A DNA stretch of 64,000 bases, taken from the NCBI RefSeq assembly GCF_013170845.1, contig NZ_CP033367.1, forward strand, positions 5,209,001 through 5,273,000, read 5' to 3'. The position numbers and the translations under genes are program-made. How positions within the stretch are numbered: the first letter of the stretch is position 1; the number at the start of each line of letters is the position of its first letter. The notes under the pieces were generated by a model, which was given only the letters and a program-made list of their open reading frames with translations, was not told the DNA's origin and made no database searches. Positions 1 to 64,000 of this stretch are shown here, piece after piece. Origin of the DNA: Mesorhizobium loti R88b. GTDB lineage: Bacteria > Pseudomonadota > Alphaproteobacteria > Rhizobiales > Rhizobiaceae.

Positions 1-925
1 TTGGTCCTTCCTCGAACGGAAGGTGATATTCCATCTCGTTGAATTTGGTCTGCCGGTCGCTGGCATAGACGTTGAGCCAGTCCTGCACGTAATCCTCGGA
101 AGGCACTTTGGCGACGGCACCGAGGATCAGCCGCCGGCGTAGCGATGGCAGCCAGGCGAGCCCGGTGCGCAGCCGGCGCAGCGTGCGCAAGGAGCCTTCA
201 TCATCCTCGGTCGGGCGCGTGGCGGTCGCCGCATCACTGAAGTCACTGGCGATGAACTGCGCATAGCCCGAGAATGGAATGTAGTAGAACTCGGCCGATC
301 GGTGCGCGGTCATCATGTTCTCGAAGTCGCGCAGCATGTCGGCGATCGGCAGCACCCACTTGCGCCGCCGCAGCCGGTAGGTCGCGATGTTGTTGAGCGT
401 CACTTCGCTCAAGACGCCGAAGGCACCGAGCGCCACACCGATGGCGTGGATCGTGTCCTGATCCCCTGCCCTGGTGAAGTCGCGTATCTTGCCAAGCCCG
501 TCGACGACCTGCACCGTCTCCAACTGCGTGTGATAGGCGCCGAGCGTCGGTCCCGAGCCATGGGTGGCGGTTCCCAGCGCGCCGCCAATCGCCTGGCGGT
601 CGATATCGCCCATGTTGGGCAGGCCTTGGCCGATGCCTTGCAGGATGTGCATGAGCGAACCAAGCCGCGTCCCTGCCCGCACGCGCGCCTGATGCTTCTC
701 GGCGTCATGCGAGACCAGCCCCTCGAGCTTCTCCAGGGACAAGATCGTGCCCTCGGATTTCACCAGCGGGGTGAAGGAATGACCGGCGCCGACGACGCGA
801 ATCGGGCCGGGTGCCGTTCGCACGAGATCGCCGAGCTCGCCCGCATCGGCAGGGCTGGCGATCAGCCGAGGTTGAGCTGTGACATAGCCGGACCAGTTGC
901 TCCAAATGTTCGGCATGGTGCTCAC
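1..925 (-). CDS. FAD-linked oxidase, D-arabinono-1,4-lactone oxidase-like (C-terminus cut by window edge)
   Basis: This is a flavoprotein oxidase of the sugar-lactone oxidase type. It would bind FAD in an N-terminal PCMH domain and oxidise a sugar lactone or alcohol; the substrate is unknown. About 308 codons are visible. The FAD-binding segments are GAGHSFTPLV near residues 46-55 and a glycine-rich IGGALGTATHGSG near 113-125. The last visible residues (NEMEYHLPF) resemble the C-terminal ALO domain. The GTG start at 925 overlaps the TGA of the upstream MFS gene as GTGA; an ATG three codons in (916) is the alternative. The overlap suggests co-translation with the carrier, which may import or export the oxidase's substrate. 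Confidence 0.85.
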   Translation of the reverse strand, partial: MSTMPNIWSNWSGYVTAQPRLIASPADAGELGDLVRTAPGPIRVVGAGHSFTPLVKSEGTILSLEKLEGLVSHDAEKHQARVRAGTRLGSLMHILQGIGQGLPNMGDIDRQAIGGALGTATHGSGPTLGAYHTQLETVQVVDGLGKIRDFTRAGDQDTIHAIGVALGAFGVLSEVTLNNIATYRLRRRKWVLPIADMLRDFENMMTAHRSAEFYYIPFSGYAQFIASDFSDAATATRPTEDDEGSLRTLRRLRTGLAWLPSLRRRLILGAVAKVPSEDYVQDWLNVYASDRQTKFNEMEYHLPFEEGP

Positions 926-2151
926 GCGACAACCCGGCGACGCCGCGCCACGAAGACAAAAAGACCGAGCAGCAGCACGCTGGCCAAGGCACTGGCGGCG
1001 GCGAACTCCGGCACCGGGCGAAAATCCTTGCCGTCGATGAGCAGCGACGCCGCGACAGGCCCGATCGCCAGGCCGAAGAGCTGCGCGGCCGGCACCAGCA
1101 GCACGGCCGTGCGTGTGTCATCCGCCGTGATCGCCAGCCGTATCTGATAGGGCACGATGAACAGGAGGATGAAGCCCATGACCAGGGTGGCGACCCAGAA
1201 TGTGGTGAGGCCAGGTCCGCTGGCGAGAACAAGCGAACACAAAAGCGCCACCACACCGATCACCACAATGGCAATGCGATAATCGATACGGGCCTCGAAC
1301 ACGGTCGCCGACATCGCGCCCAGGACCTGAACCGCGAGGCTGGCTGAGACAATCAGGCCGGCGGTGCGGCCATCGATGCCGAATTGGGCGCCAAGCGGCT
1401 CGAGAAACGCCCAGACCGAGCCAAAGAACATGAAGTAGCAGAAGACGCACAACAGTGCGGTGATCGACGGAACCGTCAGCACATTGGCCAGATTCTCTTC
1501 CTTGGGCAGGTCGGCGTAGTCAGCGGGGACAATGAAGGCGACCACGAGCGACAGGACGCAGACGACCGCGAGAATGAGGAAGCCGCCAGCCGAACCGTGG
1601 GCCGGAATGACATAGAGTGCCAGCAGCAGCGCCAGCGCGCATTGCGCCAGAGTCTGCATGGTGACGAAATAGCCGCCGATGCGCTCGGCCCGGCGCGAAC
1701 GGGCGATCAGTTCAGTGGCGACCGCGACAAGGCCGCCTTCGGCAAGACCGGCCAGGGCGCGCGCCGCCATCAGCGTGTTGGCGCCGGCGGCATAGGCTGT
1801 CCACACATTCGCCAGCGCCAGCAAGAGCAAGAGGACCGCACTTTTCCAGCGCATGTTGTGGGCCGAGAGCAGCATCGCTACGATCGCTGAGCCGATCGCG
1901 ATGGCGATCATCTCGGCGGTGGCAACCAGCGCCAGTTCGTCACCGCTGACATGGCCCTCGGTGTAGAGGGCGCCGAGCAGGACGGGCTGCAGGCCGAGAA
2001 TGAGCAGGCCGACCGACCCGATCCACAGGGCGGAGGCAAGCTGTCCGCCGGTCGGATTGCCGACCAGCCAGTCGCCGCTTCCGGTATGCGCGTCACCAGA
2101 TGCCAAAGCCGCCTCCCAACGTCCCTTGCCGTGCGCCGAAAAAGCTGACAA
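922..2151 (-). CDS. MFS transporter
   Basis: This is a 409-residue, 12-helix major facilitator superfamily permease of the inner membrane. Hydrophobic helices run from about residue 40 to the RRRR end, which fits the positive-inside rule. A central GLAEGGLVAV stretch lies in the region normally occupied by helix 4. The start is unusual: the only codon available after the upstream in-frame stop is TTG at 2151, preceded by AGG, with another TTG 19 codons later. The gene is divergent from a TetR regulator and overlaps the next gene by 4 nt. A drug or metabolite carrier controlled by that regulator is likely; the substrate cannot be read from the sequence. Confidence 0.85.
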   Translation of the reverse strand: MSAFSAHGKGRWEAALASGDAHTGSGDWLVGNPTGGQLASALWIGSVGLLILGLQPVLLGALYTEGHVSGDELALVATAEMIAIAIGSAIVAMLLSAHNMRWKSAVLLLLLALANVWTAYAAGANTLMAARALAGLAEGGLVAVATELIARSRRAERIGGYFVTMQTLAQCALALLLALYVIPAHGSAGGFLILAVVCVLSLVVAFIVPADYADLPKEENLANVLTVPSITALLCVFCYFMFFGSVWAFLEPLGAQFGIDGRTAGLIVSASLAVQVLGAMSATVFEARIDYRIAIVVIGVVALLCSLVLASGPGLTTFWVATLVMGFILLFIVPYQIRLAITADDTRTAVLLVPAAQLFGLAIGPVAASLLIDGKDFRPVPEFAAASALASVLLLGLFVFVARRRRVVA

Positions 2152-2174
2152 CCTGTCAGTATTTCAGAAACTGA
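2146..2174. promoter_or_regulatory. Probable TetR operator between MFS gene and tetR
   Basis: Two adjoining inverted repeats lie in the divergent intergenic space: TGACA-N3-TGTCA at 2146-2158 and TCAGT-N9-ACTGA at 2156-2174. They cover the translation start of the MFS gene. The position between a TetR gene and its divergent target is the usual arrangement. Assignment as operator is inference. Confidence 0.5.
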
Positions 2175-2231
2175 TACTTGATCATATTTCTTGTCAACCA
2201 GAATTTGCCAATGCGTGCGAAAGACCGGTGC

Positions 2232-2858
2232 ATGACGGAAGCAAGGCGTACAGCGACCGAACCGAGGCGCAAACCCAAGCAGGAGCGCAGCCGCGAGCGC
2301 ATCGACGCGATCCTGTCAACGACCATGCGGCTGATCGGCGAGAAGGGCATCGATGCCGTCACCATGAAGGAGGTCGGCATGCTGGCGGGCGGGCCGATCG
2401 CCACCGTCTACCATTACTTCCCCAACAAGTCGGCGATCCTGGCGATGCTCTATGAGCGGTTTTCGGAGGTCAGCCGCGCGCGATTGACTGCGATCATCGC
2501 CGACGTCCGCGAAGCCAGGGACGTCATCGCCGCTGCCGACCGGCTGCTCGACGACTACCACAACCGCGTCGCCGGCGATCCAGCCATCCAGGATCTGCAG
2601 AACGCCATCCAGGCCGACAAGGCGCTCAAGAACCTCGACATCGCTGAAACCCGGCATCAGGCCCGGATGTTCTGCGACCATGTCATCCCTTTGCTCGATC
2701 CGCAAAAGCAGGAGCAGTTCGAACGCATGGTTCTGCTGATCTTCCAGCTCGCCGGCGGCGTCGTGCGTCTGGCGCTTGCGGAGGGTGAGGCCGAAAGCCG
2801 CCGGACCATCGAGGATTACCGGTCGATCATCCACACTCAGTTGAGGCTTTTTCTTTAG
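2232..2858 (+). CDS. TetR/AcrR family transcriptional regulator
   Basis: This is a dimeric DNA-binding repressor of 208 residues. The N-terminal helix-turn-helix is at about residues 42-64 (VTMKEVGMLAGGPIATVYHYF), followed by the family's NKSAIL segment. The remainder is an alpha-helical ligand-binding domain. The start chosen is ATG 2232 (MTEARR); ATGs at 2211 and 2178 are in frame but extend into the operator region. It probably represses the divergent MFS-oxidase pair and itself through the inverted repeats at 2146-2174. The inducer is unknown. Confidence 0.88.
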   Translation: MTEARRTATEPRRKPKQERSRERIDAILSTTMRLIGEKGIDAVTMKEVGMLAGGPIATVYHYFPNKSAILAMLYERFSEVSRARLTAIIADVREARDVIAAADRLLDDYHNRVAGDPAIQDLQNAIQADKALKNLDIAETRHQARMFCDHVIPLLDPQKQEQFERMVLLIFQLAGGVVRLALAEGEAESRRTIEDYRSIIHTQLRLFL

Positions 2859-2888
2859 ACCGGCATAATGACGATGATCCGTTGTGGC

Positions 2889-3740
2889 CTATCTCGCCTG
2901 GCGGATGAGGCTTTCGAAGCCGTCGGCCAGATCGGCAGCGCCGGCCGCGAACATTTTCATCAGTTTTTGGGGACGGCCGGGGGTCTTGTTGGCATCGAGT
3001 AGGATCGCCCTGCCCTCATGCATGACGAAATCGAATTTCCCGTAGTCAAAGCCGAGTTCACGCCGCCGCTCGCGTATTTCCTCTGGAACCGGAACGGTCT
3101 CACGGCGGATCGTTTCCGACGCCTTGACCAGCCTGTTTGGCGAGACGTAGCGGGTGCAGCGTTCACGCTCTCCGCAAAACACCCAGAAACGTGCTGCGAA
3201 ACCGTCGGGTTCTCTTTCCGGAATGAATTTATCCACGACAAGGTCATCGTTTTCAAAGACGCCGTCCGGAACTTCGCCGACCGATCCATAGACCTCATAG
3301 GGCTGCAGGGTTGGCAGATGTGGAAAAGGCTGCGGTTTTCCCGCGCGCTTCGATCGCCGGTTGAGGAGTCTCTCCGGAAAGCCCTGATAGTTCAGGTTGC
3401 TCTTGACGATGACCGGGCCTTGCCAGGCATCGCCTTGTGATATCTGCGCCCCGCTGATGTGTCGTTTGGAGATATCGGCTGCCCCGATATTGAGGCAGAA
3501 CGGAAAACGCCTGGCATAGTCAACATGGTCCGCAGGCGTTATTGTCGCATCGACATGCAGAACCGCGATATCACCATCGCATATCTTTGACGGGCCTGGC
3601 TGGATCCGAACCGAATGACCACGCCTTTTCAGGTCCTCCAAAACATCGAAAAGCAGATAGGGGCTGCCCCTGCGCAACATCAGGTTTCGCCTGCCCAGGA
3701 ACCGGTCATGCTCATGCGTTATGATAACGATGCGCGCCAC
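2889..3740 (-). CDS. ATP-grasp-like protein of unknown substrate
   Basis: A 283-residue protein that I do not recognise as a named family. Two features suggest an ATP-grasp fold: VIVKSNLNYQG near 110-120, resembling the lysine strand and flexible loop, and an acidic LLDANKTPG near 247-255, resembling the metal-binding D/E-x-N strand. The opening MARIVIITHEHD is a Rossmann-like first strand. If correct, it would ligate a carboxylate to an amine or thiol using ATP. It converges with the TetR gene and is divergent from a methyltransferase. Its base composition looks slightly less GC-rich than its neighbours. Confidence 0.6.
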   Translation of the reverse strand: MARIVIITHEHDRFLGRRNLMLRRGSPYLLFDVLEDLKRRGHSVRIQPGPSKICDGDIAVLHVDATITPADHVDYARRFPFCLNIGAADISKRHISGAQISQGDAWQGPVIVKSNLNYQGFPERLLNRRSKRAGKPQPFPHLPTLQPYEVYGSVGEVPDGVFENDDLVVDKFIPEREPDGFAARFWVFCGERERCTRYVSPNRLVKASETIRRETVPVPEEIRERRRELGFDYGKFDFVMHEGRAILLDANKTPGRPQKLMKMFAAGAADLADGFESLIRQAR

Positions 3741-3826
3741 TTATAACCCCTTGGCTTCAATGCCCGCTTCTATTAAGCCGCTCTAATTAGTCGATGCCAG
3801 ACCTTATTGGGCTCCAGCGGGTTTGA

Positions 3827-4624
3827 ATGACAAATCATTGGGATAATTATCACCAGCGTTGGCAGTTGCTGGACGCCCCGCTGCGGCCGACCGCGGAAAC
3901 AGTTGGCATATTCGATCGCGAACTTGACCTCGGAAATGCCGACGTTCTTCTGCTCGGCGTGACCCCTGAACTGGCAGTCCTGGGCAGATCGATGCTGGCG
4001 ATCGACCAGTCAGCAACCATGATTTCCGGCGTATGGGCCGGCGACAACGCCTCGCGAAAGGCGATGGCGGGAAATTGGCTCAGCCTCCCCTTGGAGCAGG
4101 CAAGTTTCGACGCGGTCATCGGCGATGGATGCCTCTCGGCGGTCGATACCAAAGCTGCACGCCACACGCTGTTCGGGGAAATCGCAAGAGTGCTCAAGCC
4201 CTGCAGGCGCGCGGCGATCCGCGTTTTTGCACGGCCAGAAACAGCGGATGATTTGCAGAGCATCGAAGCTCTGGTTTTGGCCGGTGGAGTCGAGAATTTC
4301 CACGCGCTCAAATGGCGCATCGCAATGGCCTGCACGAGCGACGACGGCGATTTCACAGTCAAGGTGCGAACGATCCGCGACACCTTCGATAGCATGTTCC
4401 CCGATCGCGAAGCTCTTGCCGCACGAACAGGATGGAGCATGACATCGATCAACACAGTCGATGTCTATGCCGGCTCGGACATAAGCTACAGCTTCGCGAC
4501 GCTGGCCACGCTGATCGACGAGGCAAGCAACCGGTTCGGCGAGGTATGCGTCGTGCCGAGCGGCTCTTACCCGCTGGCGGAACGCTGCCCGCTGCTGGTG
4601 CTTGGGTCGCCGAGGCGGCTGTAA
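3827..4624 (+). CDS. Class I SAM-dependent methyltransferase
   Basis: A 265-residue protein with the Methyltransf_11-type Rossmann pattern. Motif I is degenerate (ADVLLLGVTPE, residues 38-48, lacking the usual GxGxG). An acidic residue follows in LAIDQSA near 58-63, then a post-motif GNWLSLPLE near 82-90 and FDAVIGDGCLS near 94-104, where a substrate loop normally sits. It is likely cytoplasmic with an unknown methyl acceptor. It stands alone on the plus strand between the ATP-grasp-like gene and the groES promoter. The weakened glycine motif leaves some doubt that it is an active enzyme. Confidence 0.7.
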   Translation: MTNHWDNYHQRWQLLDAPLRPTAETVGIFDRELDLGNADVLLLGVTPELAVLGRSMLAIDQSATMISGVWAGDNASRKAMAGNWLSLPLEQASFDAVIGDGCLSAVDTKAARHTLFGEIARVLKPCRRAAIRVFARPETADDLQSIEALVLAGGVENFHALKWRIAMACTSDDGDFTVKVRTIRDTFDSMFPDREALAARTGWSMTSINTVDVYAGSDISYSFATLATLIDEASNRFGEVCVVPSGSYPLAERCPLLVLGSPRRL

Positions 4625-4749
4625 GCCTTGTATACCCCCTGTTGTCGGATGACAGCCGGCTCTGCAGTTGATGCGTTGGCGGTCGGGATTTTGCGCAATC
4701 GCAGGCCAGCACGAGAAAAATTTCCTGCGATAGCCCATTCCCACGCGCC

Positions 4750-4778
4750 TTGACTCTCGAAAGCCCCGCGCCTATTTC
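4750..4778 (+). promoter_or_regulatory. groESL promoter (sigma-70 type)
   Basis: TTGACT at 4750-4755 and TATTTC at 4773-4778 are separated by 17 bp. This is a good housekeeping-sigma spacing. Transcription would begin about 4785, just before the CIRCE repeat. Confidence 0.7.
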
Positions 4779-4787
4779 AGCGCGACG

Positions 4788-4814
4788 TTAGCACTCGCCT
4801 TTGGTGAGTGCTAA
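4788..4814. promoter_or_regulatory. CIRCE operator (HrcA binding site)
   Basis: A perfect TTAGCACTC-N9-GAGTGCTAA inverted repeat, identical to the CIRCE consensus. It lies between the promoter and groES. By established knowledge HrcA binds here and represses groESL until unfolded protein titrates GroEL away from HrcA. hrcA is not in this window. Confidence 0.97.
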
Positions 4815-4876
4815 CTCATATCCGGCGCCGCCGGATGGAGGAACTGTTTCTCACCGTTCTCATCGAGGAAGAAAAA

Positions 4877-5173
4877 ATGGCAAAGTCGAAATTCCGCCCG
4901 CTTCATGACCGCGTGGTCGTTCGCCGGGTCGAATCCGAATCCAAGACCGCCGGCGGGATCATCATCCCGGATACGGCAAAGGAAAAGCCGCAGGAAGGCG
5001 AGATCATCGCTGTCGGCTCCGGCGCTCGTGACGAAGCTGGCAAGCTGGTCCCGCTGGACGTCAAGGCTGGCGACCGCATCCTGTTCGGCAAGTGGTCGGG
5101 CACCGAAGTCAAGCTCAATGGCGAAGACCTTCTGATCATGAAGGAATCCGACATCATGGGCATCATCGGCTGA
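4877..5173 (+). CDS. groES: Co-chaperonin GroES (Cpn10)
   Basis: A 98-residue heptameric lid of the chaperonin. It opens with the Cpn10 signature [12 protein letters not shown] and carries the mobile-loop segment [19 protein letters not shown]. It ends in [17 protein letters not shown] 4877 is preceded by GAGGAAGA at 4865-4872; a longer in-frame start at 4808 lies inside CIRCE and is rejected. It is cotranscribed with groEL 62 bp downstream and controlled by CIRCE/HrcA. Confidence 0.98.
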
Positions 5174-5232
5174 TTATCGGCCTCACCGTCAACTGAATTC
5201 CGGGCTTACCCCAAGCCCTTGCCAGGAGCTAA

Positions 5233-6891
<1,659 letters not shown>

Positions 6892-6917
6892 TCCAGCCAA
6901 CCCGGCTAAGCTTACGG

Positions 6918-6945
6918 AAAGGGCGGCAGCGATGCCGCCCTTTTT
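6918..6945 (+). terminator. Rho-independent terminator of groESL
   Basis: An 11-bp stem (AAAGGGCGGCA / TGCCGCCCTTT) with loop GCGA is followed by a run of T. It starts 26 bp after the groEL stop. Confidence 0.92.
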
Positions 6946-7165
6946 CATTGCCGCCTGCAACGATAGCGACCAGCGGGAGCTGCACCAATTGACCGTGCAG
7001 CTGCCTCATTCTTGTGCAATTTCCCAGCAAAATCAGCAACTTCGACTACGCCTTGGCGACGCCGCGCAAATTTGTCGGACAATATTTTTTAACATATTTG
7101 CGATTACTATAAGGGTGAGAGCACGGCCAGGTTGATCCTGCGTGTGGCGTGTCGGGTAATCAGCG

Positions 7166-9238
7166 ATGCAATTTTTCCGGCGATTTTTGCGGAACCGCGA
7201 CGGCAACGTGCTGATCATCTCGGCACTGATAATGCCGGTGTTGATCGGCATGGCCGCCCTGGTGACCGAATATGGCGCAGCGCTCGTCGAGCGGGCCGAC
7301 AATCAGCGTGTAGCCGACCTGTCAGCCTATGCAGGCGCGCTTGCCTACAATGCCAACAAGTCCACCGACCAGATGACAGCCACCGCCGTCAGCGTCGCGG
7401 TGCTCAACGGCGTTCCCGCCACCAATGTCCAGGTCAGCCTGGTTGCCTCGCCGAGAACGGCAGGCGTCAACGCCGTTTCGGTGTCGATCAACACGTACAG
7501 GACGCTGTTCCTGGCACGTGTCCTGAACGATCGCCAGCAATTGCAGATCTACGCCAATTCGGTGGCCGAAGTTGGCGCGCAGCCGCAGACGCCGGGATGC
7601 ATGCTGGCGCTTGACGGCACGCAGACAGGCGTGACGCTGAGCGGCGGCACCTCGATCTCGGCGCCGAAATGCACCGTCTCGTCCAACAACACGGTGACTG
7701 TGCCTTGCGGCACCAGCATTTCGGCGATCGGCGTCAATTACAATTCCGCAGCCGCTCCAAGCCAACCTTGCAGCGGCATTACGGGCCCAGGCGGGGCGGC
7801 AGCGGTCATCACCAAGAAGTCGACCCCCGATCCGCTGGCCGGCAATGCAGCTGTCACGGCGGCCGTGGCGCGGTTTTCAACCGTGGCTGCGCTGTCGGCG
7901 ACCACCGCTCCATCGGCTCCGACCAACACGACCGGCACCAGCATTGATTTCGCATGGGACCAAACCGCGACAACGAATGCGGCCGTAGCCGCTGGCTGCA
8001 CGGCGTCCTGGTCGCAGCCGACATGGACGTTCAGTTGCGGTAGCAAGACGACCGTCAATTTGGGGAACGTCACTATCGGTGGCGGCATCAACCTGAATTT
8101 CGCGCTGAATGGCGCGGTAACGACCACCTACAATTTCGCCGGTGATTTCACCACCAGCGCCACGACCAGTTTCGGGCCAGGCACCTACAATTTCGCCAAG
8201 ACCCTCACCACAGCGGGAACCACCACTTTCGGTGCCGGCACCTATAATTTCGGCAAGCAGGTGACCACGGGCGGAACCACCACCTTCGGCGCCGGCGCTT
8301 TCAACTTCGCCAAGGGTTTGACCACCGGAGGCGGCGCCACCACGACGTTTGGGGCGGGCACCTTCAAGATCGGCCGCAGCGACACCGCCTGCAACGGTTC
8401 GGGACAGGTCAGCATCTGCAACACCTCCGTCTTGACCTTTGGCGGGCCGAGCATTTTCGAGCTCCCCGGTGGCTACACCAACACTGGTGGCTCAACACTG
8501 ACCTTCGGCTCGGGCACGACCAATTCCTACAAGATCGGCCCCGGCAGCAATGGCGACGCCATCACGCTCGGCGGCGGCTCGCAGACGATCATGGCCGATG
8601 CAACAGGCGCCAGCAGCGTCTTTCAGGTCGTCGGCAATGTGAACGGCGGCGGTGGCGGCAGCTGCTTTGTGGTGCCGGTCGCGGCGCAGCATGACATCGC
8701 CGGCAATTTCATCGGCTCGGGCGCCATCCTGCTTGGAGCCGGCGTCTACACCGTGGACGGCTATTTCGCGCTTGGCGGCAATGGCGGCGGCAGCGCCAAT
8801 TGCAACGGCAGCACGATCAGTGTCAGCGGCGCCAATGTGACGCTGGTGCTGTCCGGCAAGGCCAAATCCAGTTCGGGAAGCTGCAACGGTTACGTCTTCT
8901 GCGTCGCCGCCGGCTACAGCAACATCGTGCTCAGCGCACCACAAACGGGAGCAACGGCGAAGCTTGCGGTGATCGGCCCGACGGCGACCACGAACACCGG
9001 CGGCGCGACCTTCGCCGAAGGCGGCTCCAACGCCCAGATATCAGGCGCGTTCTACTTTCCCTACGGTCCCATCATCATGAATGGCGGCTCCAGCGTGCTG
9101 GGATCGAAGACCGACACGACCAAGTGCCTGCAGATGATCGGCTCGCGCATCACATTGTCGGGCGGCACCGCCGCCGCTTCGGAATGCATCGCCGCCTCAG
9201 GGAGCAGCACCAGCAGCAAGGTGAGCCTCGTGCAATGA
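7166..9238 (+). CDS. TadG-like surface protein with internal 19-residue repeats
   Basis: A 690-residue protein. The short basic N-terminus, RDGN motif and single hydrophobic helix (about residues 15-36) match TadG/Flp-pilus-associated proteins, which are anchored in the inner membrane and face the periplasm. The following 100 residues look like the Tad-type helical stalk (ADNQRVADLSAYAGALAY). After about residue 145 the chain is Gly/Thr/Ser/Asn-rich with scattered cysteines and probably forms beta structure. Residues 322-402 hold tandem FGAGTYNF-type repeats. ATG 7166 starts the first gene of a three-gene unit; its TGA overlaps the next ATG. The function of the long C-terminal part is unknown. 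Confidence 0.8.
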   Translation: MQFFRRFLRNRDGNVLIISALIMPVLIGMAALVTEYGAALVERADNQRVADLSAYAGALAYNANKSTDQMTATAVSVAVLNGVPATNVQVSLVASPRTAGVNAVSVSINTYRTLFLARVLNDRQQLQIYANSVAEVGAQPQTPGCMLALDGTQTGVTLSGGTSISAPKCTVSSNNTVTVPCGTSISAIGVNYNSAAAPSQPCSGITGPGGAAAVITKKSTPDPLAGNAAVTAAVARFSTVAALSATTAPSAPTNTTGTSIDFAWDQTATTNAAVAAGCTASWSQPTWTFSCGSKTTVNLGNVTIGGGINLNFALNGAVTTTYNFAGDFTTSATTSFGPGTYNFAKTLTTAGTTTFGAGTYNFGKQVTTGGTTTFGAGAFNFAKGLTTGGGATTTFGAGTFKIGRSDTACNGSGQVSICNTSVLTFGGPSIFELPGGYTNTGGSTLTFGSGTTNSYKIGPGSNGDAITLGGGSQTIMADATGASSVFQVVGNVNGGGGGSCFVVPVAAQHDIAGNFIGSGAILLGAGVYTVDGYFALGGNGGGSANCNGSTISVSGANVTLVLSGKAKSSSGSCNGYVFCVAAGYSNIVLSAPQTGATAKLAVIGPTATTNTGGATFAEGGSNAQISGAFYFPYGPIIMNGGSSVLGSKTDTTKCLQMIGSRITLSGGTAAASECIAASGSSTSSKVSLVQ
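8129..8371 (+). repeat. In-frame ~57-bp coding repeats in the TadG-like gene
   Basis: Cores FGPGTYNF, FGAGTYNF, FGAGAFNF and FGAGTFKI begin at residues 336, 355, 374 and 395. A partial unit (TYNF) begins at 321-322. The spacing is 19, 19 and 21 residues, so the unit is about 57 bp with one short insertion. Confidence 0.85.
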
Positions 9239-9840
9239 GAAAGCTGTTCAGTCTCGGCCGTGCCCTGCCTGGCAACGGGCGTTCGTCATTCTCGGACTTC
9301 CTGCGGCGCCAGAAAGCCGGCGTGTCGGCGGTCGAGTTCGCTTTGGTCAGCCCCGTGCTGCTCGTCATCCTGGCCGGAACTGTCGACATCGGCGGCTCGC
9401 TGAAGGCCAAGTTCGAACTGAGTTCGGCGGTCTCGGCCGGCTCGAACTATGCGTTGCTCAATGGCGACAAGGTCAATTCCTCCGGCGGCAGCGCGCTGGC
9501 CGGCAACATCGCGACGATTGTTACGAGCGGCCTGAGCAGCAATGGCGGCAACATTCAGGTGCTCGTCAACAACGGTCCCACATTTGCGTATAACGCCACC
9601 ACATCCACGGCCACCCAAACCGGCACCGCTGCCAATGCCGACCTGTGCTACTGCCCGGGCAATTCGGGGGCCGTGGCCTGGAGTTCGCCGGTGGCGTGCG
9701 GCAGCATCTGCAGCGCCGGCGGGCTGGCGGGAAAATTCGTGACGATCTCAGCCAGCAAGCCCTATACGCCGCTCTTCGGCGGCTTCGGCATCGTCAGCAA
9801 TGGCAACATCACCGTCCAGTCGGTGGTGCAGCCGCAATGA
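9235..9840 (+). CDS. TadE-like pseudopilin
   Basis: A 201-residue protein with a basic leader, then G-VSAVEFALVSPVLL: a glycine followed at +5 by glutamate and a hydrophobic helix. That is the TadE/Flp prepilin cleavage pattern, so processing by a TadV/CpaA-type prepilin peptidase is expected. The mature domain is Ser/Gly/Asn-rich with cysteine pairs around CYCPGN and CGSIC. ATG 9235 overlaps the upstream stop as ATGA, which fixes the start. It is the middle gene of the unit. The rest of a tad/cpa machinery is not in the window. Confidence 0.87.
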   Translation: MRKLFSLGRALPGNGRSSFSDFLRRQKAGVSAVEFALVSPVLLVILAGTVDIGGSLKAKFELSSAVSAGSNYALLNGDKVNSSGGSALAGNIATIVTSGLSSNGGNIQVLVNNGPTFAYNATTSTATQTGTAANADLCYCPGNSGAVAWSSPVACGSICSAGGLAGKFVTISASKPYTPLFGGFGIVSNGNITVQSVVQPQ

Positions 9841-10277
9841 GCCGTTGTCGATCCTTCTTGCGCGACAGGTCCGGCGCCCATGCCGTCGAGTTCGCGCTGC
9901 TCTCTGTGCCGTTGCTGATGGTGCTGATGGGCACGTTCGAGTTTGGCCGCATGTATTGGGCCCAGCACGTGCTGAATGAGGTCGCCGCGGCAGGGGCGCG
10001 TTGCGTCGGCGTGCTGCAGAGCGGCTGCACGCTAAACGGCGTCTACGATGCGCCCAGCGCGGTCAGCTATATCAGCGGCAGGGCGGCAACCGACGGCATT
10101 GTTCTGAGCGACACCAACATCACCGTCAGCAACAACACCACCTGCTCGGGCCTGTCCGGCTTTTCCAGCGTCCAGGTTTCCTACACCTTCGCGACCGTGC
10201 TGCCGGCCTTGCTGACGTCGCTGGTCAATGGCCCGAACCTCAGCGCCAAGGCTTGCTTCCCGAACCAGGGCGCCTGA
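9837..10277 (+). CDS. TadE-like pseudopilin, second copy
   Basis: A 146-residue protein with the same layout as its neighbour: a short basic leader, G-AHAVEFALLSVPLLMVLMG with glutamate at +5, then a helix and a small extracytoplasmic domain with four cysteines. The start ATG overlaps the upstream TGA as ATGA, so the three genes are translationally coupled. The stop codon is itself part of the stem of the hairpin at 10275-10302. It is probably a minor pilin, or part of a Tad-type secretion or adhesion structure. Confidence 0.87.
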   Translation: MSRCRSFLRDRSGAHAVEFALLSVPLLMVLMGTFEFGRMYWAQHVLNEVAAAGARCVGVLQSGCTLNGVYDAPSAVSYISGRAATDGIVLSDTNITVSNNTTCSGLSGFSSVQVSYTFATVLPALLTSLVNGPNLSAKACFPNQGA

Positions 10278-10302
10278 TGCAATTCCCTGGGGAATTGCAT
10301 CA
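10275..10302 (+). terminator. Hairpin overlapping the stop codon of the Tad-like unit
   Basis: A perfect 13-bp inverted repeat (TGATGCAATTCCC / GGGAATTGCATCA) has a 2-nt loop and is followed by AAACAAAAAGC. The first three bases of the stem are the TGA of the preceding gene. It lacks a T-run on the plus strand, so it may be an intergenic palindromic repeat rather than a classical terminator. Confidence 0.6.
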
Positions 10303-10325
10303 AAACAAAAAGCTAAAGCGTGAGA

Positions 10326-10937
10326 TTACCGGTCCGCCAGTGCCAGCTTGGCGCCGAGCATGACGAAGGCGCCCGCAAACGTCCTGCGCATCCAGGTCAG
10401 CACCATTGGCCGTGACACGACATGGCTGCGGATCGAAGCGGCGAAGATGCCGTAGCCGACGAAAACCACGAAGGTCAGGAGCATGAAGACGCTGCTCAGC
10501 TCCAGCATCTTCGACAGCGCGTTGGGCTCGGTGGTGCTGACGAATTGCGGCAGGAAGGCAAAGAAGAAGATCGACAGTTTCGGATTGAGCACGTTGACGA
10601 GGATGCCGGTCGCAATCACCTTGCCGGCCGTGCGCGGCGCGACATTGTCCTCGACACTCAGGCCGCCCTTCTCCTTCAGCGTGTTCCAGGCCATGTAGAG
10701 CAGATAGGCGACGCCGATATATTTCAGCGTCTCGAAGGCGACCGCACTGGTGTGCAGCAGCGCAGCCAGGCCGGTGATGGCGGCAGCCATGTGCGGGATG
10801 ATGCCGAGCGTGCAGCCAAAGGCGGCAATGATGGAGGCCCGCGCACCGCGCGAAAGCCCGGCGCTCAGCGTGTAGAGAACGCCGGTGCCGGGCGAAGCCA
10901 CGACGATCAGCGACGTCAACAGAAACTCGATGCTCAC
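10326..10937 (-). CDS. LysE/RhtB-family amino-acid exporter
   Basis: A 203-residue inner-membrane protein with the six-helix LysE architecture. It opens with IEFLLTSLIVVASPGTGVLY, the family's SPGP-like motif near residue 15-20. It carries NVLNPKLSIFFFAFLPQF in the middle, the conserved NPK segment. The start is GTG 10937, with GGAGA about 8 nt upstream. RhtB relatives export homoserine, threonine or other neutral amino acids; which one is not shown. It converges with the Tad-like operon and has no clear operon partner. Confidence 0.88.
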   Translation of the reverse strand: MSIEFLLTSLIVVASPGTGVLYTLSAGLSRGARASIIAAFGCTLGIIPHMAAAITGLAALLHTSAVAFETLKYIGVAYLLYMAWNTLKEKGGLSVEDNVAPRTAGKVIATGILVNVLNPKLSIFFFAFLPQFVSTTEPNALSKMLELSSVFMLLTFVVFVGYGIFAASIRSHVVSRPMVLTWMRRTFAGAFVMLGAKLALADR

Positions 10938-11013
10938 GATGATTTCTCCGGCGCCCTGCCCTGACGCAGCGTAGCCAGCAAGCGGGGTGTGCACAAGCCA
11001 CAGCCAGCCGTCG

Positions 11014-11361
11014 CTAAGAGGTCGGAAATCCCTGCGCGCGGCGCGCCATCAGGCATTCGTCATCGCCGGGCATGCAGGCGCGGCAGACATCCGGGCGCAA
11101 TTCATAGATGCCGCAAGCGGTCGACTTGCCGACTTCGCCTGTGAGAGCCGAGCAGCGCACGCCCTCGCAGCGCATGCCGGACAGGTCGGCCGCCACATAT
11201 TTTTCAGGGATCTGGTCGAGCTGCGCGTCATCCTCGGTGGAGAAGCGCGGCCATTCGGCCGAATAGGAACAGCACGCGCCGCAGCTCTGGCAGTCGAAAT
11301 CGGGCGTCAACAAGCCACGCCGCGCAAGAACGGCAAGGTTGCGATCGGCGTCCTGCGGCAA
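11014..11361 (-). CDS. YkgJ-family cysteine cluster protein
   Basis: About 115 residues with the CQSCGACC signature near residues 24-31. Further cysteines follow in MRCEGVRCS, ACGIYELRPDVCRAC and DECLM. The pattern matches the YkgJ family (putative zinc or Fe-S cluster ligand set). The start is uncertain: a TTG at 11361, right after the upstream stop, is used here because a longer frame would read back through the preceding small gene. It is last in a four-gene cluster with 4-nt or closer junctions. Its molecular role is unknown. Confidence 0.78.
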   Translation of the reverse strand: MPQDADRNLAVLARRGLLTPDFDCQSCGACCSYSAEWPRFSTEDDAQLDQIPEKYVAADLSGMRCEGVRCSALTGEVGKSTACGIYELRPDVCRACMPGDDECLMARRAQGFPTS

Positions 11362-11365
11362 GGCG

Positions 11366-11530
11366 CTACTTCTTCTTGCCCGCCTTGCCCTTCGATGCGT
11401 CCGCCGGCGACTTGAACAGATCGGTCGCGGCCTCGGCAGCTTCGTTGGCCTTGGGGGCAACCGGCTTGGCCGGCTTTGCAGCGGGAGCCGGTGCTGCCGG
11501 CTGGTCCTTGGTAGAGAATTTTATGGCCAT
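11366..11530 (-). CDS. Small Ala/Lys/Pro-rich protein of unknown function
   Basis: A 54-residue protein: MAIKFSTKDQ, then an Ala/Pro/Lys-rich stretch (PAAPAPAAKPAKPVAPK), then EATDLFKSPADASKGKAGKKK. It is low complexity, strongly basic at the end and has no membrane segment. The ATG at 11530 is one base from the TGA of the preceding gene, and the protein ends 4 nt before the cysteine-cluster gene. Tight packing in an operon supports real translation. I do not recognise a family. Confidence 0.65.
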   Translation of the reverse strand: MAIKFSTKDQPAAPAPAAKPAKPVAPKANEAAEAATDLFKSPADASKGKAGKKK

Positions 11531-11531
11531 G

Positions 11532-11939
11532 TCAGTCCTCGTCGGCGAAACGCGATGATGGAGCGCGCGGATTGCGCAAGCGGCCGATCAGCGCCGAGAC
11601 GGCCGTGATGTTCATTTCCTCGGGCGACCAGTTCCTGGCCTCCGCGATGTGATGCGGCGCCAGTTCACGATGCGTGCTGCCGCTGTAGGCGGCATCCTGG
11701 TGGGTCACCCGCTCCTGGGTCTTCTTGTCCTCGCGGACATATTCGATCAGGTAGTTCGGGGCTTCGGCGCGACCGCGCACGCCGACGCGCACCTGGGCAT
11801 CGCCATGGGCGCGCTTGCAGCGTTCGAGTTTTTCCAGCACGCGCCGGACAAATTCGACCGGCTTGTCGAGGCCGTCGACCATGTCGGCAATAGTGGCATC
11901 GGCCGCGATCGGCGTTGGCGGTACGCGCTTGGTGGCCAT
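11532..11939 (-). CDS. Conserved hypothetical protein
   Basis: A 135-residue soluble protein of mixed charge, with no signal peptide or membrane helix. It includes LEKLERCKRAHGDAQVRVGVRG, and then a histidine-bearing region (STHRELAPHHIAEARNWSPEEMN). I do not recognise a family. ATG 11937-11939 overlaps the upstream TGA as TGATG, and its own TGA is one base before the next ATG. It is therefore the second gene of a coupled cluster. Confidence 0.7.
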   Translation of the reverse strand: MATKRVPPTPIAADATIADMVDGLDKPVEFVRRVLEKLERCKRAHGDAQVRVGVRGRAEAPNYLIEYVREDKKTQERVTHQDAAYSGSTHRELAPHHIAEARNWSPEEMNITAVSALIGRLRNPRAPSSRFADED

Positions 11940-12166
11940 CAGCGTTTTCCGGCTCGTTTGGGCAGCGCAGCGAGCGCTGCAGCCGCTGCCATCTCGTCAG
12001 CTTCCTTTTCCAGGCGCAGTTCGCGCAAGCGGGCGGTCTTGGCCTCACGCGCTTCGCTAACGGCATCGCGCTCGGAAATGATGCGGCCGAGCGACATCGA
12101 CTGGGTCTGTGTCTTGCTGAACAGCGACACGGCCGGCTCGGCGGCTGTCTTCGAATGGGCGGTCAA
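11939..12166 (-). CDS. Small charged helical protein, first gene of the cluster
   Basis: About 75 residues. The C-terminal two thirds are highly charged and probably one long helix (REAKTARLRELRLEKEADEMAAAAALAALPKRAGKR). The start chosen is TTG 12166, preceded by a clear AGGAGA; no ATG fits as well. The stop overlaps the next gene's ATG. I see no catalytic motif and no recognised family. It may bind nucleic acid or act as a structural peptide, but that is a guess. Confidence 0.6.
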   Translation of the reverse strand: MTAHSKTAAEPAVSLFSKTQTQSMSLGRIISERDAVSEAREAKTARLRELRLEKEADEMAAAAALAALPKRAGKR

Positions 12167-12312
12167 AATCTTTCTCCTGTCAGGAGCCTGGTGCCGATAG
12201 GGCGAGGCCGCACGCACAAAGCAATACGGCAACGGATTCAAATTGCTGGAGCGTCCCTTAGCACGTTCGGCCCAATGCGCAGCGCATTTTCAGCGCCAAC
12301 AAGCGTAAAATG

Positions 12313-12338
12313 AAAAAGGCCAGGCACCGCCTGACCTT
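12313..12338 (-). terminator. Probable terminator downstream of cold-shock gene
   Basis: Read on the minus strand, AAGGTCAGGC and GCCTGGCCTT form a 10-bp stem (one G-T) followed by TTTC. It lies about 160 nt after the cold-shock gene stop and points in its direction. Confidence 0.6.
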
Positions 12339-12495
12339 CCATGGGAGCGCCGCGCATCCAGATGGATGCACAGGAAACACTCCTCTCATGCGCATGATGT
12401 GCCTTGGAAACTCAGGTCTCCGCAGCCATGCGCCAGAATTCGCCATTCACCGGTGCCAGTACATCCGTGGTCACCGGGAGGGCTGAATTCTTTTT

Positions 12496-12705
12496 TCAGG
12501 CCGCCTTCAACTGGTCGGCGGACATCTTGCCCGACTTGTTGTCGCGGACCATCTCGTAGCCGAGCTTCTGGCCTTCGACGATGTCGCGCATGCCGGCGCG
12601 CTCTACAGCCGAGATGTGGACGAAAACGTCGGCCGAGCCGTCGTCAGGCTGAATAAAACCAAAGCCTTTGGTGGCATTGAACCATTTAACTGTGCCGGTG
12701 CTCAT
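12496..12705 (-). CDS. cspA: Cold-shock domain protein
   Basis: A 69-residue single-domain nucleic-acid-binding protein. RNP1 is KGFGFIQP (residues 13-20) and RNP2 is VFVHIS (27-32); [15 protein letters not shown] is the classic start. It melts RNA structure and binds single-stranded nucleic acid in the cytoplasm. ATG 12705 has GGAAAGGG upstream. About 300 bp without another gene precede it, enough for the long leader common to cold-shock genes. The cspA symbol follows family usage; rhizobia have several copies. Confidence 0.93.
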
Positions 12706-13004
12706 GACGAACCCTTTCCATGGCAAATACTCGTTCGCCGTCATACGAATGCACAACGTCGTTTGTCTCGATTTTTGATGTGGGAAGTTCGTCAAAGGCG
12801 CGCTCGAAAGCGCGGATAACAAAAGTCAGTCAAACAAATATCGACGAATTTCTTGTAGAGGCATTTCGCGACGATGTCAAATTCTACGCGTGTGAGCTTG
12901 AAATCATGTGCTCAAGCCGCCGCCGTTGCGGCCATAAAGCCGGGCGGCGAATGCCCTGGCGCCAACCTCACGCCTTTTCCAGCAACCTGCTTGTACCCAT
13001 GGGC
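12706..13004. other. Gene-free stretch upstream of the cold-shock gene
   Basis: About 300 bp with no convincing gene. The part next to the cold-shock ATG is AT-richer than its surroundings and could be its promoter and 5' leader. I could not pick a promoter with confidence. Confidence 0.5.
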
Positions 13005-13334
13005 CTACATGATCGTGCTGATCATCGGCAGGATCTCATAACGAAAGCCGCGACCTGACTTTGCCACTGGATCGCCATCGGTCACCGCCTTTGCCTCGAC
13101 CTCGCTGCCGGCACGCAGGATCAGCAGGCCCCAAGGGCCGGCCGGATCTGCGACGGGACCGGCCATGATCATCACGCCCTCGCGAAGCTTGCCGCGCAGG
13201 TAGTCGGCATGCCGGCCCATCAGTTCCCTCTCCTCCTCCGTCATGGTGAAGGCGAAGTCGGGCCGGGGTGGGATCAGCCGGCAATGGAAGATCCGTGGCG
13301 CTGTTGCCTCGCGCGGGCCGTCACTGCTGGCCAT
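13005..13334 (-). CDS. YciI-like domain protein
   Basis: A 109-residue protein of the YciI/YCII ferredoxin-like fold. It has a central EERELMGRHADYLRGKLREG helix with the family's conserved histidine (H42). GVMIMAGPVADPAGPWGLLIL is the second strand pair. ATG 13334 is preceded by GGGAGGG 4-10 nt upstream, which favours it over an in-frame ATG at 13373 overlapping the GST stop. It lies 31 bp after the GST gene and is probably co-transcribed. Biochemical function is unknown for most members. Confidence 0.82.
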   Translation of the reverse strand: MASSDGPREATAPRIFHCRLIPPRPDFAFTMTEEERELMGRHADYLRGKLREGVMIMAGPVADPAGPWGLLILRAGSEVEAKAVTDGDPVAKSGRGFRYEILPMISTIM

Positions 13335-13365
13335 GGCGCCCTCCCTAGGGATGTCCTCAGTCGAC

Positions 13366-14019
13366 CTATTCATCCGGTCCCGGTTCCGGCCACGGCTCTT
13401 TCGCCGCTTCCGCGTACCATTGCCGCATCGCCGGTGTTGCCAGTACGGCATCGACATAAGCGCGTGTATCCGGAGCCAGATCGCCACCATAGGTGTCGAA
13501 GCGGGTGACGACCGGCGCATACATGGCATCGGCGGCGGTGAAATGGCCAAACAGGAACGGGCCGCCCTTGCCGTACCGTTCGCGACACTCGCGCCACAGC
13601 GCCTCGATGCGTGCGCGCTGCAGTTCGCCTTCGGCGTCGAGCGGCTTGTGGCCTTTCGGCCGGCGCAAATTCATCGGCCAGCCATAGCGGACCTCGCGAA
13701 AGCCGGAATGCATCTCGGTCGCCGCCGCACGTGCCAGCGCGCGAGCATCGATATCGGCCGGCCACAGTTTTTTGTCGGGAAACAGGTCGGCAAGATATTC
13801 AAGGATGGCAAGGGTTTCCCAGACGATCCTGCCATTATGATTCAGGACCGGTACCTGACCGGTCGGCGACACCTTCGCCAGATTGGCAAAGGTCTCGGGT
13901 GTGCGCAGCCGCACAAAGCCTTCCTCGAAAGGTATCTCCAGATGCCGCATCGCCACCCATGGCCGCAGCGACCATGAGGAGAAGCACTTGTTGCCGATAT
14001 AGAGCGTGAATTCCGCCAT
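13366..14019 (-). CDS. Glutathione S-transferase family protein
   Basis: A 217-residue two-domain cytosolic GST. The thioredoxin-like N-terminal half starts AEFTLYIGNKCFSSWSLRPW; Ser15/Ser16 sit where the catalytic serine is found. VSPTGQVPVL carries the cis-proline and WETLAILEYLADLFP the glutathione-binding region. A helical C-terminal domain follows. ATG 14019 has GGGGGAGA upstream. The substrate is unknown; detoxification or maleylacetoacetate-isomerase-like roles are both possible. It is first in a short unit with the YciI-like gene. Confidence 0.88.
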   Translation of the reverse strand: MAEFTLYIGNKCFSSWSLRPWVAMRHLEIPFEEGFVRLRTPETFANLAKVSPTGQVPVLNHNGRIVWETLAILEYLADLFPDKKLWPADIDARALARAAATEMHSGFREVRYGWPMNLRRPKGHKPLDAEGELQRARIEALWRECRERYGKGGPFLFGHFTAADAMYAPVVTRFDTYGGDLAPDTRAYVDAVLATPAMRQWYAEAAKEPWPEPGPDE

Positions 14020-14204
14020 TTTTCTCCCCCTGCGCACGATTGGTCGGCGCATCTCTATAGCCTAGCCTGCCAGCCTTGCCGCCGGAAGGCGGCCACGTTC
14101 TTTTCGTCTGCTTGCGGTAGAATGCCTGGAACCTAAACGATGCCAGTCCGTTTATTCGCGCGGATGAATTCCCCGGAATTCAAGGACTCCCAGGAGATGC
14201 GAAA

Positions 14205-14384
14205 GTGGTGAACAGGGATCAGATTGCAGGCATGGCCAAGCAGATCAAAGGCTCGGTCAAACAGGCTGCCGGCAAGGCGACCGGGAACAGACGAACCCAG
14301 GTTGAAGGCATGGCCGACAAGGTCGCCGGCAAGGTGCAGAAAGCCTTTGGCGATGTGAAGGCCAAGGTCAGGAAAGCATTCTGA
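14205..14384 (+). CDS. CsbD family small stress protein
   Basis: A 59-residue basic, helical protein with the CsbD repeat pattern IAGMAKQIKGSVKQAAGKATG and VEGMADKVAGKVQKAFGDVK. Members are general-stress proteins of unknown mechanism. The start is GTG 14205 (a second GTG follows), with CAGGAG at 14191-14196; the nearby ATG at 14197 is out of frame and stops at once. It is followed by a clear terminator, so it is monocistronic. Confidence 0.85.
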   Translation: MVNRDQIAGMAKQIKGSVKQAAGKATGNRRTQVEGMADKVAGKVQKAFGDVKAKVRKAF

Positions 14385-14405
14385 TACTTGTTTTGTCGAA
14401 GGAAG

Positions 14406-14431
14406 AAGGCGGCCGCGAGGGCCGCCTTTTT
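14406..14431 (+). terminator. Rho-independent terminator after the CsbD gene
   Basis: AAGGCGGCC / GGCCGCCTT form a 9-bp stem with a 5-nt loop, then a T-run. It begins 22 nt after the stop codon. Confidence 0.9.
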
Positions 14432-15561
14432 CATGTGCCCCAGTCCCGGCTGAAGGCGTTGGTGAAAGCAAGCCCGCCGTGGTCATCGGTCGCCTCGCCA
14501 AGCACCACGTCCATGCCATCGCTGGTCACCCTGGCCACGGCGAAACCGCCCATATAGGCGGCCTTCGGCTTGAACAGATCAAGCCCGTCGCAACGATAGA
14601 TCAGCGACGTTTCATGCTGATGGCCGTGGAAGATGCCGATGACATTGTAGCCCTTCAGCGCTGCCAGCAGCGCCTGCCTGTCGGCTTCGCCCCACCAGTG
14701 CGGCGCACCGGCGCCGTCATCGTCGTAGGTACGCTTGGCAGGATCCCACCGTTCCGTCGAAAATGTGTCCCAGCCATAGTGCTGGAACAGGATGACCGGC
14801 CGCCCATCCCCGGCATAGGTCGTCAGATCCTGCTTCAGCCATGGCAGGCTGCTATCCGCGCCATGGCCCGTATCGCCGGCAAAACGATGCGTCTGGACAA
14901 GGTGCAGGCCGCCCCAATCCCAGGAATAGCAGTCGGTCTCGACATCGTAGTCGGTGGCGGGCACGGGCGGCTTGAAGAACACGCCGGCGCGGTGGTTGAT
15001 CTCGACATAGTCGCGCAGTTCGCGCCGGTACCAGTCGACATGGTGCGGCGGACCGTTCTGATCGAGATCGTGGTTGCCGAGCCCGACATAGACCGGCATG
15101 TGGACGCGATCGGGGCCAACGCCTTGGCTGTAGCGCTGGCTGAATTGCAGCAGTTGCGTGCCCTCGCTCGGCTGGGTGATCTGGCCGCCGCCATCATCGG
15201 TGATGTCGCCACCGACGACAAGGCCGAGCGGCGTGCCGATGCGGCTGCCGGCCGAACGCAGGCCTGTGGCGACGCCGTTGATCTCGGCCGGCCAGTCCTT
15301 GTCACCGACGGCGTTCAGTGCCGCAACGTTGCGCAACAGTGCGGCGTCGGTCTTGCCTTCCAACTGGCAGTTGGGGCTCAAGCCGCTTGCCATGCGGCAG
15401 GCATGGACATCGGCGATGAACAAGAAGGTGGCGTCGATGGGTTGGACGCGCTGTCCGGTCTGACTGAGCGCCGGGCGTGAAATCGCACCAGCCGCGGCAA
15501 GGCCAGCTGCCTGCGCCAGAAAGCTGCGTCGTGAAAGCAATTTTGGCCACCGGTGATTCAT
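14431..15561 (-). CDS. Tat-exported metallophosphoesterase
   Basis: A 376-residue calcineurin-like phosphoesterase. The N-terminus has a twin-arginine signal (SRRSFLAQAAG, RR at 11-12), so it should be exported folded. Metal ligands are all visible: D51-x-H53 (ADVHAC), D119 (GGD), GNHD at 162-165, H261 (FQHYG) and GHQH at 313-316. Such enzymes hydrolyse phosphomono- or diesters with a dinuclear metal centre; the substrate is not shown. The gene starts ATG 15561. It is separated by about 100 bp from the upstream hydrolase on the same strand. Confidence 0.88.
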   Translation of the reverse strand: MNHRWPKLLSRRSFLAQAAGLAAAGAISRPALSQTGQRVQPIDATFLFIADVHACRMASGLSPNCQLEGKTDAALLRNVAALNAVGDKDWPAEINGVATGLRSAGSRIGTPLGLVVGGDITDDGGGQITQPSEGTQLLQFSQRYSQGVGPDRVHMPVYVGLGNHDLDQNGPPHHVDWYRRELRDYVEINHRAGVFFKPPVPATDYDVETDCYSWDWGGLHLVQTHRFAGDTGHGADSSLPWLKQDLTTYAGDGRPVILFQHYGWDTFSTERWDPAKRTYDDDGAGAPHWWGEADRQALLAALKGYNVIGIFHGHQHETSLIYRCDGLDLFKPKAAYMGGFAVARVTSDGMDVVLGEATDDHGGLAFTNAFSRDWGT

Positions 15562-15663
15562 CGTCGATGGAGTTTCAGCACAAGCGGCGTCTGTCCGTCC
15601 AGTTTCAGCAACGTCACGGCTGCCTGGGCCGTCGGAATGACGTCTGGCACGGTACCGCTGGTT

Positions 15664-16500
15664 CTAGGCGCTCCTGAACGTCCTGTCGATCAGCTCGGCG
15701 ACAAAGGCCGGGTCCTCCCAATGCGGATTGTGGCCACATGTCTCGGCGCGCACCAGGCTTGCCCCAGATAGAGAACGCGACAGCGCCTCCTGATGCGCGT
15801 CGCTGAACAACGGGTCGAGGACGCCGGCGATGATCAGCGTTCTGACGATCACCTTTTGTGCCGCATCGGTCAGATCGGCAAGGCAAATCTCTTCCAGGAT
15901 GGCGCGCCAGTGCGCCGCGGGCATCGCCGAGGCGTCGTTCGCCAGGCCGGCAAGAAATGGCTGAGGCACACCAGGCCGGCAGGCGTGCCACCAGGTAAAA
16001 AACGGATCGGCCGGCGATATCGGATCGCGCAGAGCCTGAACACCCGCGACGAGCGGATGATCCCAAGCGAAATCGGGCTTCAACGTGCCGGCCATGACCA
16101 CCAGCCCGCCGATGAGGTCGTTGTGCCGCACAGCCAGAGTGATGGCCACCATGGCGCCGAGCGAATGGCCAACGACAACAGGCCGATCGAGCCGCAAATG
16201 CCGGATCAGGCCGGCAATGTCATCGGCGAAGTCCGCGATGGCATAGCCCTCGCCCGCCTGCGACGCGCCGTGGCCGCGCAGGTCAGGCATAATCAGCCGG
16301 CGGCTGGCGAGATGCGGCGCCAGCAGCGAAAAACTGCGGCTGGTGTCGGTGAAACCATGCACCAGAACCAGCGCCGGCTCTGCACCGGCAACCTCTACAT
16401 AGGCGATCTCGAGGCCGCCGAGATCGGCGAATTGCTTGCGGCCGGCCCAGGCGTCCTGCTCAGCCCAGGTATCCGGCACCGGCTCCATCGCGACCGGCAT
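15664..16500 (-). CDS. Alpha/beta-hydrolase fold protein
   Basis: A 278-residue hydrolase with the full triad region. The nucleophile elbow is GHSLG (Ser113), oxyanion HG is at 48-49, an Asp lies in IIAGVLDPLF near 219, and a His in CGHNPHW near 258. ATG 16498-16500 overlaps the TGA of the choline-binding gene as TGATG, so the two are co-translated. The substrate is unknown. The coupling suggests it acts on a choline-type ester or a related quaternary compound delivered by the binding protein, but this is inference. Confidence 0.83.
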   Translation of the reverse strand: MPVAMEPVPDTWAEQDAWAGRKQFADLGGLEIAYVEVAGAEPALVLVHGFTDTSRSFSLLAPHLASRRLIMPDLRGHGASQAGEGYAIADFADDIAGLIRHLRLDRPVVVGHSLGAMVAITLAVRHNDLIGGLVVMAGTLKPDFAWDHPLVAGVQALRDPISPADPFFTWWHACRPGVPQPFLAGLANDASAMPAAHWRAILEEICLADLTDAAQKVIVRTLIIAGVLDPLFSDAHQEALSRSLSGASLVRAETCGHNPHWEDPAFVAELIDRTFRSA

Positions 16501-17438
16501 CACAGGCCGAGCTTCTCCTTGACCGCGGCAAGGCCGGGCTTGCCGTCGAAAGTGGTGACGCCGGCGAGCCAGGCGTCGAGGCGGTTCTTGTTCAGCGTGA
16601 TCGCCTTCAGCGCTCCCTCCTCCGGCTTCAGTCCGTCATTGATGAGGTAGCCCATGCCGACATTCTCGAAATCGATGTCGAAAGCGAGATTTTTGAGGAA
16701 TTGCGCGACATTCGGGCATTGCTGCAGATAGCCCTTGCGCACCTGCGTCGTCACCGTCGCGGCGCCGAAATTCGGGCCAAAGAACTTGTCGCCGCCGGTC
16801 AGATATTTGAAATCATACATGGTGTTCATCGGATGCGGCGCCCAACCCTGGAAGACGATGAACTGCTTCTCCTTGATCTCATAGCCGACCTCGGAAAGCA
16901 TGCCGGCCTCGCTCGACTCGACCACGTGCCAGCCGTCAAGGCCGAAGGCCGGATCGGCGATGGCGTCCATCATCAATTGATTGGATCCGGGTTCGATGCC
17001 GTACATTTTCTTGCCGAACTTGTCGGCGAATTTGTGCAGGTCGGAAACGTCCTTGACCCCGGCCTCCCAGACATAAGTGGGTACGGCGAAGGTGTATTTG
17101 GCGCCGACGAGATTGAGGCGGACATTCTCGATCGAGCCGTCCTTCTTGTAGGGCTCGTAATAGGTGACCATCGCCGGATCCCAGTAACCCAGAAACAGGT
17201 CGAGATCCCTGTTTTTCATGCCCTCATAGATGACGTTGATGCCGAGCACTTCGCTCTGCGACTGATAGCCGAGCGCTTGCAGCAGGACGTTGGCCACTCC
17301 TGTGGTGAAGGCCAGATCATTCCAGCCGGGTTCGGCCATGCGAACGGCCCTGCACTGCTCAGCCTCGGCCGCCTGGGCCGCGTGAGACGCCAGTGCCAGG
17401 ACGGCAAGGCACACGCCATTTGCAAGGATGCGCAACAT
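16500..17438 (-). CDS. choX: Periplasmic choline/betaine-binding protein (ChoX-like)
   Basis: A 312-residue ABC substrate-binding protein with a signal peptide ending near AAQAAEA. The aromatic box known from ChoX is recognisable: W39 (GWND), W86 (GYWDP), Y122 (PTYVW) and W199 (QGWAPHP), plus D41. These residues bind the trimethylammonium group by cation-pi contacts. Length matches ChoX. In Sinorhizobium the binding protein is encoded with permease and ATPase genes choWV. Here neither is adjacent; a hydrolase gene follows instead. Tandem BetI-type operators lie just upstream, so choline-responsive control is likely. Confidence 0.85.
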   Translation of the reverse strand: MLRILANGVCLAVLALASHAAQAAEAEQCRAVRMAEPGWNDLAFTTGVANVLLQALGYQSQSEVLGINVIYEGMKNRDLDLFLGYWDPAMVTYYEPYKKDGSIENVRLNLVGAKYTFAVPTYVWEAGVKDVSDLHKFADKFGKKMYGIEPGSNQLMMDAIADPAFGLDGWHVVESSEAGMLSEVGYEIKEKQFIVFQGWAPHPMNTMYDFKYLTGGDKFFGPNFGAATVTTQVRKGYLQQCPNVAQFLKNLAFDIDFENVGMGYLINDGLKPEEGALKAITLNKNRLDAWLAGVTTFDGKPGLAAVKEKLGL

Positions 17439-17461
17439 TTTCGGTTCTCCTCTTGTCTAAA

Positions 17462-17500
17462 ATTGACCTACTGGTCATTTTATTGTCCCACTGGTCAATT
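17462..17500. promoter_or_regulatory. Tandem BetI-type operators
   Basis: Two similar palindromes lie in the divergent space between choX and the betI-like gene: TTGACC-tact-GGTCA at 17463-17477 and TTGTCC-cact-GGTCAA at 17484-17499. Their centres are about two helical turns apart. This is a likely binding site for a pair of TetR-type dimers. Confidence 0.75.
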
Positions 17501-17556
17501 GTTGATCTGGCTGGACGAAAATGTCAACGTGGATTCGTCATGCATGGATCGAACCC

Positions 17557-18159
17557 GTGAAACTCAAACGTCTCGGTGACATACGCCGCAAGGAATTGCG
17601 GCAGGCCGCCTTCGCGGTGCTGGAGCGCGAAGGCATTGCGGGTGCTACCCTGGAAAAGGTCGCCGCCCATGCCGGAGCCTCCAAGGGCATCGTGCTGCAC
17701 TATTTCCGTAACAAGCAGGAATTGTTCGAGCATGCGATGCGGGAGGCCAATGCCGTGCTGCGCGACGCGGTGGTCGCCCGGCTTCGCCTGGCACGGACGC
17801 CGATGGAGCGGCTCGATGCGGTGATCGAAGGCAATTTCGAGGAGCATCTTTTCCGGCCGCCGCTCTGCCATGCCTGGCTTTCGCTCTGTGCCGAGGTGCC
17901 GCGTGACGAGAAGCTGGCGCGCATCCAGAAGGCGCTGCACGCGCGCATGCGCTCGAACCTGTTGTCCGGCCTGCACGGCCTCACCTCGCCCAAGGATGCC
18001 AACGACATCGCGCTTGGCGTCACCGCGCTGATCGACGGGCTCTGGCTGCGGCTCGGCCTGGAGCCGGGCAGCGTCTCGCGCGAACAGGCGATCCGCCAGG
18101 TCAAGGATTTTGTCAGCGCGCGGCTCGCCATGCGCCGGCCTGCGACCGCCGGCGCGTAA
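17557..18159 (+). CDS. betI: BetI-like TetR-family repressor
   Basis: A 200-residue regulator with an N-terminal HTH (GATLEKVAAHAGASKGIVLHYFRNKQELF, about residues 28-56). Its opening KLKRLGDIRRKELRQAAF aligns with the BetI start. The rest matches the BetI ligand domain (HLFRPPLCHAWLSLCAEVP). BetI senses choline and represses glycine-betaine synthesis or uptake genes. The start is uncertain: GTG 17557 gives the family length, ATG 17521 adds 12 residues. It is divergent from choX, with tandem operators between. No betA or betB gene is in the window. Confidence 0.82.
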   Translation: MKLKRLGDIRRKELRQAAFAVLEREGIAGATLEKVAAHAGASKGIVLHYFRNKQELFEHAMREANAVLRDAVVARLRLARTPMERLDAVIEGNFEEHLFRPPLCHAWLSLCAEVPRDEKLARIQKALHARMRSNLLSGLHGLTSPKDANDIALGVTALIDGLWLRLGLEPGSVSREQAIRQVKDFVSARLAMRRPATAGA

Positions 18160-18265
18160 ACTGGCGACTGTCGAAGTTCATACCGTGCGATAGGCGGGCG
18201 GCTTGACCATGGCTAAGGATCCGCGATGCTCTCAAGGTGATCCAAAGCGAGCCTCGGAGTGCCCG

Positions 18266-19039
18266 ATGAGACTGCAAGACAAGCGCACGCTGGTGACCGG
18301 CGGCTCGGATGGCATCGGGCTGGCAATCACTGAAGCGTTCCTGCGCGAAGGCGCCGATGTGCTGATCGTCGGGCGCGACGTCGGCAAGCTCGAAGCCGCG
18401 CGCCAGAAGCTGACAGCTCTCGGCCCGGCCGGCCAGGTGGAGATGGTGTCGGCCGATCTTGCCACCAGCCCCGGTATCGCAGCAATTATCGAGCACGTGA
18501 GAGCCTCCGGCCGGCCGCTCGACATTCTGGTCAATAATGCCGGTGTCGCTTACCTCGTCCCGTTCGAAACGGTCAGCGAGGCGCAGTTCCAGCATTCCTT
18601 CGCGCTCAATGTGACAGCGGCGTTTTTCCTCACCCAGGGGCTGCTGCCGCATCTCGGCCCCTGTGCGTCCGTCATCAACATCTCTTCCTATTTCGCCAGC
18701 AAGATGATCCCGAAGCGGCCATCGAGCCTCTACTCCCTGTCCAAAGGCGCGTTGAACTCACTGACCAAATCGCTGGCCTTCGAGCTTGGCCCGCGCGGCA
18801 TCCGCGTCAACGCCATCGCGCCGGGCACGGTCGACACCGCCATGCGGCGCAAGACCGTCGACAACCTGCCAGCCGAGGCACAGGCGGAGCTTAGAGCCTA
18901 TGTCGAACGCAGCTACCCGCTCGGCCGCATCGGCCGCCCCGACGACCTCGCCGGAATGGCGGTCTATCTCGCCAGCGACGAGGCCGCATGGACCAGCGGT
19001 GGCATCTTCGCAATCGATGGCGGATATACTGCGGGGTGA
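18266..19039 (+). CDS. Short-chain dehydrogenase/reductase (SDR)
   Basis: A 257-residue classical SDR. TGGSDGIG (residues 11-18) binds NAD(P), NNAG is at 90-93, S140 and Y156-x3-K160 (YSLSK) are the catalytic residues, and the end has the typical WTSGGIFAIDGG. It oxidises or reduces a hydroxyl or keto group; the substrate is unknown. ATG 18266 has GGAG at 18256; an upstream in-frame ATG at 18203 lacks an SD. It follows the betI-like gene by about 100 bp on the same strand and might be cotranscribed. Confidence 0.87.
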   Translation: MRLQDKRTLVTGGSDGIGLAITEAFLREGADVLIVGRDVGKLEAARQKLTALGPAGQVEMVSADLATSPGIAAIIEHVRASGRPLDILVNNAGVAYLVPFETVSEAQFQHSFALNVTAAFFLTQGLLPHLGPCASVINISSYFASKMIPKRPSSLYSLSKGALNSLTKSLAFELGPRGIRVNAIAPGTVDTAMRRKTVDNLPAEAQAELRAYVERSYPLGRIGRPDDLAGMAVYLASDEAAWTSGGIFAIDGGYTAG

Positions 19040-19308
19040 GCGCCGATTGCGCCACTGCGGGAGACCGGATTTGCGCGTTGTTGTTCCGATCCGGATAAAA
19101 TCCGATCATCAACCAAGCGGCTGTTATCGGCTACCGGGTGCGATCCTCGTCGGCAGGAATATAATACAAATCTCTATTTATACATACCCTTTCACATCAG
19201 TTAACCATCGAAACAATTGACCTATCATACCCATGATCCCGACTGAATATATTCAGCAACTTTTTACGTAAACAACGAATATTACCCTCGCTGCCGATGG
19301 GGTTGTAG
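19040..19308. other. AT-rich intergenic region
   Basis: About 270 bp, clearly AT-richer than the flanking genes from 19130 onward, with no credible reading frame. It probably holds the promoter of the DUF805 gene, but no box pair stands out. Confidence 0.4.
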
Positions 19309-19860
19309 ATGAATCTTCTGTTTGGATTTTCCGGGCGCATCGGGCGCGGGCAATGGTGGTTGGCCCAGCTCGCAGTCCTGGTCCTGTTGGTGGTGACCGT
19401 CGCCGCCCTTTTCCATGTCGTGGGCATATCGGCGGGACAAAAGCTCAGAGCGTTTCAATCCGACAGGCTGAGTGTCAATCTGGTGCTGCTGATCGGTTCC
19501 GCACTTTCGCTCTGGATCAATTTCGCCGCAACGATCAAGCGGTACCATGATCTGGATAAATCAGGCAGTTGGTCCCTGCTGTTGTTCATCCCCTATATCG
19601 GCGGGCTATGGGTGCTCGTCGAATGCGGCTTTTTCTCCGGCTCGGACGGCAACAACGACTACGGCTCGCCACCCGGCGCGGATGATTCGAGGAGCGACCT
19701 CAACGCCCACATCTCACGCATGAAGGCCGAACGCTCAGTTCAGCAGCAATCGCGACCGGCCAGGCTGGAACAGCAAGCGAGCAAGATGGATTCCGCACCT
19801 CCGGCACCGCAAACGAGGCGTCCCACGGGTCCCACCGGATTTGGCCGCCGCGGTCTTTAG
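19309..19860 (+). CDS. DUF805 family membrane protein
   Basis: A 183-residue protein. The start MNLLFGFSGRIGRGQWW is the DUF805 signature (FxGRxxRxxFW). Helices lie at about 20-40, 60-78 and 92-106. The motif TIKRYHDLDKSGSW is the family's RxHDxxxSGWW. The C-terminal 65 residues are hydrophilic, Gln/Arg/Pro-rich and probably disordered in the cytoplasm. ATG 19309. Function is unknown in the family as a whole. Confidence 0.85.
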   Translation: MNLLFGFSGRIGRGQWWLAQLAVLVLLVVTVAALFHVVGISAGQKLRAFQSDRLSVNLVLLIGSALSLWINFAATIKRYHDLDKSGSWSLLLFIPYIGGLWVLVECGFFSGSDGNNDYGSPPGADDSRSDLNAHISRMKAERSVQQQSRPARLEQQASKMDSAPPAPQTRRPTGPTGFGRRGL

Positions 19861-19982
19861 GTCAAGGAAGAGAGCTCCGCGAACGTGAAGCGGGAAGCCA
19901 TGCGGCAGGCCGCTGCGCTTGACCGGCTTTCCAATTCCGCGTCAATCACTGGCAGCCAGAGTATTTCGGATATCGGGATGCC

Positions 19983-20969
19983 ATGTCGTCAAACGATCCG
20001 CTGATCCTTTTCTACACGACATTCTTCCGCAAGCCCGTGGACATCGCATCGATCAATTGTGAATTGCCGGGGCGGTGGACCCTCGACAAGCGCCGGCTCT
20101 CCGAAGCGGCGGCGGTGGTCTTTCATATTCCGGACTATCGCGAATTCGGCGATGCCCACAAATACCCCGGCCAGGATTGGGTGGCCTGGTCGATGGAGAG
20201 CCGCCAGAACTACGGCGTCGTCACCAATCCGGATGTCATGAAACATTTCGACATCACGATGACACACGAAACATCTTCCGACGTCTGGATGCCCTATCTG
20301 CCCCTGGCTCACGAGTGGCAGGAAATGGTGACCAAACCAATCGCCGCGAAGACGGAGGACGCGCCCGTTGCGCTGTTCCAGTCCGCGCCGTTGAACCGCA
20401 GCGGTCGCATCGATTTCACCGCCCAGCTGTCCCGCCATATCAAGATCGATTCCTACGGCAGGCACTTTCACAGCAGAACGATCAGCGGCCCGGATCTTGG
20501 CCGGAAGACCAAGATCGAAACCATTGCCCGGCACATGTTTTGCCTTGCACTGGAAAATTCAACCGAGCCTGACTACGTCACCGAGAAGATCTACGACGCG
20601 TTCGAGGCCGGCACGGTGCCGATATACCTTGGCGCCCCGAACGTGGCTGAGTTCGTCCCGGCAAACTCTTATATCGACGCCAGCGCTTTCCCCGACACCA
20701 AGGACCTGGCAGCCTATCTCAATCACTTGATCGAAACGCCGCGAGACTACGAGGCCTATTTCGCCTGGCGTTCGAAGCCGTTGCCCGACAGCATCGCCAA
20801 GCGCCTGGACGGACTGGAAACCCCTCCATTCTGTCGATTGATGAACCTCGTGCGTCAACGCGTGGAAGAGCGGCCGAAGCCGGCATCCGCGCGGCCAACA
20901 CTTCCTTTTGGCCGCTACGCCTCCCTGCGTACGCAGTGGCGCCGCTGGAGGGGAAGGATTCCGAGCTAA
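19983..20969 (+). CDS. Glycosyltransferase family 10 (alpha-1,3-fucosyltransferase-like)
   Basis: A 328-residue enzyme. The C-terminal half has the GT10 donor-binding signature: FCLALENSTEPDYVTEKIYD and AFEAGTVPIYLGAPNVAEFVP (about residues 188-230). Such enzymes transfer fucose, or a related sugar from a GDP donor, to a glycan. In rhizobia the target could be lipopolysaccharide O-antigen or an exopolysaccharide. There is no signal peptide and the tail is basic, typical of peripheral membrane association. It stands alone, with no GDP-fucose synthesis genes nearby. ATG 19983. Confidence 0.87.
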   Translation: MSSNDPLILFYTTFFRKPVDIASINCELPGRWTLDKRRLSEAAAVVFHIPDYREFGDAHKYPGQDWVAWSMESRQNYGVVTNPDVMKHFDITMTHETSSDVWMPYLPLAHEWQEMVTKPIAAKTEDAPVALFQSAPLNRSGRIDFTAQLSRHIKIDSYGRHFHSRTISGPDLGRKTKIETIARHMFCLALENSTEPDYVTEKIYDAFEAGTVPIYLGAPNVAEFVPANSYIDASAFPDTKDLAAYLNHLIETPRDYEAYFAWRSKPLPDSIAKRLDGLETPPFCRLMNLVRQRVEERPKPASARPTLPFGRYASLRTQWRRWRGRIPS

Positions 20970-21089
20970 TGATCGAAGAGGTAGCCCACCCTTCAACCGA
21001 TTTGCATCCTCAGTCCGCACATTCTCCGCTTGATGCCCGTTGTGCAACGCGATAGGCCGTTGCCGAATTCGATAGACTGGAGAACCCGC

Positions 21090-22487
21090 GTGAGCGCTCA
21101 AAAGACCAGAACCGAAACCGATACGTTCGGCCCCATCGAGGTTGCGGCTGACCGTTATTGGGGCGCCCAGGCGCAGCGTTCCCTCGGCAATTTCAAGATC
21201 GGCTGGGAAAAGCAGCCGGTTTCGGTCGTGCGCGCGCTGGGCATCGTCAAGCGGGCGGCGGCGGAAGCCAATATGGAGCTGAAGCGGCTCGATCCGGCGA
21301 TCGGCAAGGCGATCATTGACGCCGCGCAAGAGGTCATCGACGGCAAGCTCAACGACCACTTCCCGCTGGTGGTCTGGCAGACCGGCTCTGGCACGCAGTC
21401 CAACATGAACGCCAACGAGGTGATCTCCAACCGGGCGATCGAGATGCTGGGCGGTGTCATGGGCTCGAAGAAGCCGGTGCACCCCAACGATCACGTCAAT
21501 ATGAGCCAGTCGTCGAACGACACCTATCCGACGGCCATGCACATCGCCTGTGCCGAGCGTATCGTGCACGACCTTCTTCCGGCGCTGAAGCACCTTCACA
21601 AGGCGCTCGCCGCCAAGAGCAGGGAGTTCAACCACATCATCAAGATCGGCCGCACGCATACGCAGGATGCGACGCCGCTGACGCTGGGCCAGGAATTTTC
21701 CGGTTACGCTGCGCAGGTCGCTTCGTCGATCAAGCGCATCGAACTGACGCTGCCCGGCCTACAGGAGCTGGCGCAAGGCGGCACCGCCGTCGGCACCGGC
21801 CTCAATGCGCCCGTCGGCTTCGCCGAGCGGGTGGCTGATCGCATCGCCGCCATTACCGGCATTTCCTTCGTCACCGCGCCGAACAAGTTCGAGGCGCTCG
21901 CCGCACACGATTCCATGGTGTTCTCGCACGGCGCCATCAACGCGGCAGCCGCCGCACTGTTCAAGGTTGCCAATGACATCCGCTTCCTCGGCTCCGGCCC
22001 GCGTTCGGGCCTCGGCGAATTGTCGCTGCCGGAAAACGAGCCGGGCTCGTCGATCATGCCTGGCAAGGTCAATCCGACCCAGTGCGAGGCGATGACGCAG
22101 GTCTGCGTGCAGGTGTTCGGCAACAACGCGGCCGTGACCTTCGCCGGCAGCCAGGGCCATTTCGAGCTCAATGTCTACAATCCGCTGATGGCGTACAACT
22201 TCCTGCAGTCTGTACAGCTGCTCGCCGACGCCTCGGTCTCCTTCACCGACAATTGCGTGGTCGGCATCGAGGCCCGTGAGGACAACATCAAGGCGGCGCT
22301 CGACCGTTCGCTGATGCTGGTGACGGCGCTGGCCCCAACCATCGGCTACGACAATGCCGCCAAGATCGCGAAGACGGCGCACAAGAACGGCACGACGTTG
22401 CGCGAGGAAGCACTGGCCACCGGACTGGTCAGCGAAGCCGACTATGACCGGCTGGTGCGGCCGGAGGACATGACGCATCCGGGGTAG
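21090..22487 (+). CDS. fumC: Class II fumarate hydratase
   Basis: A 465-residue iron-independent fumarase of the TCA cycle, interconverting fumarate and L-malate as a cytoplasmic homotetramer. The signature [11 protein letters not shown] is intact, as are [14 protein letters not shown] and [15 protein letters not shown]. The start chosen is GTG 21090 ([11 protein letters not shown]), which gives the family's usual length; an in-frame start at 21030 would add 20 non-conserved residues. The gene is monocistronic between the fucosyltransferase-like and DoxX genes. Confidence 0.97.
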
Positions 22488-22665
22488 ACGGTTCCGGCGG
22501 GAGAATTTTACTCCCATCGAAGCCATGCTCGACATGAATTTCGCGCTTGCTGCGCGATCTCCGAAATGTGCGCACTGTGAACAATGTGTCGCCGCACAGG
22601 CAGCTTTGGTGAACAGTCCCGATCGTCTATCTCTCGGGTCATTCAACCCGTTCGGAGACTCAGCA

Positions 22666-23085
22666 ATGTCCATCAGCTCTTCCACTGCCGCCGGCACCGC
22701 GTCCAGCAGCTCGCTCACCATTCTGCTCGGCCGCATCCTGCTCGCCGTCATCTTCCTGCTTTCCGGTTTCGGCAAGCTCACCGCCATTTCCGGCACCGCT
22801 GCCTATTTCGGCGCCATGGGCCTGCCCCTTCCGACCGTCACGGCGGTTGTCGTCGGCCTGATCGAACTGCTCGGTGGCCTCGCCATTCTCACCGGCTTCC
22901 AGACCCGGATCGCCGCCTGGGTGCTGGCTGTGTTCACCATCGCAACGGCTCTTGTCGCCCACACCGGTTGGGCCGACCAGAACCAGATGATCCATTTCCT
23001 GAAGAACGTCGCCATCACCGGCGGCTTCCTGCTGCTCGCCTCCTCGGGCGCGGGCGCCTATTCGATCGACGCCAAGCGCGGCTGA
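22666..23085 (+). CDS. DoxX family membrane protein
   Basis: A 139-residue protein with four predicted helices. It has the DoxX start LLGRILLAVIFLLSGFGKL and the AYFGAMGLPLP segment. ATG 22666 has CGGAGA before it. Members are linked to respiration or oxidative-stress functions in other bacteria, but here the role is unknown. It is followed by a strong terminator, separating it from a second DoxX gene. Confidence 0.88.
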   Translation: MSISSSTAAGTASSSSLTILLGRILLAVIFLLSGFGKLTAISGTAAYFGAMGLPLPTVTAVVVGLIELLGGLAILTGFQTRIAAWVLAVFTIATALVAHTGWADQNQMIHFLKNVAITGGFLLLASSGAGAYSIDAKRG

Positions 23086-23107
23086 TCCTTCCTCCCAAGC
23101 CTTGACA

Positions 23108-23138
23108 AAAGCGGCGCGGAATTTTCCGCGCCGCTTTT
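23108..23138 (+). terminator. Rho-independent terminator after the first DoxX gene
   Basis: A 14-bp stem (AAAGCGGCGCGGAA / TTCCGCGCCGCTTT) with a 2-nt loop is followed by T residues, 22 nt downstream of the stop. Confidence 0.93.
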
Positions 23139-23240
23139 TCGTTGTCTGGATTAGCGCGCCGGTTTCGGCCGCGGCTTCGCAGGCATAGACTGCGCGGCGG
23201 CCGGATCGAGCCCAATCGGGCGCCGGCAAGGGAGGTGACC

Positions 23241-23645
23241 ATGGCCCGCAACGCATTGCTTCTGGTTTCTAGGCTGCTATTCGCCGTGCTGTTCGTACCG
23301 TCCGGTTTCCAGGCGCTGGCCAACATCGCCGGCATAACCAGTTATTTCGCTGGCCTCGGTCTGCCGCTGCCAGCGCTCGCCGCCTGGGGCACCGGCCTGT
23401 TCGAGCTGATCGCCGGGTTCCTGATCCTCGTCGGCTTCCAGGTGCCGATCGTGGCGCTACTGCTGGCGGCCTTCTGCGTCGCTGCCGGCTTCATCGGGCA
23501 CTACGGCCAGGGCGCCGGCGATGCGACGCTGGCCTTCCTGCACCAGCAGATGCTGATGAAGGACATTGCGATTGCAGGCGGTTTCCTGGCGCTGGCGATG
23601 GCCGGTGCCGGAGCTTGGTCGGCGGACGGGCGCGGCTCAGTCTAA
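23241..23645 (+). CDS. DoxX family membrane protein, second copy
   Basis: A 134-residue four-helix membrane protein, clearly paralogous to the preceding one (LLFAVLFVPSGFQAL; SYFAGLGLPLP; KDIAIAGGFLALA). ATG 23241 has an excellent SD, GGGAGGTGACC. The terminator before it implies its own promoter. It converges with ppx, whose stop is 9 bp away. The duplication is old, judging by sequence divergence. Confidence 0.88.
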   Translation: MARNALLLVSRLLFAVLFVPSGFQALANIAGITSYFAGLGLPLPALAAWGTGLFELIAGFLILVGFQVPIVALLLAAFCVAAGFIGHYGQGAGDATLAFLHQQMLMKDIAIAGGFLALAMAGAGAWSADGRGSV

Positions 23646-23653
23646 GACCACGC

Positions 23654-25189
23654 CTATTTCACCGAAACGCTCGGCCCGCCCTCCACGGCCAGCACCAGCC
23701 TGCGGTTGGTGATCCGTGCCAGCTGCGCCAGCCGGCCGGCTGGACGCTCACCGTAGAGGTCGGAGAGCGGCGCCGGCAACACCAGCGCCAGCACGCCGTT
23801 GGCGCGCTGCTCCCATTTCAGCCTGGGCATGATGCCGGGCATCGAGGCCGTCAGCAGATAAACGACGCGCATCATCGCCGCCAGCACGCGCGCCCGCTCG
23901 AGGTAGCGCGGCGTCGCCAGCGCCTTGATCTCGGGCGCGATCGCCTCGTTGAAGATGCCGTCATGACGATAGGCGTTGGCCAAAGCCAGGAACGCGCGGC
24001 CGGGATGGTCGACACCGAAGAAGGAAGCGTGCGCAATGATGTTGAGCGACTGCCTGCCGCGGTATTCGGGATGCGCGCGCCAGCCTATGTCGGCCAGCAA
24101 TGCGGCGGCATGGCGATAGCGTGCCTCGTCCTCGGTCTCGTCGATGCCAAAGGCAGCAAAGGTCTTGGCGGTCCAGTCGACAAGTTCATGCGCATGCGTG
24201 ACCGAGCGCGAGCGCAGCCGGGCGAGTTCCTCGGCGGCGGAAATCAAAGGATCGGCCTTCTGCTCGGCCGCATCGAGCAGCGAATAGAGAAAGCCCTCGC
24301 GCACACCGAGCGCAGAGACGATGATCTTCGACGGCTGCATCGCCGTCATGATCTCTTGCAGCACGATGGCGCCGTAGGGCAGCAGCGAACGGCGGTTCTT
24401 CGAGACGCCTTCGATGCCTTTGACCTTCTCGATCTCGCCTTTCGCCACCTGCTTCAGGAAATTGGACGCGCTTTCGATGCCAATCTCGTAGTGGTGCATG
24501 ACGCCAAGCGGGTAGTTGGTCATTTCCATGTGCAAGCGGGCGAGGTTTCGCCAGGTGCCGCCGACGGCGTAGAAGGGCCTGCCCTGCCCGCCTTTGAGCA
24601 GCTTTGCCCGCGCCAGTTCGTCACGCGCGATCTTCTGCGCCTGGGCAAGCGAGTTCTTGGCCATGTCCTGCAGGCGCAGGCCGCCCAGCGGCAGCGTAAT
24701 GCCGTCACCAATCGCCTCACCATTGACGTCAACCAGTTCGAGACTGCCGCCGCCCAGATCGCCGGCGATGCCATTGGCCGGGTGGAAGCCGGAAATGACG
24801 CCGAGCGCCGAATAATAGGCCTCCTGGCGGCCGCTGATCACGCGGATCTCGGTCTTCAGCACGTCCTCGGCGCGGTGGATGAAATCGGGACCGTTGATGG
24901 CCTCACGCGCGGCGGCGGTGGCCAGCACATACATGTGCTCGGCGCCGGCTTGATCGGACAACGCGCGAAAGCGACGGAACTCTTCCATCGAGCGGGTTAC
25001 CGCCTCGGGGTCGAGTTTTCCGGTCGAAACGATGCCGCGGCCGAGACCGGCCAGCATCTTTTCGTTGAACAGCATGGTTGGCGAGCGCGCCAGCCCCTCA
25101 TAAACGACGAGACGGATCGAATTCGATCCGATGTCGATGATGGACAGCGGTCGGCGGTCCTGCAGCCGGCCCTGGGAATTGGACAACAT
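23654..25189 (-). CDS. ppx: Exopolyphosphatase, Ppx/GppA family
   Basis: A 511-residue protein of the actin-like Ppx/GppA superfamily. The phosphate-1 loop IDIGSNSIRLVVYEG is near residues 19-33 and GDLGGGSLELV is the second nucleotide-binding loop. The C-terminal ~200 residues form the HD-like helical region found in long Ppx proteins. It releases phosphate from polyphosphate and may also act on pppGpp. Its start is coupled to the ppk stop at 25189. Pairing synthesis and degradation enzymes in one operon is common. Confidence 0.93.
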   Translation of the reverse strand: MLSNSQGRLQDRRPLSIIDIGSNSIRLVVYEGLARSPTMLFNEKMLAGLGRGIVSTGKLDPEAVTRSMEEFRRFRALSDQAGAEHMYVLATAAAREAINGPDFIHRAEDVLKTEIRVISGRQEAYYSALGVISGFHPANGIAGDLGGGSLELVDVNGEAIGDGITLPLGGLRLQDMAKNSLAQAQKIARDELARAKLLKGGQGRPFYAVGGTWRNLARLHMEMTNYPLGVMHHYEIGIESASNFLKQVAKGEIEKVKGIEGVSKNRRSLLPYGAIVLQEIMTAMQPSKIIVSALGVREGFLYSLLDAAEQKADPLISAAEELARLRSRSVTHAHELVDWTAKTFAAFGIDETEDEARYRHAAALLADIGWRAHPEYRGRQSLNIIAHASFFGVDHPGRAFLALANAYRHDGIFNEAIAPEIKALATPRYLERARVLAAMMRVVYLLTASMPGIMPRLKWEQRANGVLALVLPAPLSDLYGERPAGRLAQLARITNRRLVLAVEGGPSVSVK

Positions 25190-27390
25190 CAGGTGGACGC
25201 TGCGGTGTTCTTCTTGCGGCGCTTGAACTGCGCAATGCGCTTGGGCGCATGCGACTTCAGCGCGTCACCCCGTCCCGACAGGCTCGGATTGGTCATGAAG
25301 TATTCCTGCGCGTTGAACGGCTCTTCGCCCTCCTCCAGCACCACGCGCCGGGAGGTTCCATCTGCCAATACGTCGAAACTTTGCTGATTGTCCATGATGT
25401 TGCCCAGCATGATCTGGCCCAGGATCTGTTCATGCACAGTTGGATTGGTGATCGGCACCATGGTCTCGACACGACGGTCGAGATTGCGCGGCATCAGGTC
25501 GGCCGAGGAGATGTAGACGATCGCCTCATCCGACGGCAGGCCATGGCCATTGCCGAAGCAATAGATGCGGCTGTGCTCGAGGAACCGGCCGACGATCGAC
25601 TTGACCCTGATGTTTTCCGACAGGCCGGGAACCTGGGGCCTGAGGCAGCATATGCCGCGCACGACGAGGTCGATTTCAACGCCGGCGCGGCTGGCATCAT
25701 AGAGCGCGTCGATGATGATCGGGTCGACCAGCGCGTTCATCTTCATCCAGATGCGCGCCGGCTTTCCGTCCAGCGCATGGGCGACCTCGTCGGCGATGTG
25801 CTTCAAGATGCGGCTTCTCAGTGTGAACGGCGAGATCGCGATCCGCATTTCGTCGGTCGGCTCGGCGTAGCCGGTGATGAAGTTGAAGAGCTGGGCGACG
25901 TCGCGGGCGATCGTCGGATCCGTGGTGAAGAAGGACAGGTCGGTGTAAATGCGCGCGGTGACCGGGTGGTAGTTGCCGGTGCCGAGATGCACGTAGTTGC
26001 GCAGCTTGCCGTCCTCGCGCCGCACCACCAGCGACATTTTCGCATGTGTCTTCAGCTCGAGGAAACCGAACACGACCTGGACGCCGGCGCGTTCCAGGTC
26101 GCGTGCCCAGCGGATGTTGGCCTCCTCGTCGAAGCGCGCCTTCAACTCGACCAGTGCGGTCACCGACTTGCCCGCCTCGGCCGCGTCGACCAGCGCGCGC
26201 ACGATCGGGCTGTCGTTGGAGGTGCGGTAAAGCGTCTGCTTGATCGCCACCACTTCGGGGTCGGCCATTGCCTGGCGCAAGAACTGCACCACGACGTCGA
26301 AGGATTCATAGGGGTGGTGGACGACGATGTCCTTCTCGCGGATGGCGGCAAAGCAGTCGCCGCCATGCTCACGGATGCGCTCGGGGAAGCGCGGATTGTA
26401 GGGTGTGAACTTCAGATCATCGCGGGGTATGGAGACGATCTCGGAGATCTGGCTGAGCGCCAGCGGACCGGTCAGCACGCTGATACGGCTCGATGACACG
26501 CCAAGCTCGCCGGCCACGAAGTCGCGCAATTCGCCAGGCATCAGCTTGTCGAATTCGATGCGGATCACCGAACCGCGGCGGCGACGCTTCAGCGCCGTCT
26601 CGAACAAGCGCACGAGATCCTCGGACTCTTCCTCGACCTCGATATCGCTGTCTCGAATGATGCGGAACGTGCCGGAACCCTTGACCTCGTAGCCGGGGAA
26701 CAGCTTGCCGATATAGAGACCGACCGCCTCTTCCAGCGGGATGAAGCGGACATGGTGCTTGCGGTCGGGCAAGCGGATGAAGCGCTTCAGCGCCACTGGC
26801 AGGCGCAAGAGCGCGCTCATCTCCTCGCCATTCTTGCGATGGCGCAATTGCAGCGCCATCGAGAAGCCGAGATTGGGAATGAACGGGAACGGATGTGCCG
26901 GGTCGATCGACAGCGGGGTGAGCACCGGAAATACCTGCTCCTGGAAGTGGTCTTCCAGCCAGACCTTCTCGTCCTTGGTCAGGGCATCTCGCGTAATGCT
27001 TTCGATGCCTTCCTTGTTGAGCAGCACGGTCAGCGCCGAAAGGCTCTTCTGCTGGTCTTCCTGCAGCCGTTCGACCTCTCGCAGCAATTGTTCGAGCTGC
27101 TGCTCGGGCGTGCGGCCGTCGGGGCTTTTCAGCGTGATTCCTTCGCGCACCTGGCCGGCGAGGCCAGCGACACGCACCATGAAGAACTCGTCGAGATTGG
27201 CTGCCGAGATCGACAGGAAGCGGACGCGCTCCAGCAATGGATGATGGGTGTTCAGCGATTCCTCAAGCACGCGGCGGTTGAACTGCAGCCAGGAAAACTC
27301 GCGGTTGACGAAGCGATCCGGGTTGCCGCCCTCTGAACTGGCCACCTCGACATTGACGAATTCGCTCTGCACCGGCTTCAGTTCGTTCAT
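25189..27390 (-). CDS. ppk: Polyphosphate kinase 1
   Basis: A 733-residue PPK1 that builds polyphosphate from ATP. It has the N-terminal [18 protein letters not shown] domain, and the catalytic histidine region [18 protein letters not shown]. The second HKD-like segment is [20 protein letters not shown] 27390 has GCAGGAACC before it; a TTG five codons upstream is rejected. The last residue overlaps the start of ppx. The short basic tail ([12 protein letters not shown]) is typical of rhizobial forms. Confidence 0.97.
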
Positions 27391-27619
27391 GGTTCCTGCC
27401 CGCAACCGTTCCTTTGGGAGCGCCGCCAGATGGCGATGGACGCTCTAACATGCTTTTGTGACGCATGATCCGTCGCGGAATCGCTTGGCATCCGCGGTCA
27501 CACGCTTAACCGGCTCAACTTATCCTCTGACAGGCTTTTGCGACAGTTTCATTTCATCGATCTTGCAAAGAGACCTGTTATGATCCAGATGCATGCGAGA
27601 CTGCGTTAAGGAGACGACG

Positions 27620-27865
27620 ATGGCAGGCGGTTCCATTCCCCATTTCCAGAACGATGCCGGCCATCCGGCGATCGACATCGGGGTCAAGGAATTCATGTGT
27701 ACGGGCGCCAATCCGCCTTTCGACCACCCGCATGTGTTTCTCGACATGGGCGACGACAATGAGAAGGTCTGCCCCTATTGCTCGACGCTCTATCGCTATT
27801 CGCCGAAGCTAAAGGCGACGGAAACGGTGCCGGCCGGCTGCCTCTACATCGACCTGGCCGCCTGA
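27620..27865 (+). CDS. Zinc-finger (CHCC) domain protein
   Basis: An 81-residue protein related to the zf-CHCC family, which includes the NDUFS6-type subunit of complex I. Likely Zn ligands are Cys27, His36 or His38, Cys51 and Cys54 (CPYC). ATG 27620 has TAAGGAGAC directly upstream. It lies 19 bp before a flavin monooxygenase and may be cotranscribed with it. A link to respiratory complex I or Fe-S assembly is known for eukaryotic relatives; it is inference here. Confidence 0.85.
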   Translation: MAGGSIPHFQNDAGHPAIDIGVKEFMCTGANPPFDHPHVFLDMGDDNEKVCPYCSTLYRYSPKLKATETVPAGCLYIDLAA

Positions 27866-27884
27866 TTCCTTCGCGACAGACCTG

Positions 27885-29120
27885 ATGGACGATCGGCGCT
27901 CCCGGCAAGTCGTCATCGCCGGAGCGGGCATAGCAGGGCTGACCGCTGCGCTTGCCTTTGCGGAACGCGGCTACCCTGTACAGCTTTTCGAACAGGCACA
28001 TCGCCTGGAAGCGGCAGGCGCCGGCATCCAACTTTCTCCCAACGCAACACGCATCCTTCGCCAGCTCGGCGTGCTCGACCGGCTGCTGCCGGCGGCGGTG
28101 CGGCCGGAGGCCGTGGTGCTGAAGGACGCAAGGACGTTGCGCGAACTGGCGCGCGTGCCACTTGGGCAAGCGGGTGAAAGCCGCTGGGGGGCGCCCTATC
28201 TCGTCGCGCACCGGGCCGACCTGCAGGCGGCGCTGACGACCCGGATCACCGATCGGTCCGATATCGAACTCGTTACCGGGGCGCGGGTGACGAACATCGC
28301 CGTAACGCCGGAAAGCATTGCCGTCACCGCCGAAATCGACGGCCGAAGCACCGAAGCCGCCGCTGGTATCCTGGTCGGCGCCGACGGTGTCTGGTCTTCG
28401 GTACGCGGGAGACTTGCCGCCGAGGAGGCAGGTTTCGGGACAAACCGCTTCTCGGGCGAGTTGGCTTGGCGCGCGACGGTCGCGGCTGATAACGCCGCCG
28501 GAGAGGCTTTTGCGGCGCTCGGCGCCGGCGGCTGCGTCACCACCTTTCTGCATCCCGGCTTCCACATGGTCGCCTATCCGGTGAGCAAGGGCAGCGCCTT
28601 CAACCTAGCCGCGTTCACCAAGGGCGAGCGCATCGCCGAAGGCTGGTCACGCCATGCCGATCCCGGCATCCTCTCCGGCGCCATGCGCGGCACGGCGCCA
28701 GCGCTGACGAGGCTCGTCGCGCTCGCCGGCCCATGGACGGCGTTCCCGATCCACACTGTCGAGCAGCGGCGCTGGACGACGCCTCAGGGCATCGCGCTGA
28801 TCGGGGATGCGGCGCATGCCATGACGCCGTTCGCGGCGCAGGGCGCGGCGATGGGAATCGAGGATGCCGCCATGCTTGCCAATCTGGTTGCCGACTTTCG
28901 CGGCGACCCGCGGCAAAGCCTGACCATGTGGGAAAATCTGAGGCGGCCACGGATCGAGAAGGTGCTGAAACGCGGCGCGCTCAACCGGCTCGCCTGGCAC
29001 GCCCGGGGGTCGGTGGCGATGGTCCGCAATCTTATCCTGGCGACACGGTCGGGAGAAAGGCTCGCGGCCGATCTCGACTGGCTTTATGGCTGGGAGGAAC
29101 GGAAGGTTGTGAGGCGCTGA
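27885..29120 (+). CDS. FAD-dependent aromatic monooxygenase
   Basis: A 411-residue class A flavoprotein hydroxylase (salicylate-hydroxylase/UbiH type). It has GAGIAGL near residues 12-18 for the ADP moiety. The DG motif is VGADGVWSSVRGR and the GD motif is IALIGDAAHAMTPFAAQGA. These enzymes hydroxylate aromatic acids with NAD(P)H and O2. The substrate is not shown; no ring-cleavage genes are nearby. ATG 27885 follows the zinc-finger gene by 19 bp. Confidence 0.9.
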   Translation: MDDRRSRQVVIAGAGIAGLTAALAFAERGYPVQLFEQAHRLEAAGAGIQLSPNATRILRQLGVLDRLLPAAVRPEAVVLKDARTLRELARVPLGQAGESRWGAPYLVAHRADLQAALTTRITDRSDIELVTGARVTNIAVTPESIAVTAEIDGRSTEAAAGILVGADGVWSSVRGRLAAEEAGFGTNRFSGELAWRATVAADNAAGEAFAALGAGGCVTTFLHPGFHMVAYPVSKGSAFNLAAFTKGERIAEGWSRHADPGILSGAMRGTAPALTRLVALAGPWTAFPIHTVEQRRWTTPQGIALIGDAAHAMTPFAAQGAAMGIEDAAMLANLVADFRGDPRQSLTMWENLRRPRIEKVLKRGALNRLAWHARGSVAMVRNLILATRSGERLAADLDWLYGWEERKVVRR

Positions 29121-29181
29121 TCGTCCTGGAGCTGCGGGCAATCGGTCCCTTCTCTGCTGCTCCAAAGCTCTCGAAGATGCG

Positions 29182-29889
29182 TCACGAGAACAAAGCACCC
29201 GGCGTCATATTCCAGTAGATGTGGTGATAGCACGCGAAAAAAATCAGGGCGGCCGCAACGGAGCACGCCATCGCGGCAGCCAAAGTTACCGCCACAGCCA
29301 CGAAAACATTCGCTCTCAATGCATGCTTCGATACGAGGACGAGTTGAACCGCGATTGCGATCGACGAGAAGCTTGAGACACCGTATGCGCTCAGCACCTG
29401 CAATCCTTTGATAGGAGGACCAAGCACCACCACAACGGCTGCAAACAAATACCAGCCGATCGTCATTCCAGTTTCTTTTGGCAGCAGGCTCAAAAAGCCG
29501 ACTGCAGCGTATTTTATGCCCAGTACCGACAGCGAAAATGCTACCGCAATGGGAAATTTTAAAATCACCCCGCGACAGATGGCCTTGAAGTCGGCACCTG
29601 CCACTGTCACACGGGAGAATAGAAAGATGACTACGGAAGCAACAATGGCTATCGCCAAATTTGAAATGAACTTATAGAAAATCGGGAAATGCGGGACTGA
29701 ATTGCTCCAGTGACCTAGGAAATCCAGGTATCCTACGCACTGTTGAGCAAGTGCGAATATAGCAGCGATGGCTGCGATCGCGCACCAGGTATCGTCTCGC
29801 TCTGATATTTTACGAATGACGGCACCCGGTTTTATATAGAAAACGAATCCGCCAACAAAATATTTTATAAGCGCATCAAAAAAAGACAC
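29182..29889 (-). CDS. Multi-pass membrane protein of unknown function
   Basis: A 235-residue protein with about five to six hydrophobic helices (near 40-58, 72-92, 110-130, 140-156, 165-185, 198-222) and short loops. I recognise no named family; a distant Yip1-type layout is possible. The gene is noticeably AT-richer than its surroundings, uses codons such as ATA and TTA that are rare in neighbours, and sits in AT-rich flanks. These features suggest acquisition by transfer. ATG 29889 is preceded by AT-rich DNA. It converges with the monooxygenase. Confidence 0.7.
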   Translation of the reverse strand: MSFFDALIKYFVGGFVFYIKPGAVIRKISERDDTWCAIAAIAAIFALAQQCVGYLDFLGHWSNSVPHFPIFYKFISNLAIAIVASVVIFLFSRVTVAGADFKAICRGVILKFPIAVAFSLSVLGIKYAAVGFLSLLPKETGMTIGWYLFAAVVVVLGPPIKGLQVLSAYGVSSFSSIAIAVQLVLVSKHALRANVFVAVAVTLAAAMACSVAAALIFFACYHHIYWNMTPGALFS

Positions 29890-29956
29890 AACACTCTCCG
29901 CGCCGTCGCCAGATATGTATTTCTACATATAAAAACTAACAGCGCGTGCATGCATA

Positions 29957-30625
29957 TCACCTGTTGTACAGCTTCAGCGACCACCCCAGCGACACCGGTA
30001 GTGGGTTCCACCAGCCTGTGCGCAGCCCGGCTGTGCGCAGCGCCGCCGCCGTCCAGGTGTTGCAGCCGACCAGCGCGTTGAAATGGCCATTGGCTTCGAA
30101 GAAGCCATCGAATTTCGAATAGGCGGCGTTCGGGATATGGATCGGACCGTCCGGCCCCTGCTGAAAACTGGCCTGTATGAAATCGAGCAGTGCCGCGAAC
30201 TGATCGTCACCAATGTCGAAGCCGGCGACATCGGGATGCGGCTCGACGATATCGCCGGCGACATAGACATGCATTACCGATGCGTCGAGGGTCAGTGCTT
30301 TCATCACCGGCACGGCCTTAAGCTCAGACCACGTCGGTGTCTCCAGATAGAAGGCTCGGCCGCCCCAGCCAAAGACGATATAGCGCACCTCAGGGATGTC
30401 GGCCGGGATGCCGGCTTCGACCAGAAAATGAAAGCGCTGCCGCACCGAATCGTCCAGCGGAATGGCGATGTCGGTATGGATCGGGTTCTTCAGCACAAGG
30501 ATATGACGCGTCGCTGATTTGTCGACGGCAGTTTGCCAAAGCGGTCGTGGCACCAAAGTGCCGAGCGTCACCGCGAGCGCGACCGCGATCAACAACACAC
30601 CAAGAAAACGGCCGAGCTTTTTCAT
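29957..30625 (-). CDS. DUF2459 (TIGR02117) family protein
   Basis: A 222-residue protein with a single N-terminal helix (LGRFLGVLLIAVALAVTLGTLVP) acting as anchor or signal. The body matches DUF2459: HTDIAIPL, RYIVFGWGGRAFYLETPTWSEL and CNTWTAAALR. The conserved His and Cys make a papain-like fold plausible, but activity is unproven. ATG 30625 is chosen over a longer frame that adds a basic segment. It precedes the membrane-protein gene on the same strand. Confidence 0.82.
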   Translation of the reverse strand: MKKLGRFLGVLLIAVALAVTLGTLVPRPLWQTAVDKSATRHILVLKNPIHTDIAIPLDDSVRQRFHFLVEAGIPADIPEVRYIVFGWGGRAFYLETPTWSELKAVPVMKALTLDASVMHVYVAGDIVEPHPDVAGFDIGDDQFAALLDFIQASFQQGPDGPIHIPNAAYSKFDGFFEANGHFNALVGCNTWTAAALRTAGLRTGWWNPLPVSLGWSLKLYNR

Positions 30626-30689
30626 GAATGGCGGCCCTGCAAATGCATGCGGCGCGACACGAACCGCCCGCCTCCTGCTCACTCATACG

Positions 30690-30724
30690 CAAAAGAGCCC
30701 GGCACTGTTTCAGCCGGACTCTCC
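30690..30724 (-). terminator. Terminator of the aap operon
   Basis: On the minus strand AGAGTCCGGC and GCCGGGCTCT pair (10 bp with one mismatch) around a 9-nt loop, followed by TTTT. It starts 18 nt after the aapP stop. Confidence 0.8.
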
Positions 30725-30741
30725 ACAGTTCACTGAAAGGC

Positions 30742-31545
30742 CTAATGCAGGATCTGGCTGAGGAACAGTTTTGTGCGCTCATGGCGCGGATGGTCGAAGA
30801 ACTCGGCCGGCGTGTTCTGCTCGACGATCTGGCCCTGATCCATGAAGATCACCCGGTTGGCGACCTTGCGGGCAAAACCCATTTCGTGGGTCACGCACAG
30901 CATGGTCATGCCCTCTTCCGCGAGGCCAACCATGGTCTCCAGCACTTCCTTGATCATTTCGGGATCGAGCGCCGAAGTCGGCTCATCGAACAGCATGATG
31001 CGTGGATTCATGCACAGCGAGCGGGCGATCGCCACGCGCTGCTGCTGGCCGCCGGACAGCTGGCCGGGATATTTGTTGGCCTGCTCCGGGATTTTCACGC
31101 GCTTGAGGAAATGCATGGCGATTTCCTCGGCCTGTTTCTTCGGCGTCTTGCGCACCCAGATCGGCGCCAGCGTGCAGTTCTCCAGGATGGTCAGATGCGG
31201 GAACAGGTTGAAGTGCTGGAACACCATGCCGACCTCGCGGCGCACCTCGTCGATCTTCTTGAGATCGTTGGTGAGTTCCTTGCCGTCGACGATGATCTTG
31301 CCCTTCTGGTGTTCTTCCAGCCGGTTGATGCAACGGATCATGGTCGACTTGCCGGAGCCTGACGGCCCGCAGATGACGATGCGCTCGCCGCGCATCACCT
31401 TGAGATTAATGTCCTTCAGCACATGGAACTCGCCATACCATTTGTGCATGGCGATGATGTCGATGGCGACATCGGTGGTCGAGATGTGCATCTTGGCGGC
31501 GTTGACCTTGATCTCTTCCGCGCTGACGGCATTTTCGGTGGCCAT
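30742..31545 (-). CDS. aapP: General L-amino-acid ABC transporter, ATP-binding protein AapP
   Basis: A 267-residue ABC ATPase. Walker [10 protein letters not shown], signature [15 protein letters not shown] and Walker [15 protein letters not shown] are all intact, with the His switch in CVTHEMGFA. It powers uptake of a broad range of L-amino acids. It is the last gene of aapJQMP, 83 bp after aapM. In Rhizobium this system is central to amino-acid uptake and exchange in symbiosis. A strong terminator follows. Confidence 0.96.
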
Positions 31546-31628
31546 GACAGGGTCCCCTTGTTTTTTTGTCTTTGGTTATGATGCATCTCGTTATCCCAAA
31601 ACCGCAACACACCTTTGGGCGACATGCA

Positions 31629-32786
31629 TCAGCGTTTGTGGCCGGTGTCGAGCCGGCGTTCAGTGTACATGGAATAGCGCGACATGCCGAAGCAGAACAG
31701 CCAGAATACGAAGGCGGCGAAGATCAGACCCGACTTGGCCGTCTGTGCCGACGCCCAGTTGGCGTCGGCGAAATTCTGCTTCACGATGCCAAGCAGGTCG
31801 AACATCGAGATGATGGTGACCAAGCTGGTGTCCTTGAACATGCCGATGAAGGTGTTGACGATGCCCGGGATGACCAGTTTCAGCGCCTGCGGCATGACGA
31901 TAAAGTACATCTTCTGCCAATAGCCGAGACCAAGCGAATCGGCGCCTTCATATTGACCCTTGGGGATCGCCTGCAGGCCGCCGCGCACCACTTCGGCCAT
32001 ATAGGCGGCCGCAAACAGCGACACGCCGATAAGCGCGCGCAGGTACTTGTCGAAAGTGACGCCCGGCGGCAGGAACAACGGCAGCATGACGCTGGCCATG
32101 AACAGAACGGTGATCAGCGGAATACCGCGTACGGCTTCGATGAAGATGACGCACAGCATCTTGACGATCGGCATCTTGGAACGCCGGCCAAGCGCCAGCA
32201 CGATGCCAAGCGGCAACGACACGACAATGGCCACGAAAGACAGCGACAGCGTTACCAGCAAGCCGCCCCAGCGCGCGGTTTCGACATGTTCCAGACCGAA
32301 AACGCCGCCCACCAGCAGGAAGAACGCCACAACAGGCAAACCGACAATCAGCAGCAGAGCGTTGAGACCCTTGCGCGGCACGCTCGGCATCAGCATCGGC
32401 ACCATAAGCACGACGAGCAGTATGCCAACCAGGATCGGCCGCCAGCGTTCCTCTATCGGATAGGTTCCGAACATGAACTGACCGAACTTGGCGTTCACAA
32501 AGGCCCAGCAGGCGCCAGACCAGCCGTCCGGCTGAATTCCGCCTTGCGTTACCGTGGCGCATACGCTCCGGTTCGGCCCTGTCCACACAGCGTTGATGAA
32601 CGCCCAGTTGATGATTTGCGGGAGGATCATCACCACCAGCGCGATACCGATTATGGTCATAATGGTATCGGCTGTCGAGGCGATCAGGTTCCTTCGCACC
32701 CACGCGCCGACGCCTGTTACGCCGGCTGGCGCCGGTTGCGCCAGCATCATTTCGGTGCGTACCCAGGACATATCATGTTCTTGCAT
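31629..32786 (-). CDS. aapM: General L-amino-acid ABC transporter, permease AapM
   Basis: A 385-residue inner-membrane permease. It has helices in the N-terminal half, a large periplasmic loop ([21 protein letters not shown]), and the HisM-type permease domain with the EAA-like [29 protein letters not shown] near residue 280-310. The start is ATG 32786 with AGGTAGGGAC upstream; this lies 4 nt after the aapQ stop. An in-frame ATG at 32819 lies inside aapQ and is rejected. Confidence 0.95.
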
Positions 32787-32790
32787 GTCC

Positions 32791-33978
32791 CTACCTCTCC
32801 ACCAGCGCCATTTTGGCATTGAACCAGTTCATCAGCAGCGAGGTCAAAATGCTGATGGTCAGATAGATCACCATCATGATGACCACGCATTCCACCGCCT
32901 GACCGGTCTGGTTGAGCACCGTGCCGGCCGTCGCCGTCAGGTCGGGATAGCCGATGGCGATGGCGAGCGAGGAATTCTTGGTCAGGTTGAGATACTGGCT
33001 GGCCAGTGGCGGAATGACGATGCGCATCGCCTGCGGCACGACCACCAGTCGCAACGCCTGGCCGGAACGCAGGCCAAGTGCTGCCGAGGCTTCGCTCTGG
33101 CCCTTGGCAACGCCGCGAATGCCGGCGCGCACGATCTCGGAGATGAAAGCGGCGGTATAAAACGAAAGCGCCAGATAGAGCGACAGAAACTCCGGCTTGA
33201 CGACGAAACCGCCGCTCAGGTTGAAGGTCGACTGCTTGGGAAAATCGAAGGTCACCGGAAAGCCGCTCAGCACATAGGCGAGCAGCGGCAGGCCGACAAT
33301 CAGCGCCAGAGATGTCCAGAACACAGGGAATTGCTGGCCGGTCGCCATCTGCCGCTGCTTGGCCTTGCGGGCGACGAACCAAGACATGGCGATGCCGACA
33401 AGGAGACCCACCAGGATCAACCAGGAGCCGTCGCCCCAGATAGCGCGCGGAAAATAGATGCCGCGCTGGTTGAGGAAGGATCCGAAAGGCAGGTGATAGC
33501 TGTCACGCGGCGCCGGCAGCACGGCCAGCACGCCGGAATACCAGAAGAAGATGACCAGCAGCGGCGGGATGTTGCGGAACACCTCGACATAGACGGTGCA
33601 GATCTTCTGGATCAGCCAGTTTTTCGACAGCCGGCCGATGCCGACGATGAAACCGATGATGGTGGCGGTGATGATGCCGACAAAAGCGACGATCAACGTG
33701 TTGATCAAGCCGACAACGATCGCGCGGAAATAGGTTGAGTCCGACGTATAGGCGATGGGCGTGTCAGAGATGTCGAAACCGGCGCGGCCCCTCAGAAAGC
33801 CGAAGCCGGAGGCAATGTGAAGGTTGGTGAGGTTGACGATGGTGTTGTGGACAATCCACCAGACACCCGACACCAGCAAACCAACGACCAGGCATTGATA
33901 GAAAATGCTGCGGACTTTGGGATCGTTTATAAGAGAAGCGCGACTTGGCGCCTCGCGAAGAACTTCCTGCGATGCCAT
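32791..33978 (-). CDS. aapQ: General L-amino-acid ABC transporter, permease AapQ
   Basis: A 395-residue permease, partner of AapM. It has the polar amino-acid permease domain split by a long insert, and the coupling segment [28 protein letters not shown]. The N-terminus contains a periplasmic stretch typical of AapQ ([25 protein letters not shown]). ATG 33978 follows aapJ by 63 bp. The order J-Q-M-P is the known rhizobial arrangement. Confidence 0.96.
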
Positions 33979-34041
33979 TCGACCATCCCCTGGAAAGAGA
34001 AACCGGGAGGCAGACGATCTGCCTCCCGGATCACATTTCGG

Positions 34042-35070
34042 TCAGCGGATCGGCGGAGCGTATTGCAGGCCGCCCTTGGTCCACAGCGCGTTGATGCCGC
34101 GGGCGATCTTGAGCGGGCTACCCGAGCCGACATTGCGGTCGAACAGTTCTCCGTAATTGCCGACGGCCTTGACGATGTTGACGACCCAGTCGTTGGAAAC
34201 GCCGAGATCGGTACCGATCTTGGTGTCGGCTTCCTGGCCGAGCACACGCTTGATCTCCGGGCTGGGCGAGTTCTTCATCTCATCGACATTGGCCTTGGTG
34301 ATGCCGAGCTCTTCCGCCTGCAACAGCGCGAAATAGGTCCACTTGACGATGTGGTACCACTGGTCGTCGCCCTGGCGCACTGCCGGGCCGAGCGGCTCCT
34401 TCGAGATGATCTCGGGCAGCACGACATGATCGGCCGGTGACGCCAGCGTCAGGCGGATACCGTAAAGGCCCGACTGATCGGTGGTGTAAACGTCGCAGCG
34501 GCCCGCGTCATAAGCGGCGTTGACCTCTTCGAGCTTCTCGAAGACGACCGGATTGTACTCCATCTTGTTGGCCTTGAAGTAGTCGGCGAGGTTGAGCTCG
34601 GTGGTCGTACCGCTCTGCACGCAGACGGCGGCGCCCGACAGCTGCAACGCGGAATTGACGCCCGGCAGCTTCTTGGCATTGATCATGAAGCCCTGGCCGT
34701 CATAGTAGGTGACGCCGACAAAATTCAGGCCAAGTGCGGTGTCGCGGTTGATGGTCCAGGTGGTGTTGCGCGAGAGGATGTCGACCTCGCCGGACTGCAA
34801 GGCGGTGAAGCGCTCCTTGGCGCTGAGCGGCGTGAACTTGACCTTGGTGCCGTCACCGAAGACAGCGGCGGCCACAGCGCGGCAGAAATCCGCATCGATG
34901 CCTTGCCAGTCGCCCTTGTCGTCCGGCGCCGAGAAGCCGGCCAGACCAGTCGAGACGCCGCACTGGATGAAGCCCTTCGCCTTGACGGTATCGAGCGTCG
35001 TGGCCGACGCGGCCGACGCCATCAATCCAAGCGTAGCGGCGCCAAGAATGCCGATAGCAATATGTTTCAT
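34042..35070 (-). CDS. aapJ: General L-amino-acid ABC transporter, binding protein AapJ
   Basis: A 342-residue periplasmic binding protein with a signal peptide (HIAIGILGAATLGLMASAASA). The body has the SBP-3 fold opening with KAKGFIQCGVSTGLAGFSAPDDKG and the DFCRAVAAAVFGD helix. It binds diverse L-amino acids and delivers them to AapQM. ATG 35070 has TGGG close upstream. It is the first and, in this family of operons, usually the most highly expressed gene. Its promoter must be in the 571-bp gap before metC. Confidence 0.97.
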   Translation of the reverse strand: MKHIAIGILGAATLGLMASAASATTLDTVKAKGFIQCGVSTGLAGFSAPDDKGDWQGIDADFCRAVAAAVFGDGTKVKFTPLSAKERFTALQSGEVDILSRNTTWTINRDTALGLNFVGVTYYDGQGFMINAKKLPGVNSALQLSGAAVCVQSGTTTELNLADYFKANKMEYNPVVFEKLEEVNAAYDAGRCDVYTTDQSGLYGIRLTLASPADHVVLPEIISKEPLGPAVRQGDDQWYHIVKWTYFALLQAEELGITKANVDEMKNSPSPEIKRVLGQEADTKIGTDLGVSNDWVVNIVKAVGNYGELFDRNVGSGSPLKIARGINALWTKGGLQYAPPIR

Positions 35071-35641
35071 GACCCACAGACCCTTTTCTCTGTTTTTCAG
35101 GCAAACCCTGATTCTTTTTCCCATGTGAACGCAGCTCCCATCCCGGCCCATTCCCGGAACCCCGCATCGTAACCGACGCGCCGCCTCCCATTCACGAATG
35201 GCATCGAAGGCGATAATTCCCGTGAGGTCAAGGGAAATGACCGAATCCGACCGCGTTTGAAAATCGATTGCCTGAAATGCCTGAATCGCAGACAAACGCA
35301 CCCGCGATTTAGTCAGAAGCGCCAATAAAGTCGGCAAAGCTCATTGCCCAGCCAATTGGGCATTGTCGGTGTAATCCGCGTGCCGCAATTACTCTTCGTT
35401 ACCGCTCTTCCTGCGATGGATTTGTGTGACCAGCACTGTTCTCTGCTTGGCCAGGCGCGATCGGAAGTCGCCGTCTGAAGAGGCAGAGGCACAGTCCGAC
35501 GATGGCCTTTGCCGAAGAAGACGATGGTTTTTGCCGAAGAAATTGGCACATCCGAAGTCCGTTTCCTGGCGAACGCCATGCGGTTGCGCGGCCCATGCCG
35601 CCGCACTATGGCTAACGGCTTACCAGAAGAGGCAATGACGA
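35071..35641. other. Divergent intergenic region aapJ-metC
   Basis: 571 bp without a credible gene. It holds the divergent promoters of aapJ and metC. Visible structures are an inverted repeat TGCCCA-N6-TGGGCA at 35345-35362 and a 22-bp tandem repeat at 35498-35541. AT-rich tracts occur near 35090-35130 (aapJ side). I could not assign promoter boxes reliably. Confidence 0.6.
35498..35541 (+). repeat. 22-bp tandem direct repeat upstream of metC
   Basis: Two adjacent copies of GACGATGG-YY-TTTGCCGAAGAA differ at only two bases (CC versus TT). They lie 100 bp before metC. It may be a slippage product or a paired regulator site. Confidence 0.85.
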
Positions 35642-36823
35642 ATGGCAAAAGACGGCAACGAGCAGGTTTCCGGCAAAATGGGCATCAACACGCGGCTCGC
35701 CCATTCAGGCAACAACCCGCACGACTATTTCGGCTTCGTCAATCCGCCTGTCGTGCACGCCTCGACCGTGCTGTTTCGCAATGCAGCCGCAATGGCGGAC
35801 CGCAACCAGAAATACACTTACGGCACACGTGGCACGCCGACGACGGACGCCCTTGCCCATGCTATTGACGCGCTGGAAGGCTCGGCCGGCACGATCGTGG
35901 TGCCGTCCGGGCTTGCGGCGGTGACCATTCCGTTGCTCGCCTTCGTATCGGCGGGCGATCATCTGCTGATCGTCGACAGCGTCTATCATCCGACCCGTAA
36001 TTTCGCCGACACGATGCTGAAGCGGCTCGGCGTCGAGGTGGAGTACTATGATTCCCATGTCGGCGCCGATATCGCCGCCTTGATCAAGCCCAACACCAGG
36101 GTCGTGTTCACGGAATCGCCGGCCTCCAACACGTTCGAAGTGCAGGACATCCCGGCCATCGCCAAGGCGGCGCATGCGGCCGGCGCCATCGTGATGATGG
36201 ACAACACCTGGGCGACGCCGCTCTACTTCCGGCCGCTGGACCACGGTGTCGACATCTCCATCCACGCGGCGACGAAGTATCCGGCCGGCCATTCCGACGT
36301 GCTGCTCGGCACGGTCTCGGCCAATGAGAGCCACTGGAAACAGCTCTATGAGAGTTTTTGCACGCTTGGCTGCTGTGCTGGACCTGACGATGTCTATCAG
36401 GTGCTGCGCGGCCTCCGCACCATGGGTGTGCGCCTGGAGCATCACCAGCGCAGCGCGCTTGCCATAGCATCGTGGCTCGAAGGCCAGAAGGGCGTAGCGC
36501 GCGTGCTCCACCCTGCCCTTCCCAGCCACCCGGATTACGATTTGTGGAAGCGCGACTTCTGCGGTTCGAGCGGCATCTTTTCCATCGTGCTTGCCGGCGG
36601 CGGCCAGAAGGAGCAGCACGCCTTCCTCGACGCGCTGCGGATCTTCGGGCTCGGCTATTCCTGGGGTGGCTATGAGAGCCTTGCTGTGCCGGTCTGGCTT
36701 GGCGATCGCGTCGTTGCGAAAGCCCCTCATGAAGGCCCATTGATCCGCCTGCAGATCGGCCTCGAGGATGTCGACGACCTGAAGGCCGACATCCTGCGCG
36801 GGCTGGCTGCAGCCGCCGGATGA
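35642..36823 (+). CDS. metC: Cystathionine beta-lyase
   Basis: A 393-residue PLP enzyme of the Cys/Met-metabolism family. It cleaves cystathionine to homocysteine in methionine synthesis. PLP lysine is K212 in ATKYPAGHSD, with the DNTWATP segment (187-193) and the phosphate-binding VPSGLAAV before it. MetC of rhizobia is commonly encoded divergently from aapJ, as here; I recall this from the literature on aap. ATG 35642. A cystathionine gamma-synthase is an alternative within the family. Confidence 0.93.
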   Translation: MAKDGNEQVSGKMGINTRLAHSGNNPHDYFGFVNPPVVHASTVLFRNAAAMADRNQKYTYGTRGTPTTDALAHAIDALEGSAGTIVVPSGLAAVTIPLLAFVSAGDHLLIVDSVYHPTRNFADTMLKRLGVEVEYYDSHVGADIAALIKPNTRVVFTESPASNTFEVQDIPAIAKAAHAAGAIVMMDNTWATPLYFRPLDHGVDISIHAATKYPAGHSDVLLGTVSANESHWKQLYESFCTLGCCAGPDDVYQVLRGLRTMGVRLEHHQRSALAIASWLEGQKGVARVLHPALPSHPDYDLWKRDFCGSSGIFSIVLAGGGQKEQHAFLDALRIFGLGYSWGGYESLAVPVWLGDRVVAKAPHEGPLIRLQIGLEDVDDLKADILRGLAAAAG

Positions 36824-37050
36824 TGATGGCGCAACCGGGCTGACTGCCGCACAGAGTCAGCAAACGGCCGCAAGGCCTTGACGCTGATGACAAAGCGCAA
36901 GCCGCTCGCCGCATCCCCGCAAGGTGCTGGGCGCACTATTATTCTCCCGGGCCGTTACTTTGCGGATTTGTTTGACTTTCAAATCCGCGCGTTCGGCTGC
37001 ATTGCCTGCTGCACGGCATCCCGACCAATCCTTTTGTCATAAAGCTTGCC

Positions 37051-38130
37051 ATGGCCTTTCGTCTTTTTGTTCCCATCCTTGCCGGCGCAACGCTGCGCGA
37101 GCGGCTGCTTGCCTGCATAGGGGCGACAATCGGCATCGCGCTGACTGGCGTGATCAGCGGTCTGGCGATGGGCGGCGGCCCGCATGTGGCCCTGCTGGTG
37201 GCGCCGATGGGTGCCTCCGCCGTCCTTCTCTTCGCCGTGCCCGCGAGCCCGTTGGCGCAGCCATGGTCGATTATCGGCGGAAACTCCATATCGGCGCTGG
37301 TGGGTGTGACCGTGGCGCATTTCATCCATGATCCGGTCATTGCCTCGGGCCTCGCCGTGGCGCTCGCCATCGCAGCGATGTCGTTCACGCGCTGCCTGCA
37401 CCCGCCAGGCGGAGCGGCAGCACTGACGGCGGTGCTCGGCGGGCCGGCCGTTGTCAGCGCCGGCTTCCTGTTTCCGTTCGTGCCGGTGTCCTTGAATTCA
37501 ATCATCCTGGTCGCGCTGGGCTTCCTTTTCCACAGGCTGGCGCGGCGCAACTATCCGCATGCCGCCGCACCCGCCACCAACAGCCACGGTACCGCCGATC
37601 CGCCGGCGCAACAGCGCGCGGGCTTCCGGCCCGAGGATATTGACGCCGCGCTGACCACGCTTGACGAAACCTTCGACATTGACCGCAACGACCTCGAACG
37701 GCTGCTGAGGCAAGTCGAGCTGCAGGCCATGGTGCGCTCGCACCGGACGCTGCTGTGCAAGGACATCATGTCCCGCGACGTGATTTCAGTGGCTGAGGGA
37801 GCCACGGCCGACGCGGCGCGCCAGCAGCTGCTTGATCACAACATCCGCACCTTGCCGGTGATCGACGCGGATGCCCGGCTGGTCGGCGCGGTCGGCCTGC
37901 GTGAGCTGACGAAGGCCACCGACACGGTGAAGGGCGTGATGTCGAAGGCCGGCACCGCCTCGCCCGAGACGCCCGCGATGAGCTTGCTTCCGGTTTTGAC
38001 CGACGGCCGCAGCCATGCCGTGGTCATCGTCGACGGCGAGCGGCGCATTCTCGGCCTGATCACGCAGACCGACCTTCTGGCTGCGGCAGCACGCGTGCTG
38101 GCGGCAGACAAGGGATCTGCGGCAGCTTAG
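37051..38130 (+). CDS. HPP family membrane protein with CBS domains
   Basis: A 359-residue protein. The first ~165 residues form the four-helix HPP domain, including the namesake segment RCLHPPGGAAAL. Residues about 235-350 hold two CBS motifs (CKDIMSRDVISV; VKGVMSKAGTASPETP), which normally sense adenine nucleotides. A charged linker joins them. HPP proteins are linked to nitrite transport in some bacteria and chloroplasts; a role in ion transport here is inference. ATG 37051; monocistronic. Confidence 0.88.
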   Translation: MAFRLFVPILAGATLRERLLACIGATIGIALTGVISGLAMGGGPHVALLVAPMGASAVLLFAVPASPLAQPWSIIGGNSISALVGVTVAHFIHDPVIASGLAVALAIAAMSFTRCLHPPGGAAALTAVLGGPAVVSAGFLFPFVPVSLNSIILVALGFLFHRLARRNYPHAAAPATNSHGTADPPAQQRAGFRPEDIDAALTTLDETFDIDRNDLERLLRQVELQAMVRSHRTLLCKDIMSRDVISVAEGATADAARQQLLDHNIRTLPVIDADARLVGAVGLRELTKATDTVKGVMSKAGTASPETPAMSLLPVLTDGRSHAVVIVDGERRILGLITQTDLLAAAARVLAADKGSAAA

Positions 38131-38191
38131 GATATCGAAGCCGATTGAGCAGCACCTGTTTGGAGGAGGAAGCGGGCTCTTCCGCCGGGCA

Positions 38192-39082
38192 TCAAGGGCC
38201 AAGTGGCGGTGACGGTGCCTCGATCCGTGAGCCAGGCCGATCGCGTGCCGCCGAGGCTCGCCTGGCCTCGTCCGGCCGCGTGATATGTGTCCACGAGCCG
38301 TCGTAATTTGGCTTTCGCCGCTCGATCCAGGCATCGAGCCCTTCGCGCAGGTCTGTTGTCAGTGCCATTCGTGCGAACTGCTCGGCTTCGACAGCCAGGC
38401 CTTCGGCGATGCTCTGGTTGAGGCCCCTTGCCACCGCGGTGAGGATGCTGGCGACGGCCGGCCGGGAATGCCGCACAATACGCCTGGCCAGATCAAATGC
38501 CGCCGGCATCAGTTCGGCATGCGGGACAACCTCGTTGACGAGACCCAACTCAAGAGCCCGCGGCGGTGGAAACCAGTCGCCGGTCAAAAGCAGCTCCAGC
38601 GCCCGCTTGCGCCCGGCCAGCCTCGGCAAGCGTTGCGTTCCGCCAAAGGTCGGCGGCATTGCAAGGTTGATCTCGGGCTTGGCGAACAAGGCGCGGTCGC
38701 TGGCAATGGCAAGCGGCACGGCTTCCGTGATTTCGCAGCCGCCGCCGAAGGCGATACCGTTGACGGCGGCAATTATAGGCTTGCGGAAGGCTTCAAGCCG
38801 CGCGGTCAGCCGTTGGCCGCGCATGACGAAGTCGCGCATCGCGACATCCGCGCCACGTGCCACGCTCGCCGAGAATTCGTGGATATCGCCACCCGCCGAA
38901 AATGCCCGCTCGCCAGCTCCGGTGAGAATGACGGCGCGGACGCGGTCGTCGATTTCAATGTCGTCCAGAACCGCGAGCAGGCGATCGATCAGGGCATAGT
39001 TCAGAGCGTTGAGCTTTTCAGGGCGATTGAGGGTAAGGACGGTCACCCCGTCGCGGGTGTCGTTCAGGACAAGATCGGCCAT
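38192..39082 (-). CDS. Enoyl-CoA hydratase/isomerase family protein
   Basis: A 296-residue crotonase-fold enzyme. The N-terminal LNRPEKLNALNYALIDRL and the oxyanion-hole segments AFSAGGDIHEF and AAVNGIAFGGGCEI are intact. Typical members act on enoyl-CoA in fatty-acid or aromatic degradation. ATG 39082 has GGAAAGGAAG upstream. The C-terminus carries about 35 extra basic/Pro-rich residues beyond the usual FxERRKP end. It is divergent from a TetR gene with a palindrome between them, so is probably regulated by that protein. Confidence 0.9.
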   Translation of the reverse strand: MADLVLNDTRDGVTVLTLNRPEKLNALNYALIDRLLAVLDDIEIDDRVRAVILTGAGERAFSAGGDIHEFSASVARGADVAMRDFVMRGQRLTARLEAFRKPIIAAVNGIAFGGGCEITEAVPLAIASDRALFAKPEINLAMPPTFGGTQRLPRLAGRKRALELLLTGDWFPPPRALELGLVNEVVPHAELMPAAFDLARRIVRHSRPAVASILTAVARGLNQSIAEGLAVEAEQFARMALTTDLREGLDAWIERRKPNYDGSWTHITRPDEARRASAARDRPGSRIEAPSPPLGP

Positions 39083-39133
39083 TGTTCTTCCTTTCCAGGT
39101 ATGGCGGAAAGGGATCACGCTTTCGATTGCGTG

Positions 39134-39153
39134 TATATTCACTAGTCGGTATA
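39134..39153. promoter_or_regulatory. Probable TetR operator
   Basis: A 20-bp imperfect palindrome, TATA-TTC-ACTAGT-CGG-TATA, with symmetric ends and core. It lies exactly between the divergent enoyl-CoA hydratase and TetR genes and 9 bp before the TetR start. Confidence 0.75.
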
Positions 39154-39161
39154 CTTAACCC

Positions 39162-39746
39162 ATGTCAGAAGCTGCCAGCCCGACCCGCAAACGCATCGTC
39201 GATGCAGCGACCAAGCTGTTCTATGCCGAGGGAATCGGTCGCGTCAGTGTCGACGCCGTTGCCGAGGAGGCGGGCCTCACCAAGCGGACACTTTATTACC
39301 ACTTCAAGAGCAAGGACGACCTCATCGCGGCCTATCTCGACGGCCGCGATCAACCCAATCTGAAACGCATGGCCGGTTGGTTCGATGCCGCGGAAGGCGG
39401 CGTGGATCGCAAGGTCGAAGCGATTTTTGTCAATCTAGCCCGGTCCGCGCGCCATCCTAAGTGGAAGGGATGCGGCTTTCTGCGCACGGCAGCCGAACTC
39501 GCCTCGCTGCCCGGCCATCCGGCGGTCAAGGTCGGAGCGCGCCACAAGTTGAATTTTGAAGCGTGGCTGGCCGGCGCCTTGTCCGACCACGGCATTGAGG
39601 AACCACAGACGCTGGCGCGCGAGATCGTGCTTCTGATCGACGGCTCGTTTTCGATCATGCTGATCCACCGCAATCCCGACTATATCGAAGCCGCGGGACG
39701 CGCTGCGGCGACACTTGTCCGGGCGAGATCCCGGAACAACGACTGA
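39162..39746 (+). CDS. TetR/AcrR family regulator
   Basis: A 194-residue repressor. HTH residues about 26-48 (RVSVDAVAEEAGLTKRTLYYHFKSKDDL). The ligand domain is alpha-helical with WKGCGFLRTAAEL, typical of a large group of uncharacterised TetR proteins. ATG 39162 is 9 bp after the palindrome at 39134-39153, consistent with autorepression. It probably controls the divergent enoyl-CoA hydratase gene. Confidence 0.88.
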   Translation: MSEAASPTRKRIVDAATKLFYAEGIGRVSVDAVAEEAGLTKRTLYYHFKSKDDLIAAYLDGRDQPNLKRMAGWFDAAEGGVDRKVEAIFVNLARSARHPKWKGCGFLRTAAELASLPGHPAVKVGARHKLNFEAWLAGALSDHGIEEPQTLAREIVLLIDGSFSIMLIHRNPDYIEAAGRAAATLVRARSRNND

Positions 39747-39803
39747 CCGGCGCCGCTTGGAGCGTGGCCGGCAAGCATGCTATCGCAAGGCCAGGAGGCG
39801 GCG

Positions 39804-40520
39804 ATGCGTGTGATTTTCCGATGCGATCCAATGCTGGTCGAGCACTTGCCGCGCCCGATCCTGGCGCGCGGCACGCTGCCGGATTGGCTGCGCGCAATGC
39901 CCGCCACCGCCTATTCGGCGATCCATGGCCGCGACATTCGCACGCTCAAGCAGTGCCCGCCGGTGGTTGACGCGATGACCTATGGCTTCATGGTGCTGCT
40001 GCCGTGCGACGTCGTCGTCGACAAGGGTACTTTTTCTTGGAACTGGAATATCCCGGACCCGGTCACCAAAAACCACCCGAGAGCGCCTCTGAGCTTTCAC
40101 ACTCCGGGCCAACTCGCCGGCAGCCCGTTTGCCAATCCAGGCCACGCCGCCCTTAAATTCAACAGCTTCTGGACCATTGAGGTCGAGGACGGTTGGTCAC
40201 TGTTCGCGACCCACCCGGTCAATCGCGGGGATCTTCCCTTCAGGCTGGTGACGGGTCTGGTGGATTCCGACCGGTTCAGCGACGGCGGCATCAATTTCCC
40301 GGCGGTCTGGACGGAGCCCGAATTCTCCGGCGTGCTCCGGAAAGGAACTCCGGTCGCGCAATGCTTTGCGGTTCCGCGGGCCACGCCTCAGCTCGAATAC
40401 GAGGTGTTCGACGAGAAACGGCAGGCATCCTATGCGCAGACGGTCGCGGATGTCCTGTCAACGCCCGGCGTCTACCGCAAGCGCTTTCGCGCCCGGCGGG
40501 GGCGCGCCGCCGGCGAGTGA
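39804..40520 (+). CDS. Hypothetical protein, possibly DUF6065-like
   Basis: A 238-residue cytoplasmic protein with many Trp/Pro (PDWLRAMPAT, FSWNWNIPDP, SFWTIEVEDGWSLFATHPVNR). A family name is uncertain; it recalls the DUF6065 layout, but I cannot verify that. No signal peptide or known catalytic motif is seen. ATG 39804 has a strong GGAGG at 39794. Its 3' end overlaps the convergent TPR gene by 63 bp, which is unusual here. Confidence 0.7.
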   Translation: MRVIFRCDPMLVEHLPRPILARGTLPDWLRAMPATAYSAIHGRDIRTLKQCPPVVDAMTYGFMVLLPCDVVVDKGTFSWNWNIPDPVTKNHPRAPLSFHTPGQLAGSPFANPGHAALKFNSFWTIEVEDGWSLFATHPVNRGDLPFRLVTGLVDSDRFSDGGINFPAVWTEPEFSGVLRKGTPVAQCFAVPRATPQLEYEVFDEKRQASYAQTVADVLSTPGVYRKRFRARRGRAAGE

Positions 40521-41327
40521 GCGACGCAGCGCTTCCTCATCGAGCCACAGCCTGCCGCTCGGTACCGATGTGAGCGCCATGGCGATCACGCCGAACGTGG
40601 ATGGGCGCAGACGATAGGCCATCGAATACGCCGCCATGGCCCCGTCGAGGTCGCCGGTTTCCTGCAAGACGACGCCCAGATTGACGGCTGCCTCCGGTGC
40701 GTCCGGGTTCATCTCCAGCACCCGTCGATAGGCCTGGGCAGCACCGCCGAACTTGCGCATGTCCTGGCGCACTAGCCCGAGGTCGAACCAGGCAGCCGGA
40801 TGCCCACCGCCGGCGACGGCGCGTTCGAGGAAGGCTTCCGCCTCCAGCGGCTCGCCGCGTCCCCACGCAAGGCGCCCGAGGCGGGCCATTGCCTCCTCGG
40901 ATTTTGGTTCCCTTTGCAAGGTGAGTGTCCAGGATGCACGAGCGGCCGAGGCATCGCCTGCCTGATCGAGAGTGCGTGCCCGCTCGAGCAGGATCTCCGA
41001 CTTCGACGATTGCCTTGCCGCGCGATCCAGGAGTTGCAAAGCCGCTTCAAACCGGCCTTCGGCCCGAGCAATCCGGCATGCGAGAATCAGGGCTGGCACA
41101 TTGTCCGGACGAGCGGCAAGGCTCGCTTCGATGCGCGCACGAGCCTCCGGCAAGTCGGCCCGCGCGAACAGGACCGCCGCCATCAGATGGCAAAGCGCCG
41201 GATCGTCCGGGTGCTGCTTCAGGCCCAGCTCACATAAATCCGCTGCCTGACCGTGATTGCCGGAATTGAAAGCGGCCACAGCCCGGCGGATCAAATCTCC
41301 AGTTTCACCTTGATTGGCGTTCACCAT
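40458..41327 (-). CDS. TPR-repeat protein
   Basis: A 289-residue helical-repeat protein. Successive TPR-like units are visible (ALCHLMAAVLFARADLPEARARIEASLAARPDN; AWFDLGLVRQDMRKFGGAAQAYRRVLEMNPDAPEAAVNLG). There is no signal peptide. TPR proteins act as protein-protein scaffolds; the partner is unknown. Its 3' end overlaps the convergent gene at 39804-40520 by 63 bp. ATG 41327 lies upstream of the SLC13/ArsB-type carrier stop on the same strand and may be cotranscribed after it. Confidence 0.83.
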   Translation of the reverse strand: MVNANQGETGDLIRRAVAAFNSGNHGQAADLCELGLKQHPDDPALCHLMAAVLFARADLPEARARIEASLAARPDNVPALILACRIARAEGRFEAALQLLDRAARQSSKSEILLERARTLDQAGDASAARASWTLTLQREPKSEEAMARLGRLAWGRGEPLEAEAFLERAVAGGGHPAAWFDLGLVRQDMRKFGGAAQAYRRVLEMNPDAPEAAVNLGVVLQETGDLDGAMAAYSMAYRLRPSTFGVIAMALTSVPSGRLWLDEEALRRSLAGGAPPPGAKALAVDAGR

Positions 41328-41342
41328 TGCTCTGCCGCCCCT

Positions 41343-42569
41343 CTAGAACCCCAGCGCCAGCCATGCCGTTCCGGCGACGAGCGTGATCAGCGTCAGCGGC
41401 AAGCCGACTTTGAAGAAGGCGCCGAAAGACAGCGGCGTGCCTGCAGTTTTGGCTTGCTCGGCGACGATCAGGTTGGCGACCGAGCCGAGCAGCGTGAAAT
41501 TACCGGCGAGCGTCGAGCTCATCGCCACCACCAGCCAGGCGCGTTCGGGGTTTTCCAGCCCAGGTATGAACGGCCGCAAGGCCAGCACGGCCGGCACATT
41601 GCTCATGATGTTGGACAGCACCGCGGTGAAACCCGACAGACGCCAGACATCGTTGAGGCCGAGATTCTTGGCCGAGGCGATGAGATCAGGCGTCAGCAGC
41701 ATCTTTTCGGCGCCGGCAACGACCACGAACAGACCGGCGAACATGAACAGCAGCGGCCCGTCGATCTCGCGATAAATGCGTTCCGGCTTGATGGCGCGGG
41801 TGAGCAGGAGAATGGCGCCACCGATCAATGCGGCCTTGGCAACGGGAACGCCTGCGAAGAAAGCAATCGCCAGCCCGATGCAGACAATCACTGCCTTCAG
41901 CACCTGCCCTCGATGCATGCGGCCACGCGAAACTTCTGGGGTCAATTGGGCGGTGCGGGTGAATTCGGCCCGATAGACGATGCGCACGATGACGATGACG
42001 GCGACCAGGCCGAACAGGGCGACCGGCGCCAGCGCCGCCGCAAAAGCCGGATAGGAAATGCCCGACAGCGCGCCGATGACCATGTTCTGCGGATTGCCGG
42101 TGATGGTGGCGACGCTGCCGCAGTTTGACGCGGTGGCGGTGGCGATCAAATACGGAACCGGGTTGCGGTTGATGACGCGGGTGACGTGGACGACGATCGG
42201 CGCCATGACCAGGCAGATGGCATCGTTGACCAGGAAGGCCGACAGCACACCGGTGAGCAGCGTCACCATCACCAAGAGCATGAACGGCGCATGCGCATGT
42301 TCGATGGCGATGGCGCCAAGACCGCGAAAGGCACCGGAGACCTTCAGATGCGCGACCACGATCATCATGCCGAGCAGAAGCGTGATGGTGTCGAAATTGA
42401 TTGCCCGGTAGGCATCCTCCATGCTGAGCGCGCCGATGGCGATCATCGCGGCGCCACCAAGCAGCGCAATGCCTGCCCGGTCGAGACGAAGGCCAGGGAT
42501 GCGGCCAATGGCGACGCCGGCATAGGTCAGGACCAGGATCAGCAGTGCCGCCGCGCCCATCAATGTCAT
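41343..42569 (-). CDS. SLC13/ArsB-type anion transporter
   Basis: A 408-residue inner-membrane carrier with about 10-11 helices. It belongs to the ion-transporter superfamily (CitMHS/ArsB/DASS). Motifs include LSAFLVNDAICLVMAPI and the pair of conserved hairpin segments NCGSVATITGNPQNM and SNIMSNVPAVL. The substrate could be citrate, another dicarboxylate, sulfate or arsenite. ATG 42569 is chosen; a much longer frame would run antisense through the next gene and is rejected. TPR gene follows 15 bp after the stop. Confidence 0.85.
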   Translation of the reverse strand: MTLMGAAALLILVLTYAGVAIGRIPGLRLDRAGIALLGGAAMIAIGALSMEDAYRAINFDTITLLLGMMIVVAHLKVSGAFRGLGAIAIEHAHAPFMLLVMVTLLTGVLSAFLVNDAICLVMAPIVVHVTRVINRNPVPYLIATATASNCGSVATITGNPQNMVIGALSGISYPAFAAALAPVALFGLVAVIVIVRIVYRAEFTRTAQLTPEVSRGRMHRGQVLKAVIVCIGLAIAFFAGVPVAKAALIGGAILLLTRAIKPERIYREIDGPLLFMFAGLFVVVAGAEKMLLTPDLIASAKNLGLNDVWRLSGFTAVLSNIMSNVPAVLALRPFIPGLENPERAWLVVAMSSTLAGNFTLLGSVANLIVAEQAKTAGTPLSFGAFFKVGLPLTLITLVAGTAWLALGF

Positions 42570-42703
42570 TGTTAGGAAGTCCTGCTCGATCTGTTGGCCC
42601 ACCGATGTCGGCCGCCCGGTGGTTTGATTTGCGCCAGCTTTAGCGCGATGTTGGAAGCGATGCCAAACGGATTGGGCAAACTGTCGTTCCACGGCTTGCG
42701 CCG

Positions 42704-43666
42704 CTAGTGTCGATAAAAATCCAGCCGCTGTTGCAAAGCCTGTGGTGAAAACAGTTGCTCGACGGTCCGCCGCGCTCTGTGGCCCACGGTCGCTCGCAGC
42801 GCCGGATCGCTTTTGAGATCGGCCAGGATCCGCAATGCCTGTTGTGTCGTCTCGATCAGAAAACCGCTTTCGCCATGGCTGATGTGGTCGGCATAGCCGC
42901 CATGCGAATGACAGACCACGGGCAAGCCACAAGCCATCGCCTCGATCACCACGCGGCCGAACGTCTCCACATGCGAGCCGGTGCGGTAGTACAACACGTC
43001 GAGCGTCGGCAGGAATTTTTCTGCCGCAAATTGACCCACCGGCAGGAGTTCTAACTGTGGATGCGGCGCAAGCCTGTCTTTGAGCTGCGTGCCACCCTGG
43101 ATCCGCACCGCGACGCCCTTCGCCAGCAATGCCTCGTATAGCGACACATCGTCGGCATGATGTTTGTCCGGCGTGTCCCTGCTCATGCGCCCAATCGTGA
43201 ACGCACCGCCGCCTCTTTCCAGCCGTGGCGAAAATCGCCCGATATCGATCGGTGATGGGTGCACGACGCCGTCGGCCTGCAATATACGTTTTTGAAAATC
43301 GGAGACCAGAACCAGTTCGGCGCCGGGCCAACCCAGCAGGGCCGGCATGCGCGTCGTCAGCGCCATGACTTTGGGGTGAAAGGTGCTGAAGTCGTAGATC
43401 AATCGGCGTGGGCGCGGTATCAGGTAGGGCCAAATCTTGTTTCGCCAATGCGCACCGATAAAGACATAAGTGCCACCGTCCGGAACCTGTCGCGTCAGCG
43501 GCGAGATGCGGCGGATCGGAAATTGGCGCATCAACTCGTCTGACACCCTTGACGATGCCGCCCAAAGACGTGCCCCGGCCTCGGCACCTAGCAGCCGATA
43601 CAATTCGAGGGTCTTGAGTTCACTGCCGCCAAATGGATCTTGAAAGCCATTGAACAGGTGAATCAT
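42704..43666 (-). CDS. Glycosyltransferase (GT4-like), tandem copy A
   Basis: A 320-residue GT-B type enzyme. The C-terminal half has the donor-binding motif FGRVVIEAMACGLPVVCHSHGGYADHI (E-x7-E pattern) and ends FSPQALQQRLDFYRH. The N-terminus lacks a signal peptide. It is a close paralogue of the next gene: same length, no indels, most residues identical. Substrate unknown; surface polysaccharide synthesis is likely. ATG 43666. Confidence 0.87.
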   Translation of the reverse strand: MIHLFNGFQDPFGGSELKTLELYRLLGAEAGARLWAASSRVSDELMRQFPIRRISPLTRQVPDGGTYVFIGAHWRNKIWPYLIPRPRRLIYDFSTFHPKVMALTTRMPALLGWPGAELVLVSDFQKRILQADGVVHPSPIDIGRFSPRLERGGGAFTIGRMSRDTPDKHHADDVSLYEALLAKGVAVRIQGGTQLKDRLAPHPQLELLPVGQFAAEKFLPTLDVLYYRTGSHVETFGRVVIEAMACGLPVVCHSHGGYADHISHGESGFLIETTQQALRILADLKSDPALRATVGHRARRTVEQLFSPQALQQRLDFYRH

Positions 43667-43901
43667 GCGCTCTCGCGCTTGACTGGTTCGGCCATCTATC
43701 TGCCCCTAATACCCAAGTCCTTGGCCGGAAGCCGGCTCAGGACGCCCGGGCGAAAGAAATAGAGCGGGCTTTGGAAATGGCCATAGCGGCGCGAATGAAT
43801 GGATTAGATATCACTCATATTTGATGACGGTCGTATCGACGTATCATCGGAAAGCGCTGTCGCACGCATAGCTTCCGCAAAAGCGAGACGACCAGACATC
43901 A

Positions 43902-44864
43902 CTATCGTCGGTAGAAATTCAGCCGCTCCAGCTGTGCCTGCGGCGAAAACAGTTGCTCGACGGTCCGCCGCGCCCTGTGACCCACGGTCGCGCGCAGCGC
44001 CGGGTCTGCCTTGAGCTCCGCCAGGATTCGCGATGCCTGTTGCGTCGTCTCGAACAGAAAACCATTTTCGCCATGCCTGATATGGTCGGCATAGCCGCCA
44101 TGCGAATGGCAGACCACGGGCAAGCCGCAGGCCATTGCCTCGAACACCACGCGGCCGAACGTCTCCACATGCGAGCCGGTGCGATAGTAGAACACGTCGA
44201 GCGTCGGCAGGAACTGTTCGGCGGCAAATTGGCCTTCCGGCAGGAGTTCGAGCAGCGGGTGCGGCGCGAGCCTGTCCTTGAGCGGCATCCCGCCCTGGAT
44301 CCGTACCGCAGCGCCATCGGCCAGCAAGGCCTCATAGAGCGCCAAATCGTCGGGATGATGCTTGTCCGCCGTATCGCGGCTCAGTCGCCCCACCGTGAAC
44401 GGGCCATCGGGTCTTGCCGACCGTGGGGAGAACCGGTCGATATCGATCGGCGATGGATGCACGGTACCTTCGACCTGCAGCAGGCGCCGTTGGAAGTCGG
44501 AGATCAGCACCAGTTCGGCATCGGGCCAGCCCAGCAGGCGCGGCATACGCGTGGTCAGCGCGATGATCTTCGGATGAAAGGTGTTGAAGACGTAGATCAG
44601 CCGGTGCGGCCGCGCGATCAGGTAAGGCCATATCTTGTTACGCCAATGCGCGCCAAGAAAGACATAGGTGCCGCCGTCCGGCACGTCGCGCGTTGTCGGC
44701 GAGACACGGCGAATCGGAAATTGCCGCATCAGTTCATCTGACACGCGCGAAGAGGTTGCCCACAGACGCACATGCTGCTCGGCGCCCAACAGCCGATACA
44801 GCTCCAGGGTTTCGCGTTCACTGCCGCCAAACGGGTTTTGAAAACCGTTGAACAAATGGATCAT
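43902..44864 (-). CDS. Glycosyltransferase (GT4-like), tandem copy B
   Basis: A 320-residue paralogue of the preceding gene, 235 bp away in the same orientation. Key motifs are the same: GGTYVFLGAHWRNKIWPYL, VHPSPIDIDRFSPR, FGRVVFEAMACGLPVVCHSHGGYADHI. Differences are spread along the chain, with no gap. Both copies look intact. The intergenic space between them shows no gene. The pair is not in a polysaccharide cluster in this window. Confidence 0.87.
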   Translation of the reverse strand: MIHLFNGFQNPFGGSERETLELYRLLGAEQHVRLWATSSRVSDELMRQFPIRRVSPTTRDVPDGGTYVFLGAHWRNKIWPYLIARPHRLIYVFNTFHPKIIALTTRMPRLLGWPDAELVLISDFQRRLLQVEGTVHPSPIDIDRFSPRSARPDGPFTVGRLSRDTADKHHPDDLALYEALLADGAAVRIQGGMPLKDRLAPHPLLELLPEGQFAAEQFLPTLDVFYYRTGSHVETFGRVVFEAMACGLPVVCHSHGGYADHIRHGENGFLFETTQQASRILAELKADPALRATVGHRARRTVEQLFSPQAQLERLNFYRR

Positions 44865-45091
44865 GATCGGTGCGCTTGCCTGGCCTTGTCCGGGGCAGTC
44901 TCGTCACTCGTTCACCGGCACCAAAAAGGTCGTGGCCGCACTGGCGGCCTGGACGCCCGAAGAGCTCAAGAAAGCAGAAATATCTCTAGCAATGCCTATA
45001 CATTACTTGCCGGGAGGAAGCATACCCAAAAGAAAGCGTCAAGGAAGTGGCCTTCATCCGCCCCCCACTCATTCGCTCTGCAAGACTGCGG

Positions 45092-45880
45092 TCAATGCAC
45101 CGTGGCGACGCTGGGCTGAGACACCTGGGAGGCTTCCGTCGGGTCGAAACTGACCTGATCGCGTCCGTTCGATTTGGCGGCATAGAGCCGTCTGTCGGCG
45201 GCGGAGAATATCGCCTCGTAGGTCGTCGGGCCGCTGAAGCTTGTGCCTCCGATCGAGACGGAGAGCGGACAGGAGCGGCCGCCGGGCGAAAAGTCCATCT
45301 CGCGTATTCGTCGGCGGATGGCTTCGGCAACCAGCCAGGATTGCGAGGGATCGACACCGGGAAGGAACACGCCAAACTCCTCGCCGCCAATGCGGCCAAC
45401 GATATCGCCGCCGCGCAGTTGTCCCTTGATCGCCTGCGCGATCAGCTTGAGCGCCTGGTCGCCACAGTCATGGCCGAGGCGGTCGTTGATCGCCTTGAAG
45501 TGGTCGGCGTCGATGATCAGCAACGCGCCGGAACGGGTCTGCTCCTGCTTGCGGGTCTGCTCGAGATAGGCCTCGACCAGCATCGAGAAGGCGCCACGGT
45601 TCAGCACCGCCGTCAGGCTGTCCGTCGCGGCAACGATGCTGAGGTCGCGCTGGGCTATGGCCAGTTGGCGGATCTTCCACATGAGAAGAAACAGAAACGA
45701 CCCGCCCAGCACCAGGGGCAGCATGAGATCTGTCAGTTGCGCCCGCCACACGGCCTCGGGTGAAAGATAGGGGAAATTGAACGAATCGACGAAGAACGCC
45801 ACGGCAATGAAGAATGCCGTACCGGCAGCCGTGACCGCGATCACCCTGCCCCAGCTCGTCGGCGACAGATCGAGCTTCAT
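45092..45880 (-). CDS. GGDEF-domain diguanylate cyclase
   Basis: A 262-residue membrane-anchored enzyme making c-di-GMP from GTP. Two hydrophobic helices lie at about residues 14-33 and 49-68, with a short periplasmic loop and no obvious sensor domain. The GGDEF domain has the active GGEEF signature and an upstream RGGD, five residues before it, a product-inhibition I-site. SD GGAG precedes ATG 45880. Activity is therefore expected with feedback control. Neighbouring genes do not hint at the pathway. Confidence 0.9.
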   Translation of the reverse strand: MKLDLSPTSWGRVIAVTAAGTAFFIAVAFFVDSFNFPYLSPEAVWRAQLTDLMLPLVLGGSFLFLLMWKIRQLAIAQRDLSIVAATDSLTAVLNRGAFSMLVEAYLEQTRKQEQTRSGALLIIDADHFKAINDRLGHDCGDQALKLIAQAIKGQLRGGDIVGRIGGEEFGVFLPGVDPSQSWLVAEAIRRRIREMDFSPGGRSCPLSVSIGGTSFSGPTTYEAIFSAADRRLYAAKSNGRDQVSFDPTEASQVSQPSVATVH

Positions 45881-46066
45881 TGCGTTCAACTCCGTTAGTC
45901 GCCGCTACTATGACGTACCAACGCAAACAAAATGATAAGACTTTCCTTCAATTCGAGATCAGATGACCAGAAACCGGAGCACGCTCACCCCATGGGGTGC
46001 CGTGCTCGGGCGATGGAAGCGAGCTCGTTCGCCGAACTTCGGGTAGATCCGGAGAAATCCTTGATA

Positions 46067-46288
46067 TCAGCGGCTGGGCGCCGGTCCACCCGTCTCGACG
46101 ACGAAGGATGCCGCGATCAGATCGTCGGCATCCAGTCGTAGCGAACCATCGCCGGCCCCCATGATGGCGGCGACCTTGTGGAAGGTCTTCATCTCATGAT
46201 CGGAAATTTCGGCATCCTGCATTCTGGCCCTGAGTTCAGCGATACGTCGCCCCAACGCAGGGGACGTTCCAATTTCACGTTTCGACAT
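46067..46288 (-). CDS. Small hypothetical protein
   Basis: A 73-residue soluble, mostly helical protein (RRIAELRARMQDAEISDHEMKTFHKVAAIMGAGDG). I do not recognise a family. GGAGGAGAAAACC precedes ATG 46288, a strong ribosome-binding site at good spacing, which supports translation. It sits alone between the GGDEF gene and tRNA-Pro. Confidence 0.6.
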   Translation of the reverse strand: MSKREIGTSPALGRRIAELRARMQDAEISDHEMKTFHKVAAIMGAGDGSLRLDADDLIAASFVVETGGPAPSR

Positions 46289-46572
46289 GGCCTGGTTTTC
46301 TCCTCCCCCAACCCGCTTTGTTTGCCCCGCCCATTCGCCGGCCGCACTTTGCCTTTTGTGAGGCTCCGCGAATACAAGGCCCCGAACGCGTGGTGTGGGC
46401 TAAGGTTCCAGGCTTCGCGGATCACGAAATAATTCCGGCGCGACCACGCCAATGGGCGAAAAATCGAAACCCAACTCCTCGTTGAGCGGGGTTGTGGTGG
46501 ACAATCAATGACCGGTCGAAAGCGCGGGCCGCTGTCGCGGTGGGCGCCTCGATCGCGTGGGATATGAGATGA
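46289..46572. other. Gene-free stretch before tRNA-Pro
   Basis: About 284 bp in which I see no gene. It probably contains the promoter of the small gene at 46067 and the tail of the tRNA-Pro transcript. Confidence 0.5.
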
Positions 46573-46649
<77 letters not shown>

Positions 46650-46773
46650 AACGGTCTGTTGCCTATTCATTTCGGTGTTACATGGCAAGTGCAAAAACCT
46701 TGCCGACATGCTCATTGCGCAGTAATGACGGGCGAAGGGTGGCGATGCCGCCTTGGATAATAACGAGGTGGCC

Positions 46774-47079
46774 ATGTCCGCGCGCATTTTCAGCCCTGCC
46801 AAAACCGCAATGCAGTCCGGCAAGGCCAAGACTGGTCAATGGGTGCTGGAATTCGACCCGGAGATGCGCAAGAAGATCGATCCCCTGATGGGCTACACGA
46901 CCTCGGGAGACATGAAGAGCCAGATCAGGCTCACCTTCGACACAAGGGAAGAGGCAGTTGCCTATGCTGAAAAGCAAGGGCTGACCTTCCGTGTCGAGGA
47001 GCCAAAAGAGACCAAGCGCCGCCAGATTTCCTATGCGGAGAATTTCCGCTATGACCGCAGGACGCCCTGGACGCATTGA
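46774..47079 (+). CDS. ETC complex I subunit (NDUFS4-like)
   Basis: A 101-residue accessory subunit of NADH:ubiquinone oxidoreductase. It opens MSARIFSPAKTAMQSGKAKTGQWVLEF and contains MGYTTSGDMKSQIRLTFDTREEAVAYAEKQG, the NDUFS4 pattern. It ends in ENFRYDRRTPWTH. In Alphaproteobacteria the gene lies outside the nuo operon, as here. ATG 46774 has CGAGGTG upstream. It is flanked by two tRNA genes. Confidence 0.92.
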   Translation: MSARIFSPAKTAMQSGKAKTGQWVLEFDPEMRKKIDPLMGYTTSGDMKSQIRLTFDTREEAVAYAEKQGLTFRVEEPKETKRRQISYAENFRYDRRTPWTH

Positions 47080-47103
47080 TCGGCGGCCAGCGCCAAGTAT
47101 CCA

Positions 47104-47123
47104 GCCGGCCCAACGGGGCCGGC
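47104..47123 (+). other. Stable hairpin just before tRNA-Arg
   Basis: A perfect 8-bp GC stem, GCCGGCCC/GGGCCGGC, with loop AACG, ending 4 nt before the tRNA 5' end. There is no T-run. It may be a processing signal or a fortuitous hairpin. Confidence 0.5.
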
Positions 47124-47127
47124 CAGC

Positions 47128-47204
47128 GGTCCCGTAGCTCAGCTGGATAGAGCACCGGCCTTCTAAGCCGATGGTCACAGGTTCGAATCCTGTCGGGATC
47201 GCCA
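47128..47204 (+). tRNA. tRNA-Arg (UCU)
   Basis: A 77-nt cloverleaf with acceptor GGTCCCG/CGGGATC, G73 and encoded CCA. The anticodon loop CTTCTAA gives TCT. The T arm is ACAGG-TTCGAAT-CCTGT. The outermost anticodon-stem pair is a C-A mismatch, otherwise the fold is normal. Confidence 0.96.
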
Positions 47205-47280
47205 ATAATTTCAATGACCTGCGCCAGTCTGAATGGCTGACCATCTCCGCATGTGGGTAGCCAACAAAGGTCGAAAGAGA

Positions 47281-47706
47281 ATGAGCACGAACGACAGGCC
47301 TGTCATCACCCGAAAAGGCCAGGAGAGCAGCAAGACCAGCCAGTCCGGCGGCATGGCGCTGGTGACCGGGGTTGGGCCGCAACACACGTCGGCGACGAAG
47401 CTGTGGTTCGGCAAGGCCAGCAATGCGCCCGGCTTTCGGTCGCTGCCGCACCACCATGGCGAGGCGGAAACCGGCGCTTATCTGCTGTCTGGCAACGCCC
47501 GCATCTATTTCGGCGACAACTACCAGGAGTTCGTGGAATTGTCGGCGGGCGACTTCATGTTCGTGCCGCCGTTCCTGCCGCATCTCGAAGCCAATATGAG
47601 CACCACGGAAGAATTGTGGTGGCTGGCCTGCCGCACTCCGGAAAACATCGTGATCAATCTGCCTGATGTCGACGACGCGCAACTCGCCGGCTACCGACGC
47701 GCCTGA
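47281..47706 (+). CDS. Cupin-domain protein
   Basis: A 141-residue single-domain cupin. Motif 1 is LPHHHGEAETGAYLLSG, with metal-ligand histidines and Glu; motif 2 is FVPPFLPHLEANM. It probably binds a metal and a small molecule; enzyme or sugar/auxin-binding roles are both known for the fold. ATG 47281 has AAAGGTCGAAAGAGA upstream. It follows tRNA-Arg on the same strand. Confidence 0.87.
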   Translation: MSTNDRPVITRKGQESSKTSQSGGMALVTGVGPQHTSATKLWFGKASNAPGFRSLPHHHGEAETGAYLLSGNARIYFGDNYQEFVELSAGDFMFVPPFLPHLEANMSTTEELWWLACRTPENIVINLPDVDDAQLAGYRRA

Positions 47707-47709
47707 GCG

Positions 47710-47817
47710 TTGCTGAAGACAACTGGTCCACGCTTTGTCGTCGTCGCCGCCTGCTACGTGGCGGTGCATACCGCGGTCTATCTGCTGGTCCGGCATCTGA
47801 CTGGGCTGTGGGCGTAA
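47710..47817 (+). CDS. Possible 35-residue membrane peptide
   Basis: TTG 47710 to TAA 47817 encodes a short peptide with a basic start (MLKTTGPRF), one hydrophobic helix and a HLTGLWA end. It begins 3 bp after the cupin stop. The helical composition is protein-like, but length and TTG start leave doubt. No family is recognised. Confidence 0.35.
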   Translation: MLKTTGPRFVVVAACYVAVHTAVYLLVRHLTGLWA

Positions 47818-48060
47818 AGGGGCCGCCTTTTAAAGGACACTCCGTCGACCGCGCGGTCTGAAGGCAAGCTCGCCGGGCGAGAACCCCAACACCTCATTCC
47901 CGGCGAGCCTACAACCTGATTTGGAACGCAATCAGGACCGGGGTCAGCCGGCAAGCCTGCGCAGCAAGATGGGTGCCAGCTGTTGTTTCCCGAAATGGGA
48001 CGGTGTCTGGGGACGCCGGAGCGGCTATTTGCAGGCCGGCTCAATATCGAGGTTCTCTAG
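47818..48060. other. Gene-free stretch before the repeat and hdaA end
   Basis: About 240 bp in which I see no gene. Together with the repeat at 48061-48182 it makes the 360-bp gap between the cupin region and hdaA. Confidence 0.5.
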
Positions 48061-48182
48061 ATCAGGATGACGTTTGGTTGAATCGTCATGCCGATCTAAC
48101 TCTTTGTTGGAGCATCATCTCTGGACAAACGGAAACCGTTTGTCCGAGAAAACCGGTTCCCACTTTTCAGGATCATGCTCTA
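48061..48182. repeat. Intergenic repeat element with two hairpins, abutting hdaA
   Basis: An element of a type I associate with rhizobial genomes, ending AAAACCGGTTCCCAC-to-ATGCTCTA. It contains inverted repeats ATGACG/CGTCAT (48067-48089) and a perfect 10-bp GGACAAACGG/CCGTTTGTCC with loop AAA (48123-48145). Its terminal CTA is the complement of the hdaA TAG stop codon. Confidence 0.8.
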
Positions 48183-48884
48183 AATCCCGAACTCGCCCTG
48201 CCCCTCATCCATGGCGTTGACCGTTTCGGCGGCCAGCGCCCGCGTGATCGGCGTCTTGCGCTCGAGTGCCGTTCGGTCCAGCCGTTCCACCACGCGCATC
48301 GCTGTCGCCAGCGAGCGTTCGATGCGCCGCACCAGATACTGCACGACATGCGGTTCGACCTCGACCTGGCGGTCGGCGAACAGCTTGGTGATGACACCGG
48401 CCAGCAGGAGATCGTCCGGCTCATGGATCTCGACTGTCGCCGCCGCCTTCAGCCGTGAAGCCAGATCGGGCAGCGAAACACCCCAGGCGGATGGAAAGCG
48501 GCGTGCGGTCAACAGCAGCGTCGACCCGGCGCCGCGCACCGCATTGATCAGATGGAACAGGCCTTGTTCGTCGATCGCGCGTGCATCGACATCGTCGATC
48601 AGCGCCGGGCTGGCGCCGAGATTTGTGATGCTGTCACCAATGCGCCCGGCATTCACGGCCACGGCGTTGGCGCGCGCGGCCCAGATCGAGGCCAGATGCG
48701 TCTTGCCGGATCCCGCGGGGCCTGCCAGCACCACCACCGGCGAGGGCCAGTCCGGCCATCGATCGATCAGCGTTACCGCCTGGTTGTTGGTGCCGGAGAC
48801 GACGAGGTCGTCAAGCGAATAGCCAGTGCCATGGCCGAGATCGAGCGGCAGTTGGCGCGGCGGATCGGTTCGCTGGGCCGTCAC
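48180..48884 (-). CDS. hdaA: HdaA/DnaA-related replication regulator
   Basis: A 234-residue AAA+ protein with the DnaA-type core. Walker A is LAGPAGSGKT, the N-terminal QLPLDL is the clamp-binding motif, sensor-type SLPDLASRLKAAATVEI follows. It lacks a C-terminal DNA-binding domain. HdaA binds the sliding clamp and stimulates DnaA-ATP hydrolysis, preventing over-initiation. GTG 48884 begins one base after the AI-2E gene stop. Its stop codon lies inside a repeat. Confidence 0.88.
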   Translation of the reverse strand: MTAQRTDPPRQLPLDLGHGTGYSLDDLVVSGTNNQAVTLIDRWPDWPSPVVVLAGPAGSGKTHLASIWAARANAVAVNAGRIGDSITNLGASPALIDDVDARAIDEQGLFHLINAVRGAGSTLLLTARRFPSAWGVSLPDLASRLKAAATVEIHEPDDLLLAGVITKLFADRQVEVEPHVVQYLVRRIERSLATAMRVVERLDRTALERKTPITRALAAETVNAMDEGQGEFGI

Positions 48885-48885
48885 T

Positions 48886-50088
48886 TCAACGACGCGGTTG
48901 CGTGCGGTGGCCGCCGCCACGATCGGCAGGCAGAGGTGGCGCGGGCTCCGTCGCGTGGCCCTTGTAGAGCGGCGATTCGAGGTAGCGGGCGATAGCAAAC
49001 CGCACCAGCACTGCAACGGCCGCCGAAGCCGGCACGGCAATCAGCAGGCCAACGAAGCCGAACAGTGCGCCGAAGGCAAACAGCGCGAACATCAGCCACA
49101 CCGGGTGCAGTCCAACGCTTTTGCCGACCAGCCTGGGCTGCAGGATGTTGCCTTCGATGAACTGGCCGATGAAAAAGACCACCGCGACGGCGACAACCAT
49201 CATCCAATCCGGCGAAAACTGGACGAAAGCGACGCCGACGGCCAGCACCAGTCCGGTTAGCGAGCCGACATAGGGGATGAACGAGATCAGCCCTGCGAAC
49301 AGGCCGATGAGGATAGCGAAATTCAACCCGGTCAGCGTCAGGCCGGTGGCGTACATGGCGCCCAGCACCAGGCAGAGAGTGCCCTGCCCGCGCACGAAGC
49401 CGGCGGTGGCGGTGTTGATGTCGCGGGCGATGCCGCGCACGGTGGCGACATGGTCGCGTGGCACCCAGCTGTCGATGACGGCGACCATGCGGTCCCAGTC
49501 GAGCAGCATGTAGAAGGCGACCACCGGCGTCACCACGAACAGGCTGACCACCGAGACCAGCGCCATGCCGGAACTCCACAGCGATGTGAACACTGTTGTG
49601 ATCAGGCCAAAGCCGGAGGTCAGCAGCGAGTTCAAACCGTCGCGCAAGCCGTTGGCGTTGACGCCGAATTTCTGCTCCAGCCATTTCGGGTCAAAGGAGG
49701 TGAGCAGGCTCTGGAGCCGGGTCAGGTACTCCGGCAACTTTCCGGCGAATTGGGACATCTGCGTCGCCAGCACCGGAATGAGGACGACAAAGGCCAGCAC
49801 CAGAACGATCAGGAAGGTGACGAGGATGACGACCGTCGCCATGAAGCGGGACAGGCCGAACCGCTGCAGCCGGTCCGCGACCGGATCGAGGAAATAAGCA
49901 AGCACCATTCCCGCCACGAACGGCAACAGGATGTTACTGAAGATATAGAGGAAAAGGGCGAGCAAAACCGCGCCAGCCACCCAGAACGAGATCTGCCGGC
50001 GGAACGCCGAGGCCGCGGCAAGATTGGCAGCCGCAGCCTCCAACACTACCGCTTCTTTCTCAGATGTCCGGATTGGAGCCTTCGCCAT
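48886..50088 (-). CDS. AI-2E family transporter
   Basis: A 400-residue membrane protein of the PerM/AI-2E family with eight helices. It contains the family segments AYFLDPVADRLQRFGLSRFMATVVI and ILIGLFAGLISFIPYVGSLTGLVL. Substrate is unclear: autoinducer-2 export and Na+/H+ roles have both been reported for relatives. It overlaps the CDP-alcohol gene by 29 bp and leads into hdaA by one base, so the three form an operon. Start ATG 50088. Confidence 0.88.
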   Translation of the reverse strand: MAKAPIRTSEKEAVVLEAAAANLAAASAFRRQISFWVAGAVLLALFLYIFSNILLPFVAGMVLAYFLDPVADRLQRFGLSRFMATVVILVTFLIVLVLAFVVLIPVLATQMSQFAGKLPEYLTRLQSLLTSFDPKWLEQKFGVNANGLRDGLNSLLTSGFGLITTVFTSLWSSGMALVSVVSLFVVTPVVAFYMLLDWDRMVAVIDSWVPRDHVATVRGIARDINTATAGFVRGQGTLCLVLGAMYATGLTLTGLNFAILIGLFAGLISFIPYVGSLTGLVLAVGVAFVQFSPDWMMVVAVAVVFFIGQFIEGNILQPRLVGKSVGLHPVWLMFALFAFGALFGFVGLLIAVPASAAVAVLVRFAIARYLESPLYKGHATEPAPPLPADRGGGHRTQPRR

Positions 50089-50617
50089 AGCCGCTCATAT
50101 GCCTCAGCCAAGCCACGAGATAGGCCGCGGCCGAAGCCACGGTCAAGACCCCGGACAGCAATATGAGGGCTGGCCGCAGAGGGTCGAGGTGCACGGCAAA
50201 GGCAAGTTCGCCCAGCACAACCGCCGCCAGCACGATCTGGATGGCAGTATTGGCCTTCGACACCAGAAACGGTTTTATCTCGACCGGCTGAGCCATCACC
50301 GTGGACAACAGGACCGCGCAGACGATCAGCGCGTCGCGCGACACCATGGTGACGACCAGCCACAGCGGCAGTTGTCCGATGAAGCCCAGGACGACGAACA
50401 CCGAGACCAGAAGCAGCTTGTCGGCCATCGGATCGAGATAGGCGCCAAGCCTGGACTGCTGGTTGAAACGGCGGGCGATGAAGCCGTCGACGCCATCCGA
50501 GACGCCGGCGACAAGGAAACCCGCAAAAGCCCAGTCCCAGCGCGCCTGCAGCATGGCCAGCACCACGGCAGGCACCAGGACTAGGCGCAGGGTGGTGATC
50601 AGGTTGGGGATGGTCAA
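50060..50617 (-). CDS. CDP-alcohol phosphatidyltransferase (PgsA-like)
   Basis: A 185-residue integral membrane enzyme. The catalytic motif is complete: D-G-V-D-G-F-I-A-R, then 8 residues, G, 3 residues, D, 3 residues, D (about residues 41-67). Length and NLITTLRLVLVP start fit a phosphatidylglycerophosphate synthase, making PGP from CDP-diacylglycerol; a cardiolipin-synthase-like role is possible. TTG 50617 is used as start because it is followed directly by the conserved TIPNLIT. It overlaps the AI-2E gene. Confidence 0.85.
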   Translation of the reverse strand: MTIPNLITTLRLVLVPAVVLAMLQARWDWAFAGFLVAGVSDGVDGFIARRFNQQSRLGAYLDPMADKLLLVSVFVVLGFIGQLPLWLVVTMVSRDALIVCAVLLSTVMAQPVEIKPFLVSKANTAIQIVLAAVVLGELAFAVHLDPLRPALILLSGVLTVASAAAYLVAWLRHMSGYGEGSNPDI

Positions 50618-50705
50618 CGCATTGTCCCGCCGCGTCTTTTGTTGAGAGATAGATGAGGGAGATGGGGTGGGCGCGCAAGGGATGAGCGACGCAGAAGCTG
50701 CTGAC

Positions 50706-50733
50706 CTCCCCCTCGTAGGCCACAAAGGGGGAG
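50706..50733. repeat. Palindromic intergenic repeat
   Basis: CTCCCCCT and AGGGGGAG form an 8-bp stem around a 12-nt loop. GC-rich palindromes of this kind recur in Mesorhizobium intergenic DNA, as I recall. It lies between the divergent CDP-alcohol and purM genes. Confidence 0.6.
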
Positions 50734-50853
50734 ATCGGCCGCCGCCGCTTCGCCAATCGCTTTTGTCGGGGGCAAAACCGCCGCATTGGCGCGTCATCCT
50801 TGCTCCCTGAAACCATTCATGCGAAGAGCCCGCAAACGAGCAGGAAAATTGCG

Positions 50854-51933
50854 ATGAGCAAGCGCGACCCGAGCACGCTGAAGAACGGGCTTACCTACGC
50901 AGAGGCCGGCGTCGATATCGATGCCGGCAATCTGATGGTCGAGAAGATCAAGCCGCTGGTGCGCGCGACGCGCCGGCCGGGTGCCGATGGCGAGATCGGC
51001 GGCTTTGGCGGTCTGTTCGACCTCAAGGCCGCCGGCTTCATCGATCCGGTCCTGGTTGCCGCCAATGACGGTGTCGGCACCAAGCTGAAGATCGCCATCG
51101 ATGCCGGCAAGCACGATACGATCGGCATCGACCTCGTCGCCATGTGTGTCAACGACATCGTCGTGCAAGGTGCCGAACCGCTGTTCTTCCTCGACTATTT
51201 CGCCACCGGCAAGCTCGATCCCGACCAGGGCGCCGCGATCGTCGGCGGCATCGCCGAAGGCTGCCGACAGGCCGGCTGCGCGCTGATCGGCGGCGAGACG
51301 GCTGAAATGCCCGGCATGTATCATGGCAAGGACTATGACCTCGCCGGTTTTGCCGTGGGGGCTGCTGAACGCGGTCAGCTTTTGCCGACCGACGATATCG
51401 TCGAGGGCGACGTGCTGCTCGGGCTCGCCTCCTCCGGTCTTCACTCGAACGGCTTCTCGCTGGTGCGCCGCATCGTCGCCACCAGCGGTCTGGCGTGGAG
51501 CGATCCGGCGCCGTTCAACGACGACGCGACGCTTGCCGAGGCGCTGCTCGAGCCGACGCGCATCTATGTTAAGTCGATCCTGAAAGCCATCCGCAACACG
51601 CATGGCATCAAGGCGCTGGCCCACATCACCGGCGGCGGCTTCCCGGAAAACATTCCGCGCGTGCTGCCCAAGGATTTTTCGGCCGAGCTCGACCTCGAAG
51701 CCATCGACGTGCCGCCGGTGTTCTCCTGGCTGGCCAAGACCGGCGGGGTGGCACCGGAAGAGATGATGCGCACCTTCAACTGCGGCATCGGCATGATCCT
51801 GGCGGTCGCGTCCGGCCAAGCGGCACAGGTCGCCGCCGTTCTGCAGGAAGCCGGCGAGACGGTGACGCCAATCGGCCGCATTGTGCCGCGCCGTGACGCC
51901 GGCGTCATCTATCGGGGCTCGATCGGCCTGTGA
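50854..51933 (+). CDS. purM: Phosphoribosylformylglycinamidine cyclo-ligase
   Basis: A 359-residue AIR synthetase, step five of purine synthesis. It has [14 protein letters not shown] at the start. The catalytic region is [16 protein letters not shown], with [32 protein letters not shown] and the [17 protein letters not shown] lid. ATG 50854 fits other PurM starts. It overlaps purN by 4 nt (GTGA), so the two purine enzymes are cotranslated. Confidence 0.97.
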
Positions 51934-52637
51934 GCAGAAAACGCACAGTCGTCCTCATCTCGGGGCGCGGCTCCAACATGACCGCGCTGATCGCCGCGGC
52001 CAGCGACCCGGCCTTCCCGGCTGAGATTGTCGGTGTCATCTCTGACAAGGCTGATGCCGCCGGCCTTGGCGTCGCCCGAGCGCGCGGTATCGCCACGCAG
52101 GTTATTTCGCGTGCCGACCATGGCAGCAAGCAGGCGCATGACGCTGCGATCGACGCCGCACTCACGGCCTTCAATGCCGAGATCGTGGCGCTGGCCGGCT
52201 ACATGCGCATCCTCACCCCCGGCTTCGTCCAGAAATGGCAGGGCCGGATGATCAACATCCACCCTGCCCTGCTGCCGGCCTTCAAGGGGCTCGATACGCA
52301 TGCGCGAGCGCTGGCCGCCGGCATGCGCATCCATGGCTGCACCGTGCATTTCGTCACGTCAGAGATGGATGACGGCCCGATCATCGCACAAGCTGCCGTG
52401 CCGGTGATGGTCGGCGACAATGCCGATACGCTGGCTGCCCGCGTGCTGAAGGCCGAGCATCGGCTCTACGCGTTGGCGCTGGGGCTGGTCGCCGAAGGCA
52501 AGGCGCGCATGGAGGCCGGGCGAACCGTGCTTGCCCACTTTGCCGACGACGCCGACAACGGCACCTCGGTGGTGATGGCGCCCGATCCGCTGCGCGAAGA
52601 AGCCGATCTGGAACATCTGGCACGGATCACGCCCTGA
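51930..52637 (+). CDS. purN: Phosphoribosylglycinamide formyltransferase
   Basis: A 235-residue GAR transformylase using 10-formyl-THF in step three of purine synthesis. Typical motifs are [27 protein letters not shown], and the catalytic [17 protein letters not shown] with His and Asp near [13 protein letters not shown] 51930 overlaps the purM TGA. The C-terminal tail ([17 protein letters not shown]) is somewhat longer than in E. coli. Confidence 0.97.
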
Positions 52638-52649
52638 GAGCCCAGGCCA

Positions 52650-52994
52650 ATGGACGTTTTCGACAGCGCGATCCGGACAAAAGGCGACCTAGCCGGCGTT
52701 TTCGAGTACGATGAGGCGGGAGATCCGCAAAACGCCACGGCCTATTTTTACCTCTATCGGGCCCAGGGCAGCGTGCCAGGCTCCGTCGTTGATGCAATTC
52801 ACATACGATCGGGCACCTGGGCCATCAGCGGGTCGGATATCGCCGTCCGGTGGGATAAGGATGAGCGTCGCGTCGGGCTGTTTGTCTTTGGGTCCCTTTC
52901 CGCGGCTTTCGACACTGAGGCCGGCACAAAGCACGGCGGCGGATATGGCAAAGACTTTCATGCCGACATCCCTTGGTCGGAGTCAAATCGATGA
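52650..52994 (+). CDS. Hypothetical protein
   Basis: A 114-residue soluble protein, aromatic/acidic in composition (QNATAYFYLYRAQGS; IAVRWDKDERRVGLFVFG), without signal or membrane segment. I do not recognise a family. ATG 52650 lies 12 bp after purN, and its stop overlaps the phosphatase ATG as ATGA, so it is in the same operon. A beta-rich fold is likely. Confidence 0.68.
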   Translation: MDVFDSAIRTKGDLAGVFEYDEAGDPQNATAYFYLYRAQGSVPGSVVDAIHIRSGTWAISGSDIAVRWDKDERRVGLFVFGSLSAAFDTEAGTKHGGGYGKDFHADIPWSESNR

Positions 52995-53500
52995 AACAAC
53001 TGCTTCTCCTGCGCCACGCCAAGTCGAGCTGGGATGACCCTGCCCTCGACGATTTCGACCGGCCACTCGCCGAACGCGGATTGAAGGCGGCCCGACTGAT
53101 GGGACGGGAGCTTGCGGTGCGCGACTGGTTGCCGGACCTGGCGCTGGTGTCTCCGGCGCTGCGCACCAGCGATACCTGGCGGCTGGTGGCCGCGGAACTG
53201 CCTGTGCATCCGCGCATCGCGTTTGCCCAGGCGCTCTACGATGCTTCGGCCGCGGATATTCTAGGCCGGATTCGCAAGGCCGATCCATCGAGCAATTGCC
53301 TGCTGATGGTCGGCCACAATCCCGGGCTGGAGGATCTGGCGAAGCAGCTTGCCGCGCCCACATCGGAGGTCAAGTCGCGCAAGAGGCTCGAGGAAAAATT
53401 CCCGACGGCGGCCCTTGCGCGCTTCGTCTTCGAGGGCGAGTGGTCCGCCCTGTCCTCCGCGCGGCTGACGCATTGCCTGCGCCCGAAGGATCTTGGTTAG
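52991..53500 (+). CDS. SixA-like histidine phosphatase
   Basis: A 169-residue phosphoglycerate-mutase-fold enzyme. The catalytic LLRHAKSSW (RHA) is at residues 7-9, with a second LMVGHNPGLEDL. Length and start resemble the phosphohistidine phosphatase SixA. It likely dephosphorylates a phospho-histidine or small phosphate ester. ATG 52991 overlaps the preceding stop. It is the last gene of the purMN unit. Confidence 0.88.
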   Translation: MKQLLLLRHAKSSWDDPALDDFDRPLAERGLKAARLMGRELAVRDWLPDLALVSPALRTSDTWRLVAAELPVHPRIAFAQALYDASAADILGRIRKADPSSNCLLMVGHNPGLEDLAKQLAAPTSEVKSRKRLEEKFPTAALARFVFEGEWSALSSARLTHCLRPKDLG

Positions 53501-53550
53501 AAGTCCATGCCGAACAGATGCGGCAGGGCAAGCCTGCCGCGTCCGAGACC

Positions 53551-53790
53551 TCAGTTGCCCCAGATGCCCTGGCCGGGTTCCGGCCATTCGGTGGTGGTTT
53601 TCATCTTGGTGTCGGCTGCCTTGTGCCCGGCCATATCCGTATTCTTGACCGCGCCGGTGGCGGCTTGATCCACACCGGCGACTGAAGCAACCGGCTGGTT
53701 GGCATCGTCGGAGCCGAAGTGGTCGCTGCCGGCAAATGCACTGCCGGTGGCGACGAGGATGGCAGCGACGGTGAGAGCAATCTTGTTCAT
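53551..53790 (-). CDS. DUF680 small exported protein, copy 1
   Basis: A 79-residue protein with a signal peptide (MNKIALTVAAILVATGSAFA) and a short mature part ending in EPGQGIWGN. The family is typical of Mesorhizobium. The mature domain is Asp/Ala/Thr-rich and low complexity, probably periplasmic or secreted; function unknown. This copy is the most diverged of four and has a diverged leader (53815-53850). Its promoter region does not carry the palindrome found upstream of copies 2 and 4. Confidence 0.85.
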   Translation of the reverse strand: MNKIALTVAAILVATGSAFAGSDHFGSDDANQPVASVAGVDQAATGAVKNTDMAGHKAADTKMKTTTEWPEPGQGIWGN

Positions 53791-53949
53791 TTCAATCTCC
53801 TGGTTTCATCCGTTAGGCGGCGTCTTGGGAGGACGGTTCCGCTATGGACAAGACCTCAGGAAGTCCGGCTTTATTCCCGGACGTGGAATGTTTTTTGCCG
53901 ACTGTGAAGATCGGCTGCTGAAGCCGGCGCTGCCGATCTGGCATCCATA

Positions 53950-53986
53950 AAACAAGAGCGGCGGGCCAAACCCACCGCTCTTTGTT
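53950..53986 (-). terminator. Terminator of DUF680 copy 2
   Basis: Minus-strand stem AAGAGCGGTGGG/CCCGCCGCTCTT (one G-T) with loop TTTGG, followed by GTTTT. It is nearly identical in sequence to the one at 54602-54640. Confidence 0.88.
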
Positions 53987-54046
53987 ATCGAGGCCTGCTG
54001 CGAAGAACAGCAACCCCAGATGCTTCTGGCGCGATTGAGCGTTGGC

Positions 54047-54280
54047 TCATTTGCCCCAGATGCCCTGACCGGATTCCGGCTGGACTGAATCAGGCGTCAG
54101 CTTGAAGCCGTGGTGCTCGACCGGCTTGCGGATCGAAGCCGTGCGGCCGTGGTCAATATTGCCCGCGGGTGCGGTGACGGCCGGCTGGTTATCGGTGGCC
54201 GAGTGATAGTTGTCGCTGCCGGCGAAAGCGCTGCCCGTGGCAACGAGGATGGCGGCGGCGGTAAGTGCGATCTTGGTCAT
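54047..54280 (-). CDS. DUF680 small exported protein, copy 2
   Basis: A 77-residue paralogue with the same signal peptide (MTKIALTAAAILVATGSAFA) and the start of the mature part GSDNYHSATDNQPA. It ends ESGQGIWGK. It is monocistronic: its own leader element lies at 54300-54350, a palindromic box at 54544-54574, and a terminator 60 bp after the stop. No function is known. Its mature region is richer in His and Pro than the others. Confidence 0.87.
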   Translation of the reverse strand: MTKIALTAAAILVATGSAFAGSDNYHSATDNQPAVTAPAGNIDHGRTASIRKPVEHHGFKLTPDSVQPESGQGIWGK

Positions 54281-54299
54281 TTTCTTTACTCCAGTAGTT

Positions 54300-54350
54300 C
54301 TGTCCGTCTAGTGGCGTGCCCTTGGGAGGAATTTCGCGTCGCTCGGACAG
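54300..54350 (-). promoter_or_regulatory. Conserved 5' leader element of DUF680 copy 2
   Basis: The block is bounded by CTGTCCG (54300-54306) and CGGACAG (54344-54350), which can pair. It shares about 45 of 50 positions with 55155-55203 upstream of copy 4, including TCTAGTGGCGTGCC and CGCGTCGCTCGGAC. It lies about 20 nt before the ATG. Confidence 0.7.
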
Positions 54351-54543
54351 TCTGGAAATGGGTTTTTCGTTCGCCGACTTCCAATCACGAAGATGTTCTA
54401 TCACGTGCCGAATCCAGACCTTGAATCTCGGCCCCGGCGTCAAGCGTCTAAAATTTTATTTTTTGATATCATATAGTTATAAGAGATCTTCTGACGCGTA
54501 GGGCGATGATCCGCCGAGCCGGCGGTCATCATCCGTTCACGAC

Positions 54544-54574
54544 GCGTCAACATTAATTGAACCGATCGGTTCGA
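54544..54574 (-). promoter_or_regulatory. Conserved palindromic box upstream of DUF680 copy 2
   Basis: GCGTCAAC, 7 nt, GAACCG-AT-CGGTTC (perfect 14-bp palindrome 54559-54572), GA. The same arrangement occurs at 55401-55431 upstream of copy 4. The palindrome begins 279 bp before the copy 2 start codon. Confidence 0.7.
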
Positions 54575-54601
54575 CTTTTGGTCGGCGCAGCCGCGCGCAC
54601 A

Positions 54602-54640
54602 AAAAACAAGAGCGGCGGGCCAAGCCCACCGCTCTTTGTC
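54602..54640 (-). terminator. Terminator of DUF680 copies 4-3
   Basis: Minus-strand AAGAGCGGTGGGC/GCCCGCCGCTCTT stem with a short loop, followed by GTTTTTT. It lies about 20 bp after the copy 3 stop. Confidence 0.9.
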
Positions 54641-54660
54641 GTCTTCCGGGGTTCGAAGAA

Positions 54661-54888
54661 TTAACGGCCCCAGATGCCCTGGCCCGACTGAGCCGGAACG
54701 TTGGCATTGGCGTCGCCCTGTGTCTTCAAGGACTTCGCGATCGAACCGGTGTGCAAGGTGTCGACGTTTGAAGCCGACTGGCTGACAGCAGGCTGGTTGG
54801 CATTGTTGGAATTGTAATTGTCGCTGCCAGCAAAAGCGGTGCCCGTGGCAACGAGGATAGCGGCGGCGGTGAGGGCGATCTTGGTCAT
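54661..54888 (-). CDS. DUF680 small exported protein, copy 3
   Basis: A 75-residue paralogue. The signal peptide is MTKIALTAAAILVATGTAFA and the mature part opens GSDNYNSNNANQPAVS and ends QSGQGIWGR. It lies only 40 bp downstream of copy 4, with no terminator or leader between, so the two form one transcript. The Asn/Ser-rich centre distinguishes it from copies 1 and 2. Confidence 0.87.
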   Translation of the reverse strand: MTKIALTAAAILVATGTAFAGSDNYNSNNANQPAVSQSASNVDTLHTGSIAKSLKTQGDANANVPAQSGQGIWGR

Positions 54889-54928
54889 TTTAAGTACTCC
54901 TGAATTCGAGATTGAGTGTCGGCTGGGA

Positions 54929-55132
54929 CTAGTGGCCGAAGAGGTTGCGGTCAGCGCCCTGCGGAGCCTGCGTCTGGACGGTCGCGGTCGACTTCGAGAT
55001 CGAAGCGGTGACCGAATGGTCGACAGTGGCGGCGGGCTGGTTCGCGCTGTTGGAATTGTAGTTGTCGCTGCCGGCAAAAGCGGTGCCCGTGGCAATGAGG
55101 ATGGCGGCGGCGGTAAGAGCGATCTTGGTCAT
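54929..55132 (-). CDS. DUF680 small exported protein, copy 4
   Basis: A 67-residue paralogue, first of its transcript. It has the same signal peptide and GSDNYNSNSANQPA start, but a different ending (QGADRNLFGH) and lacks the GQGIWG tail of the other three. This may be a C-terminal replacement or truncation. Its leader element (55155-55203) and palindromic box (55401-55431) match those of copy 2. Confidence 0.85.
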   Translation of the reverse strand: MTKIALTAAAILIATGTAFAGSDNYNSNSANQPAATVDHSVTASISKSTATVQTQAPQGADRNLFGH

Positions 55133-55154
55133 TTTGGTAACTCCAGTTTTATTC

Positions 55155-55203
55155 CTGTCCGTCTAGTGGCGTGCCATCTTTGGGGAATTCGCGTCGCTCG
55201 GAC
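55155..55203 (-). promoter_or_regulatory. Conserved 5' leader element of DUF680 copy 4
   Basis: Close copy of the element at 54300-54350; ends GTCCG/CGGAC can pair. It lies 22 nt before the ATG of copy 4. Conservation exceeds what ordinary spacer DNA would show between paralogues. Confidence 0.7.
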
Positions 55204-55400
55204 CACCCCAAGGTGGGAAGGGCTTTTTTGGATTACCAGTCGTCTCGGTTTTGCAGTGCTTTATTATATTAGAGACAATTCATATTGCAGCGCAGCAATT
55301 TTGGCCCAATTTTCTTAATATATTCAGTATCTTACAGCGATCCCTCCTGACGGAAATGAAGCCTCCCAGGCGGTCATTGTTCACCATACGCGATACAATG

Positions 55401-55431
55401 CGTCAACCAGAACCGAACCGTTCGGTTCGAT
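55401..55431 (-). promoter_or_regulatory. Conserved palindromic box upstream of DUF680 copy 4
   Basis: GCGTCAAC, 7 nt, GAACCG-TT-CGGTTC, GA. It is the second copy of the box at 54544-54574, here 284 bp before the copy 4 start and about 190 bp before the response-regulator start on the other strand. Confidence 0.7.
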
Positions 55432-55616
55432 TTGACCTCCGAAATCGACCGATCGAACATGCGAAACCCATTGTCATCAGCCGCAAAACCGCATTTGTCT
55501 TGCGTTGAAATCGATACTGTCGCTCATTCAGTTGGGGTTGGCGGATGCCACGGCTGATCAAGCCAAGGCGATCCGCTGAAAACCGAAAGCGGGCGGATAC
55601 CGGAACAGCCATAGAC

Positions 55617-56294
55617 ATGCGACTGCTGCTTGTTGAGGACAATCACGAACTGGCCGATTGGCTGGGCAAGACCCTGCGTCAGGCAAACTATGTGGTCGAC
55701 ATTGTCCATGACGGTGAGGATGTCGAGCATGCGCTGGCCGCCGGCGAGCATGCGCTTGTCATCCTCGACCTGGCGCTGCCGCGCATGAGCGGGATGGAGG
55801 TGCTGCGCACGCTGCGGGCACGAGGCAATGCGGTGCCGGTGATCGTGCTGACCGCCAATGCCAGCCTCGACGGCCGGGTCAAGGGCCTCAATGAAGGCGC
55901 CGACGACTATCTGGCCAAGCCCTTCCAGATCGAGGAGCTCGAGGCACGCATCCGTGTGCAGCTGCGCCGCGCCAATGACCGCACCGCGCCTGTCGTTGCC
56001 TGCGGCGATCTGGTCTTCGATACCAACACCCGACTGTTTTCGCTCGCCGGCCAAACGCTGGCGCTGACACCACGCGAACATGCGGTGCTGGAGCAGTTGA
56101 TGGTCAAGGCCGGGCGCACGGTGAGCAAGGCAGCACTTTTGGCAGCGATCTACGACTTCGAAACCGACGCCGATCCCAGCGCCATCGAGATCTACGTCCA
56201 TCGTGTGCGCAAGAAGCTTGAAGGGTCGCGTGTCCAGATAGCCACCTTGCGTGGCCTCGGCTATCTCTTGCGTCACGACGATTTGGCGCCATGA
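55617..56294 (+). CDS. OmpR-family response regulator (TctD-like)
   Basis: A 225-residue regulator. The receiver domain has the phospho-acceptor D51 (ILDLALPRMSG) and the K in YLAKPF. The C-terminal winged helix has ALTPREHAVLEQLM and the EIYVHRVRKKLEG recognition region. It is cotranscribed with the sensor kinase (ATGA overlap). ATG 55617 is chosen for the MRLLLVEDN start; an upstream ATG at 55545 adds a non-conserved basic segment. The target genes are not known; the palindromic boxes nearby are candidates. Confidence 0.9.
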   Translation: MRLLLVEDNHELADWLGKTLRQANYVVDIVHDGEDVEHALAAGEHALVILDLALPRMSGMEVLRTLRARGNAVPVIVLTANASLDGRVKGLNEGADDYLAKPFQIEELEARIRVQLRRANDRTAPVVACGDLVFDTNTRLFSLAGQTLALTPREHAVLEQLMVKAGRTVSKAALLAAIYDFETDADPSAIEIYVHRVRKKLEGSRVQIATLRGLGYLLRHDDLAP

Positions 56295-57649
56295 GGATCA
56301 ACAGTCTTCGGCTGCAATTGCTGGCTTGGGTGGTGCTGCCGCTCGCCGGGCTCGCCACCATCAATCTGTGGACCAGCCACCGCAACGCGCTGACAACCGC
56401 GGATCTCGTCACCGACCGCATGCTGATGGGCTCGGCGCGGGCTATTGCTGAACGTGTCGCCGTGGCTGACGGCGTGCTCGACGCCACGATCCCACCTGCG
56501 GCGCTTGAGATGTTCGACACCGGCGACCACGACAGCGTCTACTACCATGTCAAGGCTGCTGGAGGGCGGTTGCTGACCGGCTATCCGGATTTGCCGGAGG
56601 CACCAAAGTCCTCCGACACAGAGGCAAGCTATCGCGACCATCGGCTGAGGCTGCTTACGTTCAGCCACGCGGTGGTCGGTGCCGGCAAGGATTCGCCGAT
56701 CACCGTCACCGTTGGCGTCTCGCTTGCCGGACACGACGCCATGGTGCGGCGTCTGTGGTTTGGCGCCTTTGCCCAACAGCTGGCACTGGTGGCGATTGCA
56801 GGCTTGTTCGTTCTGCTGGGTCTGCATCGGGGCCTTGCACCCTTGATACGCTTGCGCGATGCGGTGCGCTCCCCAAGTCGCAGCGACCTTGACCCTGTCG
56901 AAGTACCCGGCGCACAGAACGAGATCCGCCCGCTGATCGACGCGCTGAACGCCTATATGGAGCGGGTGCGGGCGCAGATGGCGGCGCAGCGCCGCTTCAT
57001 CGCCAATGCGGCGCACCAATTGCGCACCCCACTGGCACTGTTGTCGACGCAAGCGAGTTACGCGCTGCGTGAAACTGTCCCCGACGCGCGCCAGGAAGCG
57101 CTGATGGCGCTGCAGGCAAGCTCCGGCAAACTGGCGCGGTTGGCCGAACAGTTGCTCACCCTGTCCCGGGCGGAGCCGGGCAGCCGGCGGCCGCGCACCG
57201 ACCGCATCGACCTGACTGAGGCCGCCCGCCACGTGCTGGAAACGCAGGCGCCGACGGCGGTCGCCCGCAACATCGATCTCGGCCTTGAGGAGGCCGGTCC
57301 GGTGCCGGTTATCGGCGACGGCACCATGCTGCGTGAGATGATCGTAAACCTTGTCGACAACGCGCTGCGCTACTCCCGGTCAGGCGGCAGCGTCACGGTG
57401 CGGCTGGCCGCCTTCGGTGGCGAAGCCGTGCTGACGGTCGCCGACGACGGGCCTGGCATTCGGGTGGACGAGCGAGACCACGTGTTCGAGCGCTTCTATC
57501 GCATCGCCGGCTCGACCGAGGAAGGCAGCGGGCTTGGCCTCGCCATCGTGCGCGAGGTTGTCGAAAATGCCGGCGGCCGCGTCACCCTCGGGGATGGCGC
57601 GGCCGGCGGTCTTGTGGTTGAAGTGCGGCTGCCGCTGGCGGGGGATTAG
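56291..57649 (+). CDS. Sensor histidine kinase (TctE-like)
   Basis: A 452-residue membrane kinase. Helices lie at about 8-27 and 160-178, with a periplasmic sensing region between. The phospho-acceptor is H242 (AAHQLRTPLALL). The HATPase lobe holds NLVDNALRYS, DDGPGI and GSGLGLAIV. The periplasmic region resembles the tricarboxylate-responsive TctE type, so an organic acid ligand is possible. It converges with the ABC permease, leaving 13 bp between the stops. Confidence 0.9.
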   Translation: MRINSLRLQLLAWVVLPLAGLATINLWTSHRNALTTADLVTDRMLMGSARAIAERVAVADGVLDATIPPAALEMFDTGDHDSVYYHVKAAGGRLLTGYPDLPEAPKSSDTEASYRDHRLRLLTFSHAVVGAGKDSPITVTVGVSLAGHDAMVRRLWFGAFAQQLALVAIAGLFVLLGLHRGLAPLIRLRDAVRSPSRSDLDPVEVPGAQNEIRPLIDALNAYMERVRAQMAAQRRFIANAAHQLRTPLALLSTQASYALRETVPDARQEALMALQASSGKLARLAEQLLTLSRAEPGSRRPRTDRIDLTEAARHVLETQAPTAVARNIDLGLEEAGPVPVIGDGTMLREMIVNLVDNALRYSRSGGSVTVRLAAFGGEAVLTVADDGPGIRVDERDHVFERFYRIAGSTEEGSGLGLAIVREVVENAGGRVTLGDGAAGGLVVEVRLPLAGD

Positions 57650-57662
57650 TATATTTCGCCGC

Positions 57663-58541
57663 TCACTGCGTCTCATGCAATGGCTGGGGACGCCATTTTG
57701 CCAGGCGGTTCTCGACCATCGTCATCAGGTACTCGGCAGCGAGCGCCACCACCATGACGATGACGATCGCGGCGTACATGCCGGCGGCATCAAAGGACCC
57801 CTTGGCGATGTTGATCAGCAGGCCGATGCCGAAGCGCGCGCCGACGAACTCGCCAACGATCGCGCCGATGATGGCAAAGCCGAAGCTGACATGCAGGCTG
57901 GCGAAGATCCAGCTCATCGCCGAAGGGACAATCACCGAGCGGGTCAATTGCCAGTCGGACGCACCGAGAATACGGGCATTGGCGATCATAGCCCTGTCGG
58001 CTTCCCGCACGCCCTGAAAGGCATTGTGGAAGACAACGAAGAAAACCATTACGAAGGCAAGCGCCACTTTCGAAGCGAGGCCAAGGCCGAGGATCATGAT
58101 GAAGATCGGTGCCAGAACCACACGCGGAATGGAATTGATCACCTTGATGTAGATGGAGAAGATGTCGGCAGCCATCCGGTTGCGGCCGAGCGCGACGCCG
58201 ACGATGATGCCGGCAACCGAGCCGGTTACGAAGCCAATGACCGACTCCTCCATGGTAACATAGAGATGATACCAGAGCGGCCCCTCGGACGTTCCTTCCG
58301 TCGTCCATTCATAGAGCCGCTGCGCGATCGCGCTCGGCATTGCGTAGAAGAACGGATCGATCCAGGCTTGACGCGCGGCAATTTCCCACAAGCCTAGAAA
58401 GGCGACGAGAATCGCGACCCGCCAGAAAATCACGGTGCGGCGACGGTGCTGCGATGCCTTTGCCGCGGCCGCTTCGATTTCCGCGTCTGATGTACCAGGC
58501 TTGAAAGCCCCTGCTCTGATGTCGATGGCGGCATCTGTCAT
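57663..58541 (-). CDS. ABC transporter permease (NitT/TauT type)
   Basis: A 292-residue BPD-type permease with about six helices and the EAA loop NAFQGVREADRAMIANARILGASDWQ. It resembles SsuC/TauC-type nitrate/sulfonate/taurine or thiamine-precursor permeases. The N-terminal 40 residues are hydrophilic. It lies after the ATPase with an 11-bp gap. The substrate cannot be identified from the permease. Confidence 0.9.
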   Translation of the reverse strand: MTDAAIDIRAGAFKPGTSDAEIEAAAAKASQHRRRTVIFWRVAILVAFLGLWEIAARQAWIDPFFYAMPSAIAQRLYEWTTEGTSEGPLWYHLYVTMEESVIGFVTGSVAGIIVGVALGRNRMAADIFSIYIKVINSIPRVVLAPIFIMILGLGLASKVALAFVMVFFVVFHNAFQGVREADRAMIANARILGASDWQLTRSVIVPSAMSWIFASLHVSFGFAIIGAIVGEFVGARFGIGLLINIAKGSFDAAGMYAAIVIVMVVALAAEYLMTMVENRLAKWRPQPLHETQ

Positions 58542-58552
58542 GGCGTTCCTCC

Positions 58553-59362
58553 TCAGGCTGCCGCGCGCGCATAGCTGGTCTCGACCTCTTCCTTGAGGTC
58601 GGCCCAGATGGTGCGCGAGTAATCGATGAAGCTCTGTTCATAGCGGATATCGGCGACCACGCGCGGGCGCGGCAGATCGATCGTGTAGACCGACTTCACG
58701 GTGGCCGGCCCGGCGGTCAGGACATAGACCTTGTCGGCAAGCGCGATCGCCTCTTCGAGGTCATGCGTGACGAAGACCACGGAGGCTTTTGCCTGCGACC
58801 ACAGGCGCAGCAACTCCTCGTGCATCAGCACGCGCGTCTGCACGTCGAGCGCCGAAAACGGCTCGTCCATGAGAAGGATTTCCGGGCCATTTATGAAGGT
58901 CTGGGCCAACGCCACGCGCTTGCGCATGCCGCCGGAAAGCTGGTGTGGATAATGCTGCTCGAAACGAGACAAGCCGACGCGTGCCAGCCAGTCGCGTGCC
59001 GCAGCCGTAGCATCCGACTTGGCCCTGCCGCGAAAGAGCGGGCCGGCCATCACATTCTCGATCACAGTTCGCCAGGGAAACAAGGCATCGCTTTGAAAGA
59101 CAAACCCGATGCGCGGGTCTATTCCCTTGACGGGCGCGCCCATGACACGAACCTCGCCGGCACTTGGGCTTGCCAGTCCCGTGACGAGGTTGAGGGTGGT
59201 GGATTTTCCGCAACCGGTTGGACCGACGACGGCGACGAATTCGCCGCGCTCGACGGTCATAGTGAAATCGCGCAGCGCTGTCAGCGATTTGCCGCTGGGC
59301 GAGAGGAACCGCCGACTGACATTGATCAGTTCAATCGCTGGCGTGGTCTTTTCAGGGGTCAT
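58553..59362 (-). CDS. ABC transporter ATP-binding protein (NitT/TauT type)
   Basis: A 269-residue ATPase. Walker [10 protein letters not shown] (residues 47-55), signature [15 protein letters not shown], Walker [12 protein letters not shown], and the His switch FVTHDLEEA. It is paired with the permease and the binding protein. ATG 59362 is used; a longer in-frame start at 59461 falls at the stop of the binding-protein gene and adds a basic non-conserved stretch. Confidence 0.92.
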
Positions 59363-59467
59363 GGTGGAACTCCGGGTTCGAGCGGACGCCAGCCGTCGGC
59401 CAGGCCGCCGGACGTCAAGAACTGACGATTGCCGGCGCGATGTCGCGCATCGCGCCGGCACGGTCTG

Positions 59468-60481
59468 CTATTTGGCGTTCTTGACGAATTCCGAGGTGTA
59501 GGTCTTGGAGAGGTCGATCTGCTTGCCCTGCAGTTCCTTCTTGAAGGCTGAAAGAACCGTCAGCACCGTCTCCGGGCCTCCTTCGGGCATTATCCCGTCG
59601 GGGGTGAACATCGCCTTGCCGGCATCGAGGGCCTTCACGTAGCCTTCCTTGTCGCCGACATAATAGTCCTTCGGCATCTTGTCGGCGATCTCGGCGCCGC
59701 TATGCGTGTTGATGAACTTCTGCGTCTTGACGAAGGCATTGGCCAGCTTCTGCACTGTGTCCTTATGCGCTTCGACCCAGTCGGTCTGCATATAGAGGGA
59801 TGCGGCCGGGTAAGTGCCGCCAAGCGCAGCCTTGGTGCCCTCCATTGTGCGCATATCGATAAGAACGGTCGCTTCGCCGGTTTTCAGCAGCCGGGTGATC
59901 GTCGGCTCGGTCGTCATGCCTGCCTGGATCTTGTCCTGCTGCATGGCGGCGATGAAGGTTGTGCCGGCGCCAACCGGAACCGAGGTAAATTCGCCGAGCT
60001 TCAGGCCGTTCTTGACGGCGAGATACTCCGTAAGAAAATTCGTCGATGAGCCCAGACCGGTCACGCCCAGACTCATTCCCTTGAAGTCGGCGGGTGATTT
60101 GATCTCGGGGTGTTTCGTCGAAACCAGCTCGACCTCGCCCGGCGCCTGGCTGAACTGGACGATGGATTCGACGAATTTGCCTTTTGCCTGCAGATCGATG
60201 CAGTGATCGTAGAAGCCGACGACTCCCTGTACGGCGCCAGCGAGCATCTCGTTTTCGGCATCGACGCCGGCCGGTTCATTCAGCAGCTCGACATCGAGAC
60301 CCTCGTCCTTGAAGTAACCGAGCGCCTCGGTCAGCTTGGCTGGCAGATAAATCTGTTTCTCGTAGCCGCCGACCATGATGGAGATCTTCTCGTCGGCGCG
60401 TGCTGACGGCGCTGACAAGGCCATGGTGGCAACGAGTGCGGTTGTGGCGGCTGAATCAAGCAGAATTCGCGCGAGCGACAT
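59468..60481 (-). CDS. ABC transporter substrate-binding protein (NMT1/NitT type)
   Basis: A 337-residue periplasmic protein with a signal peptide ending near APSARA. The mature part opens DEKISIMVGGYEKQIYLPAKLTEALGYFKDEGLDVELL, typical of the NMT1/SsuA-like family. Likely ligands are sulfonates, taurine, nitrate or pyrimidine precursors of thiamine. It is first in the operon (binding protein, ATPase, permease). ATG 60481. The TctDE-like two-component genes next to the operon could control it. Confidence 0.9.
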   Translation of the reverse strand: MSLARILLDSAATTALVATMALSAPSARADEKISIMVGGYEKQIYLPAKLTEALGYFKDEGLDVELLNEPAGVDAENEMLAGAVQGVVGFYDHCIDLQAKGKFVESIVQFSQAPGEVELVSTKHPEIKSPADFKGMSLGVTGLGSSTNFLTEYLAVKNGLKLGEFTSVPVGAGTTFIAAMQQDKIQAGMTTEPTITRLLKTGEATVLIDMRTMEGTKAALGGTYPAASLYMQTDWVEAHKDTVQKLANAFVKTQKFINTHSGAEIADKMPKDYYVGDKEGYVKALDAGKAMFTPDGIMPEGGPETVLTVLSAFKKELQGKQIDLSKTYTSEFVKNAK

Positions 60482-60669
60482 GGCCTCTTCCCTTTGTTCG
60501 TTTCCCGCGCCCCTCTCTCTCCCATCGCTTTCCGCGACAAATATGGGGCGCCAGTCAACAATTATGGCACCAACCTTTCATCCAGCTTTCAAGGTAAAGC
60601 CGAAAATTACGGCAAACCTTACGGATCGGTAAGCTGCGGCCGGTGGTCGCCACGGCGCGCCGTCATAAT

Positions 60670-61464
60670 TTACGCCGTGTGCCTGGCTCGGCTGTCCAGC
60701 CCAAGCACGTCGTGCATGTCGTACTCGCCGGGCAGGCGTCCCGCCACCCAAAGCGCGGCGGCGATGGCGCCACGCGCGAACATGATCCGGTCGCCGGCGG
60801 CATGCGACAGGGTGACGGTTTCGCCCTCGGCACAGAAGCTGACGCTGTGCTCGCCGATGATGCTGCCGCCGCGCGTCACCGCAAAGCCAATTTCGCCGTT
60901 GGGGCGGGCGCCGGTAACGCCGTCGCGGACACGCTTGGCGACAGTATCAAGACCGACAGCGCGACCGCCGGCAATGGCTTGCCCCAGCATCAGCGCGGTG
61001 CCCGACGGCGCATCGATCTTGTGGCGATGATGCGCCTCGAAAATCTCGGCATCCCAGTCGTCGGCATCGAGCGCCCTCGCCGCTTGTTCGACGAGCCCAA
61101 CCAGCATGTTGAGCCCAAGCGAAAAACTGCCGGAGCGCACGATGGGAATCGTTGTCGCGGCGTCGGCGATGGTGGCTAGCTCGGCGGTATCGAAACCGGT
61201 CGAGCCAATCACCAAAGCGGGACGGCCTCGGCTCGCGCAAAACCTTGCCAGCTCGGCCGACGCCGCTGGTGTGGTGAAATCGATGACCACATCAGCCATC
61301 GCAAGCGCGTCCTCGCGATCGACCAGCCCCTCGCCGACACTGCCTGGCCGATGAAAGCGGGCGACGAGCGCCAGCCGCGCATCGGCCCGCGCGGCGTCCG
61401 CCATCTGGCGTCCCATGCGGCCCAACGCCCCGGCGATGGCGATCCTGATCGGCGGTTGTGCCAT
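60670..61464 (-). CDS. dapB: 4-Hydroxy-tetrahydrodipicolinate reductase
   Basis: A 264-residue NAD(P)H-dependent enzyme of lysine and diaminopimelate synthesis. The N-terminal GALGRMG (residues 12-18) binds the nucleotide. The catalytic motif [16 protein letters not shown] is intact. It is essential for peptidoglycan cross-linking. The start ATG 61464 lies 9 bp after the helicase stop on the same strand. Confidence 0.96.
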
Positions 61465-61473
61465 GGCCTTCGG

Positions 61474-63567
61474 CTATTTCCACATGCCGCGCATGCGCGC
61501 ACCGATGTCGACGCGCACCTCCGGCCGGGGCGCCCTGCCTTGTGCTGCTTGCGCGCTTGGCCACGATATCTGCTGGAACGCAGCGAGGATCGAGGCCGGT
61601 ATGAAGCGGGTGCGCGAGGCATAGAGGTGGCGGTCGCCGCGCGCCGCCTGGCCGTGCGGAAAGAAGCGCTGCGGCATGACCAGGTTGAGATTGTCCTTGG
61701 CCCGCGTCATCGCCACGTAGAGCAGCCGGCGCTCCTCCTCGATGTCCTCCTTGGTGCCGACGCCGAGATCAGCCGGGATGCAGCCATCGACGGTGTTGAG
61801 GACAAAGACATTCTTCCACTCCTGGCCCTTGGCCGAGTGGATGGTCGACAGGATCAGATAGTCCTCGTCGCGATGCGGCGGTCCGGCCTGGTCGCTGGTC
61901 GCGTCCGGTGGATCGAGCGTCAGTTCGGTCAGGAAGCGCTCGCGCGAAGCATAACCGGAGCCGATCTGCTCGAGCTGCAACAGGTCGGCCCGGCGCGTGA
62001 TCGCATCCTCGTGGATGCGTTCCAGATGCGGCTCGTACCACAGCCTGACCTGTTCGAGATCGGCCGGCCATTTGGCACCGGCCCGCAGGCCGGAATAGAG
62101 CGAGACGAAACCCGGCCAGTCATCGGCCGCGCGTTGTGGCGGACGCCAGCCGGCCAGCCCCATCGCCTCGTCCAGCGCTGTCGTCATGGCTTCGACGATG
62201 TGCGCGGCGGCCGACGGGCCGATGCCCGGCATCAGCTGCAGGACGCGAAAACCGGCGACGCGGTCGCGCGGGTTTTCAGCAAAACGCAGCACCGCCAGCA
62301 CGTCCTTGACGTGGGAAGCATCAACGAATTTCAGCCCGCCGAACTTGACGAAGGGGATGTTGCGCCGCGTCAGCTCGATCTCCAGCGGTCCGCTGTGATG
62401 CGAGGCGCGAAACAGCACAGCTTGCGATTTCAGTGCCGTGCCAGCCTCGCGCTCGGCAAGGATCGTGTCGCAGACGAAGTTCGCTTGCTCGACTTCGTCG
62501 CGCACACTCACCAGTCTCGGCCGGTCGGTGGATTTGCGGTCCGACCACAGGTTCTTGGTGAAGCGTTCCGAGGCCTCGCCGATCACCGCGTTGGCGGCGG
62601 CCAGAATGGTCTCGGTCGAGCGGTAATTGCGCTCCAACGTCACCACATCGGCGGCCTGTGCGAACTGCTTGGGGAAATCGAGAATGTTGCGCACCTCGGC
62701 GGCACGGAACGAATAGATCGACTGCGCGTCGTCGCCAACCACCGTCAGCCCGGCGCCGTCGGGTTTGAGCGCCAGCAGGATCGAGGACTGCAAACGGTTG
62801 GTGTCCTGGTATTCATCGACCAGAACATGGTCGAAACGCTCACCAAGATGCGTCGCGATCTCAGGCTCGGCCGTCATCTGCGCCCAGTAGAGCAGCAGAT
62901 CGTCGTAATCGAGCACGTTCTGCGCCTGCTTGGCCTCGACATAGCCGGCGAAAAGCAGCTTCAGCTGCTCCGCCCAGCCGGCGCACCAGGGAAAAGCTGA
63001 GCCCAGCACCTCGCCGAGCGGCGCCTGCGCGTTGACGGCGCGAGAATAGATCGCGAGGCAGGTGCCCTTGGTCGGAAAGCGCGCCTCTGTCTTGGAGAAA
63101 CCGAGTTCATGGCGCACGAGATTCATCAGGTCGGCGGAATCCTCGCGGTCATGGATGGTGAAGGCCGGATCGAGGCCGATCTCCAGCGCATAGTCTCGCA
63201 ACAGCCGGGCGCCAATCCCATGGAAGGTGCCGGCCCAGGTCAGCGCGTCGGTGATCACCGCGGCGTCGCGGCCGAGCACCTCACCGGCGATGCGCTCGAC
63301 ACGTTTTGCCATTTCGGATGCGGCGCGGCGCGAAAAGGTCATCAGCAGGATGCGGCGCGGGTCCGCCCCTTTGACGATCAGATGGGCGACGCGATGCGCC
63401 AGCGTGTTGGTCTTCCCGGAGCCGGCGCCGGCAATGACCAGCAAGGGACCTGCGATCTTGCCGTCGCCATGCTCGACGGCCTGACGCTGGGCATCATTCA
63501 ACCGGGCGAGATAGGCGGGCGCGACGGTCGTATCCCGAAATTTCGAATCAGGGGCGGCAAGGTTCAT
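61474..63567 (-). CDS. UvrD/PcrA-type ATP-dependent DNA helicase
   Basis: A 697-residue superfamily 1A helicase. Motif I AGAGSGKT, motif Ia TFSRRAA, motif II LVDEYQDTN, motif III GDDAQSIYSFRAAE, motif IV NYRST, motif V STIHSAKGQEWKNVF and motif VI YVAMTRAKDNL are all present. It lacks the C-terminal Tudor-like extension of full-length UvrD and is shorter than UvrD's usual ~720. It probably works in replication or repair. It is upstream of dapB on the same strand. Confidence 0.92.
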   Translation of the reverse strand: MNLAAPDSKFRDTTVAPAYLARLNDAQRQAVEHGDGKIAGPLLVIAGAGSGKTNTLAHRVAHLIVKGADPRRILLMTFSRRAASEMAKRVERIAGEVLGRDAAVITDALTWAGTFHGIGARLLRDYALEIGLDPAFTIHDREDSADLMNLVRHELGFSKTEARFPTKGTCLAIYSRAVNAQAPLGEVLGSAFPWCAGWAEQLKLLFAGYVEAKQAQNVLDYDDLLLYWAQMTAEPEIATHLGERFDHVLVDEYQDTNRLQSSILLALKPDGAGLTVVGDDAQSIYSFRAAEVRNILDFPKQFAQAADVVTLERNYRSTETILAAANAVIGEASERFTKNLWSDRKSTDRPRLVSVRDEVEQANFVCDTILAEREAGTALKSQAVLFRASHHSGPLEIELTRRNIPFVKFGGLKFVDASHVKDVLAVLRFAENPRDRVAGFRVLQLMPGIGPSAAAHIVEAMTTALDEAMGLAGWRPPQRAADDWPGFVSLYSGLRAGAKWPADLEQVRLWYEPHLERIHEDAITRRADLLQLEQIGSGYASRERFLTELTLDPPDATSDQAGPPHRDEDYLILSTIHSAKGQEWKNVFVLNTVDGCIPADLGVGTKEDIEEERRLLYVAMTRAKDNLNLVMPQRFFPHGQAARGDRHLYASRTRFIPASILAAFQQISWPSAQAAQGRAPRPEVRVDIGARMRGMWK

Positions 63568-63629
63568 GCCCCATCAAGCATCGTTTCCGCTTTGTTCGCA
63601 ACGGCAGCGACCGGCAATGACAGCTGGAT

Positions 63630-63803
63630 CTATCTCCGGGGATCAACACCCATGGCCGCCGACTGCCGGCGCAAGCTCTCGCGGTCAAACTGTCTTGGCG
63701 GCAACAGCAGCGGATCGACCGTATCGGGCACATCCTCGACCATCTTTCTGGTGAGGCGGTATGTGACGTAGGCCAGAGCGCCAGCGACGAGCAAACGGAA
63801 CAT
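63630..63803 (-). CDS. Small membrane-anchored protein
   Basis: A 57-residue protein with one N-terminal helix (MFRLLVAGALAYVTYRLTRK) and a hydrophilic tail (DVPDTVDPLLLPPRQFDRESLRRQ). AAAGGAGT is 7-14 nt before ATG 63803, a strong ribosome-binding site. No family recognised. It lies 62 bp upstream of the helicase and is probably in the same transcript. Confidence 0.65.
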   Translation of the reverse strand: MFRLLVAGALAYVTYRLTRKMVEDVPDTVDPLLLPPRQFDRESLRRQSAAMGVDPRR

Positions 63804-63899
63804 GGTTTGATACTCCTTTGGAGCAGAAGCAACCGGGGAGACAGCGTTTGGTTCCCACCGGCTATCCTGACCTGGCTGAAGCAGAGAGCGAAACTTCCG

Positions 63900-64000
63900 C
63901 TACTGCGCGTATGTGCCCGGCATTTCGGCGATGCATTCTTCGAGGCGCTGCAGGCGGAACTTCGCATTGCGCAGTTCGTGCCCGGCTTCATGGCGCCCGT
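63900..64000 (-). CDS. Partial gene, C-terminal end of an unidentified protein
   Basis: The reading frame entering from the window edge ends at TAG 63900-63902. The visible tail (GRHEAGHELRNAKFRLQRLEECIAEMPGTYAQ) is charged and probably helical. It is too short for a family call. Its spacing (about 96 bp) from the small membrane protein on the same strand suggests a separate or loosely linked gene. Confidence 0.55.
   Translation of the reverse strand, partial: GRHEAGHELRNAKFRLQRLEECIAEMPGTYAQ

Follow-up and report, generated by a model that had tools for sequence, protein, structure and literature searches.

The window, that is, the whole 64-kb stretch of DNA that was analysed, contains four DUF680 genes (Pfam PF05079), all on the minus strand, and two copies of a palindromic box. 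The features of this region are as follows.

52973-53500, ORF of the histidine-phosphatase superfamily (PF00300), downstream of the DUF680 cluster
53551-53790, minus strand, DUF680 copy 1 (79 aa), without a box
53954-53982, minus strand, terminator-like hairpin after copy 2
54047-54280, minus strand, DUF680 copy 2 (77 aa), box 1 unit
54555-54576, no strand assigned, box 1, candidate operator before DUF680 copy 2, with the core GAACCGATCGGTTC at 54559-54572
54608-54636, minus strand, terminator-like hairpin after copy 3
54661-54891, minus strand, DUF680 copy 3, second gene of the box 2 unit
54929-55132, minus strand, DUF680 copy 4 (67 aa), first gene of the box 2 unit
55411-55432, no strand assigned, box 2, candidate operator before DUF680 copies 4 and 3, with the core GAACCGTTCGGTTC at 55415-55428
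55545-57649, plus strand, TctD/PmrA-like response regulator and 2CSK_N sensor kinase, adjacent genes that are not regarded as the partner of the boxes

The hairpins found after copies 3 and 2 indicate two boxed transcripts, one carrying copies 4 and 3 and the other copy 2, in agreement with the initial annotation, which had placed the boxes upstream of two DUF680 transcripts. The phosphatase-superfamily ORF at 52973-53500 is presumably SixA-like.

The full gapped motif, GCGTCAAC-N7-GAACCG-NN-CGGTTC-GA, was found at 54544-54574 and 55400-55430 in the same orientation and with no mismatches. The two exact copies had been recognised in the initial annotation, but the second had been given as 55401-55431 and actually lies one base earlier; the distances of 279 and 284 bp given there to the starts of copies 2 and 4 hold approximately, the gaps measured from the cores being 278 and 282 bp, respectively. 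When up to three mismatches were allowed, these two were the only matches in the 64-kb window, and two matches were obtained in none of 100 dinucleotide shuffles. The bare palindrome with up to two mismatches gave 7 matches in the window compared to 4.04 expected, which is not special, and it is therefore the presence of two exact copies that counts. A shifted copy of the palindrome with one mismatch, at 55410, overlaps box 2.

Across the 7.2-Mb genome, the exact core GAACCGNNCGGTTC was present in four places, compared to one for the reversed control. Three of them precede DUF680 units, namely the two boxes and a site before the genome's second DUF680 cluster (three genes, near 459 kb), where GTCAAC again lies 6 bp off. 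The fourth, at 724.9 kb, falls in an emrA-tetR intergenic region, with the gene of an EmrA-type adaptor of an EmrA/EmrB-type operon on one side and a divergent TetR gene on the other; a second palindrome with one mismatch is located 64 bp beyond it, before the TetR gene.

To follow the boxes through the genus, loci were collected by DUF680 protein similarity, the best 80 of 95 relatives giving 78 loci (76 records titled Mesorhizobium, one Aminobacter and one alphaproteobacterial MAG). These 78 listed loci contained 217 DUF680 ORFs (one ORF entered twice), of which 214 were left for testing after three with less than 420 bp of upstream sequence had been dropped. The palindrome, with at most one mismatch, was found 260-310 bp upstream of 73 of the 214 ORFs, compared to a mean of 0.07 and a maximum of 3 for 60 palindromes with permuted half-sites. 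The 73 boxed ORFs were spread over 67 of the 78 loci, and the actual distances ranged from 276 to 295 bp, which bears out the proposal that the motif should stand 250-300 bp before Mesorhizobium DUF680 genes. Unboxed ORFs were mostly later genes of boxed clusters. Eleven loci had no distal box: L034 and L043 are cut by contig ends (L043, the Aminobacter record with DUF680, has too little upstream sequence for the box test), L040 has a proximal operator only, L079 is degenerate, six are orphans of the copy-1 type and L088 differs. This genus-wide conservation of position supports the earlier suggestion that a regulator site was retained with the duplicated DUF680 genes.

In 10 of the 78 listed loci (L026, L028, L030, L038, L039, L042, L044, L047, L053 and L063), a second palindrome accompanied the distal one, 127-129 bp before the start codon. 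It lies approximately 155 bp (153-158 bp) from the distal palindrome, directly upstream of a conserved proximal block. Since only these 10 loci have both operators, a loop joining two TetR dimers cannot be the general mechanism. The 155-bp spacing corresponds to 14.76 turns and the 64 bp between the two emrA-tetR palindromes (O1 and O2) to 6.1 turns, so that the phasing differs between the two kinds of pair.

The palindrome was counted 140 times in 41 Mesorhizobium genomes, compared to 30 times for the reversed control. In the 19 genomes that were fully listed there were 75 palindromes: 36 before DUF680 genes (among the DUF680 matches listed), 23 before the TetR gene and 16 others. Four of these 16 were of the DUF680 type (two with the genes found and two judged by their surroundings at contig ends), and the 12 left equalled the 12 in the reversed control. 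A third class of exact-palindrome targets was rejected on this count; L189, the one site among the 12 for which ORFs were listed, falls inside an ORF. An 18-bp pattern, TCGAACCGNNCGGTTCGA, was also set aside as too strict for the DUF680 sites; in the 41 genomes it gave 10 matches, 9 of which adjoin the TetR gene.

The regulator gene at the fourth core is the following.

725025-725768 of C1 in this genome (G000), EmrR-type TetR/AcrR gene, divergent from an EmrA/EmrB-type efflux operon

Its product carries TetR_N and AefR-like TetR_C_7 domains and is unique of its kind in the genome, the next best TetR being 30% identical. No palindrome within two mismatches was found upstream of the 15 genes scanned among 17 weaker TetR relatives. 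The divergent operon consists of an EmrA-type adaptor gene followed by a permease gene. The permease belongs to the EmrB subfamily (TIGR00711, 439.6 bits, cut-off 230.2), and the adaptor matched the EmrA/EmrK subfamily with 249.7 bits, below the cut-off of 390.8.

The exact palindrome was present upstream of all 30 TetR orthologues fetched from the 38 matches in the genus, and a second copy with no or one mismatch was present at all 30. In other genera of the family, where 71 genomes had a TetR match and 27 loci were fetched, the palindrome occurred with at most one mismatch at 27 of 27 loci, 19 of them exact, compared to a control mean of 0.05. Across the order (27 of 28 orthologues fetched), 7 were exact, 11 lay within one and 24 within two mismatches; the respective control means were 0.0, 0.1 and 0.75. 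Of 41 genus genomes, 38 contained TetR as well as DUF680, and the remaining three contained neither. In a sample of 199 genomes of the family, by comparison, TetR was found in 74 and DUF680 in five, namely the present genome, two congeners and two of other genera (both weak matches, one below cut-off). Because the palindrome also precedes the TetR gene in genomes of other genera that yielded no DUF680 match, and DUF680 is nearly confined to Mesorhizobium, the operator appears from its distribution to belong to the TetR system, and the DUF680 genes appear to have been recruited to it.

A matrix built from 46 operators of other genera scored box 2 at 33.9 bits and box 1 at 32.0 bits; elsewhere in the 64-kb window it exceeded 5 bits only at the shifted copy that overlaps box 2. 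Applied to 620,259 bp from DUF680 loci, it gave 123 hits of at least 14 bits (overlapping registers taken separately), every one of them at one or other of the two DUF680-linked positions. Because the training sites of the matrix had been chosen with the same consensus, this result is partly circular; the independent part is the 27 of 27 loci against their control. The inverted repeat of the boxes is identical to the repeat at the TetR gene's own promoter. Taken together, the sequence comparisons support well the assignment of the boxes, which are best read as operators of the EmrR-type TetR.

The leaders between the boxes and the genes were compared in a set of 76, comprising 73 from the listed loci and the three of this genome. 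Their common order toward the genes is AAAYC-operator, 6-8 bp, TTGAC, usually TGAAC 16-18 bp further on, a spacer and the proximal block. The block consists of a GATTGGAA-like element-N16-CCCA (67 of 76 leaders), the inverted repeat CTGTCCG...CGGACAG, GGAG and the start codon. The corresponding features in the window are listed below.

54281-54390, minus strand, conserved proximal block of copy 2, with GATTGGAA-N16-CCCA, inverted repeat at 54300-54350 and GGAG
54467-54479, minus strand, IHF-consensus-like site in the copy-2 leader, TAACTATATGATA, one mismatch to YAANNNNTTGATW
54546-54551, minus strand, GTTGAC element beside box 1, with the GTGAAC part much closer than at box 2
55133-55245, minus strand, conserved proximal block of copy 4, in which GACTGG replaces GATTGG
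55322-55334, minus strand, weaker IHF-like site at the matching place of the copy-4 leader, TAAGATACTGAAT, two mismatches
55379-55407, minus strand, GTTGAC-N17-GTGAAC element beside box 2

TTGAC or a near variant started 6-8 bp from the operator in all 76 leaders. The distance from the operator centre to the GATTGG-like block was 177-181 bp in 76 of 76 leaders and 180 bp in 49 of them, a constancy favoured by the choice of the match nearest to the expected place among several spellings; when this choice was not applied, two leaders gave 137-138 bp from TTGAC to the block. The leaders are related and the counts are not independent events. A one-base shift between operator and TTGAC was mostly offset further on, which may reflect few events. 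The spacer was poorly conserved, with a median ungapped identity of 0.44 over 904 pairs of equal length compared to 0.25 after shuffling. Among the three leaders of this genome, gapped spacer identity was 0.51-0.58, about as high as in shuffled spacers (mean 0.51, maximum 0.61), the 64-bp operator block was 0.67-0.75 identical, and the 80 bp before the operator were 0.38-0.53 identical. The stretch from GATTGG to ATG was better conserved than the spacer, yet its length varied from 104 to 122 bp.

The inverted repeat before the starts lies at 54300-54350 and 55155-55204 in the window, its last bases differing at copy 4, and was nearly invariant in 38 aligned leaders. Among 8 pairs examined for covariation of a leader RNA, none was changed on both sides, which gives no support either way because the columns of the repeat are nearly invariant. 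A structured leader RNA was dismissed, with no covariation and a best Rfam match of 24.4 bits compared to a gathering score of 218; the sub-threshold match to BASRCII26 seems to be due chiefly to the terminator hairpin. No frame was regularly open in the spacer, and a spacer ORF was rejected. No sigma-70-type promoter was found in 53500-55700, including near the boxes, where TTGAC stands without a clear -10. EcfG-type and sigma-54 promoters were sought by eye in the proximal block and likewise rejected.

Conservation in the middle part of the spacer is highest for the motif TAA-N5-TGAWW. It fits the IHF consensus, which is given as TAAnnnnTTGATW or WATCAAnnnnTTR (PMC10380432). This consensus was matched with at most one mismatch, at a constant place and orientation, in 60 of the 76 leaders. 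After reduction to 36 non-redundant leaders that differ in the flanking spacer, 30 matched, compared to a local-shuffle null of 1.3% and to 14 of 36 for the best of 400 permuted IHF patterns. In the 74 leaders that matched within two mismatches, the distance to the operator centre was 91-93 bp in 72 and the distance to the proximal block 86-89 bp in all 74, which puts the site near the midpoint between the two. Runs of at least four A were present in 50 of these 74 aligned leaders, 41 of them beginning 7-9 bp beyond the IHF match. Within the present genome, a good match was seen only at copy 2 (one mismatch), with two mismatches at copy 4 and three at the second cluster. Separately, AATTTCAAG was conserved in many leaders at approximately -43 to -35 from GATTGG, with a weaker IHF-like match at -38.

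Copy-1-like DUF680 genes lack the distal box. In the six orphan loci of this kind (L048, L049, L051, L052, L061 and L072), neither a GATTGG block nor a good IHF site was seen. The copy-1-like genes would form a separately controlled branch.

The identity, conservation and position of the operators, the fixed geometry of the leaders and the match to the IHF consensus are read directly from the sequences. From them we infer binding, repression, inducer, bending and the promoter itself. The distant TetR, as a dimer, would bind GAACCGNNCGGTTC and its flanks before the efflux operon, its own gene and the boxed DUF680 transcripts. At the DUF680 genes it would sit at the far end of a leader of fixed length, usually with an IHF-consensus site mid-way, and the bend made by IHF would bring the operator-bound TetR to the conserved promoter-like block approximately 110 bp before the start codon. 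TetR would repress and a plant aromatic, a flavonoid by analogy with S. meliloti EmrR, would release, so that the pump and the small DUF680 proteins would be induced jointly. By that analogy, EmrR-type repression lifted by a plant aromatic is the most likely mechanism. How TetR acts at approximately 180 bp from the proximal block may be through IHF folding, through competition with an activator or through a promoter at TTGAC. As a whole, the explanation of the boxes by EmrR-type TetR operators, an IHF-folded leader and repression released by aromatics is considered probable.

The initial annotation had named the adjacent TctD-like response regulator as the protein to be tested for binding. This gene is divergent and lies approximately 190 bp from box 2, a homologue (more than 50% identity within fetched flanks of up to 4 kb) stands beside 26 of the 67 boxed listed loci, and the GTTGAC/CGT/GTGAAC element has steps of roughly 11 bp, by eye, that could suit an OmpR-class protein. 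Nevertheless, the other 41 boxed loci keep the box with no such homologue found in the flanks fetched, and where genomes of other genera yielded no DUF680 the palindrome is found upstream of the TetR gene instead; on these grounds the regulator was judged not to be the binder, and control of DUF680 by it is very improbable. TetR operators typically have a dyad of this sort; the usual targets of OmpR-class regulators are direct repeats. The regulator is TctD-like but under the curated cut-off (269.8 compared to 337 bits). A phosphatase homologue, present in 34 of the 67 boxed loci, served to separate two cluster types: within the fetched flanks, no response regulator was found at any of the 33 loci that lack the syntenic phosphatase ORF (the second cluster type), nor at 8 of the 34 that have it (the window type). 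That the boxes are shared through recent duplication only, without function, is harder still to believe. The DUF680 genes and leaders are indeed paralogous, but the operator block and the spacer of this genome's three leaders have diverged unevenly (0.67-0.75 compared to 0.51-0.58 identity), and the box keeps a fixed position in 67 of the 78 listed loci.

Two other readings keep the TetR operator and change the way in which it acts. An activator bound to GTTGAC-N17-GTGAAC might reach the proximal promoter through the IHF bend, with TetR on the abutting operator blocking it. Activator-IHF-promoter layouts are classical, TTGAC or a near variant adjoins the operator in every leader, and TGAAC followed 16-18 bp beyond TTGAC in 68 of 75 anchored leaders. 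No candidate activator was identified, however, the element with up to two mismatches gave 7 matches in this genome compared to 11 for the reversed control, with only the two best (0 and 1 mismatch) being DUF680 leaders, and its halves are much closer together in the copy-2 leader; competition of this kind is doubtful. A little less probable is that TTGAC is a true -35 with an mRNA leader of approximately 240 nt, TetR near -50 activating or repressing directly. The tetR promoter offers a parallel, since O1 lies just upstream of TTGACA-N17-CATATC both in this genome and in S. meliloti, but the DUF680 leaders show no recognisable -10, and a promoter at TTGAC leaves the fixed length of a diverged spacer and the IHF-consensus site unexplained.

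The DUF680 proteins are small. Of 216 distinct DUF680 ORFs in the listed loci, 213 encode 50-100 aa; within this group, the motif A-x-A-[GD]-[SN]-D occurs within the first 35 residues in 178, and a C-terminal hydrophobic-[WF]-G with at most two residues beyond it is found in 188. Because the former motif is placed as after a signal peptide, DUF680 proteins are probably small exported proteins with a conserved C-terminus. It is possible, and proposed here tentatively, that Mesorhizobium evolved an IHF-folded region of fixed length through which TetR, from approximately 180 bp, couples flavonoid-responsive efflux to a tandem, exported and nearly genus-restricted DUF680 family. If true, host signals would induce the DUF680 proteins as a set secreted in the root zone. 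DUF680, a family of unknown function, would gain a probable regulator and a testable inducer (plant flavonoids or related aromatics), and the rhizobial EmrR would become a multi-target regulator. Among TetR repressors, the strict spacing of operator, IHF site and promoter would be unusual. A literature search found no paper combining DUF680 and Mesorhizobium; the name DUF680 has been applied to a cyanophage protein (PMC9146016).

Among the closest known systems is EmrR/emrAB of S. meliloti, in which, as here, the TetR gene is divergent from the efflux operon. The S. meliloti TetR is 46.8% identical over 82% of the query and its gene lies near a DHA2 MFS gene, with exact O1 and O2 palindromes around TTGACA-N17-CATATC. 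From the gene order we take it to be the studied emrR, which the record does not name; no gene is listed in this record where emrA should lie. A remote operator with a bending protein between sites is known from the E. coli gal repressosome (GalR, HU) and from IHF-assisted regulation. GalR is of the LacI type, whereas the present leaders mostly have a single TetR operator. In synthetic bacterial enhancers with looping-based repression, bound proteins alter looping, and arrangement and helical phase matter (PMC4740811); these are artificial constructs, unlike the natural DUF680 leaders. RmrAB of Rhizobium etli and FrrA/FreCAB of Bradyrhizobium also combine a TetR regulator with a flavonoid-responsive efflux pump (PMC6780985, PMC4070704) and resemble the present system in this respect. 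In S. meliloti, flavonoids induce emrAB and luteolin interferes with EmrR binding, and the review that reports this gives emrAB as the EmrR target and infers further genes (PMC6780985). Relative to S. meliloti EmrR as described in that review, the system proposed here is new in its DUF680 targets, its remote operator and its IHF layout.
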